Shown here piece after piece: positions 1 through 64,000 of a stretch of DNA of 64,000 bases (positions within the stretch are counted from its first letter, which is position 1; each line of letters starts with the position of its first letter). The notes beneath the pieces were generated by a model that searched no databases, had not been told where the DNA came from, and saw only the letters and a program-made list of their open reading frames with translations. The stretch comes from an uncultured Sulfurovum sp. Lineage in GTDB: Bacteria > Campylobacterota > Campylobacteria > Campylobacterales > Sulfurovaceae. Location: the NCBI GenBank assembly GCA_902727935.1, contig CACVAX010000039.1, forward strand, positions 1-64,000, read 5' to 3'. A program made the translations under genes and the position numbers.

Positions 1-206
1 GTGAGGGTTATATTATTTAGAAAGTCTCCATAGAAAGTAGAGATGGTGAGTAGTTCTTCTTTTATTTCATATTTAAAACACTCTGTTACTTTTTTAGGTA
101 TATTATTGTGACTTAAGACCACATCGTCTATTTTGATTTTGTCAATATGTTTAGTTTCAATGGCATTGTTTTTGAGTGTATAGACTAAGGCATCTTTTGT
201 TAAACA
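1..206 (-). other. Intein N-terminal region inside dnaE (cis or split not determinable)
   Basis: After GPGRG the expected SAAGSLVAY is replaced in frame by [69 protein letters not shown]: Cys1, block-A-like CLTKDALV, 'IKIDDVVLS' and block-B-like approach. Confidence 0.85.
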
Positions 207-1400
207 ACCTCTACCTGGACCTACAGGAATATCCATCTTCTTAGCTTGAATAACAAACTCCCAAACAATGAGCATGTACCCCGGGAATTTCATGTTATTG
301 ATAATGTCCATTTCAACTTGAAGTCGGTCACGGTATTCTTGATGACGCTCTTCAGGGACAATTTCTAAACGTTTCTCTAAACCTTTTTCACAAAGATGGT
401 TAAAGATAACGATGTCATTTTCCAAAGAGTATTCTGCCTCTTCAGGAAGCGTTACGCCTTCATCGGCTGCTGTTTGCAATGCAAATTTAAAGTTAGGAGG
501 AGTAGGGTTTCCAAGTTTGATTTCTAGGTTACATTTCTCAGCTATCTCTTGGGTGTTGGCAATGGCTTCTGGCATGTCAGCAAAAAGTTCAGCCATTTGG
601 TCGGGTGACTTTACGTAAAACTCATGCACCGAGTGACGCATACGGTTTGGATCATCGTAGAGTTTGTTCATCGCGATACACATAAACGCCTCATGTGCAT
701 CAGCATCTTCTTGTAAGGTGTAGTGGGTGTCATTGGTTGCAATGATTTTTACCCCTGTTTCTTTCGAGATTCGCATGATGTCTTTGTCAATGTTAAACTG
801 ATGGTCAATCCCATGACGCATAAGCTCCATGTAGTAGTCATCACCAAAAACTTCTTTGTAACGCAGGGCTACTTTTTTGGCTTCATCATAACCTAAAGCG
901 CCATTTTTAACATTACGCTCTGACAAGTTCAAGTGCCAATTCACTTCCCCTTGAAGACAAGCAGAAGAACAGATAAGCCCTTCTGAATGCTCTTTTAACA
1001 TTGACCAGTTGATACGTGGATAGTAATAGAAACCGTGCATGTAAGCTTGTGAACTTAGGTACATAAGGTTCTTGTATCCCACATCATTTTTAGCATAAAG
1101 ACAGAGGTGAAAACGCTTACGGGTAGATTTGTCACCGATTTCATCTTCATTATGAATGTAGGCTTCCATACCTATAATAGGTTTGATTCCATTCTTTTTC
1201 ATGGTGTTATAAAAGGTAATGGTTCCAAACATATTTCCATGGTCAGTCATGGCAACAGAGTCCATGCCGAGTTCTTTTATTTTCTTTGCAAGAACGTCTA
1301 TTTTATTCGCACCATCGAGCATAGAGTATTCGGTATGTAGGTGTAGGTGGGTGAATTTTGTTTTACTTAAAGCTGGTAAATCTTCTGGTTCTTGTGACAT
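1..1400 (-). CDS. dnaE: DNA polymerase III subunit alpha (DnaE), partial; N-extein followed by intein N-terminal segment, truncated at window edge
   Basis: Reverse-strand frame open from ATG at 1400 to window edge: [59 protein letters not shown]... (PHP domain) ...[29 protein letters not shown] then [10 protein letters not shown]... Confidence 0.95.
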   Translation of the reverse strand, partial: [466 protein letters not shown]

Positions 1401-1477
1401 GGGTTTGCCTTAAAAAATATGGTTGTTTTATTTGGTTGAATATAGCATATTTTTTTTTAGGGGTGGGTGAAAGGTTC

Positions 1478-2284
1478 TTAGATTTTTTCTTTACAAATTT
1501 TGCAAGTTATATAGGAAGGTTTATTTCTTAATCGTTCTCTTTTTATATCCATTGTATAAGATTCTGTTTTTTCTAAGTATTTTTCTAATTCATTCATATA
1601 TAGATTGTATTTTTCGGTAAAACCTTTTGATTGAGATTCAATAAGTTTTCTGATAATTTTTCCTAGTGTTGTATGCACTTCAAACTCTCTCATTATTGAA
1701 ATTGGATTTAACTCATTTAGCTTCTTTTTTAAATTTATATCTTCTTTTAGGGTGGCATTGGGTAAACCATTTTTAATTTCAGAGTCATCTAAAGGGTGAA
1801 TCCATTGTCCATGAGCAATTTTATTTCTAATTCTAGACGGTTCTTCTATGTATTTTTGTAATAACAAAAGGAGTTTATTTTTCTTTTCTTGAATTAGGAG
1901 TTTTTCTTCTTTAAATTCTTGACATAGACGTCCAACTTGATTTGTTTGATTATTGTCTTTTAATAGTTGTATAGATTTTTCTTTTTCTATAAAATTATAT
2001 CTTTCTATCTTATCAAAAGAATAGTTAATTAACTTTTTCCATTTGTCAAATATTCCTTTTACCTTCAACATACTATTAATCTCATTTGTAGTAAATGCAT
2101 TGGGAGTATATATGATTTGAATAAATTGAGCTTCTGACCAAGCACTATAGGCTAAAGCTAACAAATTTACTCTCATGTCTTCTTTCAGTGTATTTGATTT
2201 TTGTATGGATTCGTTAATATCTTGGTTTAATTGTTTAATTACTTTTCTAAGATGCTGTACATTTTTAGTTTGTTTTTGAAACAA
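1478..2284 (-). CDS. Hypothetical protein with HEPN-like RNKIAH motif
   Basis: 268 aa ORF; contains EPSRIRNKIAHGQW (R-x4-H) and a C-terminal CKICK. Confidence 0.6.
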   Translation of the reverse strand: MFQKQTKNVQHLRKVIKQLNQDINESIQKSNTLKEDMRVNLLALAYSAWSEAQFIQIIYTPNAFTTNEINSMLKVKGIFDKWKKLINYSFDKIERYNFIEKEKSIQLLKDNNQTNQVGRLCQEFKEEKLLIQEKKNKLLLLLQKYIEEPSRIRNKIAHGQWIHPLDDSEIKNGLPNATLKEDINLKKKLNELNPISIMREFEVHTTLGKIIRKLIESQSKGFTEKYNLYMNELEKYLEKTESYTMDIKRERLRNKPSYITCKICKEKI

Positions 2285-2310
2285 CTTTTAATCCTGAGTA
2301 GTTACATGAT

Positions 2311-2400
2311 GGGTCTATAGTGGGGGGGGACGGAATTGAACCGTCTTCACAAAATTGTGTTTTATCCTTGTCTACCCCATAAAGTTACCTTTATAGACCC
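2311..2400 (-). other. tRNA-like 3' fragment enclosed in a 9-bp inverted repeat (GGGTCTATA...TATAGACCC)
   Basis: Minus strand has GACGG-TTCAATT-CCGTC T-arm followed by CCCCCCCA, but no convincing D or anticodon arm; flanks form GGGTCTATA/TATAGACCC. Confidence 0.4.
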
Positions 2401-2502
2401 AAGTGATTATACTCTAAAAGATTTAAGGTACATGAATTCTTGATAAATTAAAAAAACATAGCTAAAATAGTACTAAATAATCTACTAAAAAGGATATTCA
2501 AT

Positions 2503-2751
2503 ATGACACGAATTTTAGCAAACTACACAACAACTATTTCAGAACTTAAAAAAAGTCCTTCATCTGTTATAGAAAATGCGAATGGAGAGAGCATCGCTAT
2601 TTTAAATCATAATAAAGCGAGTGCTTACCTTGTGCCTAGTGATGTGTATGAGAACATGATGGAGATGTTAGACGAGTACTATTTGATACAACAAGTTAAA
2701 GAGAGATTGGACTATAAAGAGAGTGATTTAATAGAAGAGAATATAAAGTAA
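2503..2751 (+). CDS. Phd/YefM family antitoxin, apparently without adjacent toxin
   Basis: 82 aa, MTRILANYTTTISELKKSPSSVIENANGESIAILNHNKASAYLVPSDVYE pattern. Confidence 0.8.
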   Translation: MTRILANYTTTISELKKSPSSVIENANGESIAILNHNKASAYLVPSDVYENMMEMLDEYYLIQQVKERLDYKESDLIEENIK

Positions 2752-2970
2752 AATCTTTTTTAAGCCTTTCGGCGAATTTTTGAAGGTTTATCAGTTTTTA
2801 TTAATGGTGGATAAAATCCACCCTACAAACAACCATTTAGCTCTCATTGTATTATTTTTTATAGAATTTATTCCAGCTATAACTCCTAAAAAGTGTTATT
2901 TTTACTAAGTATACTTCGTAAAAATCATCTTTAGAATTGGAGTTTTCGACTTCAAATACATTTAAGTGAT

Positions 2971-2994
2971 ATTGTAGCTCAAAAAGGCTACAAT
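2971..2994. promoter_or_regulatory. Inverted repeat, candidate toxin-antitoxin operator
   Basis: ATTGTAGC-N8-GCTACAAT, perfect 8-bp arms, directly upstream of the RelB-like start. Confidence 0.5.
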
Positions 2995-3014
2995 AAAAAT
3001 AAAAAGGATTGACT

Positions 3015-3284
3015 GTGACATTAGATACAACGGTTAGAGCAAGAGTTGATAGTAATCTAAAAAAAGAAGTTGAAGAGATTTTACAAGAAGTTGGACTTAG
3101 TACTTCACAAGCTATCACACTATTTTTAAAGCGTATTAAGTATGAGAAAGGAATTCCTTTTGAGTTAAAGGTTCCTAATGCAATAACTATTCAAGCAATG
3201 GAAGAGGCAGAACAAAATGATGGAGAGACAATTAGTTTTGAGGAGTTTCTAGAAGAAAGTCAAGCTGATGCTAAAACTCTTTAG
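3015..3284 (+). CDS. RelB/DinJ family antitoxin
   Basis: Ribbon-helix-helix-type N-term TTVRARVDSNLKKEVEEILQEVGLSTSQAITLFLKRI; GTG start at 3015 gives better RBS spacing than TTG at 3009; overlaps the toxin gene. Confidence 0.8.
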   Translation: MTLDTTVRARVDSNLKKEVEEILQEVGLSTSQAITLFLKRIKYEKGIPFELKVPNAITIQAMEEAEQNDGETISFEEFLEESQADAKTL

Positions 3285-3561
3285 GGCGAAAACATTTTTA
3301 AAAGATTATCGAAAAATTAAATTTACGGATAAAACCTATTTAAAATATGTAGTTTCTATAACAACTCTGTTAAAAGAAGAGCATTTACCTAAAGAAGCTT
3401 TAGACCATCCATTAAAAGGTAACTATAGCCAATTTAGAGAGTTTCATGTTAGTGGAGACTTACTTGTTATTTACTATATAGAAGATGAAACTTTGAAGCT
3501 TGTTCGTATTGGCTCCCATTCAGATCAGAGTTGTTTGATTAATGTTGATGAAGAAGAGTAA
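3268..3561 (+). CDS. YafQ family type II toxin (mRNA interferase-like)
   Basis: 97 aa; FLKDYRKIKF...PLKGNYSQFREFHVSGDLLVIYYIEDETLKLVRIGSHSD. Confidence 0.8.
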   Translation: MLKLFRAKTFLKDYRKIKFTDKTYLKYVVSITTLLKEEHLPKEALDHPLKGNYSQFREFHVSGDLLVIYYIEDETLKLVRIGSHSDQSCLINVDEEE

Positions 3562-3574
3562 AAAAGGATAAATT

Positions 3575-3859
3575 ATGAAACAAACATTTGAAGTAAAAAA
3601 TGTAAAGTGTGGTGGTTGTGCTAATACTTTGAAAAAATCTCTTTTAGATGAGTTTGGTGAAGTAGAGGTAGACCTTGAAGTTGAACCTCGAAAAATTACG
3701 CTTGATGTAGAAGAGACCCAAATAGAAGCTTTAAAACTAAAACTTCGTTCTTTGGGTTATCCTTTAACTACGGATGAATTGAATACATTTCAAACAGTTG
3801 GCACAACAGCGAAGAGTTTTGTTTCTTGTGCCATTGGTAAAATGGATGAAAACAAGTAG
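3575..3859 (+). CDS. Heavy-metal-associated (CopZ-like) domain protein
   Basis: MKQTFEVKNVKCGGCANTLKK metal-binding CxxC motif. Confidence 0.75.
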   Translation: MKQTFEVKNVKCGGCANTLKKSLLDEFGEVEVDLEVEPRKITLDVEETQIEALKLKLRSLGYPLTTDELNTFQTVGTTAKSFVSCAIGKMDENK

Positions 3860-3863
3860 GGGA

Positions 3864-4433
3864 TTAGTCACAAAACTCTAAAAGCATTCCATCTTTAACA
3901 GCTTGATAGGTCTCAACACCGGAGAAATGTTTAACGATTTCAAGTCCAAAACATAAAGCAGTTCCCGGTCCTCGTGAAGTCATGATATTTCCATTCACTA
4001 CTACAGCTTGGTCTTCTCTATAGCCAGGGTGGTTTACTTCATCTTTTGCACCAGGATAACAAGTGTAGTTATTGCCTAAAACACCAGCTGTTTTGAGGGC
4101 AAAGGCTGCTGCACAAATAGAACCTATCATTTTATCTTTAGCTTGAAACTCTTTTAAAAGTCTTTGAACAGTTTCATTTTCGGCTAAGATGTACGTTCCA
4201 TCCCAACCACCAGGTAAGAGAATCATGTCAAAATCTTCTTCGATGACATTGGTAATGGAGGTGTCAGCTTGAATGGTAATGCCATTTGCTCCCAATACCA
4301 AGTCAGGGTCATCATCTTCTCCATCCATATGAGCAACACGTACGTCTATACCTGCACGTCTTAGTACATCAATGAGGGAAACTGCTTCTACTTCTTCAAA
4401 TCCTTGGGCTAGGGGTAATAATATTGTTGCCAT
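3864..4433 (-). CDS. DJ-1/PfpI (YajL-like) family protein
   Basis: MATILLPLAQGFEEVEAVSLIDVLRRAG...IGSICAAAFALKTAGVL. Confidence 0.9.
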   Translation of the reverse strand: MATILLPLAQGFEEVEAVSLIDVLRRAGIDVRVAHMDGEDDDPDLVLGANGITIQADTSITNVIEEDFDMILLPGGWDGTYILAENETVQRLLKEFQAKDKMIGSICAAAFALKTAGVLGNNYTCYPGAKDEVNHPGYREDQAVVVNGNIMTSRGPGTALCFGLEIVKHFSGVETYQAVKDGMLLEFCD

Positions 4434-4517
4434 GTTTTAACCTTTATGCTTTTTAGGAATTATAACGCAGTTTTTTACTAAAAAATATTATAAAAAATTG
4501 AATTAAAATACTTATGA

Positions 4518-4523
4518 TATAAT
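4518..4523 (+). promoter_or_regulatory. Candidate extended -10 promoter element (TATGATATAAT) upstream of the pilT-like gene
   Basis: TATAAT hexamer 28 bp before ATG at 4551. Confidence 0.4.
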
Positions 4524-4550
4524 TTAATAAATTCTTAATAAAGTATACTA

Positions 4551-5696
4551 ATGGAAAAAAAATTACAGTTCTATCTTAAAAATTTGCTACATAATGGTGG
4601 AAGTGACTTACATCTTAAGTCTGGTGCAATTGTACGTCTTCGTGTTCGAGGAGACCTACTTAAATTGGGTGATAAAAGGGTTTCTCATGAAGAGTTGGAT
4701 GGTATTGCACAAGAAATTTTAACTACAGAACAATATGAACAATTAGTAAGTACAAAAGAGTTGGACTGTACTTATGTATTAGATGAGCATAATCGTTTTC
4801 GTGTAAACTTTTTTTATCAGTTGGATGGGCTTTCAGCTGTGATGAGAGTCATTCCTGTGAAAATCTTAACGTTAGAAGAGTTAAAATTACCAGCTGTTAT
4901 TGCTGAACTCTCTTTAATGCATCGAGGGCTTATATTGGTTACAGGCGTGACTGGATCAGGTAAGTCAACAACGTTGGCAGCGATGCTTAATCATATTAAT
5001 TCCACAAGTAAAAAACACATTATCACGGTTGAAGACCCTGTTGAATTTGTGCATCCTGATAAAGAGTCCTTGGTTTCTCAACGAAGTGTGGGGCAAGATA
5101 CCCTCTCTTTTGCCAATGCACTAAAAGGTGCTTTACGTGAAGACCCAGATATTATTTTGGTAGGGGAAATGCGTGATTTAGAGACCATTGAAATTGCCTT
5201 ACATGCTGCGAATACAGGTCACTTGGTCTTCTCAACTTTACATACTTTGGATGCGAAAGAGACGATTAACCGAATTATTGGAATGTTTCCCCAAGAGGAA
5301 CAAAATAGAATTCGTATTACTTTGGCTTCGGTACTTTCGGGGGTTGTTTGTCAAAGATTGGTCAAAACAGTAGATGGAAAAAGGGCTGCTGCTTTAGAGG
5401 TTATGATACAGACACCTCGAATTGTCGATTTAATTATTCAAAATAGAGACAGTGAACTGCTTGATACCATTGAAGATGGCAGTGAAATTTATGGTTCTCA
5501 ATCTTTCGATCAAGCATTGATAGCTTTATATCGTGATGAAAAAATTTCAAAAGAGGTTGTTTTTGAACATGCCACAAATCCTTCGGATATGAAATTAAAG
5601 TTAGATGAGGTGAATGCGACTCAAAAAGTGAAGAGTGAAGGTGCTGATGTTACACCAGATGTCTTTGAGTTAAAAAATCCTGAGGATGAGGAGTAA
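4551..5696 (+). CDS. PilT/PilU-like type IV pilus retraction ATPase
   Basis: Walker A GVTGSGKST, Walker B-like DIILVGEMRDLETIEIALHAANTGHLVFSTLHT. Confidence 0.9.
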   Translation: MEKKLQFYLKNLLHNGGSDLHLKSGAIVRLRVRGDLLKLGDKRVSHEELDGIAQEILTTEQYEQLVSTKELDCTYVLDEHNRFRVNFFYQLDGLSAVMRVIPVKILTLEELKLPAVIAELSLMHRGLILVTGVTGSGKSTTLAAMLNHINSTSKKHIITVEDPVEFVHPDKESLVSQRSVGQDTLSFANALKGALREDPDIILVGEMRDLETIEIALHAANTGHLVFSTLHTLDAKETINRIIGMFPQEEQNRIRITLASVLSGVVCQRLVKTVDGKRAAALEVMIQTPRIVDLIIQNRDSELLDTIEDGSEIYGSQSFDQALIALYRDEKISKEVVFEHATNPSDMKLKLDEVNATQKVKSEGADVTPDVFELKNPEDEE

Positions 5697-5757
5697 TTAT
5701 AGTTATTTTTAAACTTTTTATAATATAATTAAACAATTATAAATTTTAAGGCGTCTT

Positions 5758-5946
5758 ATGCATCGTAGTTCAATTATTATTTTTGGAATGGTTTCAAGTG
5801 TTTGGTTGATTATTTCATGTATCTCTTTAAATGTGTCAAAGTTTTACAATGAATTAGAAGTAAACTTGGGTACAGATTTAGATACAAAACCGACTACAGT
5901 TTTACGTGATAGAAATATCTATGATACAATAGAACACTTAAATTAA
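5758..5946 (+). CDS. Small hypothetical protein with N-terminal TM segment
   Basis: 62 aa ORF, hydrophobic N-term, placed tightly between pilT-like gene and the next ORF. Confidence 0.5.
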   Translation: MHRSSIIIFGMVSSVWLIISCISLNVSKFYNELEVNLGTDLDTKPTTVLRDRNIYDTIEHLN

Positions 5947-5957
5947 AAAGAGAGAAG

Positions 5958-6815
5958 ATGGCAGAACTAATTATAAAAATGACATCTTGGCTTTTGGCTG
6001 CAATGGCATTGGGCTTTATTGTGGCATGGCTTTTATCAAAGGTAATTTACCAAAAGAGGCATAAAGTTAAAGAAGATGGACTCTTAGCGATTATACTTGA
6101 ACGTAACAATATGGTTGAGAAGTTAGAAAAAAATTTTCGTAGTGAAAAGCTTATGTCTGAAAAAACTTCTAACAATTTAAAGCTGTTAAAAAAAGCCTAT
6201 GCTCAAAAAACTTCTGAATTAACCATTTTAAAAAATAACTTAGACAATGTTAACAGTACTGAAGATGAAAATTTAAAACTCAAAGAAAAATATCGTTCCT
6301 TGGTGAGTGATAATGCGAAACTTAAAGATATGGACATAAGAAGAGTAGAAGAGCTTCAAGGTTTTGAACACGTCTTAATGATGGCAGAAGATAGAGTTGA
6401 AAAAAATGAAAAACATTACAGCACAAGGCTAAGGCATTTAGAGGAAAATATTGAACAATTAATGACTCAAAATAAAGAGTATGAAGTGCATCACAAAAAT
6501 AATGACAAAAAAATGATAGAATTAAAAGAGGCTTTAAAGCTATGTGAAGCTGATAGTACAGAAGATGAATTTATTATATCAAGAGATCAGTTTACTAAGA
6601 TAGAAGAGCAGTTAGAAGCCTATCAAGATGAGATAAGTTTGTTGAAAAAAGAGAACAGTAATTTGCGTTTAAACCGTAATAGGACAGCTGTTTTAAAGGA
6701 CAACGGTGAACAAAGTTTAGAACTTAAAACCATAGAGGCACTAAAACAAGAAGAAGATGATAGCTCCATGCTTAAAACTTTTAAGGAAACGTATAAAAAA
6801 ATTACGAACTCTTAA
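5958..6815 (+). CDS. Hypothetical membrane-anchored coiled-coil protein
   Basis: N-terminal TM followed by long heptad-like E/K/L-rich sequence. Confidence 0.65.
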   Translation: MAELIIKMTSWLLAAMALGFIVAWLLSKVIYQKRHKVKEDGLLAIILERNNMVEKLEKNFRSEKLMSEKTSNNLKLLKKAYAQKTSELTILKNNLDNVNSTEDENLKLKEKYRSLVSDNAKLKDMDIRRVEELQGFEHVLMMAEDRVEKNEKHYSTRLRHLEENIEQLMTQNKEYEVHHKNNDKKMIELKEALKLCEADSTEDEFIISRDQFTKIEEQLEAYQDEISLLKKENSNLRLNRNRTAVLKDNGEQSLELKTIEALKQEEDDSSMLKTFKETYKKITNS

Positions 6816-6863
6816 TGAATATTTGGCTAGAATTCGCCCCTATTTTTAATTTAAGGAATTATA

Positions 6864-7400
6864 ATGTTAGAAGGTATTACTAGAGAGAGTATCGGATCAG
6901 CTTCTGCTAAGAAGTTAAGAAGAGATGGTTATCTAACAGCTAACATCTATGCTAATGGTGTAGAGAATGTACAGGCTGCGTTTAAAAGAGGTGACTTTGT
7001 AAAAGCTGTAAGAGCTAAAGAGGGATTAACTTTAGTTTCAAAAGTTGGAGACACTGAGTTTAACACAGTTATTCAAGAGTATCAACTACATCCTGTAAAT
7101 GGTGACGTTATGCATGTAGATTTAAGAGTGGCTGTACCAGGTCAAGTGACGAACTTTCTTATTCCAGTAGAGACTACAGGAACACCAATTGGTCTTAAGA
7201 ACAAAGGGGTACTTATGTTACAAAAGAAGAGATTAAAAGTAAGAGGTGCTATTGAAAATATGCCTAATGCTTTTGTTCTTGATGTAAGTGAACTTGACAG
7301 AGATGATTCTATTCTTATTAGAGATATGGAAGCACCTGCTAATTGTAGACTAATGGACAGACTAGACGTTGCTGTTGTTGGTGTCATCAAATCTAAATAA
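6864..7400 (+). CDS. rplY: 50S ribosomal protein L25/general stress protein Ctc
   Basis: MLEGITRESIGSASAKKLRRDGYLTANIYANG...; followed by pth. Confidence 0.9.
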   Translation: MLEGITRESIGSASAKKLRRDGYLTANIYANGVENVQAAFKRGDFVKAVRAKEGLTLVSKVGDTEFNTVIQEYQLHPVNGDVMHVDLRVAVPGQVTNFLIPVETTGTPIGLKNKGVLMLQKKRLKVRGAIENMPNAFVLDVSELDRDDSILIRDMEAPANCRLMDRLDVAVVGVIKSK

Positions 7401-7415
7401 GTTTAGTCCTAAATT

Positions 7416-7991
7416 ATGTTGTTAATTGTAGGACTTGGTAATCCAGGCAAACAATATGAAAATACACGGCATAATATCGGTTTCAAAGTCATAGACAAAC
7501 TGGTCGCTGACTTTGGAGCTAATGACATCTCCAAAAATGCTTTTCGAGGTGAACTTTTTAAATCTCCCAATCTTTTACTTTTAAAACCCACAACCTATAT
7601 GAATTTATCAGGTGAGTCTGTACAAGCTGTCAAAAATTTTTATAAAATTGAATTAGAAGATATTATTGTGATTCATGATGACATAGATTTACCTTTTTCG
7701 GCACTGCGTTTCAAAACAGGTGGGGGTCACGGTGGTCACAATGGTTTACGTTCTATAGATGCTATGGTTGGTAAAGAATATACGCGTGTGCGTATGGGTG
7801 TTGATAAACCGATACATAAATCACAAGTAGCTGACTATGTGTTACATGATTTTTCAGAAGATGAATATAAAGTGTTAACAGCATGGATTAGCCACACAAC
7901 AGAGGCTATTAAAGAGCTTAAAAAAAGTACTTTAGAGTTAGTAAAATCAAAATATTCACTTAAATTTTTTCAGCCCAAAACAATGGAATAG
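7416..7991 (+). CDS. pth: Peptidyl-tRNA hydrolase
   Basis: MLLIVGLGNPGKQYENTRHNIGFKVID...KPTTYMNLSGESV. Confidence 0.96.
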   Translation: MLLIVGLGNPGKQYENTRHNIGFKVIDKLVADFGANDISKNAFRGELFKSPNLLLLKPTTYMNLSGESVQAVKNFYKIELEDIIVIHDDIDLPFSALRFKTGGGHGGHNGLRSIDAMVGKEYTRVRMGVDKPIHKSQVADYVLHDFSEDEYKVLTAWISHTTEAIKELKKSTLELVKSKYSLKFFQPKTME

Positions 7992-7996
7992 TTCAG

Positions 7997-9052
7997 ATGC
8001 TTTTTAAATATGTTGCTTATCACTATTTAAAAAATATGTTAATTATTCTTTTTGGTCTTTCAGGACTTTTTGCAGGGTTAGATTTTCTGATGAATGCCTC
8101 TTCTTTACCTTCTTTTAATATACGTGTTTTATATGCTTTTTTTAAGTGGCAAGAAGCATTGGCTTTACTCTTTCCCCTTGCCATAGTATTTGGTGGAATT
8201 TGGACAAAAATTTCGTTTATTAAATTAAATGCACTTTCAGCCATGTATGCTTTAGGTGTTACAAGAAAAGAACTTTTTAAACCTTTTCTTGCCATTGGCT
8301 TATTAACGTATATGCTCTTTGTGGGACTGTTTTTTAGCTCTTTTGCTACAGCTAGAGATTCAGCGAGTCAACTTTTTTCTAACTCTTATGATGTGAGTAA
8401 AACCAATGATTTATTTTTTAAATATAATGACAGCTTTGTTTATATAGGGGCCTTGATTCCTAATAAATATAAGATGGAAAACGTAACAATTTTTAAAATG
8501 AAAAACAATGAAGTGCTAGAGACCTTTTCTTCTAAAGAAGCATGGTACAATATTCATGAATGGGTGGCTACGAATGCTGTTAAAAAAACAATTGTTAAGG
8601 ATGAAAATGGGCATAGACGTTTAAAAGTAGAAAATTTGATATTACTTAAAACTTTACAGGAGTATCAACCCGAAATATTAAAATCGATTTATGATGGTAA
8701 AGCTTTGACCTTATACGAAAATGTAAAAGCTTTGAATTTATTGGCACATCAAGAGATAGAGACCCATGCTATACGTGCTGAAATATATGGAAAAGTTATT
8801 ATGCCACTCTTTTCCATTGCTTTGTTGATGATTTTGTTGTTTACTTTTCCTTTCCATGCTCGATACATGAATATTGCCATGACAACGACCAAAGCCATTG
8901 GGGGTACTTTGTTTGTATGGGGTATTTTATTCTCTTTACAAAGTATGGGAAAGAATGGTACACTCAATCCAGAACTTGCCATTATTTTACCCATTGTACT
9001 GCTATGGGTCTATGCTCTTTATTCACTTGGTAAATCACAACAAAGAATATAA
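7997..9052 (+). CDS. LptF/LptG-family (YjgP/YjgQ) permease
   Basis: Multi-TM MLFKYVAYHYLKNMLIILFGLSGLFAGLDFL... typical of LPS export permeases. Confidence 0.8.
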   Translation: MLFKYVAYHYLKNMLIILFGLSGLFAGLDFLMNASSLPSFNIRVLYAFFKWQEALALLFPLAIVFGGIWTKISFIKLNALSAMYALGVTRKELFKPFLAIGLLTYMLFVGLFFSSFATARDSASQLFSNSYDVSKTNDLFFKYNDSFVYIGALIPNKYKMENVTIFKMKNNEVLETFSSKEAWYNIHEWVATNAVKKTIVKDENGHRRLKVENLILLKTLQEYQPEILKSIYDGKALTLYENVKALNLLAHQEIETHAIRAEIYGKVIMPLFSIALLMILLFTFPFHARYMNIAMTTTKAIGGTLFVWGILFSLQSMGKNGTLNPELAIILPIVLLWVYALYSLGKSQQRI

Positions 9053-9121
9053 AGTACGCATCATCCATCTATAACATATTTTTAGATAAAATCGCCACAA
9101 TTATAATAATGGGATTTACTT

Positions 9122-10342
9122 ATGAGCGTAGATATTCAAACTTTAGTAGAAAAATATAATACACCACTTTATGTGTATGATTTTAATAATATTACAAACC
9201 GATATGATGAGTTAAAAGATGCTTTTGGTGGCAAAAAATCTTTGGTAGCCTATGCTGTTAAGTCAAACTCAAACTTGGCTGTTATTCGGCATTTAGCCAA
9301 TCTTGGTGCTGGTGCTGACTGTGTAAGCATTGGAGAAGTAAGACGGGCTTTACAAGCTGGGGTTAAAAAATATAAGATTATTTTCTCTGGTGTGGGTAAA
9401 AAAGATTCTGAAATTAGAGAAGCTTTAGAAGAAGAGATTTTATTGATTAATCTGGAAAGTGAAGCAGAGATGAAACGTGTGGAGATGATAGCCAAAGAGC
9501 TAAATATTGAGGCTAGAATTTCCATTAGGGTTAATCCAAATGTTGACCCAAAAACTCATCCGTATATTTCGACTGGTTTACATGAAAATAAGTTTGGGGT
9601 CAGTTTAGATTCGGCAAAACGGATGTATATTTATGCTAAAAAATCTGATAACTTAAGTCCAGTAGGGATTCACTTTCATATTGGTTCTCAATTAACAGAG
9701 TTAGCACCCATTAGAGAAGCTTGTGGAATAGTAGCTGATTTAGTACGTTCTTTGGATGCCATTGGTATTGATATTAAATTTTTTGATGTGGGTGGAGGAA
9801 TTGGGGTTGTTTATGACAATGAAGTAACGATTGCTCCAGCTGATTATGCAGCAGCAATTTTGAGTCAAATTAAAGGGCTTGATGTCACTATCTTATCAGA
9901 ACCTGGACGTTATATGATGGCAAATTCAGGAATTTTTTTGACCAAAGTATTGTATGAAAAAGTAAATGGTGACAAGCGTTTTGTGATTGTTGATGGAGCC
10001 ATGAATGATTTGCTTCGTCCAAGTCTTTACAATGCTTATCATAAAATTGAAGCTGTACAAAAAGAGGGTGAAAAATCAAAAGCTGATATTGTAGGCCCTG
10101 TTTGTGAAAGTGGTGACTTTTTAGGTAAAGATGTACTACTTCCTCTTATGGAACATAATGATATTTTAGTCGTACATTCAGCAGGTGCATATGGTTTTAC
10201 GATGTCTAGTAATTATAATACGCGTGGACGTGCAGCAGAAGTGGCTGTGTTCGATGGCGAAGCCCATTTAATTCGTGAACGTGAAACATTTGAAGACCAA
10301 ATAAGACTTGAAGCATCATGTGATACAAGTTGGCAAAATTAA
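9122..10342 (+). CDS. lysA: Diaminopimelate decarboxylase
   Basis: PLYVYDFNNITNRY...YAVKSNSNLAV...GPVCESGDFLGKD. Confidence 0.96.
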   Translation: MSVDIQTLVEKYNTPLYVYDFNNITNRYDELKDAFGGKKSLVAYAVKSNSNLAVIRHLANLGAGADCVSIGEVRRALQAGVKKYKIIFSGVGKKDSEIREALEEEILLINLESEAEMKRVEMIAKELNIEARISIRVNPNVDPKTHPYISTGLHENKFGVSLDSAKRMYIYAKKSDNLSPVGIHFHIGSQLTELAPIREACGIVADLVRSLDAIGIDIKFFDVGGGIGVVYDNEVTIAPADYAAAILSQIKGLDVTILSEPGRYMMANSGIFLTKVLYEKVNGDKRFVIVDGAMNDLLRPSLYNAYHKIEAVQKEGEKSKADIVGPVCESGDFLGKDVLLPLMEHNDILVVHSAGAYGFTMSSNYNTRGRAAEVAVFDGEAHLIRERETFEDQIRLEASCDTSWQN

Positions 10343-10354
10343 AGGATAAAAGAG

Positions 10355-11413
10355 ATGAACTTAGATGAACTGCGTGTTGAAATTGACAGTATTGACAATC
10401 AGCTGTTGGCGTTATACAACAAACGTATGGAATACGTTCATCAAGTCGGTGAACTTAAAAATACCACAGGTGCACCAATTTATCGACCTGAAAGAGAACA
10501 ATCCATTTTAAATCGTTTAAAAAAACAAAATACGGGTAAATTAACAGATAGTGCAATTGATGCATTGTTTTTAGAGATGTTTGCTGTTGCCCGTAATTTA
10601 GAACGACCAGAAGCCATCGCTTATTTAGGACCAGAAGCGACTTTCACACATCAGGCAGCTGAAATGAAATTTGGAGCCATGAGTGCTTATTTGGCGATGG
10701 ATTCGATTACTTCTGTTTTTAGAGAAGTCAATAAAGGCACAGCAAAGTTTGGGGTGATTCCCATTGAAAACTCATCTAATGGTATTGTTTCAGAAACCAT
10801 TAACTGTTTAAAAGAGTATGATTTAAAAATTATTGCAGAAGTTTTTGTGGGCATACATCATACTTTAGCGACTAAATGCAACACTATTTCAGACATAAAA
10901 AAGATTTATTCAAGAGATATCGCTTTTGATCAATGTTCCATATTTTTAAAGTCTTGTGGTTTGGATGAAGTGGAGTATGTTTTTTTAGATTCAACAGCAA
11001 AAGCAGCTAAAATTGCCATGAAAGAAGAGGGAGCTGCTGCTATTTGTGCTGATGTGGCAGCGAAGATGTATAATCTACCCATTCTATTTGAAAACATTGA
11101 AGATTGTACTGATAATAAAACGCGTTTTTTTATTGTGAGTAACTTTGATAATCTTCCTTCTGGAGATGATAAGACCTCTATGTTGGTACGTCTCTCCAAT
11201 ACCCCTGGGGCATTGGTGGAGTTTTTGAATGATTTTGAGCGTTGTGAAGTGAATTTAACCAAAATTAAATCTCATATTGTAGAGGGTGAATCTATTTTCT
11301 TTATTGAATTCAATGGGCATAAAGATGATTTACATATTGTGAATATTATGGAAAGAAATAAAGATGTTATTAAGATTTTAGGGTCTTATGTTAAAGAAAA
11401 TGATGATATTTAG
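10355..11413 (+). CDS. pheA: Bifunctional chorismate mutase/prephenate dehydratase
   Basis: N-term AroQ type LRVEIDSIDNQLLALYNKRM; AYLGPEATFTHQAA...PIENSSNGIVSET. Confidence 0.95.
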   Translation: MNLDELRVEIDSIDNQLLALYNKRMEYVHQVGELKNTTGAPIYRPEREQSILNRLKKQNTGKLTDSAIDALFLEMFAVARNLERPEAIAYLGPEATFTHQAAEMKFGAMSAYLAMDSITSVFREVNKGTAKFGVIPIENSSNGIVSETINCLKEYDLKIIAEVFVGIHHTLATKCNTISDIKKIYSRDIAFDQCSIFLKSCGLDEVEYVFLDSTAKAAKIAMKEEGAAAICADVAAKMYNLPILFENIEDCTDNKTRFFIVSNFDNLPSGDDKTSMLVRLSNTPGALVEFLNDFERCEVNLTKIKSHIVEGESIFFIEFNGHKDDLHIVNIMERNKDVIKILGSYVKENDDI

Positions 11414-11422
11414 AGGTAAAAA

Positions 11423-12517
11423 ATGAAATTTAATGAAGCACTAAAAGATATTAAAAGTTATGAAGCAGGTAAACCAATTGAATTGGTGGTAAGAGAATTT
11501 GGAATAAAAGCCCAAGAGGTCGTTAAGTTGGCTTCCAATGAAAACCCCAAAGGCTGTAGCCCTCAAGTAGCCAAAATTATTGCTGATAATGCACATAAAG
11601 CATTTTTATACCCAGATGATTCGATGTATGAACTCAAAAGTGCTTTGGCATCTAAGTTTTTGGTAGAGAGTGAAAATATTATTATTGGTGCAGGGTCTGA
11701 CCAAGTATTAGAATTTATTTCACGTGCATTATTAACAGCCAATGATTCGGTATTGATGTCACAAGTTACCTTTGCCATGTATGAAATCTATGCAAAGCAA
11801 ATGGGGGCTAAAATCATTAGAACAGCTTCTTATGAGCATAAAGCTGATGAATTTATTGAAGCTTATCATGAGCATAAACCAAAAATCATCTATCTTTGTA
11901 CACCCAACAATCCAACAGGTGATGCAACTTCTAAAGTCGATATCCTTAAAATTATAGAAGCTGTTGACAAAGAGACTTTGGTGGTGGTAGATGGAGCTTA
12001 TATGGAGTATGCATCAGCAAAAGATGAAGCTTATAGCATTAAACCTAATGATTTATTAACCTATTCAAATGTTATTTATTTAGGAACTTTTTCTAAGGCT
12101 TATGGTTTAGGAGGAATGCGTGTGGGTTATGGAATAGCTGATAGTAGATTAATTGCTGAACTTTCAAAAGTTCGTCCTCCTTTTAACATTACCACGCTTT
12201 CTTTAGCAGCAGCCATTGAAGCTTGTAAAGATGAAGGATTTGTAAAAGAATCTATTGACTTGTTTACGCAAGAGATTGTGCGTTATGAAGCGTTTGCCAA
12301 AGAGTATGGTTTTGACTATATTGAAAGTTATACCAATTTTATTACTTATCTTTTTAATGATAATATGAATTCTACTAAAATTGCTGATGCCTTGTTAAAA
12401 GAAGGCGTTATTATTAGAAATTTAGCGTCTTATCAAATGAATGCTATACGTATTACCATCGGAACTAAAGAACAAAATGATAGACTCTTTAAAGTTTTAA
12501 GGAAGGTATTAATATGA
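11423..12517 (+). CDS. hisC: Histidinol-phosphate aminotransferase
   Basis: [13 protein letters not shown]...[10 protein letters not shown]...[17 protein letters not shown]. Confidence 0.95.
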
Positions 12518-14340
12518 GTAAATTTGGAGATTTAAAGTGTAAAAGCATTGAAGAGTTAGAAGCGATTGCTGATGAGGTTCGAGAAAAAATTTTAGCAACG
12601 GTCAGTAAAAATGGAGGACATTTAAGTTCAACCTTGGGTGCTACGGACATTATTGTTGCGATGCATTCTGTATTTGATGCAAAAGAGAACCCTTTTATTT
12701 TTGATGTTTCACACCAAGCATACGCTCATAAATTGGTGACTAATAGATGGGAAGCGTTCGATACCTTACGTCAGTTTGGAGGAATCTCTGGTTATACAAA
12801 ACCTAAAGAATCGGAGTGTGATTATTATATGGCTGGACACTCTTCAACCTCTATCTCTTTGGCTACAGGGGCTGCTAAAGCCATTGCCTTAAAAGGTGAA
12901 GAGCGTTTTCGTGTTCCTTTAGCTGTCATTGGTGATGGGTCAATGTCGGCTGGAATGGTGTATGAAGCCATGAATGAGTTGGGTGATAGAAAATATCCTG
13001 CGATTATCATTTTAAACGACAATGAGATGAGTATTGCTTCGCCTATTGGGGCTTTGAGTCGTATTTTATCACAAAAGATGGCATCACCTTTTTATCAGAA
13101 ATTTAAAGAAAAAACAAAAGAGATGCTAGAGATGTTACCTGATGGGGCAACTTATTTGGCAAGACGGTTTGAAGAGTCCTTTCATCTTATTACCCCTGGA
13201 ATTTTGTTTGAAGAGTTAGGTTTAGAGTATATTGGCCCAATTGATGGGCATAATATCGAATCACTTGTGGAGACATTAAAGATTGCCAAGCAGATGGAAC
13301 GACCTGTGATTATTCATACCCAAACCACCAAAGGAAAAGGGTATGAAGTGGCAGAAGGTGCTGGTTCTGACAAAGAACATTGGCATGGTGTGGGTGTTTT
13401 TGATGTTGAAACAGGTGTTTCTAAAAAGAAAACAGCCCCTAAAGCCTCAACAGCTATTTTTGCAGAGACTTTAGTAGAGTTGGCTGATAATGATGAGAAG
13501 GTAGTAGGTGTTACAGCAGCCATGCCAAGTGGTACAGGCATGGCTGCTGCTATGGCAAAATATCCTAAGCGTTTTTGGGATGTTGCCATTGCTGAACAAC
13601 ATGCTGTTACCTCCATGGGCCCTTTGGCAAAAGAGGGATTTAAACCTTTTTGTACCCTCTATTCAACTTTTTTACAAAGAGGGTATGACCAACTCATTCA
13701 TGATATCTGTTTAATGAATTTAGGCGTTGCTTTTGCCATTGACAGAGCAGGAATAGTAGGAGAAGATGGGGAGACCCATCAAGGAGTATTTGATATCTCT
13801 TATTTAAGAGCCATTCCTAATATGACCATTTTTGCCCCTTCTTCAAATGCAACCATGAAAGAGGCGATGCTTTTTGCCAAAGATTTTCCAACACCTTGTG
13901 CCTTTAGATATCCAAGAGGAGCATTTAGTTCTGTAGATGAAGATACTACGCCTTTTGAATTAGGTAAATCACGAGAAATCAAACAAGGTGAAGAGATTCT
14001 TTTTATTGGTTATGGAAATGGTGTAGGTAGAGCAGAACAAGTAGCTGAACTTATAGATGCTACTCCTACTATTTTAGATTTAAGGTTTGTAAAGCCTTTA
14101 GATCAGGAAGCGTTATTGAATTTGGCTAAAACACATAAAAAATGGTACATCTTTTCTGATTCGGTAAAAATGGGTGGCGTTGCTTCAGCCATTTTAGAAT
14201 TATTGTCAGAAGAAAAAGTACAAGATATTGAATTGGTTACGTTTGAATATGAAGATAATTTTATTACCCATGGAAATACGAAGTTAGTAGAAGAATCTTT
14301 AGGAATCTTACCTGAGCAAATAGCAGAAAAAATTAATTAA
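12514..14340 (+). CDS. dxs: 1-deoxy-D-xylulose-5-phosphate synthase
   Basis: [22 protein letters not shown]...[18 protein letters not shown]...[17 protein letters not shown]. Confidence 0.96.
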
Positions 14341-14395
14341 AAATATTATTTATTGTGATAAAATTCTACACTAAATTAAAATAAGGAAATGAACA

Positions 14396-15553
14396 ATGGC
14401 AAAAGAGTATATATTTACCTCTGAATCAGTAACAGAAGGTCATCCAGATAAGATGGCAGACCAAGTTTCTGATGCAATTTTAGATTATATTATAGAACGT
14501 GACCCACAAGCGAGAGTGGCTTGTGAGACATTACTCTCTAATGGTTTTTGTATTATAGCTGGTGAGTTAAAAACAAAAGCCTATGCACCCATGCAGGAAA
14601 TAGCACGTGAAGTAGTGCGTGAAATTGGTTATACCAATGCAGCTTTTGGCTTTGATTATCGTGCTGCTGCTGTCCTAAATGGTATTGGGGAGCAGAGTCC
14701 AGACATTAACCAAGGCGTTGATAGGGCTTCTGGTGAAATTGGAGCAGGTGACCAAGGTTTAATGTTTGGTTATGCTTGTAAAGAGACTCCTGAACTGATG
14801 CCTTTACCAATTTCGTTAGCACATAAGATTACAGCTAAATTAGCAGAAGTAAGAAAGAATGGAACAGTCCCTTTTTTAAGACCAGATGGTAAAGCACAAG
14901 TAAGTATTAAATATATTGATGATAAACCAGTTGCTATAGATACCATTGTTGTTTCAACACAACATGATGAAGAGGTATCACAAGAGGTACTAAAAGAAGC
15001 TGTTATGACAGAAGTTATTAAAGCTGTTATCCCTGCTGAACTATTTTCAGATGACATTATTTACCATATTAATCCCACAGGACGCTTTGTTATTGGTGGA
15101 CCTCAAGGAGATGCTGGGTTAACAGGTCGTAAAATTATTGTTGATACGTATGGAGGGTCATGTCCTCATGGTGGAGGTGCTTTTTCTGGAAAAGACCCTA
15201 CCAAAGTGGATCGTTCAGCAGCTTACGCAGCAAGATATGTTGCTAAAAACTTAGTAGCAGCTGGTGTGGCAGAAAAATTGACCATTCAAGTAGCCTATGC
15301 GATTGGTGTGGTGCAACCTGTATCAATTATGGTAGATACGCATGGAACATCTCAATTTGATGAGACAAAAGTTGAAGCCTGTGTAAAAGCTTTGTTTGAC
15401 CTTTCTCCTGCTGGAATCATAAAAGAGCTGGATTTACTTCGTCCAATTTATAGAAAAACAGCAGCTTATGGACATTTTGGTCGTGAAGATCTTGATTTTA
15501 CATGGGAACAAACCAATAGAGTCGAAGATATAAAGAATTATCTGAATGATTAA
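14396..15553 (+). CDS. metK: S-adenosylmethionine synthase
   Basis: [24 protein letters not shown]...[12 protein letters not shown]. Confidence 0.97.
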
Positions 15554-15717
15554 AAAGCCTTATATCTTGATTATGCAAATGATTATCAATTTATATAATT
15601 GAATAATATGAATATTTGCTACAATTAGTAGCAAGAAAACGACCCAAAAGTCAGTTATTAAAGAATTTTTTAAACTACTTTGGTTATAGTTTGGTAACTT
15701 AAAATTAAGGAATTAAA

Positions 15718-15993
15718 ATGGCAGTAAAAATTTTAGATACTTGTATCAACTGTGCAGCTTGTATTGACGAATGTCCAACAGAAGCAATTGTAGATGAGGA
15801 TGATAATCCACTAGATGAAGATATTTATTACGTATACGAAGATAAATGTGTTGAGTGTGTAGGTCACTTTGACCAACCAGCCTGTGCTGAAGCTTGTCCA
15901 ACGGATGAGTGTATCGTTTGGGATGAACCAAAAGAAGGTTTAACACTTCACCCAGATAGAGGTGAACCAGGTACAGACGCAGTTGAAGACTAA
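15718..15993 (+). CDS. YfhL-like 4Fe-4S dicluster ferredoxin
   Basis: CINCAACIDECPTEAI...CVECVGHFDQPACAEACPTDECI. Confidence 0.9.
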   Translation: MAVKILDTCINCAACIDECPTEAIVDEDDNPLDEDIYYVYEDKCVECVGHFDQPACAEACPTDECIVWDEPKEGLTLHPDRGEPGTDAVED

Positions 15994-16004
15994 GTCTTAA
16001 CCTT

Positions 16005-16034
16005 GTAAATTATGGCTTTAGAGCCATGATTTAC
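16005..16034 (+). terminator. Hairpin terminator after ferredoxin gene
   Basis: GTAAATTATGGCT-TTAG-AGCCATGATTTAC (one GU) followed by a T-rich tract. Confidence 0.65.
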
Positions 16035-16169
16035 TTCTTCTTATTTTTCTTATAACAATCTTCTTTTAAATAAATCTTTTTTTTAAATTATTTCAGATAT
16101 AATTCCATCTCAAAATACTTTAGTAGTGATTGACTTTTAATAAATCACTAAGCTTAATGGAGCAAAATC

Positions 16170-16583
16170 GTGGAACAAACATTATCAATTATTAAACCAG
16201 ATGCAGTAGCTAAAAACGTAGTAGGACAAATTCTCGCTCGATTTGAAGCAGCAAATCTTAAAATTGCAGCGACTAAAAAAATTCAATTAACTCAAGCAGA
16301 TGCTGAAGCGTTTTACGCAATTCATGCTGAAAGACCTTTTTTTAAAGATCTGGTAGCGTTTATGATTTCTGGACCAGTTGTTGTAACGGTACTTGAAGGT
16401 GAAAATGCAATGCAAACAAACAGAGACTTAATGGGTGCTACAAATCCTGCAGAAGCAGAAGCTGGTACAATTAGAGCTGACTTTGCAGAGAGCATTGATG
16501 CTAATGCTGTTCATGGTTCTGATTCAGTTGAGAATGCCGTTAATGAAATTAACTTCTTCTTTGCACAAAGAGAGCTTGTATAA
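16170..16583 (+). CDS. ndk: Nucleoside diphosphate kinase
   Basis: [26 protein letters not shown]...[12 protein letters not shown]. Confidence 0.97.
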
Positions 16584-16595
16584 GGTTTAAAGGCT

Positions 16596-16970
16596 ATGAA
16601 AATAGTTTTTGATAAAGTTGGTCAGAGTGAGAAACCTTTTGATTTAACCGTTAATGGTGTTAGATTAGAAGGTACTTTGATAAAAAGTGGTTATCATCGC
16701 CTTGCTTTAAAGGGAAACCTTGCAGGTAAAGTTGAACTTGCTTGTGATAGATGTGCTGATGTGTATCATTATGACATGAAATCACCTCTTCATTTGACCT
16801 TGTCTGATGAAGTGATTGAGACTGAAGATGATTTAGATATAATCGAATTTATTGATGGAATTATTGACCTTGAATTTATTGTTCAAAGTGAAATAGCTTC
16901 TATAGAAAATTCATACCATTACTGTAAAAAATGTGATGGAGATGAGTTAGAATTCGAACAAGAATTTTAA
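16596..16970 (+). CDS. YceD/DUF177 family protein
   Basis: Located directly before rpmF; CDRCADVYHYDM pattern. Confidence 0.8.
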   Translation: MKIVFDKVGQSEKPFDLTVNGVRLEGTLIKSGYHRLALKGNLAGKVELACDRCADVYHYDMKSPLHLTLSDEVIETEDDLDIIEFIDGIIDLEFIVQSEIASIENSYHYCKKCDGDELEFEQEF

Positions 16971-17005
16971 AAACCTATATTTAAAAAAACACAAAGGAAT
17001 TAATT

Positions 17006-17167
17006 ATGGCAGTACCTAAAAGACGTGTCTCTAAAACAAGAGCAGCAAAGAGAAGAACACACTACAAATTAACATTACCAAGACCTGTAAAAGATGCAGA
17101 TGGTACATGGAGAATGCCTCACCACATGAATATGACAACTGGTGAATATAATACGACAAAAGCTTAA
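17006..17167 (+). CDS. rpmF: 50S ribosomal protein L32 (not in the supplied ORF track)
   Basis: Translated by hand: [53 protein letters not shown]; between yceD and plsX. Confidence 0.95.
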
Positions 17168-17181
17168 GTAAGTAGTTCTAT

Positions 17182-18186
17182 ATGATTAGAATTGCTATTG
17201 ATGCAATGGGTGGGGACTTCGGTCCTGAACCTATCATCGAAGGTGTTGTTGATGCACTTGATGAAAAAAAATTCTTACCTATTCTTGTAGGTAATAAAGA
17301 CGCAATACTCTCTTACCTCCCTCAATATTACATTGATAAAGTTGAAATTGTAGAAAGCACTGATGTGATTCAAATGAGTGATTCTGCAACAGATGCACAT
17401 AAGCGAAAAGAATCTTCTATTTATATGGCAGCTGAATTGGTACGTGATAAAAAAGCAGATGCTTTGGTTTCAGCTGGACACTCTGGTGCAACTATGGCTG
17501 TATCACTTTTACGTATTGGTCGTATTAAAGGTATTGCAAGACCAGCCTTAGCAACACTTATGCCTAGTACTACAGATTCAAAAACTTTAGTCTTAGATGT
17601 AGGTGCTGTAACCGATTGTAAACCTCAAAACCTTTTTGAATTTGGAGCTATGGGTGAAGTTTATGCCAAGTATGTTTTAGGAATTAATAACCCAAGAGTG
17701 GGATTATTGGCGAACGGTTCAGAAGATAATAAAGGTAATGAACTGACAAAAGCTACTTTTCCTTTGTTACAAGTACTCAATGGATTTATTGGCAATATTG
17801 AAGGAAAAGATATTTTCAATGGAAAAGTCGATGTGGTTGTTTGTGATGGTTTTACAGGAAACATTTTACTTAAAACAAGTGAAGGGGTTGTTTCGGCTGT
17901 TTTTGATTTGATGAAACAGCATATCCGTAAATCATTACCAGCAAAAATTGGGGCTTTAATGATGAAAAAGAAAGTTTTTATCAAAATGAAAAAACAAGTT
18001 GATAAAGATGAGTATGGTGGAGCACCTTTACTTGGAATCAATGGTTGTTCTATTATTTCACATGGTGCTTCTAATGCTAAAGCCATTAAAAACGCGATTT
18101 TTCAAGCCATTAGATACAGTGAATCTGATATTAATGAAACCATTGCAAAAGTACTTAAAGAAAAAAGTTCTGAGTCAACCCTTTAA
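17182..18186 (+). CDS. plsX: Phosphate acyltransferase PlsX
   Basis: [21 protein letters not shown]...[10 protein letters not shown]...[10 protein letters not shown]. Confidence 0.96.
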
Positions 18187-18199
18187 AGTTTTAAAGGGT
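18178..18199 (+). terminator. Hairpin overlapping the plsX stop region
   Basis: ACCCTTTAA-AGTT-TTAAAGGGT. Confidence 0.5.
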
Positions 18200-18333
18200 C
18201 TTCCATTTTATATTTACAACTGTAGTCATTAGTTATTATTCTTTTTACATTTTTCCTAACTTTCCTTAACTACTAGAATTCACAATAGGTTTTATGGTAG
18301 AATCATTTATTAAATTATTTGCTAAGGAAAGTT

Positions 18334-19350
18334 ATGGCAAGAACCGAACCTGTTTATGCTTCATTTAGAGCGATTGGGGCGTATGTGCCTTCAAAAGTAT
18401 TAAGCAATGCTGATCTTGAAAAAATGGTTGACACCAGTGATGAATGGATCTTGAAGCGTACAGGAATTTCTGAACGTAGAATTGCAGCTGAAGATGAGTA
18501 TACCAGTGACATGGCTACAAAAGCCTCTAAGATTGCCATTGAAAGAGCAGGTTTAGAAATATCTGATATTGATTTGCTTGTCTGTGCTACCGTGACGCCA
18601 GACTATTTTAATATGCCCGCTACTTCATGTATTATTTCGGACAAATTGGGCATTAAAAATGTTCAAGCTTTTGATATTTCAGCAGCTTGTTCAGGCTTTG
18701 TGTATGCTTTGTCGGTAGCTAAGGCTTTTATTGAATCTGGAATGAAAAAAAATGTTCTGATCGTTGGTGCAGAAAAGTTCTCTTCCATTGTTGATTATAC
18801 AGATAGAACAACTTGTATTTTATTTGGTGATGGTGCAGGAGCAGCTGTTATTTCAGCTACTAATAATCAGTCTGAAGCATTTATAGACTTACATGCATCA
18901 GCAGATGGTTCTTATGCTGATTTCTTAGTTACTCCAGCACCAGGTTGTGTTCATCCTGTTTCACAAAAAGTGATTGATGAAGGACTTAATTTTGTTCAGA
19001 TGAAAGGAAATGAAACTTTTAAATTGGCTGTTAAAACATTAACCAAAGATGTCAAAGATATTTTGGCAAAAAATGAAATTGCTTCTGAAGATATTCCTCA
19101 TTTTGTGCCTCATCAAGCAAATTATAGAATCATTAAAGCTGTTGGAGATGCTTTAAAAATGAAAGAAGAGCAGGTAGTATTAACCGTAGGAAAATATGGA
19201 AATACTTCGGCAGCTTCTATTCCTATGGCTATTAATGATATTTGGGAATCGGGTCGTCTTAAAAAAGGTGAGTTGATGTTACTAGATACTTTTGGTGGTG
19301 GTCTGACTTGGGCAAGTGCTTTACTTCCTTTTTCAGGAGAAAGCAAATAA
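18334..19350 (+). CDS. fabH: 3-oxoacyl-ACP synthase III
   Basis: ATG at 18334 preceded by AAGGAA; AFDISAACSGFVYAL...HQANYRII...GNTSAASIP. Confidence 0.95.
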   Translation: MARTEPVYASFRAIGAYVPSKVLSNADLEKMVDTSDEWILKRTGISERRIAAEDEYTSDMATKASKIAIERAGLEISDIDLLVCATVTPDYFNMPATSCIISDKLGIKNVQAFDISAACSGFVYALSVAKAFIESGMKKNVLIVGAEKFSSIVDYTDRTTCILFGDGAGAAVISATNNQSEAFIDLHASADGSYADFLVTPAPGCVHPVSQKVIDEGLNFVQMKGNETFKLAVKTLTKDVKDILAKNEIASEDIPHFVPHQANYRIIKAVGDALKMKEEQVVLTVGKYGNTSAASIPMAINDIWESGRLKKGELMLLDTFGGGLTWASALLPFSGESK

Positions 19351-19375
19351 GCCTATGGGTTCGATTTTATTGAAC

Positions 19376-19717
19376 TCATAAGTTATGCCATTTTTTTAAA
19401 TGCTCTATTTTGTCACAGCTTTCTTTAAAAAGTTCAAAATGTTCAATCTCTTCTACACATAAATGTTTATGTCGTTCAAAAGATTTAAGTACTGTGGTAG
19501 CTTTTCGTAGAGCATCTTGCCGATTACGTTTTAGATGTTCAAAGCAGATAGCACCATTAATAAGACCTTTTGCCAAATTTTTTAATGGATGGTTTTTTTT
19601 TCGAAGTGGATGCCATGCCTCTTCTAATACTTCATGTGCATCAAAATACTTTTTTTCTTCTAATAAGTTTAAATAATCTTTTAAAGCAGCTTCTAAGTCA
19701 TGGTTTTCTGTGAGCAA
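19376..19717 (-). CDS. DUF309 family protein
   Basis: KKYFDAHEVLEEAWHPLRKK...KGLINGAICFEHLKRN. Confidence 0.75.
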   Translation of the reverse strand: MLTENHDLEAALKDYLNLLEEKKYFDAHEVLEEAWHPLRKKNHPLKNLAKGLINGAICFEHLKRNRQDALRKATTVLKSFERHKHLCVEEIEHFELFKESCDKIEHLKKWHNL

Positions 19718-19953
19718 AGTATACCTTTATATAGGGGTTAAATCTCAATAAATCACAACTCATCACTTTTTTTGATGAATGAAATTGGTATTATTAATGA
19801 GCAATATTTGTTTAAAAAATAGTGAGTATAAAGTGCGTTAAAATGCTATAGGCATAAAGATAATATGCTTAAAAACATTTTTTTTAATGTCAAAATTTTG
19901 TAAAAAATGATATTATACTTCGACTAGTTTAAATTATTATTTAGCTATTAAAG

Positions 19954-19972
19954 TATAGCAATAATCATTATT
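19954..19972. promoter_or_regulatory. Fur-box-like sequence upstream of the oxidoreductase operon
   Basis: TATAGCAATAATCATTATT, 14/19 by eye to GATAATGATAATCATTATC; in AT-rich background. Confidence 0.3.
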
Positions 19973-19992
19973 ATAAATAAATAGGAGAAAAC

Positions 19993-20757
19993 ATGAAGTT
20001 AGGTTTTTTGGTCGATCTGAATCTTTGCATGGGTTGTAAAGGTTGTGAGATTGCCTGTAAAGTTGAAAATGAAGTACCACTTAGTTCGTGGCGTTTACGT
20101 GTAAAATATATTGATATTGGGTCGTTCCCTGATACCTCTCGTTCGTTTACACCACTAAGATGTAATCATTGTGAAAATGCTCCATGTGAGAGAATTTGTC
20201 CTGTATCTGCATTACATTATCTTGATAATGGTATTGTTAATATTGATTCTGAGCGATGTATTGGTTGTGCTGGTTGTATGATGGCTTGTCCATACGGTGC
20301 TATCTACATGGATCCAGAGTCAAACACAGCTGATAAATGTACTTATTGTGCGCATAGAATCGAAGGTGGGTTAATGCCATCTTGTGTGGTTGCTTGTCCT
20401 GTTGAAGCCAATATCTTTGGAGATGTTGAAGATGAAACTTCACAAATTTCAAGATACATTATGGAACATCAAGGTGATGTACAAGTACGTAAACCTGAAA
20501 AACATACAAATCCAAGACATTATTATGTAGGTGGGGGTAACAATACGCTTAATCCTCAAGCACATGAGAGAATTGAAGGATATGGATTGTTTAACAACAT
20601 TACAACACTTGACCATCCAGGTAACCCTAATCGTTCAATTTTAGATAGATTCTTAGAACCTATTTTGGGTCATCCTAATGATGATTTAGGTAATGAGTCG
20701 TTCTTAGATATGCCTAATGCTAATGGTGGACATGCAGAAGATAAAGGAGGTCACTAA
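19993..20757 (+). CDS. NrfC/DmsB-like 4Fe-4S ferredoxin subunit
   Basis: CMGCKGCEIACKVENEVP...CNHCENAPCERICPVSA...CIGCAGCMMACPYGA. Confidence 0.92.
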   Translation: MKLGFLVDLNLCMGCKGCEIACKVENEVPLSSWRLRVKYIDIGSFPDTSRSFTPLRCNHCENAPCERICPVSALHYLDNGIVNIDSERCIGCAGCMMACPYGAIYMDPESNTADKCTYCAHRIEGGLMPSCVVACPVEANIFGDVEDETSQISRYIMEHQGDVQVRKPEKHTNPRHYYVGGGNNTLNPQAHERIEGYGLFNNITTLDHPGNPNRSILDRFLEPILGHPNDDLGNESFLDMPNANGGHAEDKGGH

Positions 20758-21701
20758 TGGATCATGTTAGTACGATAGAAGCAACTAAAGCCATTGTAAG
20801 TATGGATGTTGCCCATACTGGAATTATCTGGGGTTGGATGATTACCTTGAATATGTGGGCTAAAAGTATTGGTACAGGAGTTATTCTTGTGGGTGCTTTT
20901 TTACTTTATAGACACAAGCATGAAGATATGCCAAGCCTAAGATGGTTAATGCCTCTTATCTCATTTATTGCTTTAAATGCTTTCTTATTTTTTACTTTAA
21001 TTGATTTACATCAACCCTTAAGAATGATTCATATCTTTACGCATCCACATTGGACATCGTCTATTACGGTTGGTGCATGGATGGCTTCATTATTTTTAGT
21101 GTTGGTATCGATTATGATGTTTACTTCTTTGTTCACACACTTCTCTGAATTTAGAAAAGATTGTGCTGTGGCAAAAGCTGTAAGAGCTAAAGATGGACTT
21201 TACGAAAAAGTATTTCCATTTACTGTATTTCTTGCATTTCCTGTTACGATGTATACAGCCATTATTATGTCACAATCAGCAGCCAGAGAACTTTGGGTGC
21301 CAGGTGCTGAATTAATTCAAATGTTATTAGCAGCCTTCATGGTTGGTTCAGCAACATTTATTTTGATTGGTGGAAAATGGGCTGAAGCAGTTAAAAAAGA
21401 TTTAGCAATGATTCTAGCAATTTCTGTTTTATTTTCATTTATTATGTATATGGGTGAATACTTCTTCTCATACAAAGCAGCAGAAGTTGAAGCGACATTG
21501 GCTTACGTTCATTCTGGTGGTCCATACTTTGTTCAATTTTGGGCTGGAATGATTCTTGGTTATATTATTCCATTCTTTATTGCTACAAAAATGAACGACA
21601 ATCGAACTATGATGAAATTCGCAGCAATAACGACTTTTATAGGTCTTTATTTCGCAAAAAGTACGTGGTTAGAAATACCACAGTTGTTACCGTTAAGTTA
21701 A
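20757..21701 (+). CDS. NrfD/PsrC-like membrane anchor subunit
   Basis: Multi-TM protein between iron-sulfur and catalytic subunits. Confidence 0.85.
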   Translation: MDHVSTIEATKAIVSMDVAHTGIIWGWMITLNMWAKSIGTGVILVGAFLLYRHKHEDMPSLRWLMPLISFIALNAFLFFTLIDLHQPLRMIHIFTHPHWTSSITVGAWMASLFLVLVSIMMFTSLFTHFSEFRKDCAVAKAVRAKDGLYEKVFPFTVFLAFPVTMYTAIIMSQSAARELWVPGAELIQMLLAAFMVGSATFILIGGKWAEAVKKDLAMILAISVLFSFIMYMGEYFFSYKAAEVEATLAYVHSGGPYFVQFWAGMILGYIIPFFIATKMNDNRTMMKFAAITTFIGLYFAKSTWLEIPQLLPLS

Positions 21702-21713
21702 GGAGAATAATAG

Positions 21714-24700
21714 ATGGTTAAGAAAATGAATAATAACGAATCTTCTTTCTTTGAAAGCAGACGTACGTTCCTTAAAGGAACAAGTTATGTAGTAGCTGGT
21801 GCAGTTGTTGCAAAGGGTGTATTTTCAAGTGTAATTGCTTCAGATGATCCTGCAGCGACTAAAGAGCTAGGTTTTGATGTTGTACCAATGTCAAATGGTA
21901 CACCAGAACATTATCCACCTCATGATAAGTGGGACTCTTTTGTTGAGTTAAGTGGTGATGACTGGAAACGTGGTGGCATTGGTCGAAAAGGTGTAAAGTC
22001 TGAAGATAACCCTGAGGGAATTAAAGCAACAGAATACATGTTAGTACCAACTTCATGTTCAAACTGTGAAGCATCTTGTGGTTTAACAGCATGGGTAAAC
22101 ATTGGTGACTTTAAAAAATCTGGTGAACCAAAAGATTTACGTGTTATTAAGTACATGGGGAACAATTTACATGCAGGTTCACGTGGACGTAATTGTGCTA
22201 AAGGTTATGCAACACAATCACAAATGTATGATCCAGATAGAATTCCTTTCCCTTTAAAAAGAGCACCTGGTTCTAAAAGAGGTGAAGGTAAATGGATAAG
22301 AACGTCATGGGATGATGCCATGAAAGAGATTGGTGTAAAGATGCACAACATCCTTAAAACGGGTGATGAAATGTCTAAGAAACTTTTCATGCATCAAGTT
22401 GGTCGTCCAAATGAAAATGGGTTTGGTCACCGTGTTCCTCATTCATTAGGTTGTGATGGTTATAACTCACACACAAATATTTGTTCAGCAGGTGCTAGAC
22501 AAGGAACAATTCAGTGGTTTAATGATGATAGAAATTCACCAGATTGGTCGAATGCTGACTTGATTTTTCTTCAGTCTTCTCACGCTGCTGATGCTGGTCA
22601 CTATTTCCAACAAGCTGCTGGTAGAATTGCTGATGCAAGAAAAAGAGGGGCTAAACTGGTTGTTATGGATCCTCGTATGTCGAACTCTGCTGGTATGGCT
22701 GATCTTTGGGTTCCATGTTGGCCAGGAACAGAGACAGCGTTATATCTTTACCTTGCAAATAGAATTCTGAATGAAAAAGGAATCAACGGTAAAGATCTGG
22801 TTAACCATGCATGGGTTAAAAACTGGATGAACTGGGACAGACTTATGGCAAATAAGAAGCAGGTAAATCTTCTTCTTGAAAAAGGCTACATTGACGAATT
22901 ACCAAAAGGTGATACTTACGAAGATTTCATTGAAATGATTTCTGGAATGTACTCTAAATATACGCTTGATTTTGTGACTAAAGAGTGTCGTATTGAAGCG
23001 AGAATTGTTGAAAAATTATTTGACATGTTCATTGATGCTGGTACAAGAGTAGCAACTTACATTTGGAGAGCAGGACCAATTGCTAACCGTGGTGGTTGGA
23101 TGATTGCACGTTCAGCATTCTTACCATTTGCTCTTCGTGGAGCAATGGCTGGAGACAAAGGTGGGGTAGGAATGCACCACTGGCATGTTATCTCGGTCAA
23201 TGGTAAAGGGCATAAAGCAACTGTTTCTGGTGAAAAACCTGGAAAAGTTGATGTTTGGAATGAATTGGCTTGGCCACCAGAGTATCCATTGAGTTCTTAT
23301 GAGATGAGTCATATTTTGCCACACTTATTAGTAGATGAAGAGTGGAGAAATAAATGGAATGCTAAAGGGCTTAATATTCCTGAAAAAATTGGTGTTTATG
23401 TTCCAAGAATGTATAACCCAGTATGGATTAACCCAGATGGGTTTAGATGGATTGAAGCACTTAAGCGTGAAGATAAAATTGAGCTAAGTCTTAACCTTTC
23501 TCCAACTTGGTCTGAAACCAACTGGTATTGTGATTATATTTTACCAACTGGTTTGGCTGGTGAGCGTCACGATCAACATTCAGAAGCAACACAACCTTCA
23601 CGATGGTTATCATTTAGACAACCAGCACTAAGAGTTGCGTTAGAAAAACTCGGTTGGAAAGCGAAACGTCCAGAGAGAGCGACACTTGAAGCACACATGG
23701 CTGCTGGTCTTGGTGAAATTTGGGAAGAAGTTGAATTTTGGGCAAACATTATGGTTGATTACGTTGATCCAGATGGAACACTTGGTGTCCGTGATTACTG
23801 GGCTTCAAAAGAAGATCCAACAAGAGCTGTAACCATTCCAGAGTGGTATCAAGCTGCTTTTGATAACTTACCAAATCTTAAGGCGATTGCTAAGAACCAT
23901 TATCCTAAGGCTAAGTACCCGAACTATGAGATGATGAGAGACATGGGAACATGGCTTGAAGAGGACAATATTTACAGACCTCAAGAGAGAGCTGTTAAAA
24001 AAGTTGGTGATGTTTATCATGTTCATGGTCATGAGTATAAAGCTGAAGAAGTAACCAAAGATGAATATGGTGCGTTGATGGTAGATGGTCATCATGGTGA
24101 AAAACATGCTATTGGTGTTGAAATTGATGGTGAAATAGTACAAGGCTTCCACTCATTAAGTCGAAAAGCAGAGTTCTTTTCTGAGTGGCTTTCTGAATGG
24201 AAATGGCCTGAATATGCGATTCCAATTTATCCAACCACCAAAGAAGGTCGTAAACAAATGGTGCATGTTGTGAGTCATATTCACCATGACCATATTGATA
24301 TTGAGAAAAATGAGTTTGCATTAAATACAGTATTTAGATTGTCTTATAATATTCATACCCGTTCGGTGAATTCAAAACATCTTATGGAGATTTCTCAAAA
24401 CCATAATCCAGTTTGGATTAATCCAGATGATGCAAAAAGAATGAGCATTAAACAAGGTGACGCGATTAGAGTTACCATTACCGATACGGTTTCTGGACTT
24501 GAGTCGGGTTATTTTGTAGCAATGGCTGTACCAACTGAAGGTACGATGCCAGGTGTTTTAGCGAACTCTCATCATGCTGGTCGATGGAAGCTTAAAAATG
24601 CTGTTGATATTCCAGGGTTTGACCATGCATTGGGTGTCATGGGTGTGGGTGCACCACTTTATGACTTAACTATGGATGGCAAGATTGGTACATTGAAGCC

Positions 24701-25076
24701 AACACAAGGTTTAGATAAAGGTATGTTTGAACGTAAAGACTCTTGGCAGTTTAAAGAGTACAACAAAGATCTTGATAATATTTGGTGGGATGGATTAAGT
24801 GGTTCATGGCAAAATGCTGTTGCTCCTTCACATCCAGATCCAATTGCAGGTAACCATGCATGGCACCAAAAAGTAATTATTGAGGCAGCACATAAAGGTG
24901 ATCAAATTGGTGACATTTATGTGAACTATGCAAACAACTTAAAAGTAACTCAAGCATGGAGAGATAAGTTGACACGTCCTCTTGATTCTACAGATACTTT
25001 AAGAAGACCAAAACACATTAAGAGACCAGCAGTGCCTCTTTCTCATAAAGCTTATTCAGTTAAAATCACTGACTAG
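21714..25076 (+). CDS. Tat-exported molybdopterin (DMSO reductase family) oxidoreductase catalytic subunit; substrate unassigned
   Basis: SRRTFLKG Tat signal; CSNCEASCGLTAWV...GRNCAKG Fe-S site; 1120 aa with molydopterin-dinucleotide-binding C-term. Confidence 0.92.
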   Translation: MVKKMNNNESSFFESRRTFLKGTSYVVAGAVVAKGVFSSVIASDDPAATKELGFDVVPMSNGTPEHYPPHDKWDSFVELSGDDWKRGGIGRKGVKSEDNPEGIKATEYMLVPTSCSNCEASCGLTAWVNIGDFKKSGEPKDLRVIKYMGNNLHAGSRGRNCAKGYATQSQMYDPDRIPFPLKRAPGSKRGEGKWIRTSWDDAMKEIGVKMHNILKTGDEMSKKLFMHQVGRPNENGFGHRVPHSLGCDGYNSHTNICSAGARQGTIQWFNDDRNSPDWSNADLIFLQSSHAADAGHYFQQAAGRIADARKRGAKLVVMDPRMSNSAGMADLWVPCWPGTETALYLYLANRILNEKGINGKDLVNHAWVKNWMNWDRLMANKKQVNLLLEKGYIDELPKGDTYEDFIEMISGMYSKYTLDFVTKECRIEARIVEKLFDMFIDAGTRVATYIWRAGPIANRGGWMIARSAFLPFALRGAMAGDKGGVGMHHWHVISVNGKGHKATVSGEKPGKVDVWNELAWPPEYPLSSYEMSHILPHLLVDEEWRNKWNAKGLNIPEKIGVYVPRMYNPVWINPDGFRWIEALKREDKIELSLNLSPTWSETNWYCDYILPTGLAGERHDQHSEATQPSRWLSFRQPALRVALEKLGWKAKRPERATLEAHMAAGLGEIWEEVEFWANIMVDYVDPDGTLGVRDYWASKEDPTRAVTIPEWYQAAFDNLPNLKAIAKNHYPKAKYPNYEMMRDMGTWLEEDNIYRPQERAVKKVGDVYHVHGHEYKAEEVTKDEYGALMVDGHHGEKHAIGVEIDGEIVQGFHSLSRKAEFFSEWLSEWKWPEYAIPIYPTTKEGRKQMVHVVSHIHHDHIDIEKNEFALNTVFRLSYNIHTRSVNSKHLMEISQNHNPVWINPDDAKRMSIKQGDAIRVTITDTVSGLESGYFVAMAVPTEGTMPGVLANSHHAGRWKLKNAVDIPGFDHALGVMGVGAPLYDLTMDGKIGTLKPTQGLDKGMFERKDSWQFKEYNKDLDNIWWDGLSGSWQNAVAPSHPDPIAGNHAWHQKVIIEAAHKGDQIGDIYVNYANNLKVTQAWRDKLTRPLDSTDTLRRPKHIKRPAVPLSHKAYSVKITD

Positions 25077-25090
25077 TTTTACTTTATAAT

Positions 25091-25113
25091 AGCCATAGAT
25101 ATACTCTATGGCT
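25091..25113 (+). terminator. Hairpin downstream of the molybdopterin oxidoreductase
   Basis: AGCCATAGA-TATAC-TCTATGGCT, 9-bp perfect stem, then T-rich sequence. Confidence 0.65.
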
Positions 25114-25297
25114 ACTCTTCTGAACTATTATTTTCTATTTTTTTCTTCTCTTTTTTAATTAATAATTAACATTTAATCATAATTCATGAATATATATTTA
25201 ATATAATTAATTAATTAATTTAATTTATATATATTTAAAGTTAAGTGTTAAAAAAAAATACTAAAATATAGTATTAATACCAATATAAAGGTTTCTT

Positions 25298-25711
25298 ATG
25301 GCAGAGATGACAGAGAAAAAAATATTTGTTGTAGATGATTATCCTTATGCTGCTTATATTACAAAAAAAACCATTAGTGCGTTATCGAAACATGATTGCA
25401 CTGTTGTTGATTTTGAAAGCCCAGTTCTTTTATTAGATAGATTTAAGTTGGAGTTTGAAGATATTTTAATGGTGATAACAGATTATGAAATGCCTAATCT
25501 TCGTGGTGATGAATTGATTGAAGAACTCAGAAAAATAAAGCCTGATATTAAAATTGTTGTGATGTCTGCTTGGTTAGATACTTCAAAAGAAGAAGACGAA
25601 ATGTTAATTGGTAAACAGGTTAAAGCACAGCATCCTGACTTAATTTTAGAGAAACCTTTTCCAGAAAATTGGGTAGGAAAGATAGATACTCTTTTAGAAC
25701 AAGTAGCTTAG
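25298..25711 (+). CDS. Response regulator, receiver domain only
   Basis: IFVVDDYPYAAYI...ILMVITDYEMPNLRGDELIEELR...LEKPF. Confidence 0.88.
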   Translation: MAEMTEKKIFVVDDYPYAAYITKKTISALSKHDCTVVDFESPVLLLDRFKLEFEDILMVITDYEMPNLRGDELIEELRKIKPDIKIVVMSAWLDTSKEEDEMLIGKQVKAQHPDLILEKPFPENWVGKIDTLLEQVA

Positions 25712-25718
25712 TGTTCGA

Positions 25719-26603
25719 ATGCATAGATTATTAAAACGTCAAATTAAACATACGTATGGTAAAGAGTTTAATATCTCTGACCTTGATGAAAAAACATTGC
25801 TTTTAATGGCAAGTATTACAGAGACGTATCAAAACTTTGATGAGGAAAAAGCCTTTCTAAATCAAACGGTTAAAGAGAATAAAAAAGCCATTCAAGAAGC
25901 TTATAAGAGTTTATTAACCTCTTCACGCTTGGCAGTGATTGGTGAGATGATGGAAAATATTACCCATCAGTGGAAACAGCCCTTAAGTATTATTTTAAAT
26001 CTTGTAACTTTACTTAAGCTAGAGATAAAAGATAACAAAGAGATAGAAATTATTGAAGAACAGACACAATATCTTAATAAAACGATTGTTGACTTTACCA
26101 ATTTTTCTTCACATTCTGATACAGAAAAGAAGTCCTTTAAAATCAATAAGTCGATTGATGAGACCATTCATATTTTTAATTTTCAAGCCACAGCCCATAA
26201 AATTACGATTCATCAAGATTTAGAGGAGGATTTGACGGTTGAAGGTGATATTGGGCAGTTTAATCAGGCATTGCTGGTTATTTTTTCAAATGCGAAAGAT
26301 GCTTTTATTAGTAAAGAAACAACAAAGAGACTGATTAGTATTAAGTCAGAAAGTGTTGATAATACAACGGTTATTAAGATAAGAGATAATGCTGGTGGTA
26401 TACCAGAAAATGTTATTGATAGAATTTTTGAACCTTATTTTACAACAAAATTTAAAGATAAGGGAACAGGTATTGGCTTAAGCATGACGTATAACATTAT
26501 TAATAAAATGAGTGGTAATATTGAAGTAAACAACTGTGAGAATGGTGCAGAGTTTACAATTGTCATTCCGAGTAAGTTTTTAAGAGAGGATAAGCATGGA
26601 TAA
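25719..26603 (+). CDS. Sensor histidine kinase (cytoplasmic)
   Basis: MMENITHQWKQPLSIIL H-box; IRDNAGGIPENVIDRIFEPYFTTKFKDKGTGIGLSMTYNII. Confidence 0.92.
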   Translation: MHRLLKRQIKHTYGKEFNISDLDEKTLLLMASITETYQNFDEEKAFLNQTVKENKKAIQEAYKSLLTSSRLAVIGEMMENITHQWKQPLSIILNLVTLLKLEIKDNKEIEIIEEQTQYLNKTIVDFTNFSSHSDTEKKSFKINKSIDETIHIFNFQATAHKITIHQDLEEDLTVEGDIGQFNQALLVIFSNAKDAFISKETTKRLISIKSESVDNTTVIKIRDNAGGIPENVIDRIFEPYFTTKFKDKGTGIGLSMTYNIINKMSGNIEVNNCENGAEFTIVIPSKFLREDKHG

Positions 26604-26982
26604 TATTTTATTGGAAGCGACAGATAATAGTCCAAAGGTGATTATGGACAAAGACAAAGGGTTAATAGAGTTTGAAGGTAAATCTTACCCTGAAAATACT
26701 TTTGCTTTTTATCGACCAATTACTGAGTGGTTAAAAGGTTATTTGTTAGCATATAGTGATGAAAGTGCCAATGTTTGTATTAATTTTAAATTTTTATATT
26801 TCAATTCAGCCACCACCCAAATTATCTTTGAAATACTGGATATTGTGGCTGAATCTAAAGTCAAAGAGATAAAAATTTATTGGTATTATGACCAAGAGAG
26901 TCAGAGTGGATTTGAAGACTATGAGGATTACTCTGAAGAGTTTCCAGAGTTAAATATAGAAGCTGTGACGTACGTATCATGA
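26596..26982 (+). CDS. DUF1987/SiaC-family regulatory protein
   Basis: EATDNSPKVIMDKDKGLIEFEGKSYPENTFAFYRPITEWL...FLYFNSATTQIIFEIL. Confidence 0.88.
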   Translation: MDNILLEATDNSPKVIMDKDKGLIEFEGKSYPENTFAFYRPITEWLKGYLLAYSDESANVCINFKFLYFNSATTQIIFEILDIVAESKVKEIKIYWYYDQESQSGFEDYEDYSEEFPELNIEAVTYVS

Positions 26983-27521
26983 AAGAAAGTTTAAAAATAT
27001 GCATTAAGGTTGATAACAGGATTATTTATGAGTTTGCAGGAAAAATTAATAAACCCTTAATGATTGAAGCAGCCAATGATATTGAAGGATTACTTTTAGA
27101 AAAATGTTTGAATAAAGACAAAGTTAAAAATGTATTTGAACTGTTTGTTGAAACAGCACAAAATATTCTCAATTATGCCTATAGAGATATCTTAGTACAA
27201 GATAATCGAGAAGCAACTTTTTGTAATTTCTCTTTGTCTTATTTTACCAATACTGATACCTATGTGTTGGAGAGTTGTAATCTCATTAAAGAAGAACAGC
27301 AAAAGGTCATAGAAGAGAAGCTTGAAGTGATTAAAGGTTTAGATCAAAAAGCACTTAGAAGGTTGGTGCGTAAAAAAAGTCGTTCAGCTGAAGATAGACA
27401 TGAAAAAGGGGCTGGACTGGGGTACATCATGATGGCACGTAAAAGTTGTGCTCCCATAGAAGTGAACTTTCTACCTTATAAAGATAAGGTTCTTTTATAC
27501 AAACAAAAATTATTTATATAA
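26979..27521 (+). CDS. SiaB-family protein kinase
   Basis: 180 aa, FELFVETAQNILNYAYR...EKGAGLGYIMMARKSCAPI; adjacent to SiaC-like gene. Confidence 0.85.
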   Translation: MKESLKICIKVDNRIIYEFAGKINKPLMIEAANDIEGLLLEKCLNKDKVKNVFELFVETAQNILNYAYRDILVQDNREATFCNFSLSYFTNTDTYVLESCNLIKEEQQKVIEEKLEVIKGLDQKALRRLVRKKSRSAEDRHEKGAGLGYIMMARKSCAPIEVNFLPYKDKVLLYKQKLFI

Positions 27522-27532
27522 AGGAGCTAAGC

Positions 27533-28735
27533 TTGAAAAATAATATCTTAAAAATCATACTTATTTTTAGTCTATGTCAAACAGCACTCTTTTCAGATGA
27601 CTGGGATTTTTTATCTGTTAATGGATATGGAACAGTGGGGGTTGCCTTTCAAGACAATAAAGAGGTGCTTTTTAGAAATTCATTTTTTACAGATGAAGGA
27701 AGTAAAGGAAAAGCATCATTTGCAAACTATAGTCTTTTAGGATTACAGTTAGATGCCCAAGTAACGGAAAAGTTAAGTTTTACTTTACAAGCTATAGCGA
27801 GTAAAAATAATGCAAATGGAAAAGATTTAGATTTAGAGTGGGCTAATGCAAAGTATCAAGTGACGGATGCTTTTGATATTAAGGTGGGGTTAATGAGACT
27901 TCCAATCTTTATGCATTCAGATATTTTAAATGTAGGATACTCTTATGACATGCTACGGTTACCTGATATGTATGCTTTGATTTCTATCAATAAGTATCAA
28001 GGTGCAGAGATTGCTCATCGTCTTGAATTTGATGATTTTTCTTTGTCTTCAACATTTTTAGCTGGTCAAACAGACAGTCACTTTCAATCTGTTAATAATA
28101 CGGGACAAGCAATAGAATCTAAGATACATGCAGAAAATATCTATGGTTTAGCACTAAAGGTATTATATAAAGACTTAACGTTAAGAAGTGCCTATATGGT
28201 GACTACTCTTGATATTAATAACCCACAAATGAATGCCCTCTTAGGACAGTTTAATGCGATGAATATTCCTCTTATTTCAAATACCATTAAGAAGTATAAA
28301 AATGAGAATCAAAAGGTGAGTTATTTTAGTATGGGTGCTAAATATGATTTTGAAGATGCTTATCTATTAGGTGAATATATTGTTGCTGATTCTGATAGTT
28401 TTATGGTTGATCTAAACTCTTGGTATGTCGGTGGTGGATATAACTTTGACAACTGGACACCTTATGTGGTTTATTCTGAAACCAAAACCAGTTCAAATTA
28501 TACCCCACTCTCTACGATAGGTATGCCAGTTCAAGTTACTGCTGCTATTATGGGTGCAAACCAAGCTTTCACTCAAATGGCGAATGGTGGTGTTGAGATG
28601 AATGCCAAAACAACTTCCTTGGGTTTTAGATATGATTTAACAGACAGTGCTGTTATTAAATTTCAATTTGATGAACAAAGAAGAGTAAATGAAACTTTAC
28701 ATGTTTTTAGTTCTGGCATTAATTTTGTATTTTAG
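27533..28735 (+). CDS. Porin-like outer-membrane beta-barrel protein
   Basis: Signal peptide, alternating beta-strand pattern, C-terminal aromatic (GINFVF). Confidence 0.75.
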   Translation: MKNNILKIILIFSLCQTALFSDDWDFLSVNGYGTVGVAFQDNKEVLFRNSFFTDEGSKGKASFANYSLLGLQLDAQVTEKLSFTLQAIASKNNANGKDLDLEWANAKYQVTDAFDIKVGLMRLPIFMHSDILNVGYSYDMLRLPDMYALISINKYQGAEIAHRLEFDDFSLSSTFLAGQTDSHFQSVNNTGQAIESKIHAENIYGLALKVLYKDLTLRSAYMVTTLDINNPQMNALLGQFNAMNIPLISNTIKKYKNENQKVSYFSMGAKYDFEDAYLLGEYIVADSDSFMVDLNSWYVGGGYNFDNWTPYVVYSETKTSSNYTPLSTIGMPVQVTAAIMGANQAFTQMANGGVEMNAKTTSLGFRYDLTDSAVIKFQFDEQRRVNETLHVFSSGINFVF

Positions 28736-28744
28736 GAGGATAAG

Positions 28745-29146
28745 ATGAAAAAAATTATAATTGTAACCTTTCTTTTATTGACCTTTTTAACTGCGAATGT
28801 CGAGATAGTTAGCTCAAAATCATGTAAGGTAGAGTCACTTTCTAAAAGTGATATTAAAAAACTTTTTATGCTTAAGAGAAAATCAATTGCCAATGAAAAA
28901 ATAGTGGTTTTAGACAGTTCAAATAAAAAGCTGTATCATAGTTTTATTGCTGATTATCTTAACAAGTCCGTAAGAAAGATTAAAACTTATTGGGTTCGAA
29001 TGCTTTTTACAGGTAAAAAAATACCTCCTAAAAAGCTCTCTTTAGTAGAGTTACATAATTTAGAAGATGAAGAGACTTGTCATATTTCTTATGTGGCAAG
29101 AGAACGAGACATGCCTATAAACTGGAAGATTATACACGTGAAATGA
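28745..29146 (+). CDS. Short periplasmic substrate-binding-like protein (PBP-like)
   Basis: Signal peptide; SKSDIKKLFMLKRKSIANEKIVVLDSSNKKLYHSFIADYLNKS...KIKTYWVRMLFTGK. Confidence 0.6.
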   Translation: MKKIIIVTFLLLTFLTANVEIVSSKSCKVESLSKSDIKKLFMLKRKSIANEKIVVLDSSNKKLYHSFIADYLNKSVRKIKTYWVRMLFTGKKIPPKKLSLVELHNLEDEETCHISYVARERDMPINWKIIHVK

Positions 29147-30609
29147 AAAGTAAAATAGCTTCCTTTTATCAAAAATTATCTTTGGTTCAAAAATTGTCCA
29201 TACCCATGCTTGTGGCAACAATTTTTGGCTTTATATTAACGGTGGTTATTTTTAATCAAGTACAGCTTATTGATAAGAATACGGTTTTTTTAAAAGATGA
29301 ACTTATTCCAACACTTGAAAGGTCTAATAATAACTTAGCATTACTCAAAAATATTTCTGAGAACCTTACTTTTGCGACATTGGCAGGAGAAGAGGATATG
29401 GTTTTAGAAATTAATGATCATAAAGCAATAGAAAAAAATTTAGAAATAATTATTAAGAATAAAAATTTACATTTTACAGAGGCAGAAGGCTATTTGATGC
29501 TTTTTAAAGCTTATTTTAAAATAGCTAAATCTTATGCTTTAAATATTATTGAAAGTTCTTCTTTAAGTGAAAAAGATGGCGAAAGTGCTGAAGCTTTACT
29601 GCTGAAACATAATAAAGTCAGAGAACAATTTAGAGCATTGAAAGTAGAAGTAGAACGTGAGATAACCCAAAGAACAGGGCTTATTCATAGCTTATTATTG
29701 GAAGTGATTTATTTTATTGTTATTTTTATTATTGTTTTTGCTGTTGTGCTTTTTTTTACTTCATATATTAATTATAAAGATTTTAATGATTATGATGTGA
29801 TTGAAGCCCAAAGAAAAGAACTTGCAAAGGTGAATGACAATATTCAATCATCCATCGAGTATGCCTTTTTGATTCAAGAGGCCATTTTGCCATTGAATAA
29901 AGTTTTGAATGGCTATACAGAAGATAATTTTGTGTTTTGGAAACAAAAAGATGCCGTGGGAGGTGATATCTATTTGGTGGCAGAACTGGAAAGTAAAAAT
30001 GAAATCTTAGTGATGGTTATAGATGGTGTAGGACATGGTGTTTCGGGAGCATTTTTAACCATATTGGTCAAAGCCATTGAAACACAAATTGTGGATAATA
30101 TTGCAAAAGGTTTATTGGAAGCGAGTCCTGCAAAAGTATTAGAATATTTTAATCAAACCATTAAAACCATGTTAAAACAAGAGAAAGGCTCAAAGTCAAA
30201 TGCAGGGTTTGATGGAGGTATTTTATATTATAATCAAGATACCCATGTCTGTAAATACGCAGGGGCAAAAACACCTTTATATATTTTGAATGACGATGAA
30301 TTAGAAGTTATTAGAAGTGATAGGGCAAGTGTGGGTTTTGTAAGAACAAAAATGAATCAAATCTATACGGAATATGAGATAAAGATTCAAAAAGGTACAA
30401 AGCTTTATATAACTACCGATGGTGTTTCTGACCAAGAAGGCAAAGAGAATACTCGTTATGGTCAAGAGCGATTTAAAGCGTGGATACTTGCCAATAAAGA
30501 TAAACCATTTTACGAACAAAAAGAGCATCTTATCGACAGTGTGATGACCTTTCAATCTAGCTGTGAACAAAGTGATGATATGACGGTGATGGGAATGCAG
30601 TTTATCTAA
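29143..30609 (+). CDS. SpoIIE/PP2C-family phosphatase with membrane sensor (SiaA-like)
   Basis: ATG at 29143 overlaps preceding stop (ATGA); two TMs; GGDIYLVAELESKNEILVMVIDGVGHGVSGAFLTILVKAIE. Confidence 0.85.
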   Translation: MKSKIASFYQKLSLVQKLSIPMLVATIFGFILTVVIFNQVQLIDKNTVFLKDELIPTLERSNNNLALLKNISENLTFATLAGEEDMVLEINDHKAIEKNLEIIIKNKNLHFTEAEGYLMLFKAYFKIAKSYALNIIESSSLSEKDGESAEALLLKHNKVREQFRALKVEVEREITQRTGLIHSLLLEVIYFIVIFIIVFAVVLFFTSYINYKDFNDYDVIEAQRKELAKVNDNIQSSIEYAFLIQEAILPLNKVLNGYTEDNFVFWKQKDAVGGDIYLVAELESKNEILVMVIDGVGHGVSGAFLTILVKAIETQIVDNIAKGLLEASPAKVLEYFNQTIKTMLKQEKGSKSNAGFDGGILYYNQDTHVCKYAGAKTPLYILNDDELEVIRSDRASVGFVRTKMNQIYTEYEIKIQKGTKLYITTDGVSDQEGKENTRYGQERFKAWILANKDKPFYEQKEHLIDSVMTFQSSCEQSDDMTVMGMQFI

Positions 30610-30758
30610 CTTTTTATTGTCATTAAATATCCACACTTACTAAAGCTTTTTCACAATGCATAACCCTTTTTAGCTATATTTATTTTGAAAGTGGTATTAT
30701 TTCCCTATAATCATTTTGGGGTAATTTTAGCATTATCTTCAAAAAGCAAGAGGTAAAA

Positions 30759-31391
30759 ATGACCGTAACACTAGAAGAGATAGAAAATCGTATTTCACTT
30801 TATGCATTGGTTTCAAGATTAATGATTACAGAAGTTGATGCCGAATTTATTAAGTCGATTGAATCTAATGAAGAGATTTTAAACTTATTTCCGAACTATA
30901 AAGATTGGGGAAAAAGAAAAGAGTTTTCTAATAGCATTTTAAAAGAGCGTTACTTAGATGTAGACTTTACCAACCTTTCACTGCTTCACCTTGTTCCTTA
31001 TGAAAGTTTTTATACTCGTGATGACCAAATGATTGAGTCGGGTGGAGAGAATCCTATTTTAGAGATTTATGACATTTTAGATTTCAAAGTAGATTTACAA
31101 GAAGCCAGAGTAGTTAGTCCTGACCATATTGGGGTGGAATTAGAATTTATGTATGTACTTTGTGATGCCATGAAAAAAGCTTATAAAGCAGAAGATAAAG
31201 AAGCCATTGAAGAGTTTTTACTGGTACAAAAAGGTTTTTTAAAAGACCACCTTTTAAATTGGGCTCCTTTGTATTTAATAAACATGAAAAAAGAGTCAAG
31301 AACCCCTCTTTATCATGATGGGGCAGAGTTAACTTTAGAGTTTATGTTAAGTGATTACGAATACATTAATGAACAATTAGAAGCAAAGTAG
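30759..31391 (+). CDS. TorD-like molybdoenzyme chaperone
   Basis: Helical 210 aa protein with HLVPYESFYT...GVELEFMYVLCDAM. Confidence 0.7.
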   Translation: MTVTLEEIENRISLYALVSRLMITEVDAEFIKSIESNEEILNLFPNYKDWGKRKEFSNSILKERYLDVDFTNLSLLHLVPYESFYTRDDQMIESGGENPILEIYDILDFKVDLQEARVVSPDHIGVELEFMYVLCDAMKKAYKAEDKEAIEEFLLVQKGFLKDHLLNWAPLYLINMKKESRTPLYHDGAELTLEFMLSDYEYINEQLEAK

Positions 31392-31397
31392 GGTTTT

Positions 31398-32498
31398 ATG
31401 AATTTACTATTTGATGTTGCTTCTTGTGTGAGAGCCACTTCTAAGTTTTCAGAGTGTACCAAATGTGTGGATATTTGTCCTGTAAATACCATTGAAATTG
31501 TTGACAATATTCCAGCCTTTACGCCTTCAGATTGTACGACTTGTGGGGGTTGTGTGGGTTCTTGTCCTACCGAAGCTTTTTCTCTTTCAGGTTTTTCAAG
31601 CATTGAGTTTTTCTTTAAATTTTTAGAAGAAGAGAGTAATGAGCTTGTTTGTCAAAAAGACCTTTATTGTTGTTTGACGGTTTTAAGTGTGGAACATCTT
31701 ATGTCGATGGCAATTGCTTCTGAAGAACCTGTGATTATGGATGTGGATGCCTGTGCTTGTGGTGGTGACTCGGACAACTTACAAGAGCAATTAAAAGCAA
31801 ATATTGAAGAGGCTAATTTTATTCTTTCGTCGTTTTGCGACAAAGAGATTTTAACCAAGTCATCACAAAGTGAGTTTATTAAAAAAGAAGAGGAAGTTAC
31901 AGCTTCGAGCAGACGTTCTCTTTTTACTTTAAAAGGGGCTATTAAAAGTAAACAGGCTTTTGATGACGCCATGGATGCTGATGAGTTAAAAGAGTTTGGT
32001 ATTGATCTTAGTGATATTTCTAAAATAAAAAATAAAGTCATACCAGATAAAAGAAAGTTACTTTTTTCTGTGCTAAAACGGGTTGAAAAGCAAGCATCTT
32101 ATGAAATTATTCCTACAGAGGAGATTTCATTTTCATCTCAAAAGTTTGTGGATGACTCCTGTACAAATTGTCAAATTTGTTACCGTATTTGTCCGACAGG
32201 TGCTTTGAGTTCAAACATGAAATTTTCACTTATTAACTTTGACTCTATGCTTTGTGTTAAGTGTCATCTGTGTCATGATGTTTGTGAACCCAATGCCATT
32301 CAGTTACAACCAGGCTTCGAGATAAAAGAGTTTTTTGAACCAACCCAAAGAACTTTGGCCACTTTTGATATACAACGTTGTAATGAATGTGGAAATTATT
32401 TTACTTACACAGGTGGAGAAAAAGAGTGTTTCCGTTGTAAACTTGAAGAAGAAGAAGCCAGAGAGCTTCATGCTTTGGCACGTAAGAGGAACAAGTAA
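31398..32498 (+). CDS. 4Fe-4S ferredoxin-type protein with multiple clusters
   Basis: CTKCVDICPVNTI, CTTCGGCVGSCPTEA, CTNCQICYRICPTGA, CVKCHLCHDVCEPNA, C-terminal CNECGNYF...CFRC. Confidence 0.85.
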   Translation: MNLLFDVASCVRATSKFSECTKCVDICPVNTIEIVDNIPAFTPSDCTTCGGCVGSCPTEAFSLSGFSSIEFFFKFLEEESNELVCQKDLYCCLTVLSVEHLMSMAIASEEPVIMDVDACACGGDSDNLQEQLKANIEEANFILSSFCDKEILTKSSQSEFIKKEEEVTASSRRSLFTLKGAIKSKQAFDDAMDADELKEFGIDLSDISKIKNKVIPDKRKLLFSVLKRVEKQASYEIIPTEEISFSSQKFVDDSCTNCQICYRICPTGALSSNMKFSLINFDSMLCVKCHLCHDVCEPNAIQLQPGFEIKEFFEPTQRTLATFDIQRCNECGNYFTYTGGEKECFRCKLEEEEARELHALARKRNK

Positions 32499-32499
32499 T

Positions 32500-32583
32500 A
32501 TGAAATATTCTAAGATGATAGTAGAAGCTTTAGTGAGAGGAATTTTACAAGAGCTTTGCTCATGTGGAAGGAGAGTTTTTTAA
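32500..32583 (+). CDS. Candidate 27-aa microprotein in operon
   Basis: MKYSKMIVEALVRGILQELCSCGRRVF; AGAGGA upstream; stop overlaps next start (TAATG). Confidence 0.5.
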   Translation: MKYSKMIVEALVRGILQELCSCGRRVF

Positions 32584-33047
32584 TGAAGCCAGAAGAGATA
32601 AAGCCTGATACGGAGTTATGCACCATTTTAGGGTTCAATGCCCAAACAGGAAATTGTAGACGTTATTTTAATGGATGTTTGAAGACCAATAAACTCAATG
32701 CCACAGCCATTGCTTTAAATATTAAAGATGAACATTTTCATTACACCATGGAAAATCTTGCAAATTCTAAAGTCAATAGAATGATTTTAGAGCATGAATT
32801 TTGCCAAAATGTTATTGGCTATTGTGATGAATTGGATGACTGTGCTACGACTAAAAAGTTTGTAGATTTCGTGGAAGTTGTTGAGGGAAAAATCATCGGC
32901 TATTGTCTTGATGATGCCATAGATGCATATATAGAAAACCCTGATTTTGTGGATGAACGTATACGTCTTGCAATGAAGATGATGTTGTTGAGTAACCGTT
33001 GGTATAAAGCAAAAATAGATATGGATTTAATTCCAACCATGATATAG
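32583..33047 (+). CDS. Conserved-looking hypothetical protein, cysteine-containing
   Basis: ATG at 32583 with AAGGAGAG RBS; MKPEEIKPDTELCTILGFNAQTGNCRRYFNGCL. Confidence 0.65.
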   Translation: MKPEEIKPDTELCTILGFNAQTGNCRRYFNGCLKTNKLNATAIALNIKDEHFHYTMENLANSKVNRMILEHEFCQNVIGYCDELDDCATTKKFVDFVEVVEGKIIGYCLDDAIDAYIENPDFVDERIRLAMKMMLLSNRWYKAKIDMDLIPTMI

Positions 33048-33057
33048 AGGAAAGAAA

Positions 33058-33528
33058 ATGAAAAATTTTGATGATTTACAAGAGTTAAGAGCTGAATTTG
33101 ATGCTATGACCAATAAGGCAGAAGAGTATTGTGGTGATGGTTCTTGTCCAACAGATGAAGAGGAAGGCGTAGATTTAAGAGATTACCCTTCCTATACAGA
33201 AGCACTCTATGCCAGACTGATTGCCCCTCATGTTTCAGGGATTTATCTTTCACGTTGGGACATTAAAGACATTGCAGGAGTGGCTGGAGACTCTATGTCC
33301 ATTCATCCAAGAAAACGTATGTTTGAAATGCTGATGAAGTTTGCCGTGAGTCAAGAACGTATGCAGTTGGTGTTAGATTCACTAGAAGAGCATATGCAAG
33401 AAAAAATTGATATCTATAAGGAGATAGCTGAAAGCTTTCCTCATTCTGCTTCAATTTTTGAAGAGAAGATTGAAAAAGCAGAACGTACCATAAAGTTCTT
33501 TCCTCAAATCATGAAAGAGTATTTCTAG
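33058..33528 (+). CDS. Hypothetical protein in TorD/ferredoxin cluster
   Basis: 156 aa, GAGGAAAG RBS, AEEYCGDGSCPTDEEE. Confidence 0.65.
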   Translation: MKNFDDLQELRAEFDAMTNKAEEYCGDGSCPTDEEEGVDLRDYPSYTEALYARLIAPHVSGIYLSRWDIKDIAGVAGDSMSIHPRKRMFEMLMKFAVSQERMQLVLDSLEEHMQEKIDIYKEIAESFPHSASIFEEKIEKAERTIKFFPQIMKEYF

Positions 33529-33533
33529 TCATC

Positions 33534-34031
33534 ATGCAAAGTTCTCTTTTTTGGTTAATTGTTATCAGCATTATTTGGCTTGTTAGCATAAAGCCAAAAG
33601 AGAAGGAAATAATTCAAAAAGAGCCAATCCCTCCAAAATCTATTACTAGCACTTCTAAAAATATTATTGACGTAGCCAAAGAAAATTTGGGAAAACCATA
33701 TGTCTATGGCAAGGAAGGACCTGACAGTTTTGATTGTTCTGGCTTTGTTTATGCCATGCACAAAGAGCTTGGTATTCAGCTTCCACGTACTTCACTCAAT
33801 CAGTCTAAAATTAAAGGAGAAAAAATTCCTAAAAATCTTTTAAAAGAAGGTGATTTGGTTTTTTTTGATACAGCTAAAGAGGGACATGTAAATCATTCAG
33901 GTATTTACTTAGGAGAGGGCAAGTTTATTCATGCCACTTCAGGTAAAGCCTATTCAGTGACCATCTCTAGTTTAGAGGCATGGTACAAAGACAAATTCAA
34001 ATGGGGTAAACGACTCAATGCAAACAAATGA
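33534..34031 (+). CDS. NlpC/P60 family peptidase
   Basis: GKPYVYGKEGPDSFDCSGFVYAMHKELG...GDLVFFDTAKEGHVNHSGIYLGEGKFIHA. Confidence 0.9.
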   Translation: MQSSLFWLIVISIIWLVSIKPKEKEIIQKEPIPPKSITSTSKNIIDVAKENLGKPYVYGKEGPDSFDCSGFVYAMHKELGIQLPRTSLNQSKIKGEKIPKNLLKEGDLVFFDTAKEGHVNHSGIYLGEGKFIHATSGKAYSVTISSLEAWYKDKFKWGKRLNANK

Positions 34032-34491
34032 TATATTATTTAAATTAAAGAAAGCACTCTCTTTAGAGAATAAAGAAATAATCGAAGCTTATAAATTAGC
34101 TAACTATGAAATGCTAGAAGAAAGATTAGAAAGTATTTTAAAGCGTCGACAAGACAAAGGATTTGAAGAAGCGACTTTTGAAGAACTTGGGGTATTTTTA
34201 GATGGTTTGGTTCTCTTAAAAAGAGGTCCAAGTGATAAAGTAGCCAATGATGATGAGGTAGTTGAGTTAAGTAATAATCTTATTCTTAAAAAAATACGTG
34301 TAGCCATGGAGTTAAAAGAAGCAGAACTGCTCATAGTGTTTGCTTTAGCTGAAGTGACTTTAACCAAACGTCAAATAGGCTCATTGTTTAGAAAAGAAGG
34401 TGCTAAAAATTTTAAAGCGTGTTCAGATGAATTATTAATGGTATTTTTAGAAGGTTTAGATGAGTTTTATTATGATGGGGAAGAGATTTAA
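34018..34491 (+). CDS. DUF1456 (YehS-like) family protein
   Basis: Two repeats of the ndILfkLkkALsL... pattern. Confidence 0.7.
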   Translation: MQTNDILFKLKKALSLENKEIIEAYKLANYEMLEERLESILKRRQDKGFEEATFEELGVFLDGLVLLKRGPSDKVANDDEVVELSNNLILKKIRVAMELKEAELLIVFALAEVTLTKRQIGSLFRKEGAKNFKACSDELLMVFLEGLDEFYYDGEEI

Positions 34492-34568
34492 AACTTATTG
34501 ATTGACCCTATTAATAATCTATTTACAATAGCATGGTAAAATAATTATTATTTAAGTTTTAGGGGGAA

Positions 34569-37373
34569 ATGGTTTTGTTGATAGCTGAAAAAGAGTATTT
34601 ATTTCGACTACAAGTTTTTCAACAAACAATTTCTACCCTTTCCATGTATCCTTTAAGACTTTACAAAAACTCCTGTTATGAGACTTTCATTAATGATGAT
34701 GGCTTTCAAAGTACACTTAAAAATATTCATAATCAATTTATTAAAGAGAAAGCTTTTGATTCTTCTCGTGTTTTGAAATTTTTAAAAGAAAAAATGAAAA
34801 AGAAGCCTAGAGAAATTGAAAAAGAAATTTTTGTAGAATTAGGTTTATTTGGGGATAAGCTCAATAAAAGTATGTGGGCTACAAAACCAAGTAACTCTCT
34901 TGCTTTTACCCGAGACATTAAAGAAAATAAAAAACTATGGTTCTCTTTAATGTTTTATGATATTTTTTCAGTTGATGAAATTGAAAAGTTTGAACAGCCT
35001 TTTGAACGAGAATGTCTTGTAGGTATGTATAATGTTTATGTCAAAATAAATAAAGAATATACACTCTCTATAGGAAGATTTTTAACCAAAGAACAAGATA
35101 GCGACAAGGTTGTTAGTAGTATTTTTAAAAACTATGATTTTGATAATATTAATATTTTTGAACTTACAAAAGTTTCAAGGCGTAGAAAAATTTTTAATCA
35201 AAAAATGATTAAAGATGAAGCATTTAAATTACAAAAAATTTTTAGAATATTTTTAGATATTATTGAAAATCTTCCAGATGAAATAGCTAAAAATGAAATA
35301 GAAAAAGTTGCGATTTTTATTTATATGATAGTGCAAGATGATATTAAAGAAAAAACAATTGAAACACTGAAGTATCAATTAATATATAACAATACTCAAT
35401 TTATAATTAAAGCCAATACGATTAATCGTCATAAAAAAGATGCTGATTTTGGAAAATATTTTCGTAAATTTGAAAACTATCGAGACCTTTTTTTGGCTGA
35501 ATATACATCAAGAATTAAAACTTCTTTTAATAAAAAATATTCTGGTGTACGACATGAAGACAATGGGTTTAATCCAATTAATGATTTAATTGGTAGAATT
35601 TGTAGTCGATTAAATGCTGATATAGGTTGTTATATTAAGTACAGTCTTCATAATGAAAAATTAAAACTCATCACAAGTTATGGAGATAAAAAATATGGAG
35701 AAGGCATACAGAACCTCATTGAAAGAATTAATTTAGAAGAGAAAGGAATAATAGAAAAGAGTAGGGTATTAAAGATTATTAATAACTATTATAATGTAGA
35801 TTATCAGAACGATATTAATAAACTTATTCTTCAAGACATAGAAGATAATGATGGATTTTTTTTACCCATAGTCAATAAATATATTCGTTCTAATATTGCT
35901 ATTCCTGTAACCTTTCGCTATAAATTATTAGGAGTATTACTTATTGATAGTTTTAGAAAAGATTCTTTTACAAGAGATGATATCAATTTAACTCTCTCCA
36001 TTACTTCAGCATTATCCGTGCAAATTTTTGACCAAATTATTGAACAGAATCTTTTTAATATTATCAAGTCTGTACCCAACCAAGCTGTCTTAAAAGATGA
36101 AAAATTATTGCGTGAGCATTTTTCAGATTTGACACGATATGTTAATAGAATATTTTTTAGTTATGGGGTGGCGATTTGGAAATATGATGAAAAGGATTCA
36201 AGTTTCATATTAAAGTCGACGACATTGCCTATTGAAGCTGATTATGTAAAAATAACACAAGGAAGTAATGACCTTATACTTGATTTGTTAAATTATAAAA
36301 ATAATGAACTTAGACCTTTAAGTGAATACAATATTGGAACAAGTAATCGTTTTACTTGTTGTAATCCTAAAAAATATGATGAGAGAATCAATACGGTCAA
36401 AATTTATCCAATTGTTGAAGATGGAATACTGTTGGGAGCTTTTTCCATTTATAATAAAAGAGAAGCTGATTATAAAGCCATAGACTCACAAAGCTTAGTG
36501 AGTGTGAGTGCACATTTAAAAGTTTTTTTTAATATCGTTTCAACTTTTCGTGAGCAAAGAGCATTAATTGCAAATAATGCTTTGCATGAAATTAGTAAGA
36601 AATTGGTCATGGTTCAAAATAAGACAGCTCAATTAGAAGAGTTATTGTATAAAAATTTTCGTTATCTTGATGGCTATACAAGACATAGGTTTAATGTGAA
36701 GTTAGATGACATTAATAATTTTATATCTGATGTGAAGCAGTCCTTTGATTTTATAGCCAATCAATCAGATGCTTACATGGGGCAAGATTTTGTTGATGAG
36801 GAAATAGAAAAAAAGTATTTACCTGCTCAGAAACAAGTACATAGGAAAACTTTATGTGTTCGAGACATGATTAACCAATTAATTAACTCTATTCCAGCAC
36901 CTTTATGCAATAAAAGAATAAATATTAAAAATAATACGAATAAAGTAGATGTTTACATAGCCCATAATGTCTTGAATGATATCTTTCAAAATTTACTTTT
37001 TAATGCCATGAAATATTCTTTTCAAAGAACAGAGATTATTATTTTGTCTAAATTAAAAGGCAATGCTTTATACATCTCTTTTAAAAATGAGGGTTTGGAT
37101 ATTACACTCGATGAAAGAGATGATATTTTTAAATATGGTTATCGATGTCTTAATGCCAAAAAATTTAAAGAAACCATTGACAATGAAGAAGTTTCTTATA
37201 AAGACGGTGAAGAACAAAATGCAGGAATTGGTCTTTATAAGGTACAGTCACTTTTAAAAAATGTTTTAAGTGGGGAAGTGAGATTAAAAAAAGAGTCCAG
37301 TAACTTTAAAAATGGTGCAAAAATTATATTTGAAGTGGTATTACCAATTAAATTAGTTAAGAAGAGGGGATAA
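34569..37373 (+). CDS. Large GAF-like sensor histidine kinase (GHKL ATPase C-terminus)
   Basis: 934 aa; ALHEISKKLVMVQ H-box-like, NVLNDIFQNLLFNAMKYSF N-box, NAGIGLYKVQSLL G-box. Confidence 0.75.
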   Translation: MVLLIAEKEYLFRLQVFQQTISTLSMYPLRLYKNSCYETFINDDGFQSTLKNIHNQFIKEKAFDSSRVLKFLKEKMKKKPREIEKEIFVELGLFGDKLNKSMWATKPSNSLAFTRDIKENKKLWFSLMFYDIFSVDEIEKFEQPFERECLVGMYNVYVKINKEYTLSIGRFLTKEQDSDKVVSSIFKNYDFDNINIFELTKVSRRRKIFNQKMIKDEAFKLQKIFRIFLDIIENLPDEIAKNEIEKVAIFIYMIVQDDIKEKTIETLKYQLIYNNTQFIIKANTINRHKKDADFGKYFRKFENYRDLFLAEYTSRIKTSFNKKYSGVRHEDNGFNPINDLIGRICSRLNADIGCYIKYSLHNEKLKLITSYGDKKYGEGIQNLIERINLEEKGIIEKSRVLKIINNYYNVDYQNDINKLILQDIEDNDGFFLPIVNKYIRSNIAIPVTFRYKLLGVLLIDSFRKDSFTRDDINLTLSITSALSVQIFDQIIEQNLFNIIKSVPNQAVLKDEKLLREHFSDLTRYVNRIFFSYGVAIWKYDEKDSSFILKSTTLPIEADYVKITQGSNDLILDLLNYKNNELRPLSEYNIGTSNRFTCCNPKKYDERINTVKIYPIVEDGILLGAFSIYNKREADYKAIDSQSLVSVSAHLKVFFNIVSTFREQRALIANNALHEISKKLVMVQNKTAQLEELLYKNFRYLDGYTRHRFNVKLDDINNFISDVKQSFDFIANQSDAYMGQDFVDEEIEKKYLPAQKQVHRKTLCVRDMINQLINSIPAPLCNKRINIKNNTNKVDVYIAHNVLNDIFQNLLFNAMKYSFQRTEIIILSKLKGNALYISFKNEGLDITLDERDDIFKYGYRCLNAKKFKETIDNEEVSYKDGEEQNAGIGLYKVQSLLKNVLSGEVRLKKESSNFKNGAKIIFEVVLPIKLVKKRG

Positions 37374-37374
37374 A

Positions 37375-37803
37375 ATGAAAATAGTTTGGTTAGAGGATGA
37401 GCCTGAGACCATAGATGTGGTCAGAAGAAAGTTAGAAATAATTTATAGAGATATTATTATTTGTAAATCTTTTGCTTCTTTTTCAGATGAATTGGATGAG
37501 CTTGAAGATAAAAGTGATGAAGTCCTTATTTTAGACATTCGTATGATTTTTAATACAGATATTGAAGTGACATGTAAAGGAAGTGAAGCATTTACGATTA
37601 TAAAAGAACTTGAAGGTGGGTTTGAATATTATCAGAAGTGTTTAAAGGCACGTTTTAACAATTTAAGAATTTTATTTTTTTCTTCAAAACCTCAAAAGGA
37701 GGCTCAAGAAGAGGCTCATGAGAATGATGTACCCATTGAATGGATTATTTCAAAAGATAACACAATGCAATTACTTGAAAAAATTAAGGAAATCAAATGT
37801 TAA
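37375..37803 (+). CDS. Stand-alone receiver-like domain protein
   Basis: IVWLEDEPETID...EVLILDIRMIF...ILFFSSKP...WIISKD. Confidence 0.7.
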   Translation: MKIVWLEDEPETIDVVRRKLEIIYRDIIICKSFASFSDELDELEDKSDEVLILDIRMIFNTDIEVTCKGSEAFTIIKELEGGFEYYQKCLKARFNNLRILFFSSKPQKEAQEEAHENDVPIEWIISKDNTMQLLEKIKEIKC

Positions 37804-38594
37804 GGTTATGGAGCATCTGGATGAGTGTTAGTGTATTTACTCTTGCTGAAGATAATATAAGTGAAATTTTGGACAAAATATCAAATAACGTATATCAAGC
37901 TCCTCAAGCAAATTTGAATATGACAGTTGGAGATTTGGGTAGTTTCTTTGAAGGAACCAGTGCCCATATATCAAACTTAATTACTTTTTATAGCATTTTA
38001 ATATCAGGACTTTTAGCACTTTTTTCCATAATATATTTTCTAAAAAGCTCTGGAATCATTAAAAAAATAGAAAATAATAAAGAATATATTAGAAAAAAAC
38101 ATGAAGATTTAGAAGTGAGTATGAAGGATGAGGTCAAAAGAGAAATTGATAGGCAGTTAATTTACAATGCACAAAATATTATGAAAGAAGTCCAAAATGA
38201 TGCTTATAGAAAAATAGATTCTAATATAGAAGAGATACGTGTTATTGAACAAAAAAAATTATTTGACTATCAGCAATTGGTGTATAAGGTTATTCAAGTA
38301 AAAAAATATGCCATAGAAGAGTTTATCCATAATAAAGAATTAAGTGACCACGATATATTATTGAAGTTTGTTAATATTGAAGGACGCTATAATGAAACAC
38401 TTAATCATGATCTTCCAAATCTTTTCTCCACAGAAATTCAAGACATCGTTATTCCCACAATTAAAAAACTTTCAGAGTTTACAGAGTTAAAAGAGATTAT
38501 TGCTGAGCATGTGAATCAATTATTAGAAAAAGATTTAGCGTATACGGATAAATCTAAGTTGCAACAAGTATTAAAACACTACAAATATCTTTAG
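37797..38594 (+). CDS. Hypothetical membrane coiled-coil protein coupled to kinase/receiver pair
   Basis: Overlaps upstream gene by 7 nt; TM at LITFYSILISGLLALFSIIYFL followed by coiled coil. Confidence 0.6.
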   Translation: MLRLWSIWMSVSVFTLAEDNISEILDKISNNVYQAPQANLNMTVGDLGSFFEGTSAHISNLITFYSILISGLLALFSIIYFLKSSGIIKKIENNKEYIRKKHEDLEVSMKDEVKREIDRQLIYNAQNIMKEVQNDAYRKIDSNIEEIRVIEQKKLFDYQQLVYKVIQVKKYAIEEFIHNKELSDHDILLKFVNIEGRYNETLNHDLPNLFSTEIQDIVIPTIKKLSEFTELKEIIAEHVNQLLEKDLAYTDKSKLQQVLKHYKYL

Positions 38595-38618
38595 TCTCAT
38601 GAAGAGTTATGGTTTGAC

Positions 38619-39488
38619 TCAACCAGAACTGTTCAAAAATAGATCTTCCATAACTTCGTTAATACTCTCAAACTCAAAATGAAAACTACTCTCTAAAACG
38701 CGTTTGGGTAAAACACTTTGACCATCGGTTAATACTATCGAGCCTTGACCTAAAGCCAGTTTGACAACAAAAGTAGGTAGAGGTAAGATGCTGGGTCGAT
38801 TAAGCACTTTGCCAAGGGCTTTGGTTAAGCCTTTGTTGGTTGTAGGATAAGGGGTGGTCATGTTGTAGATGCCTTCAACTTCTTCGTGGCGAATGGCATG
38901 TAGATAAAAACGTTTTAAATCGTGGATATGAATGAAAGAAACAGCTTGTTGTCCTGTGCCAATAACGCCTCCTAGACCCAGTTTAAAAGGCATAAGCATT
39001 TTTTGCAATGCCCCACCATCTTTAGCTAAAATAATACCAAAACGACAAATAACTGTACGAATATTTAAGGCTTCTGCTTTTTTGGCTTCTGTTTCCCAGT
39101 CTTTACAGAGATTGGCTAAAAAATTGTTTTCGAGTTCCGTGGAGGTTTCATTATAGAGACGGTTATTTTTATAAATACCAATCGCAGAGGTGGAGATAAA
39201 TACCTTTGGAGGGATTTGGGCTTTCGACATTGCTTTGACCAACATTTGTGTGCTGTCAATACGACTGCTATAGAGTACTTTTTTATAGCTTTTTGTCCAA
39301 CGTTGAATAATGTTTGCACCAGCCAAATTGATAAGGGCTTCAACTTTTTCTATTTTGGCTGTAAGCTTGTCTATATTTTTTAAATCATTACGTGTAATTT
39401 TAATAAGTTGATAACCTTGTTGGGTAAGGTATTGAGAAAGGTGTGTGCCGACAAAACCAGACATACCTGAAATGGCGATAGTTTTCAT
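38619..39488 (-). CDS. TIGR01777/YfcH-like NAD-dependent epimerase/dehydratase
   Basis: MKTIAISGMSGFVGTHLSQYL...VFISTSAIGIYKNN. Confidence 0.85.
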   Translation of the reverse strand: MKTIAISGMSGFVGTHLSQYLTQQGYQLIKITRNDLKNIDKLTAKIEKVEALINLAGANIIQRWTKSYKKVLYSSRIDSTQMLVKAMSKAQIPPKVFISTSAIGIYKNNRLYNETSTELENNFLANLCKDWETEAKKAEALNIRTVICRFGIILAKDGGALQKMLMPFKLGLGGVIGTGQQAVSFIHIHDLKRFYLHAIRHEEVEGIYNMTTPYPTTNKGLTKALGKVLNRPSILPLPTFVVKLALGQGSIVLTDGQSVLPKRVLESSFHFEFESINEVMEDLFLNSSG

Positions 39489-39688
39489 GCTAACTCCTTT
39501 TTATTTTAATAATACTTCTTTAGCCTGTAAGTTGGTAGGGATTTAATGTCTTTTAAAATTTTTTTAGCTACTTCCTAAATTCAAGCTTGTCAAAATGTGT
39601 AGAATAGAGACATAAATAAATAATATTTTTACACTATTTTCACACTACTATGTTATGATACAGACTGAAAAATACTTAAGGAGTTTAA

Positions 39689-40240
39689 ATGAATAAGCGT
39701 ATTAGACGATTTGTTTTTTTTTCGTCTGCATTATTGGCTGTCACAGTTGTAGATGCTACAGACATGACCAAAGCCTATGAGATGCCTGATGCAAGTGAGA
39801 TAGTTAAAGATGATTTAATCCCCAGTGCTACCAAATTTACCTTGCCAAAAACGTGTAAGCTTGATGATTTAGAGAGCATTGCCAGAGGAAAATATATGTT
39901 TCATAACCTCAATTCTAAAAATGATAAAAAAAGCACCCTCCCTAAAGGGATGAAAGTTCCTAAAAAAGGGGAGGTTAAACCCTATGGTAACTGTGTGGCT
40001 TGTCATAACATTGAAGGAGCGATTGGTGGGGGAACTGTTGGTCCTCCTTTGACCAATTATAAACAAAATTTTATAGATACCAAAGTACGAGATGCACAGT
40101 TTGTTTATCAAAAAATTGCTGACCCAAGAGTAGACATGAATGAGACGGCAATGACCGTTAACTTAACCTCTAAGCTCTTTGATGCAGATGAAATTTGTGA
40201 CATTACGGCGTATGTCTTACACGCTAAAAAAGAAAAATAA
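39689..40240 (+). CDS. soxX: Sulfur oxidation c-type cytochrome SoxX
   Basis: CVACHNI heme motif; first gene of soxXYZAB. Confidence 0.88.
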   Translation: MNKRIRRFVFFSSALLAVTVVDATDMTKAYEMPDASEIVKDDLIPSATKFTLPKTCKLDDLESIARGKYMFHNLNSKNDKKSTLPKGMKVPKKGEVKPYGNCVACHNIEGAIGGGTVGPPLTNYKQNFIDTKVRDAQFVYQKIADPRVDMNETAMTVNLTSKLFDADEICDITAYVLHAKKEK

Positions 40241-40262
40241 CCCATAAACTTAAGGAAAAAAG

Positions 40263-40760
40263 ATGAAAAGAAGAAGTTTTATTAAACAGATTGTGTCCGT
40301 ATCAGCTACGGCAATAACTGTACCAAGTATGGTTTTAGCTAATGAAGAGGCTAATATTACAAAAGAGCCAAAAAAAGAGGTGCTAAAAGGCCCCAATGAT
40401 TTACCTTTTGAAGAGGCACTCAAAGCCATTGTTGGCGATAAAGAGGTTAAAGATTCGGATAAAGTAAAATTGCGTGTTCCTGAGATTGCAGAAAATGGGG
40501 CTGTTGTACCTGTAAAAGTTTCGGTTGATTATCCCATGGACGAAAACAACTATGTGAAATCAATTCATATTTTAAACACCAAAAATGCCAATGCTCGATG
40601 TGTTGATGTTATGTTAACACCCAAAAATGCAGAGGCTAAATTTGCTTCAAGGGTTAAACTCTCGGAGAGTCAAGAGGTTGTGGCTGTGGTTGGCTTGAGT
40701 GATGGAACATTTATGAAAGCTGGAAAGAGCGTTAAAGTGACCATTGGTGGTTGTGGTTGA
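40263..40760 (+). CDS. soxY: Thiosulfate carrier subunit SoxY
   Basis: Tat-type N-term MKRRSFIKQIVSVSA; C-terminus ...VKVTIGGCG. Confidence 0.9.
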   Translation: MKRRSFIKQIVSVSATAITVPSMVLANEEANITKEPKKEVLKGPNDLPFEEALKAIVGDKEVKDSDKVKLRVPEIAENGAVVPVKVSVDYPMDENNYVKSIHILNTKNANARCVDVMLTPKNAEAKFASRVKLSESQEVVAVVGLSDGTFMKAGKSVKVTIGGCG

Positions 40761-40805
40761 TTTTGGCAAACATTAAAAATATTATAATAACTTAAAGGAT
40801 AAAAA

Positions 40806-41147
40806 ATGGCAGATAAAAAAAGAAGAGCAATTGTAAAGATTAAACCCAAAAAATATGCAGTGGGTGACATTGTAAAAGTGAGCTTTATGGTACAACACCC
40901 CATGGAAACAGGTATGGCAAAAGACAAAGAGACGGGAAAAATTAAACCAGCACATTACATTAATGACATTACTTTTTCGTTTGATGGCGAACCGTTTACC
41001 AAGATGAAAGTTTGGGAATCCATTTCAGCTGACCCATTTTTCTCTGTGCAGTATAAAATTGAAAAAGCAGGTGAGATTACGGTTGACTATGTGGATAACC
41101 TTGGCGAAAAAGAGACTAAACGTAAAAAAGTGAAGCCAAAAGCATGA
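40806..41147 (+). CDS. soxZ: Thiosulfate carrier subunit SoxZ
   Basis: KPKKYAVGDIVKVSFMVQHPMETGMAKDKETGKIKPAHYI. Confidence 0.93.
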   Translation: MADKKRRAIVKIKPKKYAVGDIVKVSFMVQHPMETGMAKDKETGKIKPAHYINDITFSFDGEPFTKMKVWESISADPFFSVQYKIEKAGEITVDYVDNLGEKETKRKKVKPKA

Positions 41148-41914
41148 ATCGCCTTTTATTAAAAAGAGTATGGTTGGGATTTTTATGTGCAAGTACGCTT
41201 CTACTTGCAGGAGAACAGTTCTCCATGTCCCAAGCCGACAAAAAAATGTATGAAGAGTTAAAAGAGAATAACCCAGCAGACATGAATGTGGAAGAGGGAA
41301 TGGAGCTGTTTGAAGAGCTTGGAGAGGAGGGAGCATTGGCTAAGTTTTTAGATGTCAATCAAACGCAATTGCCCTCATATATTGCAGGTTTTCCACGCTA
41401 CATTGCAAAAATGGGCAATGTAGTAGGGCTTGACCAAGTGTTACAAGCGATGCAAGTAGAACAAGGAAAAGCAAAAGATGCCCTAAGTTCTGAATCCATG
41501 TTTAGTATGTTGGCCTATGTCAAATCATTCGCAAATGATGAAGCCATAAACATTGACATTAAAGCGAACAAAGAGATGGAAGCATCTTATGCTTTAGGTG
41601 AAAAGCTCTATAGCCAAGCCAGAGGTTACAGAGGATTGTCTTGTAACAGTTGTCATGCATTAGCAGGAAGCATTCTTAGAACCCAAACCTTACCAGAGTT
41701 AGGAGAACAAAATACAGGAGGAACCTGGCCAGCCTATCGTATGACACTCTCTTCTTTGGTGACCTTGCAGGAGCGTTCTCGTACGTGCATGAGAGACGCA
41801 GGACAAGCCCCTTTACCTCTTGGTTCAAAAGAGATGGTTGCGCTGGAAGTTTACATTAGCAATTTGGCAAAAAACAATAAACATGCCGTTGAAGTTCCAG
41901 GACTTAAACGCTAA
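41144..41914 (+). CDS. soxA: Sulfur oxidation c-type cytochrome SoxA (one CxxCH visible)
   Basis: RGLSCNSCHALAG and CMRDAGQAPLPLGS. Confidence 0.9.
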   Translation: MNRLLLKRVWLGFLCASTLLLAGEQFSMSQADKKMYEELKENNPADMNVEEGMELFEELGEEGALAKFLDVNQTQLPSYIAGFPRYIAKMGNVVGLDQVLQAMQVEQGKAKDALSSESMFSMLAYVKSFANDEAINIDIKANKEMEASYALGEKLYSQARGYRGLSCNSCHALAGSILRTQTLPELGEQNTGGTWPAYRMTLSSLVTLQERSRTCMRDAGQAPLPLGSKEMVALEVYISNLAKNNKHAVEVPGLKR

Positions 41915-41943
41915 AGCAGCAGCATAAAAAATAGGAAAAGAAT

Positions 41944-43713
41944 ATGGATATTAGTAGAAGAGACTTTTTACAATTTGCAGGAGCATTAGGGTTGCTAAGT
42001 GCCACAGGTACAAACCTTTTTGCAGGAGAAGAAGCCAAAGCGAAGATTGAGGCGTTATCTTTTTCGGATATTGTGGCGTTTGAAGCCAAAGGAGCAGCGA
42101 CCATTCTTCATATTTGTGATTTACATGCACACATTAAACCGTTGTATTGGAGAGAGCCTTCCACGCTTATCTCGGCAAAAAATCTTGTGGGAACACCAGG
42201 GTTTATTTGTGGTGAGGCATTTCAAGCGTATTATGGAACAAAAGAGGGTTCACTGGAGCAGTATTTTGACACCCATAATGATTTTGAACTGTTGGCACAA
42301 AAGTTTGGAAAAATGGGGGGCATCTCCCACATGAAAACTTTGGTTGAGCATATAAGAAAAGAGCGTGGAGCAAAAAATGTGCTTCTACTGGACTCTGGTG
42401 ACACATGGCAAGGAACAGCTGTCGCCTTAAAGACCAAAGGTGAAGCCATTGTGGATGCTCAAAACTATTTGGGTGTGGATGTGATGGTGGGGCATTGGGA
42501 GTTTACGTATGGTAAAGAGCGTGTGGCTGAACTCATTGAGCTGTTTAAGGGAGAGTTTATCTCTCAAAATGTGATTGACAATGAGCCTTTTTCTGATGAA
42601 TTTGAAGAGCTTATTTTTCCTCCTTATACCATTAAAGAGGTTGGTGGCACGAAGATTGGTATTATTGGTCAATCTTTTCCTTTTACCTCTACTGCAAACC
42701 CCAAAAAGTTTACTGAGGGTTGGAGTTTTGCCCTAAGACATGAAACCCTGCAAGAGTATGTGGACAAACTTAGAAAAGAAGATAAAGTAGATGCTGTTGT
42801 GGTGTTGAGTCATGATGGTTTTTCTGTTGACCAAGAGTTGGCTAAAAAAGTCACTGGGGTAGATTTTATTTTAAGTGGTCATACCCATGACCCAAGTCCT
42901 AAGCCCATTGTGGTCAATGATACGGTTATTTTAATTGCAGGGTCACACGGTAAATATGTGGGTAGATTGGACATTGTGGCTGAAAAAGGGAAAGTAAAAG
43001 AGTATGAATTCAAACTCATTCCTGTGGCATCAAAACTTATTCCTGCTGATAAGGCTGGTGATGAGCTAATTGCTAAATGGTATAAGCCTTATGATAACGA
43101 ACTAAATGAAGTGTTGGGGACAACTAAAAATATCTTATATAAAAGAGATACATTTTACTCAACTTTTGATGCCTTGATTGGTCAAGCCATTCAAGAACAT
43201 GCAAAGTCTGACATTGTCTTTACTCCTGGATACCGATGGGGAACAACGGTTCTAGCAGGTGATGAGATTACAAAAGAGAATGTGTATGAGATGACAGCCA
43301 TTACCTATCCAGAGGTTTATACTTTTGATTTAAAAGGTGAAAAAATTGCCAAACTAATGGAAGATATTGCTGATAATGTATTTAATGAAAATCCTCTTTT
43401 ACAACAAGGGGGTGACATGAGTCGTTTAACGGGAGCGAGTTATAGCATTACCATTGATGCAAAAGCAGGTAAAAGAATTTCTGACTTTATGATTTGGGGT
43501 AAACCCATTGATTTAACGAAAACCTACCGTGTCTCTTCATGGGGTGGAAATTTACAAAGTGCAGGAACAAACCAAGACAAAGAGACTCCTGCTGTTTATG
43601 AAGTGGTTTCAGACCATATTCGAAGACAAAAGGTCATTGATATTCCCTTACAATCCAATGTAAAAGTATTGGATTTTGATTGTGGTTGTCCTGCTAAAGG
43701 GGCTAAGTGTTGA
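41944..43713 (+). CDS. soxB: Thiosulfohydrolase SoxB
   Basis: ATILHICDLHAHIKPLYWREPS...LLDSGDTWQGTAVAL...LSHDGF...SGHTHD. Confidence 0.95.
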   Translation: MDISRRDFLQFAGALGLLSATGTNLFAGEEAKAKIEALSFSDIVAFEAKGAATILHICDLHAHIKPLYWREPSTLISAKNLVGTPGFICGEAFQAYYGTKEGSLEQYFDTHNDFELLAQKFGKMGGISHMKTLVEHIRKERGAKNVLLLDSGDTWQGTAVALKTKGEAIVDAQNYLGVDVMVGHWEFTYGKERVAELIELFKGEFISQNVIDNEPFSDEFEELIFPPYTIKEVGGTKIGIIGQSFPFTSTANPKKFTEGWSFALRHETLQEYVDKLRKEDKVDAVVVLSHDGFSVDQELAKKVTGVDFILSGHTHDPSPKPIVVNDTVILIAGSHGKYVGRLDIVAEKGKVKEYEFKLIPVASKLIPADKAGDELIAKWYKPYDNELNEVLGTTKNILYKRDTFYSTFDALIGQAIQEHAKSDIVFTPGYRWGTTVLAGDEITKENVYEMTAITYPEVYTFDLKGEKIAKLMEDIADNVFNENPLLQQGGDMSRLTGASYSITIDAKAGKRISDFMIWGKPIDLTKTYRVSSWGGNLQSAGTNQDKETPAVYEVVSDHIRRQKVIDIPLQSNVKVLDFDCGCPAKGAKC

Positions 43714-43744
43714 TGAAAATTATTTAATTTAGGAAAAAGAGATT

Positions 43745-44140
43745 ATGAAACTTATCGTAATTTTTATCTTTTTATTTGTTGGAATTTTATTGATAAAAGA
43801 GCAAACATTTAAGGCTTCAGATAAAATGACCTATGAACAAGCCTTAGTTCTTTCAAAAGAACATAATAAATCCATTATGTTAAAGTTAACGGCTGAGAAT
43901 TGTAAGTATTGTATTAAGATGGATAAAGAAGTTTTGGCTAATCCAGAAGTAGAGCAGTTTTTGTTTAAGCATTTTATATCGGTGACGATTAATGTTGACA
44001 GAGAAGTAGTTCCTTTAGGCATAGAGCATAATATTACCCCAACTTTTATTTTTGTGAATAAAGATGAGGAGATTTTATCGAAGTTACCTGGCTCTTGGAA
44101 TAAAAAAGACTTTATGGATCTGTTGAACAATCGAATTTAA
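43745..44140 (+). CDS. Thioredoxin-fold (SoxW-like) periplasmic protein
   Basis: KLTAENCKYCIKMDKEVLANPEVEQFL; downstream of soxB. Confidence 0.75.
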   Translation: MKLIVIFIFLFVGILLIKEQTFKASDKMTYEQALVLSKEHNKSIMLKLTAENCKYCIKMDKEVLANPEVEQFLFKHFISVTINVDREVVPLGIEHNITPTFIFVNKDEEILSKLPGSWNKKDFMDLLNNRI

Positions 44141-44157
44141 AGAAAGGAAATAAAAGG

Positions 44158-44607
44158 ATGAGAAGCGTATTTATTTTACTGTTACTAACAGTTACTTTTA
44201 TGACAGCAGAGACAAAAATGGCTGAACCAAAACCTTCTATGGTTAATCCTAGACAATTTGTTTTCCCCATTAGCAGTGCCAATGAAGAAGAGATTTCTCA
44301 TGTTTTATCATCGGTCAGTAATGTGGTAAAATTTTATGGTGTTGATAAATGTGAAGTCATTATTGTGGTCTATTCAAAGGGTATCAAAGCTGTATTAACT
44401 AACGCATACTTTTTTGATAAAGAGATTCAAAAACGACTTAAATCTTTGATGATGTATGATACTGTAGAGTTTATAGCTTGTAAAAACACCATGGATACTT
44501 ATGAGATTGAAGAGAAAGAGCTTCTAAAGGATGTCAAAATGGTTACAGCTGGGATTGTTGAGATTATTGAACGACAATTGGATGGTTATATTTATGTGCG
44601 GCCTTAA
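44158..44607 (+). CDS. Exported DsrE-like protein
   Basis: Signal peptide; VVKFYGVDKCEVIIVVYSKGIKAVLTN...VEFIACKNTMD. Confidence 0.65.
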   Translation: MRSVFILLLLTVTFMTAETKMAEPKPSMVNPRQFVFPISSANEEEISHVLSSVSNVVKFYGVDKCEVIIVVYSKGIKAVLTNAYFFDKEIQKRLKSLMMYDTVEFIACKNTMDTYEIEEKELLKDVKMVTAGIVEIIERQLDGYIYVRP

Positions 44608-44661
44608 TAGACTTAAATAGACCATTAACTTCTTTAAGAGAATAGCTTTGTAGTTCAAGTT

Positions 44662-45495
44662 TTATGATTTACTTTTAACGACTCTTCTTCCCCATAAAAA
44701 GCGTTTTTTATAAAAAGGTTTTTTCTTAAAATTGGTAATAATAACTTTCTTTCTTGCTGAACTGGCATGAATAAAGTTTCCTTTACTGAGATAAATCCCC
44801 ACATGATTAACCTTCCCTGTATATTTCTTTTCGGTATCAAAAAATACCATATCTCCACGTTTTAACTCTTTATATTTAACATACGTGCCTATCTTTGCTT
44901 GATTTCTCGAAACTCTGGGAATTTTAATACCTGTGGTACAAAGAAAGACATCTCTCGTAAAACCAGAACAGTCAAAAGTATTAGGACCCGTTGCACCCCA
45001 AACATATTTTTGTCCAAGTTTCCCTTTTGCATATTTGGCTACTTTTTTACTAATGGGAATTTTGGGAACGATTTTCTTTTTTTCTTTTTTAGCTACTTTG
45101 ACTTCTACTATTTTCTTCTCTATTTTTTTATGTTTGACTGCTTCTTTAGTTGTTTTATTGACTTTTTCTTGAATCACTGCTTTAGGTACAGATTCTATTT
45201 TAAGTGCTATATTGGGGTTACCCATTGGTTCGACTTGGTTATTAAAATTTTGAATCTCTTTATTGAGCTTGGCAATCATCTCTTTATCCCAAATGGTGTA
45301 TTCTGAAGATTGAGGCAGCTCTTTTGCACCGTCCATGATTTCAGAGATAGAATCTTCTATAAGATTCTCAAAGGTTGTTGGCGTAACTGTACTATACTTG
45401 GGAGTAATATTTTGTTCATAGACCAGTTTTACATATAAAAAAACTAGGAATTGAAACAATAAAATAATAAGAAGAATGTTTCTAATCTTGTCCAT
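44662..45495 (-). CDS. NlpC/P60 family peptidase, membrane anchored
   Basis: GQKYVWGATGPNTFDCSGFTRDVF...GDMVFFDTEK...NHVGIYLSKGNFIHASS. Confidence 0.9.
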   Translation of the reverse strand: MDKIRNILLIILLFQFLVFLYVKLVYEQNITPKYSTVTPTTFENLIEDSISEIMDGAKELPQSSEYTIWDKEMIAKLNKEIQNFNNQVEPMGNPNIALKIESVPKAVIQEKVNKTTKEAVKHKKIEKKIVEVKVAKKEKKKIVPKIPISKKVAKYAKGKLGQKYVWGATGPNTFDCSGFTRDVFLCTTGIKIPRVSRNQAKIGTYVKYKELKRGDMVFFDTEKKYTGKVNHVGIYLSKGNFIHASSARKKVIITNFKKKPFYKKRFLWGRRVVKSKS

Positions 45496-45634
45496 AAGTT
45501 TTCCTTAATTTTTATTAATTATAAACATAAATAAACCTTATTTAATAATACTACTATTTTCCTTTTAATTTATTTAAAACAAAACATTTACTAGATTTTG
45601 TTATAATTTCCAAAAATATTTGAAGGTCTAATAG

Positions 45635-47182
45635 ATGAGAGCATTATTGAGCGTGAGTGATAAAAGTGGCATTGTAGAGTTCGCAAAAGGTTTAGAAAAA
45701 ATGGGTTGGGATATCATTTCAACTGGAGGTACTTATAAAAAATTGTCTGAATCGGGTGTTAGGGTTATTGAAATTGATGAAGTAACCAAGTTTCCAGAGT
45801 GTTTTGAAGGGCGTGTTAAAACATTAAATCCTTATGTTCATGGTGGTATTCTACACAAGCGTGGAGACGATGCACATGTAGTACAAGCCAAAGAGCTTGG
45901 TGTAGAAGGAATTGATTTAGTATGTGTGAACCTTTATCCATTTAAAGAGACCATTGAACGTACAGAAGATTTTGATGAGATTATTGAAAATATTGATATT
46001 GGTGGACCAACAATGGTACGTTCAGCTGCTAAAAACTTTAATGATGTTCTTATTGTTACGGATGCTAATGATTATGCTTCGGTAGTTGAAGCTTTAGAAA
46101 ATAAATCAGACGATTTAGCGTTTAGACGTAACTTGATGATTAAAGCATTTGAACATACAGCAGCGTATGACTCAATGATTGCAAACTACATGAACGGTCG
46201 TTTTAACGATGGTTTTGGTGAGTATCAGTTTATTACAGGTAAAAAGTCATTCCAAACACGTTATGGAGAGAACCCACACCAAAAAGGTGCATTGTACGAG
46301 TTTGATACTCACTTCTCTGAAAACTTCCAACAAGTAAAAGGGGAAGCATCTTTTAACAATATTAACGATGTAAATGGTGCATTAAAAATTGCTTCTTCTT
46401 TTGGTGATGAAAATGCAGTATGTATTGTAAAACATGGTAACCCATGTGGTTTTGCCATTAAAGAAGATTTATTGGCATCTTATACTGAAGCACTTAAATG
46501 TGACCCAGTTTCTGCATTTGGTGGGGTTGTGGCTGTAAATGGTATTGTGACTAAAGCAATGGCTGAAAAAATGAATGAAATCTTCTTGGAAGTAGTTATG
46601 GCTGCTGACTTTGAGCCAGAAGCATTGGAAGTATTTGAGAAGAAAAAACGTCTTAAATTATTCTCTCAGGGTGGTACCAAATCAGGTAATAATAGGTTAG
46701 TTATGTCAAAAGACAGCCATGACTTCAAACATGTAGATGGTGGATTTGTGTACCAAAACTCAGACTGTATTTGTGACAACGAAGTACATAACGCACATAA
46801 AAAGTCTGAACTTACAGCCACAGAGCAAGAGATGAAAGATTTAGAAATTGCATGGAAAGTTGCTGGTCTTACGAAGTCTAACTGTGTTGTTTATGTTAAA
46901 GACTCAGCAATGGTAGCCGTAGGTATGGGGATGACAAGCCGTGTGGATGCTGCTCAATGTGCCTTGAAAAAAGCAAAAGAGATGGACTTAGATGTATCTG
47001 GTGCAGCAATGGCTTCAGAAGCATTCTTCCCATTCCGTGACAGTATTGATGCAGCTGCTGAAGCTGGAATTAAAGCCATTATTGAGCCTGGTGGAAGTAT
47101 TAGAGATGAAGAAGTAATCGAAGCTGCTAACGAGCATGGAATTTCCCTTTATTTCACAACCGTAAGACACTTTTTACATTAG
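45635..47182 (+). CDS. purH: Bifunctional AICAR transformylase/IMP cyclohydrolase
   Basis: [20 protein letters not shown]...ISTGGTYK...KHGNPCGFA. Confidence 0.97.
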
Positions 47183-47254
47183 TAGTCTAAAATACGAATT
47201 ATGCACAATTATTTGTTATTCTAAATACTTAGAATTTAACAAGGATATTTATTA

Positions 47255-47734
47255 ATGAAAAAGACAATACTTAGTATATTGTTGCTGTGTTCTACATTGT
47301 TGGCAGAGGTCAAAAATGTGGAAGTTACACCTGAGTTTGTAAAAGAAAAAAAATTTAAAATAATTGATATTAGAACCGAAGATGAGTGGAGAGAGATGGG
47401 TGTTATTTCAGAGGCATATCTGATTACATTTTTTACTAAAAACAATGAATATAACATTGAATTTTTCTTAAAAGAACTGAATACAGTCATTGAAGAAGAT
47501 GAAGAGTTTGCTATTATCTCAAACAGTTCGAGTAGAACCAAGTTGGTTTCTAATTTTTTAGGACATAAACATAATTATAAGGTTATTAATTTACTTGGTG
47601 GTATGTCAAAGCTTCTAAAAGAAGGTTATGAAGTAGAGGTTTATAAACCTCATAAAAAAAAAGAAGACAACTTTATACATTTAAAAAGTGAGAAATTAGA
47701 ACTAAAGTTTAATGATAATAATATTACAGAATAA
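47255..47734 (+). CDS. Exported rhodanese-like protein, active-site Cys apparently absent
   Basis: IIDIRTEDEWREMGVISEAYLI...FAIISNSSSRTKLVSNFL. Confidence 0.75.
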   Translation: MKKTILSILLLCSTLLAEVKNVEVTPEFVKEKKFKIIDIRTEDEWREMGVISEAYLITFFTKNNEYNIEFFLKELNTVIEEDEEFAIISNSSSRTKLVSNFLGHKHNYKVINLLGGMSKLLKEGYEVEVYKPHKKKEDNFIHLKSEKLELKFNDNNITE

Positions 47735-48518
47735 ATGCTTTTTTCATTTGTTCTTTTATCTCATCAAATGTAAATTGATGATCACAAAAGTACTCAAAGG
47801 CGATAATACCTTGGTAAAGTAACATGTCAGACCCATCTTTAGTTGGTTTGTTCTGTTCTTTAGTAAATTTCAAAAAAGGTGTTTCCTTCCCATAGATAAC
47901 ATCAACACAGGCTTTAGCTTTAGAAACAACTTCTTCTAGTATTTCGATAGGACAAGGTAAAGAGTCATCTTCTAAACCAGCAGAAGTCATGTTGACCACC
48001 AAGTCAAAAGCTTCATCCAGTTTAAAAGTTTCAAAAGTAAAAGTTTTAAACCCTTTTTTATTGTAACGCTCTAAACGTCCAGCACTACGGTTTAATATAC
48101 TCACTTCATACCCAGCATCACGAAGTATGACAGAAGTAGATTGTGCTGTTCCTCCAGCTCCTAAAAAAAGAACTCTTTTGATGTTTTCAAATTCTGAAAT
48201 GGCTTTTAAAAATCCTGGTGCATCGGTGTTGTAGCCATAAAGTTTTCCCTCTTTTTTTACAATGGTATTAACAGCCCCAACTTTTTGTGCAAAAATATCC
48301 AACTCATCACAAGCTTTAAAAGCATATTCTTTATGAGGAACGGTGATGTTTGCCCCCTTGATGTTTAAATCAAGAAATTTGTTTCGTAATTCTGAACCAT
48401 TCTCTAGTTTATAACGTGTATAGACTCCGTTATAGCCTAAACCTTGAAAAGAGAGGTTATGCATAAGAGGTGATTTTGAGTGCGATACAGGGTTTCCAAA
48501 GATGCTGAAGAGTTGCAA
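47724..48518 (-). CDS. aroE: Shikimate dehydrogenase
   Basis: FGNPVSHSKSPLMHNLSFQ...NITVPHKE...GAGGTAQS. Confidence 0.95.
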   Translation of the reverse strand: MQLFSIFGNPVSHSKSPLMHNLSFQGLGYNGVYTRYKLENGSELRNKFLDLNIKGANITVPHKEYAFKACDELDIFAQKVGAVNTIVKKEGKLYGYNTDAPGFLKAISEFENIKRVLFLGAGGTAQSTSVILRDAGYEVSILNRSAGRLERYNKKGFKTFTFETFKLDEAFDLVVNMTSAGLEDDSLPCPIEILEEVVSKAKACVDVIYGKETPFLKFTKEQNKPTKDGSDMLLYQGIIAFEYFCDHQFTFDEIKEQMKKAFIL

Positions 48519-48672
48519 GGTAGTTCCTAATATTTTTTTGGATTATAGCCAAATTAAAGTTATGAAAAAAAGTATGAAATTACAATCTCACTTTTAGTAT
48601 AAGGTGCAAGTAAGTTGCATTTAATAACTTTTTATCTAAAATTCGCCATATTTTAACAAAGGGGAACAACAC

Positions 48673-50778
48673 ATGAGAAATCTTACCGTACCATTAACGC
48701 GATTTTATGTGACAACATTTTTTAGCAGTGTCCTTATGACCAATGGTGCTTTAGCAGAGACAAACACAACATCAAGCCTTACACTTGATGACATCGAAGT
48801 AGTCGGAGCATATCAAGCCTATCAAGGAGAATTTACACCACTTGAAACACCTCAGGCAGAACAGAGAATAGATGCTAAAACCATCAAAAACTCAGGAGCA
48901 GTTACGTTAGATCAAGCATTGGACTTGGCATCATCGGTTGGTCGTCAGAACAACTTTGGTGGACTCTGGAACAGTTTTTCAGTAAGAGGTTTTGTTGGCG
49001 ATGAAAACCTTCCAAGTAACTATTTGGTAAATGGTTTTAATGCTGGTCGTGGATTTGGAGGTCCTAGAGATCTTTCAGGTGTTGAGTCTGTTGAAGTACT
49101 AAAAGGCCCTCGTGCAGCCTTGTATGGACGTGGTGAACCGGGAGGAACCATTAACCTTGTAACGAAACGCCCAACTTTTGATGAGCAAGCTGAAATCACA
49201 GTGAAAGCTGGTAGTTTTAATACTTACCGTACTGATTTGGATTGGACTGCTCCTCTATCGGATAATTTTGCTGTTCGTATGGTAGGTTTCTATGAAGATG
49301 CAGAGAGTTATCGTGATACTGTAGAAAGTACTAAATATGGCTTCAATCCTTCAGCAACTTATCTCATTGGGGATAGCAGTGCACTGATGTATGAACTTGA
49401 GTACAGTCATCAAGAAATTCCATTTGACCGAGGGGTTATTGCGATTGATGGAAAATTAGGTGCTATTCCAGAGAGTCGTTTTTTAGGTGAGCCAGGTTAT
49501 GACCCTATTGAGACGGATGTTTTGGGTCATCAACTTGAATTCCAACATGACTTCAACGATGAGTGGAGTGGGTTGGTTGGATTTAACCATCGAAAGACCT
49601 CACTCAATGGTTATGCATCAGAAAATGGTTTTGCTGCACCTGCTGCCAATGGTGACTTTGGTCGCTTTTCGCGTTACCGTGACTACGATGCAACCTATCA
49701 AGTCTTACGTGCAGAGTTAAGTGGCGAGTTTGAAACAGCTGGACTAGAACATCGTCTTACGGTGGGTATAGACAGTGATAAGTTTGAAAATGACCAATAT
49801 GCTACACGTGATAGAACAACGGATCAAACCATTAACATTTACAATCCAGTATATGGAAATTCTCCAATATCGGGTCTTGATTTAGCAACACAAATTGACA
49901 GAGTTGAAACGCAAAAGTCTACAGGTATATATCTTCAAGACCAAATTAGTTTAACGGATAAACTAGATGTTAGATTAGGTGCACGTTTTGATGACTATAA
50001 ACAAGAGCTTACAAATCGTAAGAGCGACTCTAGCTCTAAATACTCAAAATCACAAGTTAGTCCACAATTTGGAGCTGTCTATAAAGCGACAGATGCCGTG
50101 TCCTTATATGCTAGCTACGGTGAAAACTTTCGTCCACTGTCAGGTGCTACGAATGACAATAATTTAAAGCCAAACCAGTCCGAGTCAACAGAGGTTGGGG
50201 TGAACTTTAGTTTAAACGACAATACTATACAAGGAAACTTTGCGTTGTTTAACATAAAGCAGTCTAATATTGCGACCTTTGATGCAGACTTTAATCCTAC
50301 AGCAGTAGGTGAGGCTGAAAGTAAGGGTGTTGAACTTGACCTCTACGGTAATATTACAAATTCACTAAGATTTTTGTTCTCTTATACGTACATAGATGCT
50401 GAGACGAAAAATGACTATTATGATGCAGTTTCCTATGCTGACATCCCAGCTGGTTCAGATATGTTAAATGTTGCTGATCATCAATTAAGTCTACAACTTA
50501 CAAAAGAAACTAAACTTGCTGGTAAAAACCTTGACTTAACAACAGGTTTACTTTACGTGGGTGAAAGAAGTGGAGAATTTGGTCATCCAGATTTCACGCT
50601 ACCAAGCTACACAACGGCTAGGGTTGCAGCCACTTATCAAGTTTCAAAATCTATTGAAGTAAGTGCTGAAATAAACAACTTGTTTGATGAAGAGTATTAC
50701 ACCAACTCTTATGCTCAGGCGTGGGTTCAACCGGGTACACCACGTAATGCTTATGTGTCAGCAACCTACAAGTTCTAA
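48673..50778 (+). CDS. TonB-dependent siderophore receptor
   Basis: Plug domain SVEVLKGPRAALYGRGEPGGTINLVTKRP; C-terminal YKF after beta-barrel. Confidence 0.95.
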   Translation: MRNLTVPLTRFYVTTFFSSVLMTNGALAETNTTSSLTLDDIEVVGAYQAYQGEFTPLETPQAEQRIDAKTIKNSGAVTLDQALDLASSVGRQNNFGGLWNSFSVRGFVGDENLPSNYLVNGFNAGRGFGGPRDLSGVESVEVLKGPRAALYGRGEPGGTINLVTKRPTFDEQAEITVKAGSFNTYRTDLDWTAPLSDNFAVRMVGFYEDAESYRDTVESTKYGFNPSATYLIGDSSALMYELEYSHQEIPFDRGVIAIDGKLGAIPESRFLGEPGYDPIETDVLGHQLEFQHDFNDEWSGLVGFNHRKTSLNGYASENGFAAPAANGDFGRFSRYRDYDATYQVLRAELSGEFETAGLEHRLTVGIDSDKFENDQYATRDRTTDQTINIYNPVYGNSPISGLDLATQIDRVETQKSTGIYLQDQISLTDKLDVRLGARFDDYKQELTNRKSDSSSKYSKSQVSPQFGAVYKATDAVSLYASYGENFRPLSGATNDNNLKPNQSESTEVGVNFSLNDNTIQGNFALFNIKQSNIATFDADFNPTAVGEAESKGVELDLYGNITNSLRFLFSYTYIDAETKNDYYDAVSYADIPAGSDMLNVADHQLSLQLTKETKLAGKNLDLTTGLLYVGERSGEFGHPDFTLPSYTTARVAATYQVSKSIEVSAEINNLFDEEYYTNSYAQAWVQPGTPRNAYVSATYKF

Positions 50779-50782
50779 TAGC

Positions 50783-51502
50783 ATGAAATTACAAGCAGAC
50801 GCATTACATATTACCCGTTCGGGTAAAAAAGTTCTAGATGGGGTCTCGTTCAGTTTAAAAGCTGGCGAGATATACGCGCTACTTGGTGGTAATGGGGCTG
50901 GAAAATCTACTACCTTACTTAGTTTCCTAGGTTTTATATCCCCTGATGCTGGTAGTGTTCGTGTTAATGAAAAGGATGTCTATTCAGACATCGAAGCTGC
51001 TCGTAAAGCCATTGCTTATTTACCTGAGTCTGCTTCATTGTATGAACATCTGAATGCCTACGAAAACATTGACTACTTTTTACAACTTGCTGGTCTTTCT
51101 CTTAGCAAATCCAGTATTGACGAGGCGCTTGACAGAGTCTCATTAAAGTCAGAAGCTAGAGAGCAAAAATTAGCTGACTACTCGAAGGGAATGTGTCAGA
51201 AAGTCACCATTGCATTAGCAATGTTACGTGATACCGACATCTTACTTTTAGATGAACCGACATCTGGTTTAGACCCTAGTGCCATAGATGAATTCCATCA
51301 ACTTGTTCGGAGTCTTGCCGATGCAGGTAAAGCTATTTTGATGGTAACCCATGATGTGTACGGTGCGTGTAATGTGGCTGATAAAATTGGACTTCTTTAT
51401 AATGGTAAATTAATGCAAGAGTTTAATGCCCAAACTGAAAAAATTAATACAGAAACGGTACATAAAGCATTTTCTACAACAGTAGCTACTCAAAATAGTT
51501 GA
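50783..51502 (+). CDS. ABC transporter ATP-binding protein
   Basis: ATG at 50783; Walker A LGGNGAGKSTT, signature DYSKGMCQKV, Walker B ILLLDEPTSGLDP. Confidence 0.95.
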   Translation: MKLQADALHITRSGKKVLDGVSFSLKAGEIYALLGGNGAGKSTTLLSFLGFISPDAGSVRVNEKDVYSDIEAARKAIAYLPESASLYEHLNAYENIDYFLQLAGLSLSKSSIDEALDRVSLKSEAREQKLADYSKGMCQKVTIALAMLRDTDILLLDEPTSGLDPSAIDEFHQLVRSLADAGKAILMVTHDVYGACNVADKIGLLYNGKLMQEFNAQTEKINTETVHKAFSTTVATQNS

Positions 51503-51515
51503 TGAGGTATAAGAT

Positions 51516-52943
51516 ATGAAAACCATATACCTTATAGCACTCAGTGAATGGCTGTACTGGATTCGCTCACGTCTTGTGATAGGAAGCGTACTGATTTTTT
51601 TAGTGTTGCTTTCTGTTTCTGCGTTCTTTACATCCTTTCATATGGATGCAGAGAGTCATGTGAGAATGCATCAACAAGCTAAAGCTGATAAGACATTTCT
51701 CGCACAACCTGATCGCCATCCACACCGAATGGTTCATTATGGGCACTATGCATTTCGTACACCTGCACCTTTGGCTGGCTTTGACCCTGGGCTTGATAGC
51801 GTGACAGGGAAATCTATTTTTCTTGAAGGTCACCGTCAAAATACCGTTATGTTTCCAGAGTCATCCGTGAGTACCGATTTTGGTGGTTTAGCACGTTTAA
51901 ATCCTGCTTTGATTTATCAGATTTTTGCACCATTGGTTATTATTTTACTGGCGTACAATGCAATTGGACGTGAACGTGAAGCTGCTGTGCTGACACCCAT
52001 GTTGGCACTAGGCATAACGGGTAGAACACTCATCGCTGGTAAAGCTTTAGCCTTAGTCTCTTTTATGGTTTTAATGCTTATACCTCTTCTTATAAGTGCT
52101 GCTTTTGCACTTGTGGAAGGGGAGAGTTTCATGGCTTTACTGATGTTATTTGCTATTTATTTTATCTACCTAGCAATTTGGATTGCCTTAACACTTCTGA
52201 TGTCTATTATCTTAAAAAAAGGGTCGACGGTATTAGCAGCTATGACGGGCTTATGGTTTGTTTTTTCCTTAGTTCTACCATCCATTGCTGTCAATACAGC
52301 AAGTAAAACCTCTGCCGTTCCCGGAAAAATCGAAACGGACTTAGTGATGCTTAAGGATGTTCGTAAACTTGGAGATGGTCATAATGCCAATGACCCAGCT
52401 TTCAAAAAAATGCGACAAAATATACTGGAAAAATATAATGTAGAGCATATTGAAGATTTACCAGTTAACTTTCGTGGGATAGTTGCCATGAAGAGTGAAA
52501 AGAAACTGGCTGAAGTATTGAATCGATACGCTAAGGAACGAATGGTGGCTGAAGCCAAACAAGAGAAAGCCATTGCAGACTATGGTTGGTTTACCCCAAC
52601 GATAGCAATTGCTTTTGCCTCTCGAACCATTGCTGGGACAGATCTTTCAAATTATCATCGTTTTCAAAAAGAGGCTGAAGCCTTACGTTACAAGTTTGTT
52701 CAAGGGCTTAATCAAGCGCATATTAAAGCGTTATCTTACAAGGATGATATGAATCGTAATAAAGATGATAAAAGTGCTCGTATTGATGGGTCAAATTGGC
52801 AAGTACTCGATAAATTTGAATTTCGAACGGAAGATTTATCGCTTAGGATAGGGAATGCTACTTCTTCCATACTGATGTTATTGGCATGGCTAATAGCGAT
52901 TAGTGGATTATTAATTTGGCGAAGTAAGGGAATTAAATCATGA
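51516..52943 (+). CDS. ABC-2 type permease, DUF3526-like (1)
   Basis: Multi-TM, directly follows ATPase gene; long extracytoplasmic insertion. Confidence 0.82.
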   Translation: MKTIYLIALSEWLYWIRSRLVIGSVLIFLVLLSVSAFFTSFHMDAESHVRMHQQAKADKTFLAQPDRHPHRMVHYGHYAFRTPAPLAGFDPGLDSVTGKSIFLEGHRQNTVMFPESSVSTDFGGLARLNPALIYQIFAPLVIILLAYNAIGREREAAVLTPMLALGITGRTLIAGKALALVSFMVLMLIPLLISAAFALVEGESFMALLMLFAIYFIYLAIWIALTLLMSIILKKGSTVLAAMTGLWFVFSLVLPSIAVNTASKTSAVPGKIETDLVMLKDVRKLGDGHNANDPAFKKMRQNILEKYNVEHIEDLPVNFRGIVAMKSEKKLAEVLNRYAKERMVAEAKQEKAIADYGWFTPTIAIAFASRTIAGTDLSNYHRFQKEAEALRYKFVQGLNQAHIKALSYKDDMNRNKDDKSARIDGSNWQVLDKFEFRTEDLSLRIGNATSSILMLLAWLIAISGLLIWRSKGIKS

Positions 52944-54193
52944 ACAATATAAATGCATTAATACGTGAAGTAAAGTTCACTGCACGTGACCTTACCGTAT
53001 GGTTTTGGTTGCTTGTTGTTCTTAGCTTATCTACGCTTTCTCTTTGGTCTGGACTGACTGAAGTAGAACGCCAAAATGCTAGCATACAAAGTCTTCTTGC
53101 AGAAAATAAAGAAGAGCGTTTATCTGAGCAAAAAAAGTATGACCATTGGGGATATTTAGCTTACTACAGTTTTCATCTGACTTATGATGCTCCTTCAGGT
53201 TTTGCTTTTGCAGCCATGGGACTTCGTGATAGCCAAGCATGGAAACACCGAGTTAGAATGCTTGCTCTTGAAGGTCAAATTTATGAGCGTGATGTAGGTA
53301 ATCCTAGTATTGCATTGATTGGTCGCTTTGATTTTGCATTTTTTACTGCCTTTATCATTCCAATCATTTTGATTATGCTCTTGTTTGATCTTCGAAGTTC
53401 TGAAAAAGCTGCTGGACGTTACGCACTATTGGAAGTTACGGCTGGAAATAGATTTTCTTTATGGGGTCTTCGGGCTTTAGTACGGTCTGGGGGAGTTTTC
53501 CTTGCACTCATTCTACCATTGGTCGTTGTGGGTATTATAGCTGGTATTCATATGGGTACACTCTTTTTGGCGATACTTGCTGTATTAGCCTACATGATTT
53601 TTTGGACGCTTCTTTCTGTCTATGTTTCAGCATGGCGTAAATCTGGTTCAGTGATACTCATGTCACTGCTTGCTATTTGGATGTTAACGGCTGTCATTCT
53701 TCCAGCTGGTTTACGAATAGCCATCGATAAAACAGTGCATGTACCTTCTGGCACCGACATAGTGATGTTACAAAGGGAAGTAGTGAACGATGCTTGGGAC
53801 ATACCAAGAGAAGAGACCATGAATGACTTCTTTGCAGAACATCCTGAATGGAAAGATTATGAGCCTATAGAAGATTCATTTGAATGGCAGTGGTATTATG
53901 CTTTTCAGCAGATTGGTGATGAACGAACCAAGGAGTTGAGTACGCTTTATCGTGATGGTCGATTAGAACGTGATAAAATAGCATCTTGGTTTTCGCTTTT
54001 AGCACTACCATCATTGCTCGAAAGGTACCTTCAGTCTTTGGCAAAGACAGACTTAAAATCAACTATTGAATATGAAGAGAGAGTTCGTAAGTATCATGCT
54101 TCACTTCGTGCTTTTTACTATCCTAAGTTCTTTAACAATGAACCTTTTGAAAGAGCTGAACTTAAGAAATTACCTATGTACCTATCTCATTAA
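52940..54193 (+). CDS. ABC-2 type permease, DUF3526-like (2)
   Basis: ATGA overlap with previous gene; same architecture. Confidence 0.82.
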   Translation: MNNINALIREVKFTARDLTVWFWLLVVLSLSTLSLWSGLTEVERQNASIQSLLAENKEERLSEQKKYDHWGYLAYYSFHLTYDAPSGFAFAAMGLRDSQAWKHRVRMLALEGQIYERDVGNPSIALIGRFDFAFFTAFIIPIILIMLLFDLRSSEKAAGRYALLEVTAGNRFSLWGLRALVRSGGVFLALILPLVVVGIIAGIHMGTLFLAILAVLAYMIFWTLLSVYVSAWRKSGSVILMSLLAIWMLTAVILPAGLRIAIDKTVHVPSGTDIVMLQREVVNDAWDIPREETMNDFFAEHPEWKDYEPIEDSFEWQWYYAFQQIGDERTKELSTLYRDGRLERDKIASWFSLLALPSLLERYLQSLAKTDLKSTIEYEERVRKYHASLRAFYYPKFFNNEPFERAELKKLPMYLSH

Positions 54194-54202
54194 GAGATAG
54201 GT
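54180..54202. terminator. Hairpin between convergent permease and trpE genes
   Basis: ACCTATCTC-ATTAA-GAGATAGGT. Confidence 0.5.
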
Positions 54203-54217
54203 AAAAAATAATTGAAG

Positions 54218-55624
54218 CTACAATTGTTCCATATCTTTGATGGTTGCAAGTAAGGCACCGAGTTTATTTTTAACTTCTAAGTATTCAAGTTCTGGAACAG
54301 AGTCTGCAACAACTCCACCACCAGCTTGTAAAGTAATAGAGTCAGGTTTTATAAGAGAGGTTCTGATAGCAATAGATGAATCCATCTCACCATTAAATGA
54401 GAAGTAACCAACTGAACCAGAATAGAATCCACGTTTTAAACCTTCATATCCTGCAATGAGTTCCATAGCACGAATCTTAGGGGCACCTGTCATTGTTCCT
54501 GCTGTAAAGGTTGCTCTAAAGAGGTCAAACATGTCTTTGTCTTTAGCGATAATGGCTTCTACATCGGAAACCATATGCATAACATGTGAATAGCGTTCTA
54601 CACGCATCATGTCTGTTACTTTTACTGTACCTGTTTTAGCAACACGTCCAACATCATTTCTTCCTAAGTCAATGAGCATAAGGTGTTCAGCACACTCTTT
54701 AGGGTCATTTAACATTTCTATTTCAAGTTCTTTGTCACGTGCTTTGTTCTTACCACGTTTTCTTGTTCCTGCAATAGGGCGTAGTAAAATTTCGTTATTA
54801 GAAAGTCTTACCATGACTTCAGGAGATGACCCTGCAATGGAGAACTCTTCATAGTCCAGTAAAAATAAGTATGGAGAAGGGTTCTTTGAACGTAAAAGTC
54901 TGTAAAAAGAGAGAGGGTCTATTTTTCCTTTTTGTGTATAACGGTTGGCTAATAGAATTTGAAAAACATCACCTGAGCGAATCATCTCTTTGGATTCATC
55001 AACCAGTTTTTTATAACGCTCTTCTTCAATGGAGAAGCTTCCTTCCCCATTGAGTTTGGCAGCTTTTAATTTTTGAGGGGTACAGGGTTCACTTAAAAGC
55101 TTTTCTATTTTTCCTATAGCCAGTTCATATCCCTCATCATTTTGAATAATGGTTAAGATAGAGTTTTTATGGGAGTATGCTAAAATGATAGAGGGACGTA
55201 CCAAGTCCAAGTCAGGAGTATTTAACGGATCATAAAGATTATCCATACTCTCTTTTAGTGTTGGTTCAAAAACTTTAACCATGTCATAGCCTATAAATCC
55301 AATAAAACCGTCTACAAATGAGAAGCCAACTTCATCAACTGTTTTCTGGTATTTTCCTTGATCTAGGTTTTGATAATATGTTTGTAGGAAATTAAAAGGG
55401 TCATTGTTGAGTTTTTCAACTTGACCTTCTTGGTTGCTATAGATGGTTTCATTATCTTTATAAACAAGACGCTCTTGAGCACCTATGGTAATAAAGCTAT
55501 AACTACCTTCAACGGTGGTTACAACGGATTCAAAGAGCATGGTAACTTCATCTTTGAAAAGCTCCTTGATTTTTCCATACATGGAAACAGGGGTGAGTTG
55601 ATCAAAGAGAAGTTTTTTTATCAT
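54218..55624 (-). CDS. trpE: Anthranilate synthase component I
   Basis: GDVFQILLANRYTQ...LRPIAGTRKRGKN...ATFTAGTMTGAPKIRAMELI. Confidence 0.9.
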   Translation of the reverse strand: MIKKLLFDQLTPVSMYGKIKELFKDEVTMLFESVVTTVEGSYSFITIGAQERLVYKDNETIYSNQEGQVEKLNNDPFNFLQTYYQNLDQGKYQKTVDEVGFSFVDGFIGFIGYDMVKVFEPTLKESMDNLYDPLNTPDLDLVRPSIILAYSHKNSILTIIQNDEGYELAIGKIEKLLSEPCTPQKLKAAKLNGEGSFSIEEERYKKLVDESKEMIRSGDVFQILLANRYTQKGKIDPLSFYRLLRSKNPSPYLFLLDYEEFSIAGSSPEVMVRLSNNEILLRPIAGTRKRGKNKARDKELEIEMLNDPKECAEHLMLIDLGRNDVGRVAKTGTVKVTDMMRVERYSHVMHMVSDVEAIIAKDKDMFDLFRATFTAGTMTGAPKIRAMELIAGYEGLKRGFYSGSVGYFSFNGEMDSSIAIRTSLIKPDSITLQAGGGVVADSVPELEYLEVKNKLGALLATIKDMEQL

Positions 55625-55628
55625 GTAT

Positions 55629-56432
55629 CTATTTTGCCTTTGTTATGTATGCACCTTTTAGTATGTTTTCTTGTACGGTATCCAATTGCGTATTTGCTTG
55701 GTTACGGCTAAAGAAAGGTCCTACTAAAACACGTGTTAAAGTTGTATCATTTTCTACCTTAACAAGAGAATAGTTGAAGTTATTATTCTTAATTTTTCTC
55801 ACTACGGTTGAAGTATCTCTATAGGTACCAACTTTGATATAGTAACTGTTAGAAACAGCTTTTTGCTGACCTCCAAAATAAGTAGTTTTCTTTACTACAG
55901 GAGCTGCAACTGCTGTTTGTTTTACTTCTGCTTTAGGAATGTACTCTTTTTTAGGTTGAGTTATCGTTTTTGGTTCAGTATAGGTTCTTTTTACAACAGG
56001 TGCTTTTTCAGTGTTAGTAGTAGTTTCTACTGCTGTGTTATTCTTTTTTGGTGTTTTATATGTTTCAATCTCTTTAGGTTCATGAGAGCTTAAAGGGGTT
56101 TTGATAACTGAAGTTAAATTTCTTTCTGTAATTGTTGGATTTAGTACAGGTATTGTTACTTCACTGTTAGAGGTTTCAGTTTCTTCTTCAGAACTTGTAT
56201 TGGCATCATTTTCAGTACTTGTTAATTCAACTTTGGAGTCATTATTCTCAATTTTTGAACCTTCATCTGTATTTAAAATAAGTTTTGTTATGACAACTGA
56301 AATTACTAATATAATAAATAAGAGAGCTAAAAGGGTAAGAATATTCTTTAAAGGTGTTTTTTTAGGACTATCTAAATCATCAATTTTGATGTCGTGTAAG
56401 TTTTTATCTGCCATTTTGGTTTTGGCCTCCAT
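55629..56432 (-). CDS. SPOR domain-containing membrane protein
   Basis: Single TM then low-complexity linker and SYYIKVGTYRDTSTVVRKIKNNNFNYSLVKVENDTTLTRVLVGPFFSRNQA. Confidence 0.85.
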   Translation of the reverse strand: MEAKTKMADKNLHDIKIDDLDSPKKTPLKNILTLLALLFIILVISVVITKLILNTDEGSKIENNDSKVELTSTENDANTSSEEETETSNSEVTIPVLNPTITERNLTSVIKTPLSSHEPKEIETYKTPKKNNTAVETTTNTEKAPVVKRTYTEPKTITQPKKEYIPKAEVKQTAVAAPVVKKTTYFGGQQKAVSNSYYIKVGTYRDTSTVVRKIKNNNFNYSLVKVENDTTLTRVLVGPFFSRNQANTQLDTVQENILKGAYITKAK

Positions 56433-56479
56433 TTTTTAAACAGAGTATAACACAAAAAACACGGTTTTGTATATAAATA

Positions 56480-56980
56480 TTATGCTTTTTTAGTAGGTAA
56501 GGTAATAATATTAAGGTTTTTAGGTAAATTTTTGTTAGGATAAATTTTGTAACTTTTCTTAGACTTAAGTTCCAATAGATGTTGAATATTTTCAACTTCT
56601 TTATAGACTAATTCTAGTGATGTGTCATTGGTAGGAATAAAGACTTGAAAATGTTCTTTTGCACTGTTTTGATAAGCTTGAAAATTTTGAATATTTAAAG
56701 ACTTTAGAAGATGTTTGATTAAAGAGTAAAAAGCATTCCAATCTTTTTGTTGGTATTCTATGACCATATAGTTAACACAACTATTTTCAACAAGAGAAAC
56801 GGCTAAAGTGATTTCATGCTTAAAGTGTTGTGTTAGTAAGGTAGGGTTGAGAGGTGTTTTGAATTTTTCAAACTTACTATAAAAAGTACGATTGTTGAAA
56901 GTAAGTTTTTCAACAATCGATTTTTGTTCAATATAAAAGTAGTCACTAGTAAATTTTAAGTCAAGTAACTCTATTTTCAA
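56480..56980 (-). CDS. Hypothetical protein (position suggests DUF1882-like)
   Basis: 166 aa ORF between glyA and SPOR gene. Confidence 0.55.
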   Translation of the reverse strand: MKIELLDLKFTSDYFYIEQKSIVEKLTFNNRTFYSKFEKFKTPLNPTLLTQHFKHEITLAVSLVENSCVNYMVIEYQQKDWNAFYSLIKHLLKSLNIQNFQAYQNSAKEHFQVFIPTNDTSLELVYKEVENIQHLLELKSKKSYKIYPNKNLPKNLNIITLPTKKA

Positions 56981-56998
56981 TATTAAGTGCTTTAGGTA

Positions 56999-58249
56999 CT
57001 AGTAAATTGCTTTGTCATAGATAACAAATCCAGAAGCCAGTTCTTTCATTTCATCTTTGATTTTTGCATGAAGTTCAGTATCTTCAACATTATCAAGTAC
57101 GTCAGCAATTTTGTTTGAGATAATCTCAAATTCTGCTTCTTTCATCCCTCTACTTGTAAGGGCTGCTGCACCAATACGAATACCTGAAGTCACAAATGGA
57201 CTTCTTGTTTCACCTGGAACCGTGTTTTTGTTTACGGTGATACCAGCTGCACCAAGTGCTGCGTCAGCATCTTTTCCAGAGAAACCTTTGTCTAAGAATG
57301 AAACAAGTACTAAGTGGTTGTCTGTACCATTACTTACAAGGTCAAATCCTCTTTTGATTAATACATCAGCTAATACTTTAGTGTTTGCTTTTACTTGTTT
57401 CGCGTATTCTTTCCACTCGTCTGAAAGGTTGTATTTAAAACCAACAGCTTTAGCAGCAATAACGTGAACCAGTGGACCACCCTGAAGACCAGGGAAGATA
57501 GCAGAATTTACTTTCTTTGCAACAGCTTCATCATTGGTCATAATCATACCACCACGAGGTCCAGCCAATGTTTTGTGCGTTGTTGTTGTAACAACATCAG
57601 CGTAAGGGAATGGACTCATGTGTTCGTTTGCACAAACCAAACCAGCAATGTGTGCGATGTCAGCAAAAAGAATCGCACCTACTTCATCAGCAATCTCTCT
57701 GAATTTTTTAAAGTCAATTTCACGTGCGTAAGCAGAAGCACCACAAACAATGATTTTTGGTTGAACAATTTTTGCAATTTCAAGTACTTTGTCATAGTTG
57801 ATGTAACCATCCATCTCTACACCATACGTGAAGCTTTGGTAGTTTTTACCTGAAAAAGATGGTTTAGAACCATGAGTAAGGTGACCACCGTGAGAAAGAT
57901 CCATTCCTAAGATTTTGTCATATGGCTTAAGTAGTGCAGCGTAAACAGCACCATTTGCTTGGCTTCCCGAGTGTGGTTGAACGTTTACGTAGTTACAGTT
58001 GAAAAGTTTACAAGCTCTGTCGATTGCTAGTTGCTCTACTGTATCTGCATGTTCACATCCACCGTAGTAACGTTTATAAGGGTAACCTTCTGCATATTTG
58101 TTGGTAAAAACTGAGCCCATTGCTTCCATAACAGCAGGGATAGTAAAGTTTTCAGACGCAATCATCTCTAAGTGGTCAGTTTGTCTTTCTCTCTCTTGGT
58201 TGATGGCTTCAAAAATTTCTGGGTCAAATGTTTCCATAGAATAACTCAT
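56999..58249 (-). CDS. glyA: Serine hydroxymethyltransferase
   Basis: [56 protein letters not shown]. Confidence 0.98.
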
Positions 58250-58375
58250 GGGGTCTTTCCTTTTAGCTTTGTAGGATTTAATGATGTATTTATAGCAAAT
58301 TTAAGATAAGAATACCTTAATACTTTTAGATTAAATTAGGCTATGGTACGATTGTCATCGTACCGATAATAAAAG

Positions 58376-60028
58376 TTACGTTCGTTCAGAACTTCTTTGT
58401 TTACAAGCATTGCCATCTATACAGAACATGCCTTTACCTTTTTTGGCTGGTTTAAGTTCATCTGCGATGTCATGACCACATTTTTTACATTTGCTTTCAT
58501 CAGAGATAATAGGTGCTTCAACCACAGGAGCTTCAGGTCTCATTGCTGGGAAAAGAAGCACGTCACGAATTGTTTGCTGATTAGTAAGCATCATAATTAA
58601 ACGGTCAATACCAATTCCTTCACCAGCTGTTGGTGTCATACCGTAGCTTAGTGCTTTAACAAAGTCGGTATCCATGTGCATTGCTTCATCATCACCGGTT
58701 AACTCTTTAGCATCTACTTGTGCTTGAAATCTTTTATATTGGTCAATAGGGTCGTTAAGTTCAGAGAAACCATTGGCTAATTCTGCACCAGCAACAAAGA
58801 ACTCAAAACGTTCTGCTATTTCAGGGTTTGCATCGCTTCTTCTAGCAAGAGGGGAGATGTCTACTGGATAATCTGTAATGAATGTTGGGTTAATCAGTTT
58901 TGCTTCAACGAACTCGTCAAAAAGTTCAGCTTGAACGTAACCGATTGTCCAGTTGTCATCATTTTTAAGATTGTTCTCTTTTAAGAAAGTCAAACCTTTG
59001 TCTCTGTCTTCTGCTATCTCTCTTGGTATACCACCAATGTCTACAATCGAGTCAATCCATGTTACCCGTGCAAATGGGGTAGAGAAGTCAACTTCTTTAT
59101 CTCCATAAGGAAGTTTTCTGTCTAGGTTTAAAGTGTCAAAAAGGTAATCAAATAGCTCTTCGGTTACTTCCATCAGTTCAATGTAGGTTTTGTAAGCCCA
59201 ATAAAATTCAATAACGGTGAACTCAGGATTGTGCGTTGCATCAATTCCTTCATTTCTAAAGTTTTTACCTATTTCAAAGACAGCATCCATACCACCAGTG
59301 ATAAGTTTTTTCAGGTAAAGCTCTGGTGCAATTCTTAAAAATCTGTCTACACCTAAAGCGTTGTGGTGTGTGGTAAATGGCTTAGCATTTGCTCCACCTA
59401 AAATAGGGTGCATCATTGGTGTTTCAACTTCTAAGAAACCCTTGTCTTCAAAGAACCTTCTAATTCCAGAAACAATTTTAGAACGAAGTTTAAAACGCTT
59501 AGTCACTTCTGCATCCATAATCATGTCTAAGTAACGTTGACGGTATTTAATCTCTTGGTCTTGAATACCATGAAACTTCTCTGGTAGAGGAGAAATAGCT
59601 TTAGTTACTAAGTTAACCTCTAAACAGTGAAGGGTAAGCTCACCTGTACCTGTTACAAAAGGATAACCTTTAACTTCAATAATATCACCAACTTCAAAAA
59701 GTTTTTTCACAACATCGTTATAGTAACCTTCAGGTAAATCATCACGGTTAAAATAGACTTGTACTAATCCATCTTCATCTTCGATTTTTGCGAAAGCTGC
59801 TTTACCCATGATTCTTACAAATTTAAGACGACCTGTTAAACGGTACTCTTTACTTTTGTCTTGTTTCATTTCATCGGTTTGGAGGTCATGTACGTAAGCA
59901 CATTCATTTAAAAATTGAGAAGAGGGTGTTCCTTTGCTTACTTGGTTAGGGTAAGGATTGATTCCTTTTTCTCTTAGTGTTTCGGTTTTTTTGATTCGCT
60001 CTTGAATATATTGGTTGTTAAATATCAA
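58376..60028 (-). CDS. lysS: Lysyl-tRNA synthetase (class II) with C-terminal Cys-rich extension
   Basis: Class II LysRS throughout; GIGIDRLIMMLTNQQTIRDVLLFPAMRPE followed by CKKCGHDI...MFCIDGNACKQRSSERT. Confidence 0.95.
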   Translation of the reverse strand: MIFNNQYIQERIKKTETLREKGINPYPNQVSKGTPSSQFLNECAYVHDLQTDEMKQDKSKEYRLTGRLKFVRIMGKAAFAKIEDEDGLVQVYFNRDDLPEGYYNDVVKKLFEVGDIIEVKGYPFVTGTGELTLHCLEVNLVTKAISPLPEKFHGIQDQEIKYRQRYLDMIMDAEVTKRFKLRSKIVSGIRRFFEDKGFLEVETPMMHPILGGANAKPFTTHHNALGVDRFLRIAPELYLKKLITGGMDAVFEIGKNFRNEGIDATHNPEFTVIEFYWAYKTYIELMEVTEELFDYLFDTLNLDRKLPYGDKEVDFSTPFARVTWIDSIVDIGGIPREIAEDRDKGLTFLKENNLKNDDNWTIGYVQAELFDEFVEAKLINPTFITDYPVDISPLARRSDANPEIAERFEFFVAGAELANGFSELNDPIDQYKRFQAQVDAKELTGDDEAMHMDTDFVKALSYGMTPTAGEGIGIDRLIMMLTNQQTIRDVLLFPAMRPEAPVVEAPIISDESKCKKCGHDIADELKPAKKGKGMFCIDGNACKQRSSERT

Positions 60029-60093
60029 GGTCTCTCCTGAGGTATGTTTTAGTTTTTATTAAGTTGTTATGTTTGTTGATTTTTTTAGGCTTT

Positions 60094-60120
60094 CAAGCCT
60101 TATAAAAGGCTTGTTTTTTT
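60094..60120 (+). terminator. Intrinsic-terminator-like hairpin on + strand between minus-strand lysS and fur
   Basis: CAAGCCTT-ATAA-AAGGCTTG followed by TTTTTTT. Confidence 0.7.
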
Positions 60121-60128
60121 GGGGAGGG

Positions 60129-60584
60129 TTATCGTTTCGCTTGGCAGACTGAACAGATACCCGTAATCTTCATAACATGATTGTGCATTTCAAAGTTAAA
60201 CTTCTTTGCAATCTCTTCTTGCCGTTTTTCAATTGTCTCATCATAGAACTCTTCAATGTTGCCACATTTCATACAAACTAGGTGATCATGATGTTTTTTT
60301 AGTCCAAACTCATACTTTTTACCTTGTGTTCCAAATGAAATTGAACTTACTATCTCTGCATCCTCTAGTAAGGTAAGAGTACGATAAACCGTTGCAATAC
60401 CGAGTTTAACCTCTGGGTAAGATTCTTTAATTAAGTTATAAATATCTTCTGGTGTAAAGTGACCATCGTTATCATAGATGATTTTAAGAATAAGCTCACG
60501 CTGGGTGGTATACTTAAGATTGTTAGATTTTAGTAACTTTTTAAAGTTTTCTAGTACATCATCATAAGCTATGCTATTTGTCAT
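60129..60584 (-). CDS. fur: Ferric uptake regulator family protein
   Basis: GHFTPEDIYNLIKE...GIATVYRTLTLLEDAEIV...HHDHLVCMKCGNIEEF. Confidence 0.95.
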   Translation of the reverse strand: MTNSIAYDDVLENFKKLLKSNNLKYTTQRELILKIIYDNDGHFTPEDIYNLIKESYPEVKLGIATVYRTLTLLEDAEIVSSISFGTQGKKYEFGLKKHHDHLVCMKCGNIEEFYDETIEKRQEEIAKKFNFEMHNHVMKITGICSVCQAKR

Positions 60585-60598
60585 CTTTACTTAATCCT

Positions 60599-61207
60599 TT
60601 AGTTTGATGCGTTTTGCTCTACTAAAGCCGTTATAGGTTTTATGCTTAGATTTACTTCAGTTGTATTTATCTCTTTTGTTTGGCTTGTATTGTCATCTTC
60701 TACTATGGTTTGATTTAAATCAATATTGAGGATTTTTGCACCCAGTTGACTCATTGGTTCAAAAAGTTCTGTTTCTGCTTTGAATTTAGTTGCTGATTTT
60801 TTAAAGAAATCAGATTGACTTACTCCAAAAATAATAAGAGAGAAAATAAACACATAACGTGCTGCTGATAACAAATAACCAAGTAATCTACTAATAAAAC
60901 TACTTGCAGGAGAGGTAAGTCTTGAAACAATAGAAGAGATAAATGCTATTACTAACCAAATACCAATAACAATTAAAATGAAACCGATGAGTTTAGCAAA
61001 CTCTTCAGGAATCGCTGGAAAAAGTTTTTGTTCATTAATAAATTCAATAATAAGCATATTGTATCTTGCTGCAAGGATAACTCCGGCGACAATACTAATA
61101 AAACTTAATAATTCTTTTGAAAAGCCATTAAGTAAACCCTTAATGGCTAAAAATGCTACCAATGCAACAATAATAATGTCTATAATGTGAAAACCCATAA
61201 ATTCCAT
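60599..61207 (-). CDS. CvpA family protein
   Basis: Four-TM N-term DIIIVALVAFLAIKGLLNGFSKELLSF. Confidence 0.85.
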   Translation of the reverse strand: MEFMGFHIIDIIIVALVAFLAIKGLLNGFSKELLSFISIVAGVILAARYNMLIIEFINEQKLFPAIPEEFAKLIGFILIVIGIWLVIAFISSIVSRLTSPASSFISRLLGYLLSAARYVFIFSLIIFGVSQSDFFKKSATKFKAETELFEPMSQLGAKILNIDLNQTIVEDDNTSQTKEINTTEVNLSIKPITALVEQNASN

Positions 61208-61283
61208 AAAAACTAACTTCCTTTGATTTAATCCATATTATCTAACAGATTAAAATCTTTTTAGAGATTATAGCTTAATTTAT

Positions 61284-62345
61284 TTAAAAATTTATATTTT
61301 TCTTTAATTCATCAGGTTTATTAGAATATTGTAACGCATCTTCTTTTTTGACAACTTTTTTTGCTAAAAGCTTTAAAAGTTCTTGGGTTTGGGTCTGCAT
61401 ACCACTTTGGGCTTGTCCTAATTGCATTTGAGAATAGATTTGGTGAACCTTGTCTTCTCTAATTAAGTTGGCTATGGCATGGTTGGTAACTAAGATTTCA
61501 GGAACAGCTACCCGTCCTCCACCAACTTTAGGTAAGAGTACTTGGGAGATAACAGCCACCAATGAAGTTGATATCATGGTACGAATTTGTGCTTGTTCAT
61601 CCCCATTAAAGACATCGATAATACGGTTAACGGTTCCTGGAGCAGAGTTGGTGTGCAGTGTTCCAAAAACCAAGTGACCTGTTTCAGCAGCAGAGAGAGC
61701 AGCTTCAATGGTCTCTTTGTCTCTCATCTCTCCAATAAAAATAATGTCGGGGTCTTGTCTCATCGCATATTTTAGTGCCATGGAGAAGCTTTTGGTATCA
61801 GAACCTGTTTCTCTATGGGAAAAAACTGATTTTTTGTTTTGATGAATGAATTCAACAGGGTCTTCAATGGTGACAATATGTTTATGTTCAGTTTCATTAA
61901 TTTCATTGAGAATAGAAGCAAGGGTAGTAGACTTTCCTGAACCCGTAGGACCCGTAACAAGTATAAGTCCTTTTTCCCTTTTTATGAGTTCTTTATAAAT
62001 AAGAGGTGAGTTATAATCATCTAGTGAAGGAATTTCTGTAGGAATAATTCTAAAAGCAGCTGCAATATCACCTAAGGTTCGGTAATAATTGGCTCTAAAC
62101 CGACCAATTCCTGGAAGCATAAGGGCAAAGTCAAGTTCTAAATGTTCTTCAAAAATCTTTTTTTGTTTTTCTGTAAGTAGTGCATAGGTCATCTCTTCAA
62201 TGTCTTCACCTGTTAGCACAGGTAAATTAACAGCTTTTAACGTACCATCAATACGAATTTGAGGTTCAGCTCGTGCCACAAGGTGTAAATCTGAAGCACC
62301 ATGAGAAACAACGCTTTGTAGGAGTTTTTTTATATCAATAGCCAT
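61284..62345 (-). CDS. pilT: Type IV pilus twitching ATPase PilT
   Basis: GASDLHLVARAEPQIRIDG...GPTGSGKSTTLASILNEIN...IIFIGEMRDKETIEAALSAAETGHLVFGTLHT. Confidence 0.92.
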   Translation of the reverse strand: MAIDIKKLLQSVVSHGASDLHLVARAEPQIRIDGTLKAVNLPVLTGEDIEEMTYALLTEKQKKIFEEHLELDFALMLPGIGRFRANYYRTLGDIAAAFRIIPTEIPSLDDYNSPLIYKELIKREKGLILVTGPTGSGKSTTLASILNEINETEHKHIVTIEDPVEFIHQNKKSVFSHRETGSDTKSFSMALKYAMRQDPDIIFIGEMRDKETIEAALSAAETGHLVFGTLHTNSAPGTVNRIIDVFNGDEQAQIRTMISTSLVAVISQVLLPKVGGGRVAVPEILVTNHAIANLIREDKVHQIYSQMQLGQAQSGMQTQTQELLKLLAKKVVKKEDALQYSNKPDELKKNINF

Positions 62346-62407
62346 ATTTAATCTTTATATTAATTTAATGTAACTATATAATAAAAAATCTTTATATTTA
62401 ATTAAGT

Positions 62408-62698
62408 TTATTCTATAATTTTAGGAACAATAAAGAAATCATTTTCTGCATGAGGTGCATGTGAAAAAATATGTTGGGCTATTTCAGGTTGTTTTATACT
62501 GCTATCTTCTCTTAAGGGAGTTCCTCCTTCAAGCGTAGAAAAACTTGCGTTAAGCCCCTCTGTATTGAGTTCAGATAGGTTTTCAACATAGGATAAAATT
62601 TCAGTTAATTGTTTTGCTAATGCTTCTTTTTTTTCATCTTCAATTTTTAACATAGAGAGTTTTTCTAATTTTTCTAATACAGTGTTGTCAATAATCAC
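62408..62698 (-). CDS. gatC: Asp-tRNA(Asn)/Glu-tRNA(Gln) amidotransferase subunit C
   Basis: VLEKLEKLSMLKIEDEKKEALAKQLTEILSYVENLSELNTEG. Confidence 0.9.
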   Translation of the reverse strand: MIIDNTVLEKLEKLSMLKIEDEKKEALAKQLTEILSYVENLSELNTEGLNASFSTLEGGTPLREDSSIKQPEIAQHIFSHAPHAENDFFIVPKIIE

Positions 62699-62827
62699 AG
62701 TAATCCTTTTGTAAATAATGGGTGTATTATATAGAAAAATAGTTAAAGCATCTATTTCTACAAGTAAATATAATTATTAATAATGTAAACTATAATAAAT
62801 TATTATTTTAAAGGAATTATGTAAAGT

Positions 62828-63175
62828 ATGAGTGAGTTATTAAATAAACCAACCATTACTTCAAGAGAGTTGGAGATGGTGTTACAAGCACGAGAAGAGG
62901 GTAAAGCTGATTTTCTTTTAGTGGATGTTAGAGAGATGATGGAGTATGACGCTGGTCATATAACAGGTGTAGATATACTTAAACCTACTTCTCTGTTTCA
63001 ATCTTGGGCTGAAGAATTTTTAAATACTAACAAAGAAAAAACCGTTATTTTTACCTGTCGTTCAGGAAATCGTTCTGGTCAAGTACAAGAGGTGTTTAGG
63101 CAAAATGGTATGGAGAATGTTTTGAACCATGTTGGTGGAATTATCTCTTATTCTGGTGAAACACAACTGGGGTAA
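62828..63175 (+). CDS. Rhodanese-like domain protein (active Cys present)
   Basis: LLVDVREMMEYDAGHITGV...VIFTCRSGNRSGQV. Confidence 0.88.
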   Translation: MSELLNKPTITSRELEMVLQAREEGKADFLLVDVREMMEYDAGHITGVDILKPTSLFQSWAEEFLNTNKEKTVIFTCRSGNRSGQVQEVFRQNGMENVLNHVGGIISYSGETQLG

Positions 63176-63204
63176 CTTAGTATCTATTATACGAAGGATA
63201 TGAA

Positions 63205-64000
63205 ATGAAAAAACTATTAATACTATTAACATTGTTAAGCCAAATACTGATATCAGCAGAAATAAGTTCCAAAATAGATAATGGGGTTTTTAAACAAAAA
63301 AGTGCTGTTTATTTAACCCCAAAACAAAAACTAACTATGAGGTTTAATGTCAAAAATGCTAAGAGTATCAAGTGGTATCAGATTATCCCCGACACGTCAA
63401 AGTTTTATAAAAATGCCAATCACCCTTGGGAAAAGAATGCTTATCAATGGACAGGTTACGGTAAGTTAGATTATCAAAGAGTACCCATAAAATCCTTTGA
63501 AAACAAAAAAGAAGTAGAACTCACCCATGATATTTTAGAAAAAAACAGACCCAAAAATACGCCTTATTACAACAGTAAACTAGGAAGCTTTTGGTTTGAA
63601 GCTGAAGTGGTTCTAAGCAATGGAAAAGTAGTTAAAAGTTCAGGTATAAATAACATAGGTAGAAAAGGACTTTCTCCTAAAGTATTACGTGTTTCTTACA
63701 TGGCAGACAAAAGTTATATTGGTTACTTAACAACTTTTTTTAATGTTCCTGGCATCTTTGGTTCTATGCCTTACCAGAGTAGAAATTATATTGGGGTAGA
63801 TTGTGCAGATGTTCTTATAGCTTCTTCAAAGGTAATGAATAAAGCTAAAAATGAAAAAAATTATAATGTTATGATGTTGGTAGATAAGTTTAAAACAAAA
63901 GTAAAAACACAAATCGTTAAAGGAACACCGAGTAAAAAATTAACATGGGGAAAAGAGTTTAAGCAAGGTGATTTTATAGCTGTCAAATATAGAAAAAATG
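63205..64000 (+). CDS. Exported hypothetical protein, partial at window edge
   Basis: ATG at 63205 with signal peptide MKKLLILLTLLSQILISAEISS; frame open for 265 codons to the edge; YIGVDCADVLIASSK. Confidence 0.75.
   Translation, partial: MKKLLILLTLLSQILISAEISSKIDNGVFKQKSAVYLTPKQKLTMRFNVKNAKSIKWYQIIPDTSKFYKNANHPWEKNAYQWTGYGKLDYQRVPIKSFENKKEVELTHDILEKNRPKNTPYYNSKLGSFWFEAEVVLSNGKVVKSSGINNIGRKGLSPKVLRVSYMADKSYIGYLTTFFNVPGIFGSMPYQSRNYIGVDCADVLIASSKVMNKAKNEKNYNVMMLVDKFKTKVKTQIVKGTPSKKLTWGKEFKQGDFIAVKYRKN

Follow-up and report, generated by a model that had tools for sequence, protein, structure and literature searches.

Sensor kinases with a HATPase_c catalytic domain, such as VanS, WalK/YycG, PhoR, and CpxA, represent the canonical first component of His-Asp phosphosignalling. 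Single-domain receivers with an intact phosphorylation site include CheY, DivK, and Spo0F, and solo receivers are known to act as relay intermediates, e.g. Spo0F. In the Detocs system the receiver of the DtcC protein is fused to an effector domain. Detocs is described as consisting of a histidine kinase (DtcA), a phosphate-absorbing protein (DtcB), and a response regulator (DtcC) (PMC11728103). Furthermore, the unvalidated predictions of DefensePredictor include a candidate defence architecture in which HATPase and REC domains are combined (PMC13092281, Fig. 6F legend), and these predictions may or may not include relatives of the genes described here.

A trio of genes in a 64,000 nt stretch of DNA from an uncultured Sulfurovum sp. 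of the Campylobacterota (contig CACVAX010000039.1, positions 1 to 64,000; this whole stretch is referred to as the window) was compared with these systems. The trio is a genuine, conserved, mobile signalling module, for which no curated family covers the receiver, the membrane protein, or the sensor domain of the kinase, and it could be an uncharacterized stress or anti-virus device. Compared by description, it resembles Detocs in several respects: one operon holds the kinase, the solo receiver, and a third gene, the module uses His-Asp chemistry and has a candidate effector that is non-transcriptional, and its distribution is patchy and mobile. The third protein of the trio, however, is a single-pass helical membrane protein with neither a receiver domain nor a nucleoside phosphorylase. 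By analogy, the trio may work like Detocs in outline, yet by description it is set outside Detocs.

Gene layout and domain content

The three open reading frames occupy positions 34569-38594 of the window and encode proteins of 934, 142, and 265 aa. These are a soluble sensor histidine kinase (34569..37373, forward strand; 934 aa as listed, assigned from its Pfam domains), a solo receiver with no output domain (37375..37803, forward strand), and a single-pass membrane protein with a long, charged helical part predicted to be cytosolic (37797..38594, forward strand), the gene for which overlaps that of the receiver by 7 nt. Coordinates and overlap agree with the initial annotation. The TTG at 34575 is likelier to be the kinase start than the ATG at 34569, on account of its better spacing to AGGGGG and an N-terminal length equal to that of the relative in genome G099 (locus L002).

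The GAF-like middle and GHKL-type end that had been proposed for the kinase were both recovered by Pfam. The GAF match (E 1.1e-4) covers residues 426-486 (35844..36026, forward strand) of a domain that extends from about 334 to 490, and a single weak PtsP match in one relative hints at another GAF-like region at about 500-655. The HATPase_c catalytic domain (residues 802-923; 36972..37337, forward strand) scored above the cut-off (E 2.6e-7) and contains an N box (N808/N812), an N-x-G G1 box, an F box, and a G2 box of the form GxGL. The predicted phospho-accepting histidine, H673 (codon 36585..36587, forward strand), lies in the motif ALHEISKKL and is invariant in 7/7 aligned kinases, as are N808, N812, G842, G886, and G888, at identities down to 19%; the F box and G2 GxGL are kept across the same seven. 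Both the phospho-accepting His and the ATP-binding N/G boxes of a His-Asp kinase are therefore present. The G1 box, KNEGLDI, carries Asn where many kinases carry Asp and had been regarded as atypical. It is an ordinary variant, since the best-scoring PDB kinase domain (8dx0_A, a histidine kinase) reads LTNRGKTI at this position and so carries the same N-x-G form. The VanS entry 8dvq was also among the PDB profile matches of the kinase.

The N-terminal 330 residues (34569..35558, forward strand), annotated as uncharacterized, had no sequence match in Pfam or the PDB. Structure prediction bore out that description: an AlphaFold2 model built from 11 sequences was confident (mean pLDDT 84.5, pTM 0.85) and gave no fold match in the PDB (best E 0.13, TM about 0.1) and none among the viral proteins of BFVD. 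The domain model was used in place of a full-length kinase model built from 3 sequences, which was unusable (pLDDT 38.7). A possible likeness of the region to AraC-type sensor regions was not confirmed. In summary, the catalytic domain is like those of VanS, WalK/YycG, PhoR, and CpxA, including the N-x-G G1 box, whereas the trio kinase differs from them in being soluble, in having a 330-aa N-terminal domain outside known families and PDB folds, and in being partnered with a receiver that has no DNA-binding domain.

The receiver matched the Pfam receiver model below threshold only (19.1 bits against a cut-off of 30.2), and a profile search of the PDB gave no match. The acidic pocket (E7/D8), the predicted phospho-acceptor D54 (codon 37534..37536, forward strand), S104, and K127 are all present. 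D8, D54, and S104 are invariant in 7/7 rows of a second alignment; K127 is clear within subfamily A and less surely placed in subfamily B. From these residues, the kinase and receiver look catalytically intact. No further Pfam or NCBIfam domain was found in the 142 aa, and the relatives are likewise receiver-only, so that a receiver without output, as annotated, describes the window copy and all the relatives' receivers. It is thus not the response regulator with an output domain of a classical two-component system. Like CheY, DivK, and Spo0F, it is a single-domain protein with an intact phosphorylation site; unlike them, its gene is tied to a single family of kinases and a single family of membrane proteins, and it matches Pfam Response_reg only below threshold.

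The membrane protein has one strong transmembrane (TM) window, at residues 61-79 (37977..38033, forward strand; mean KD 2.32), with positive charge on its C-terminal side. Lys and Arg number zero before and three after this segment, which predicts a cytosolic location for the long helical part that follows, and a TM segment followed by positive charge was found in 8/8 membrane proteins examined. In subfamily A about 45-60 residues precede the TM segment and are expected outside the cytosol; in subfamily B the segment starts at residues 25-48, leaving little outside. Hydrophobicity along the charged helical part repeats with a period near 3.7 residues (p 0.01), indicative of amphipathic-helix character. 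The protein had been described as a membrane coiled coil, of which the membrane part holds; a coiled coil is a plausible hypothesis, with a period closer to an 11-residue than to a heptad repeat. Pfam returned sub-threshold noise only, HTH_69 and phage-tail matches from the domain scans were dismissed as sub-threshold chance, and a profile search of the PDB gave no match.

Two other genes of the window were recorded. A membrane SpoIIE-type phosphatase is encoded at 29077-30609, its catalytic half matching SiaA (NF038263, E 3.5e-54, below cut-off), and is a possible partner-switching regulator. Positions 32556-33047 encode a conserved 163-aa protein with a weak, sub-threshold match to the N-terminal domain of shikimate dehydrogenase (NCBIfam E 4e-6), the remainder of that enzyme being absent.

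Conservation, mobility, and loss of the trio

Seven complete trios were identified, that of the window and six others, always in the order kinase, receiver, membrane protein. The copies lie in two families of the same taxonomic order, in which one trio divided between two contigs and several incomplete or broken copies also occur. The second copy in the genus, in G099 (L002/L004), retains the order with identities of 46% (kinase), 51% (receiver), and 32% (membrane protein), and was the only match in a scan of genome contigs. Kinase relatives in family f9 were found in G565, G575, G583 (twice), G625, G634, and G384, and a distant kinase occurs in G539 (family f1). In the flanks read, the kinase is followed by the receiver and then the membrane gene wherever the contig is long enough; the G565 contig ends inside the kinase. 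The eighth copy is split over G583 contigs C30 and C85, the first bases of C85 repeating the end of C30. At each of the seven complete loci the receiver gene runs into the membrane gene, with an overlap of 4-11 nt, and the spacing between kinase and receiver is -4 to +11.

Co-occurrence was examined in 56 genomes (34 of the genus and 22 of family f9), searched from all three genes. The receiver and membrane genes were found in the same 8/56 genomes, all of them kinase-positive, in addition to one weak partial membrane match in G605; this gives P 6e-9 for random placement, ignoring phylogeny, with the G605 match omitted and G097 counted as a remnant. Distances among kinases, receivers, and membrane proteins of the seven complete trios correlate (Mantel r 0.96, 0.95, and 0.92; p <= 0.0024). 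As the same is expected for any co-inherited set, this speaks for genes that travel together and not specifically for contact between their products. No DNA-binding gene lies within the trio operons, consistent with the annotated lack of a DNA-binding output. Receiver and membrane protein had no curated-family match above cut-off. The initial annotation would have fallen had the genes not been conserved together or had a known family explained all three; in the event, order, coupling, and co-occurrence mark a real unit, and no curated family covers all of its members.

The three genes also move horizontally as a set. The kinase occurs in 3/34 genus members, at three unrelated sites: next to a DUF1456 gene and an epimerase gene in the window, beside an operon resembling type II secretion and a gene for a UvrD-like helicase at L004, and between a TAXI-type gene and, at the other end, an obgE-like gene at L012/L013. 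The block upstream of the window trio is kept in 16 other genus genomes, and in none of them (0/16) does the kinase follow it over the stretch read. Trio G+C is below that of the flanks in 10/10 loci, and by this measure the window trio ranks among the lowest 0.3% of all 4-kb stretches in the window.

Broken copies were also found. The kinase of G097 stops at about codon 177, apparently in the start of an IS element, the assembly contains no receiver, and the membrane gene picks up again on a different contig, behind an rve transposase, a sequence pattern by which this copy is judged inactivated. Its remnants (L012 9343-9988 and L013 2052-3113) each end in an IS-type element, the middle being missing from the assembly. 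G539 also holds a second copy, truncated next to a transposase-like gene. Apparent frameshifts in genes 2 and 3 of G539 were not counted as decay, as glnA and a penicillin-binding protein gene on that contig are split too. Taken together, patchy presence, differing sites, low G+C, and inactivated copies indicate that the trio is dispensable and often gained and lost. Searches of plasmids gave no match to the window kinase or membrane protein (two relatives gave generic kinase-domain matches only) and IMG/VR gave none, i.e. there was no sign of phage or plasmid carriage in either.

The surroundings of the window trio vary as well. An NlpC/P60 gene at 33534-34031 is present, absent, or moved in otherwise syntenic blocks of related genomes, and the spot is thus variable even upstream of the trio. 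Furthermore, L025 and L026 (about 1971-3471) encode, in other genus members, receiver-like and membrane sensor-like proteins at the site that the trio occupies in the window, so signalling genes recur there.

Genomic context in relation to defence

Defence-type genes lie near 4/10 loci, a count that is suggestive only. A PIN gene is directly upstream of the trio at L037; a type II restriction enzyme, a methyltransferase, and a PIN gene are nearby at L045; a ZorA/ZorB-like pair and a MazE-PIN pair are nearby at L055; and Cas6-Cas8b-Cas7b (CRISPR I-B) is about 4.4 kb from the trio at L054. No defence neighbour was found in the stretches read at the window, G099, G583 C32, G575, and G634 copies; by locus, the list reads window, L004, L044, L046, and L056. 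The PIN-domain toxin genes directly 5' of the kinase were located at L037 7470-7904, L045 3295-3669, and L055 7929-8327. At L055 the ZorA/ZorB-like motor pair (5139-7485; ZorB1 model E 2e-59) is upstream of the MazE-PIN pair and the trio, with no ZorC/D genes in the stretch read.

The PADLOC candidates PDC-M43B and PDC-M60B were rejected as identifications: their matches to the window genes (E 8e-4 and 1e-2) and to the kinase at L044 (E 5e-9) are limited to weak likeness in the generic HATPase or receiver part, leaving the other domains and the third gene unmatched. The trio had been said to resemble defence systems. Patchiness (3/34 genus members at three sites), low G+C, and loss through an IS element are as expected of a mobile anti-phage system and, with the neighbours at four of ten loci, lend that resemblance circumstantial support. 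The window copy itself has no defence neighbour. Defence as the purpose of the trio is the weakest part of the reading offered below and falls somewhat short of an even chance. Narrower still is the tentative proposal of an abortive anti-phage system in which a soluble kinase with an unseen sensor fold, a solo phospho-receiver, and a single-pass effector would act without a nucleotide messenger or transcription.

Signalling route and alternative readings

In the proposed mechanism, the cytosolic kinase would use its unclassified N-terminal domain together with the GAF region to sense an internal cue and would autophosphorylate on H673, the phosphate would pass to D54 of the solo receiver, and the phosphorylated receiver would bind the cytosolic helical part of the membrane protein and alter its state. 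During stress or phage attack, the membrane protein would then most probably serve as an effector that is toxic at the membrane or arrests growth. Contact between receiver and membrane protein is proposed because their genes are coupled and no alternative output is encoded. Given a real unit, no curated family for all three proteins, and no DNA-binding output, direct signalling to the membrane protein is the most economical reading and a likely one. For the full account, a mobile operon forming a complete His-Asp unit with a non-transcriptional output, in which the phospho-receiver switches a probably toxic or growth-arresting membrane protein, the balance stands about level.

Other accounts were weighed against these data. 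That the genes are three unrelated neighbours forming no functional unit is already refuted by co-occurrence, fixed order, and overlapping genes at independent sites, and is hardly credible. Identity with Detocs or a close variant of it, i.e. kinase, buffer receiver, and receiver-effector, draws on three genes that share the Detocs logic as described (PMC11728103). It is very improbable, because the third protein of the window and of the relatives scanned has no receiver domain, as DtcC would require, and no PADLOC model fits the trio beyond generic ATPase/receiver similarity; PADLOC and NCBIfam scans gave no Detocs match, whether or not Detocs models are included there. An ordinary two-component system or phosphorelay, in which the receiver hands its phosphate to an unlinked HPt or regulator in the manner of Spo0F for a transcriptional output, would agree with the presence of all phosphotransfer residues and with the use of solo receivers as relay intermediates. 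No HPt or regulator accompanies the trio in the loci read, despite its moves between sites and genera, and a mobile unit should carry its own output, which makes the phosphorelay unlikely.

The main rival reverses the direction of signalling. For a helical protein with a single membrane pass, a role as input or as scaffold is equally conceivable. The membrane protein would sense the state of the envelope or membrane and control the soluble kinase, with the phospho-receiver acting on unlinked targets. To monitor the envelope, a soluble kinase would depend on a partner in the membrane, and the residues preceding the TM segment in subfamily A would provide an exposed portion; subfamily B exposes little outside the cytosol, which weakens the argument. 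Furthermore, the membrane gene is translationally coupled to the receiver in 7/7 loci and the kinase owns sensor-type domains, so an input role is considered rather unlikely. Direct signalling from the receiver to the membrane protein is preferred over these accounts, as no other candidate output stays constant while the unit moves between genera.

The trio offers a simple test case, with three genes, two mutable residues (H673 and D54), and one readout. Its kinase contributes a sensor domain with no structural counterpart in the PDB, and its other two proteins form families that lack a curated model. If the proposed route is true, His-Asp phosphosignalling, normally tied to gene control, would extend to a compact mobile effector switch at the membrane.
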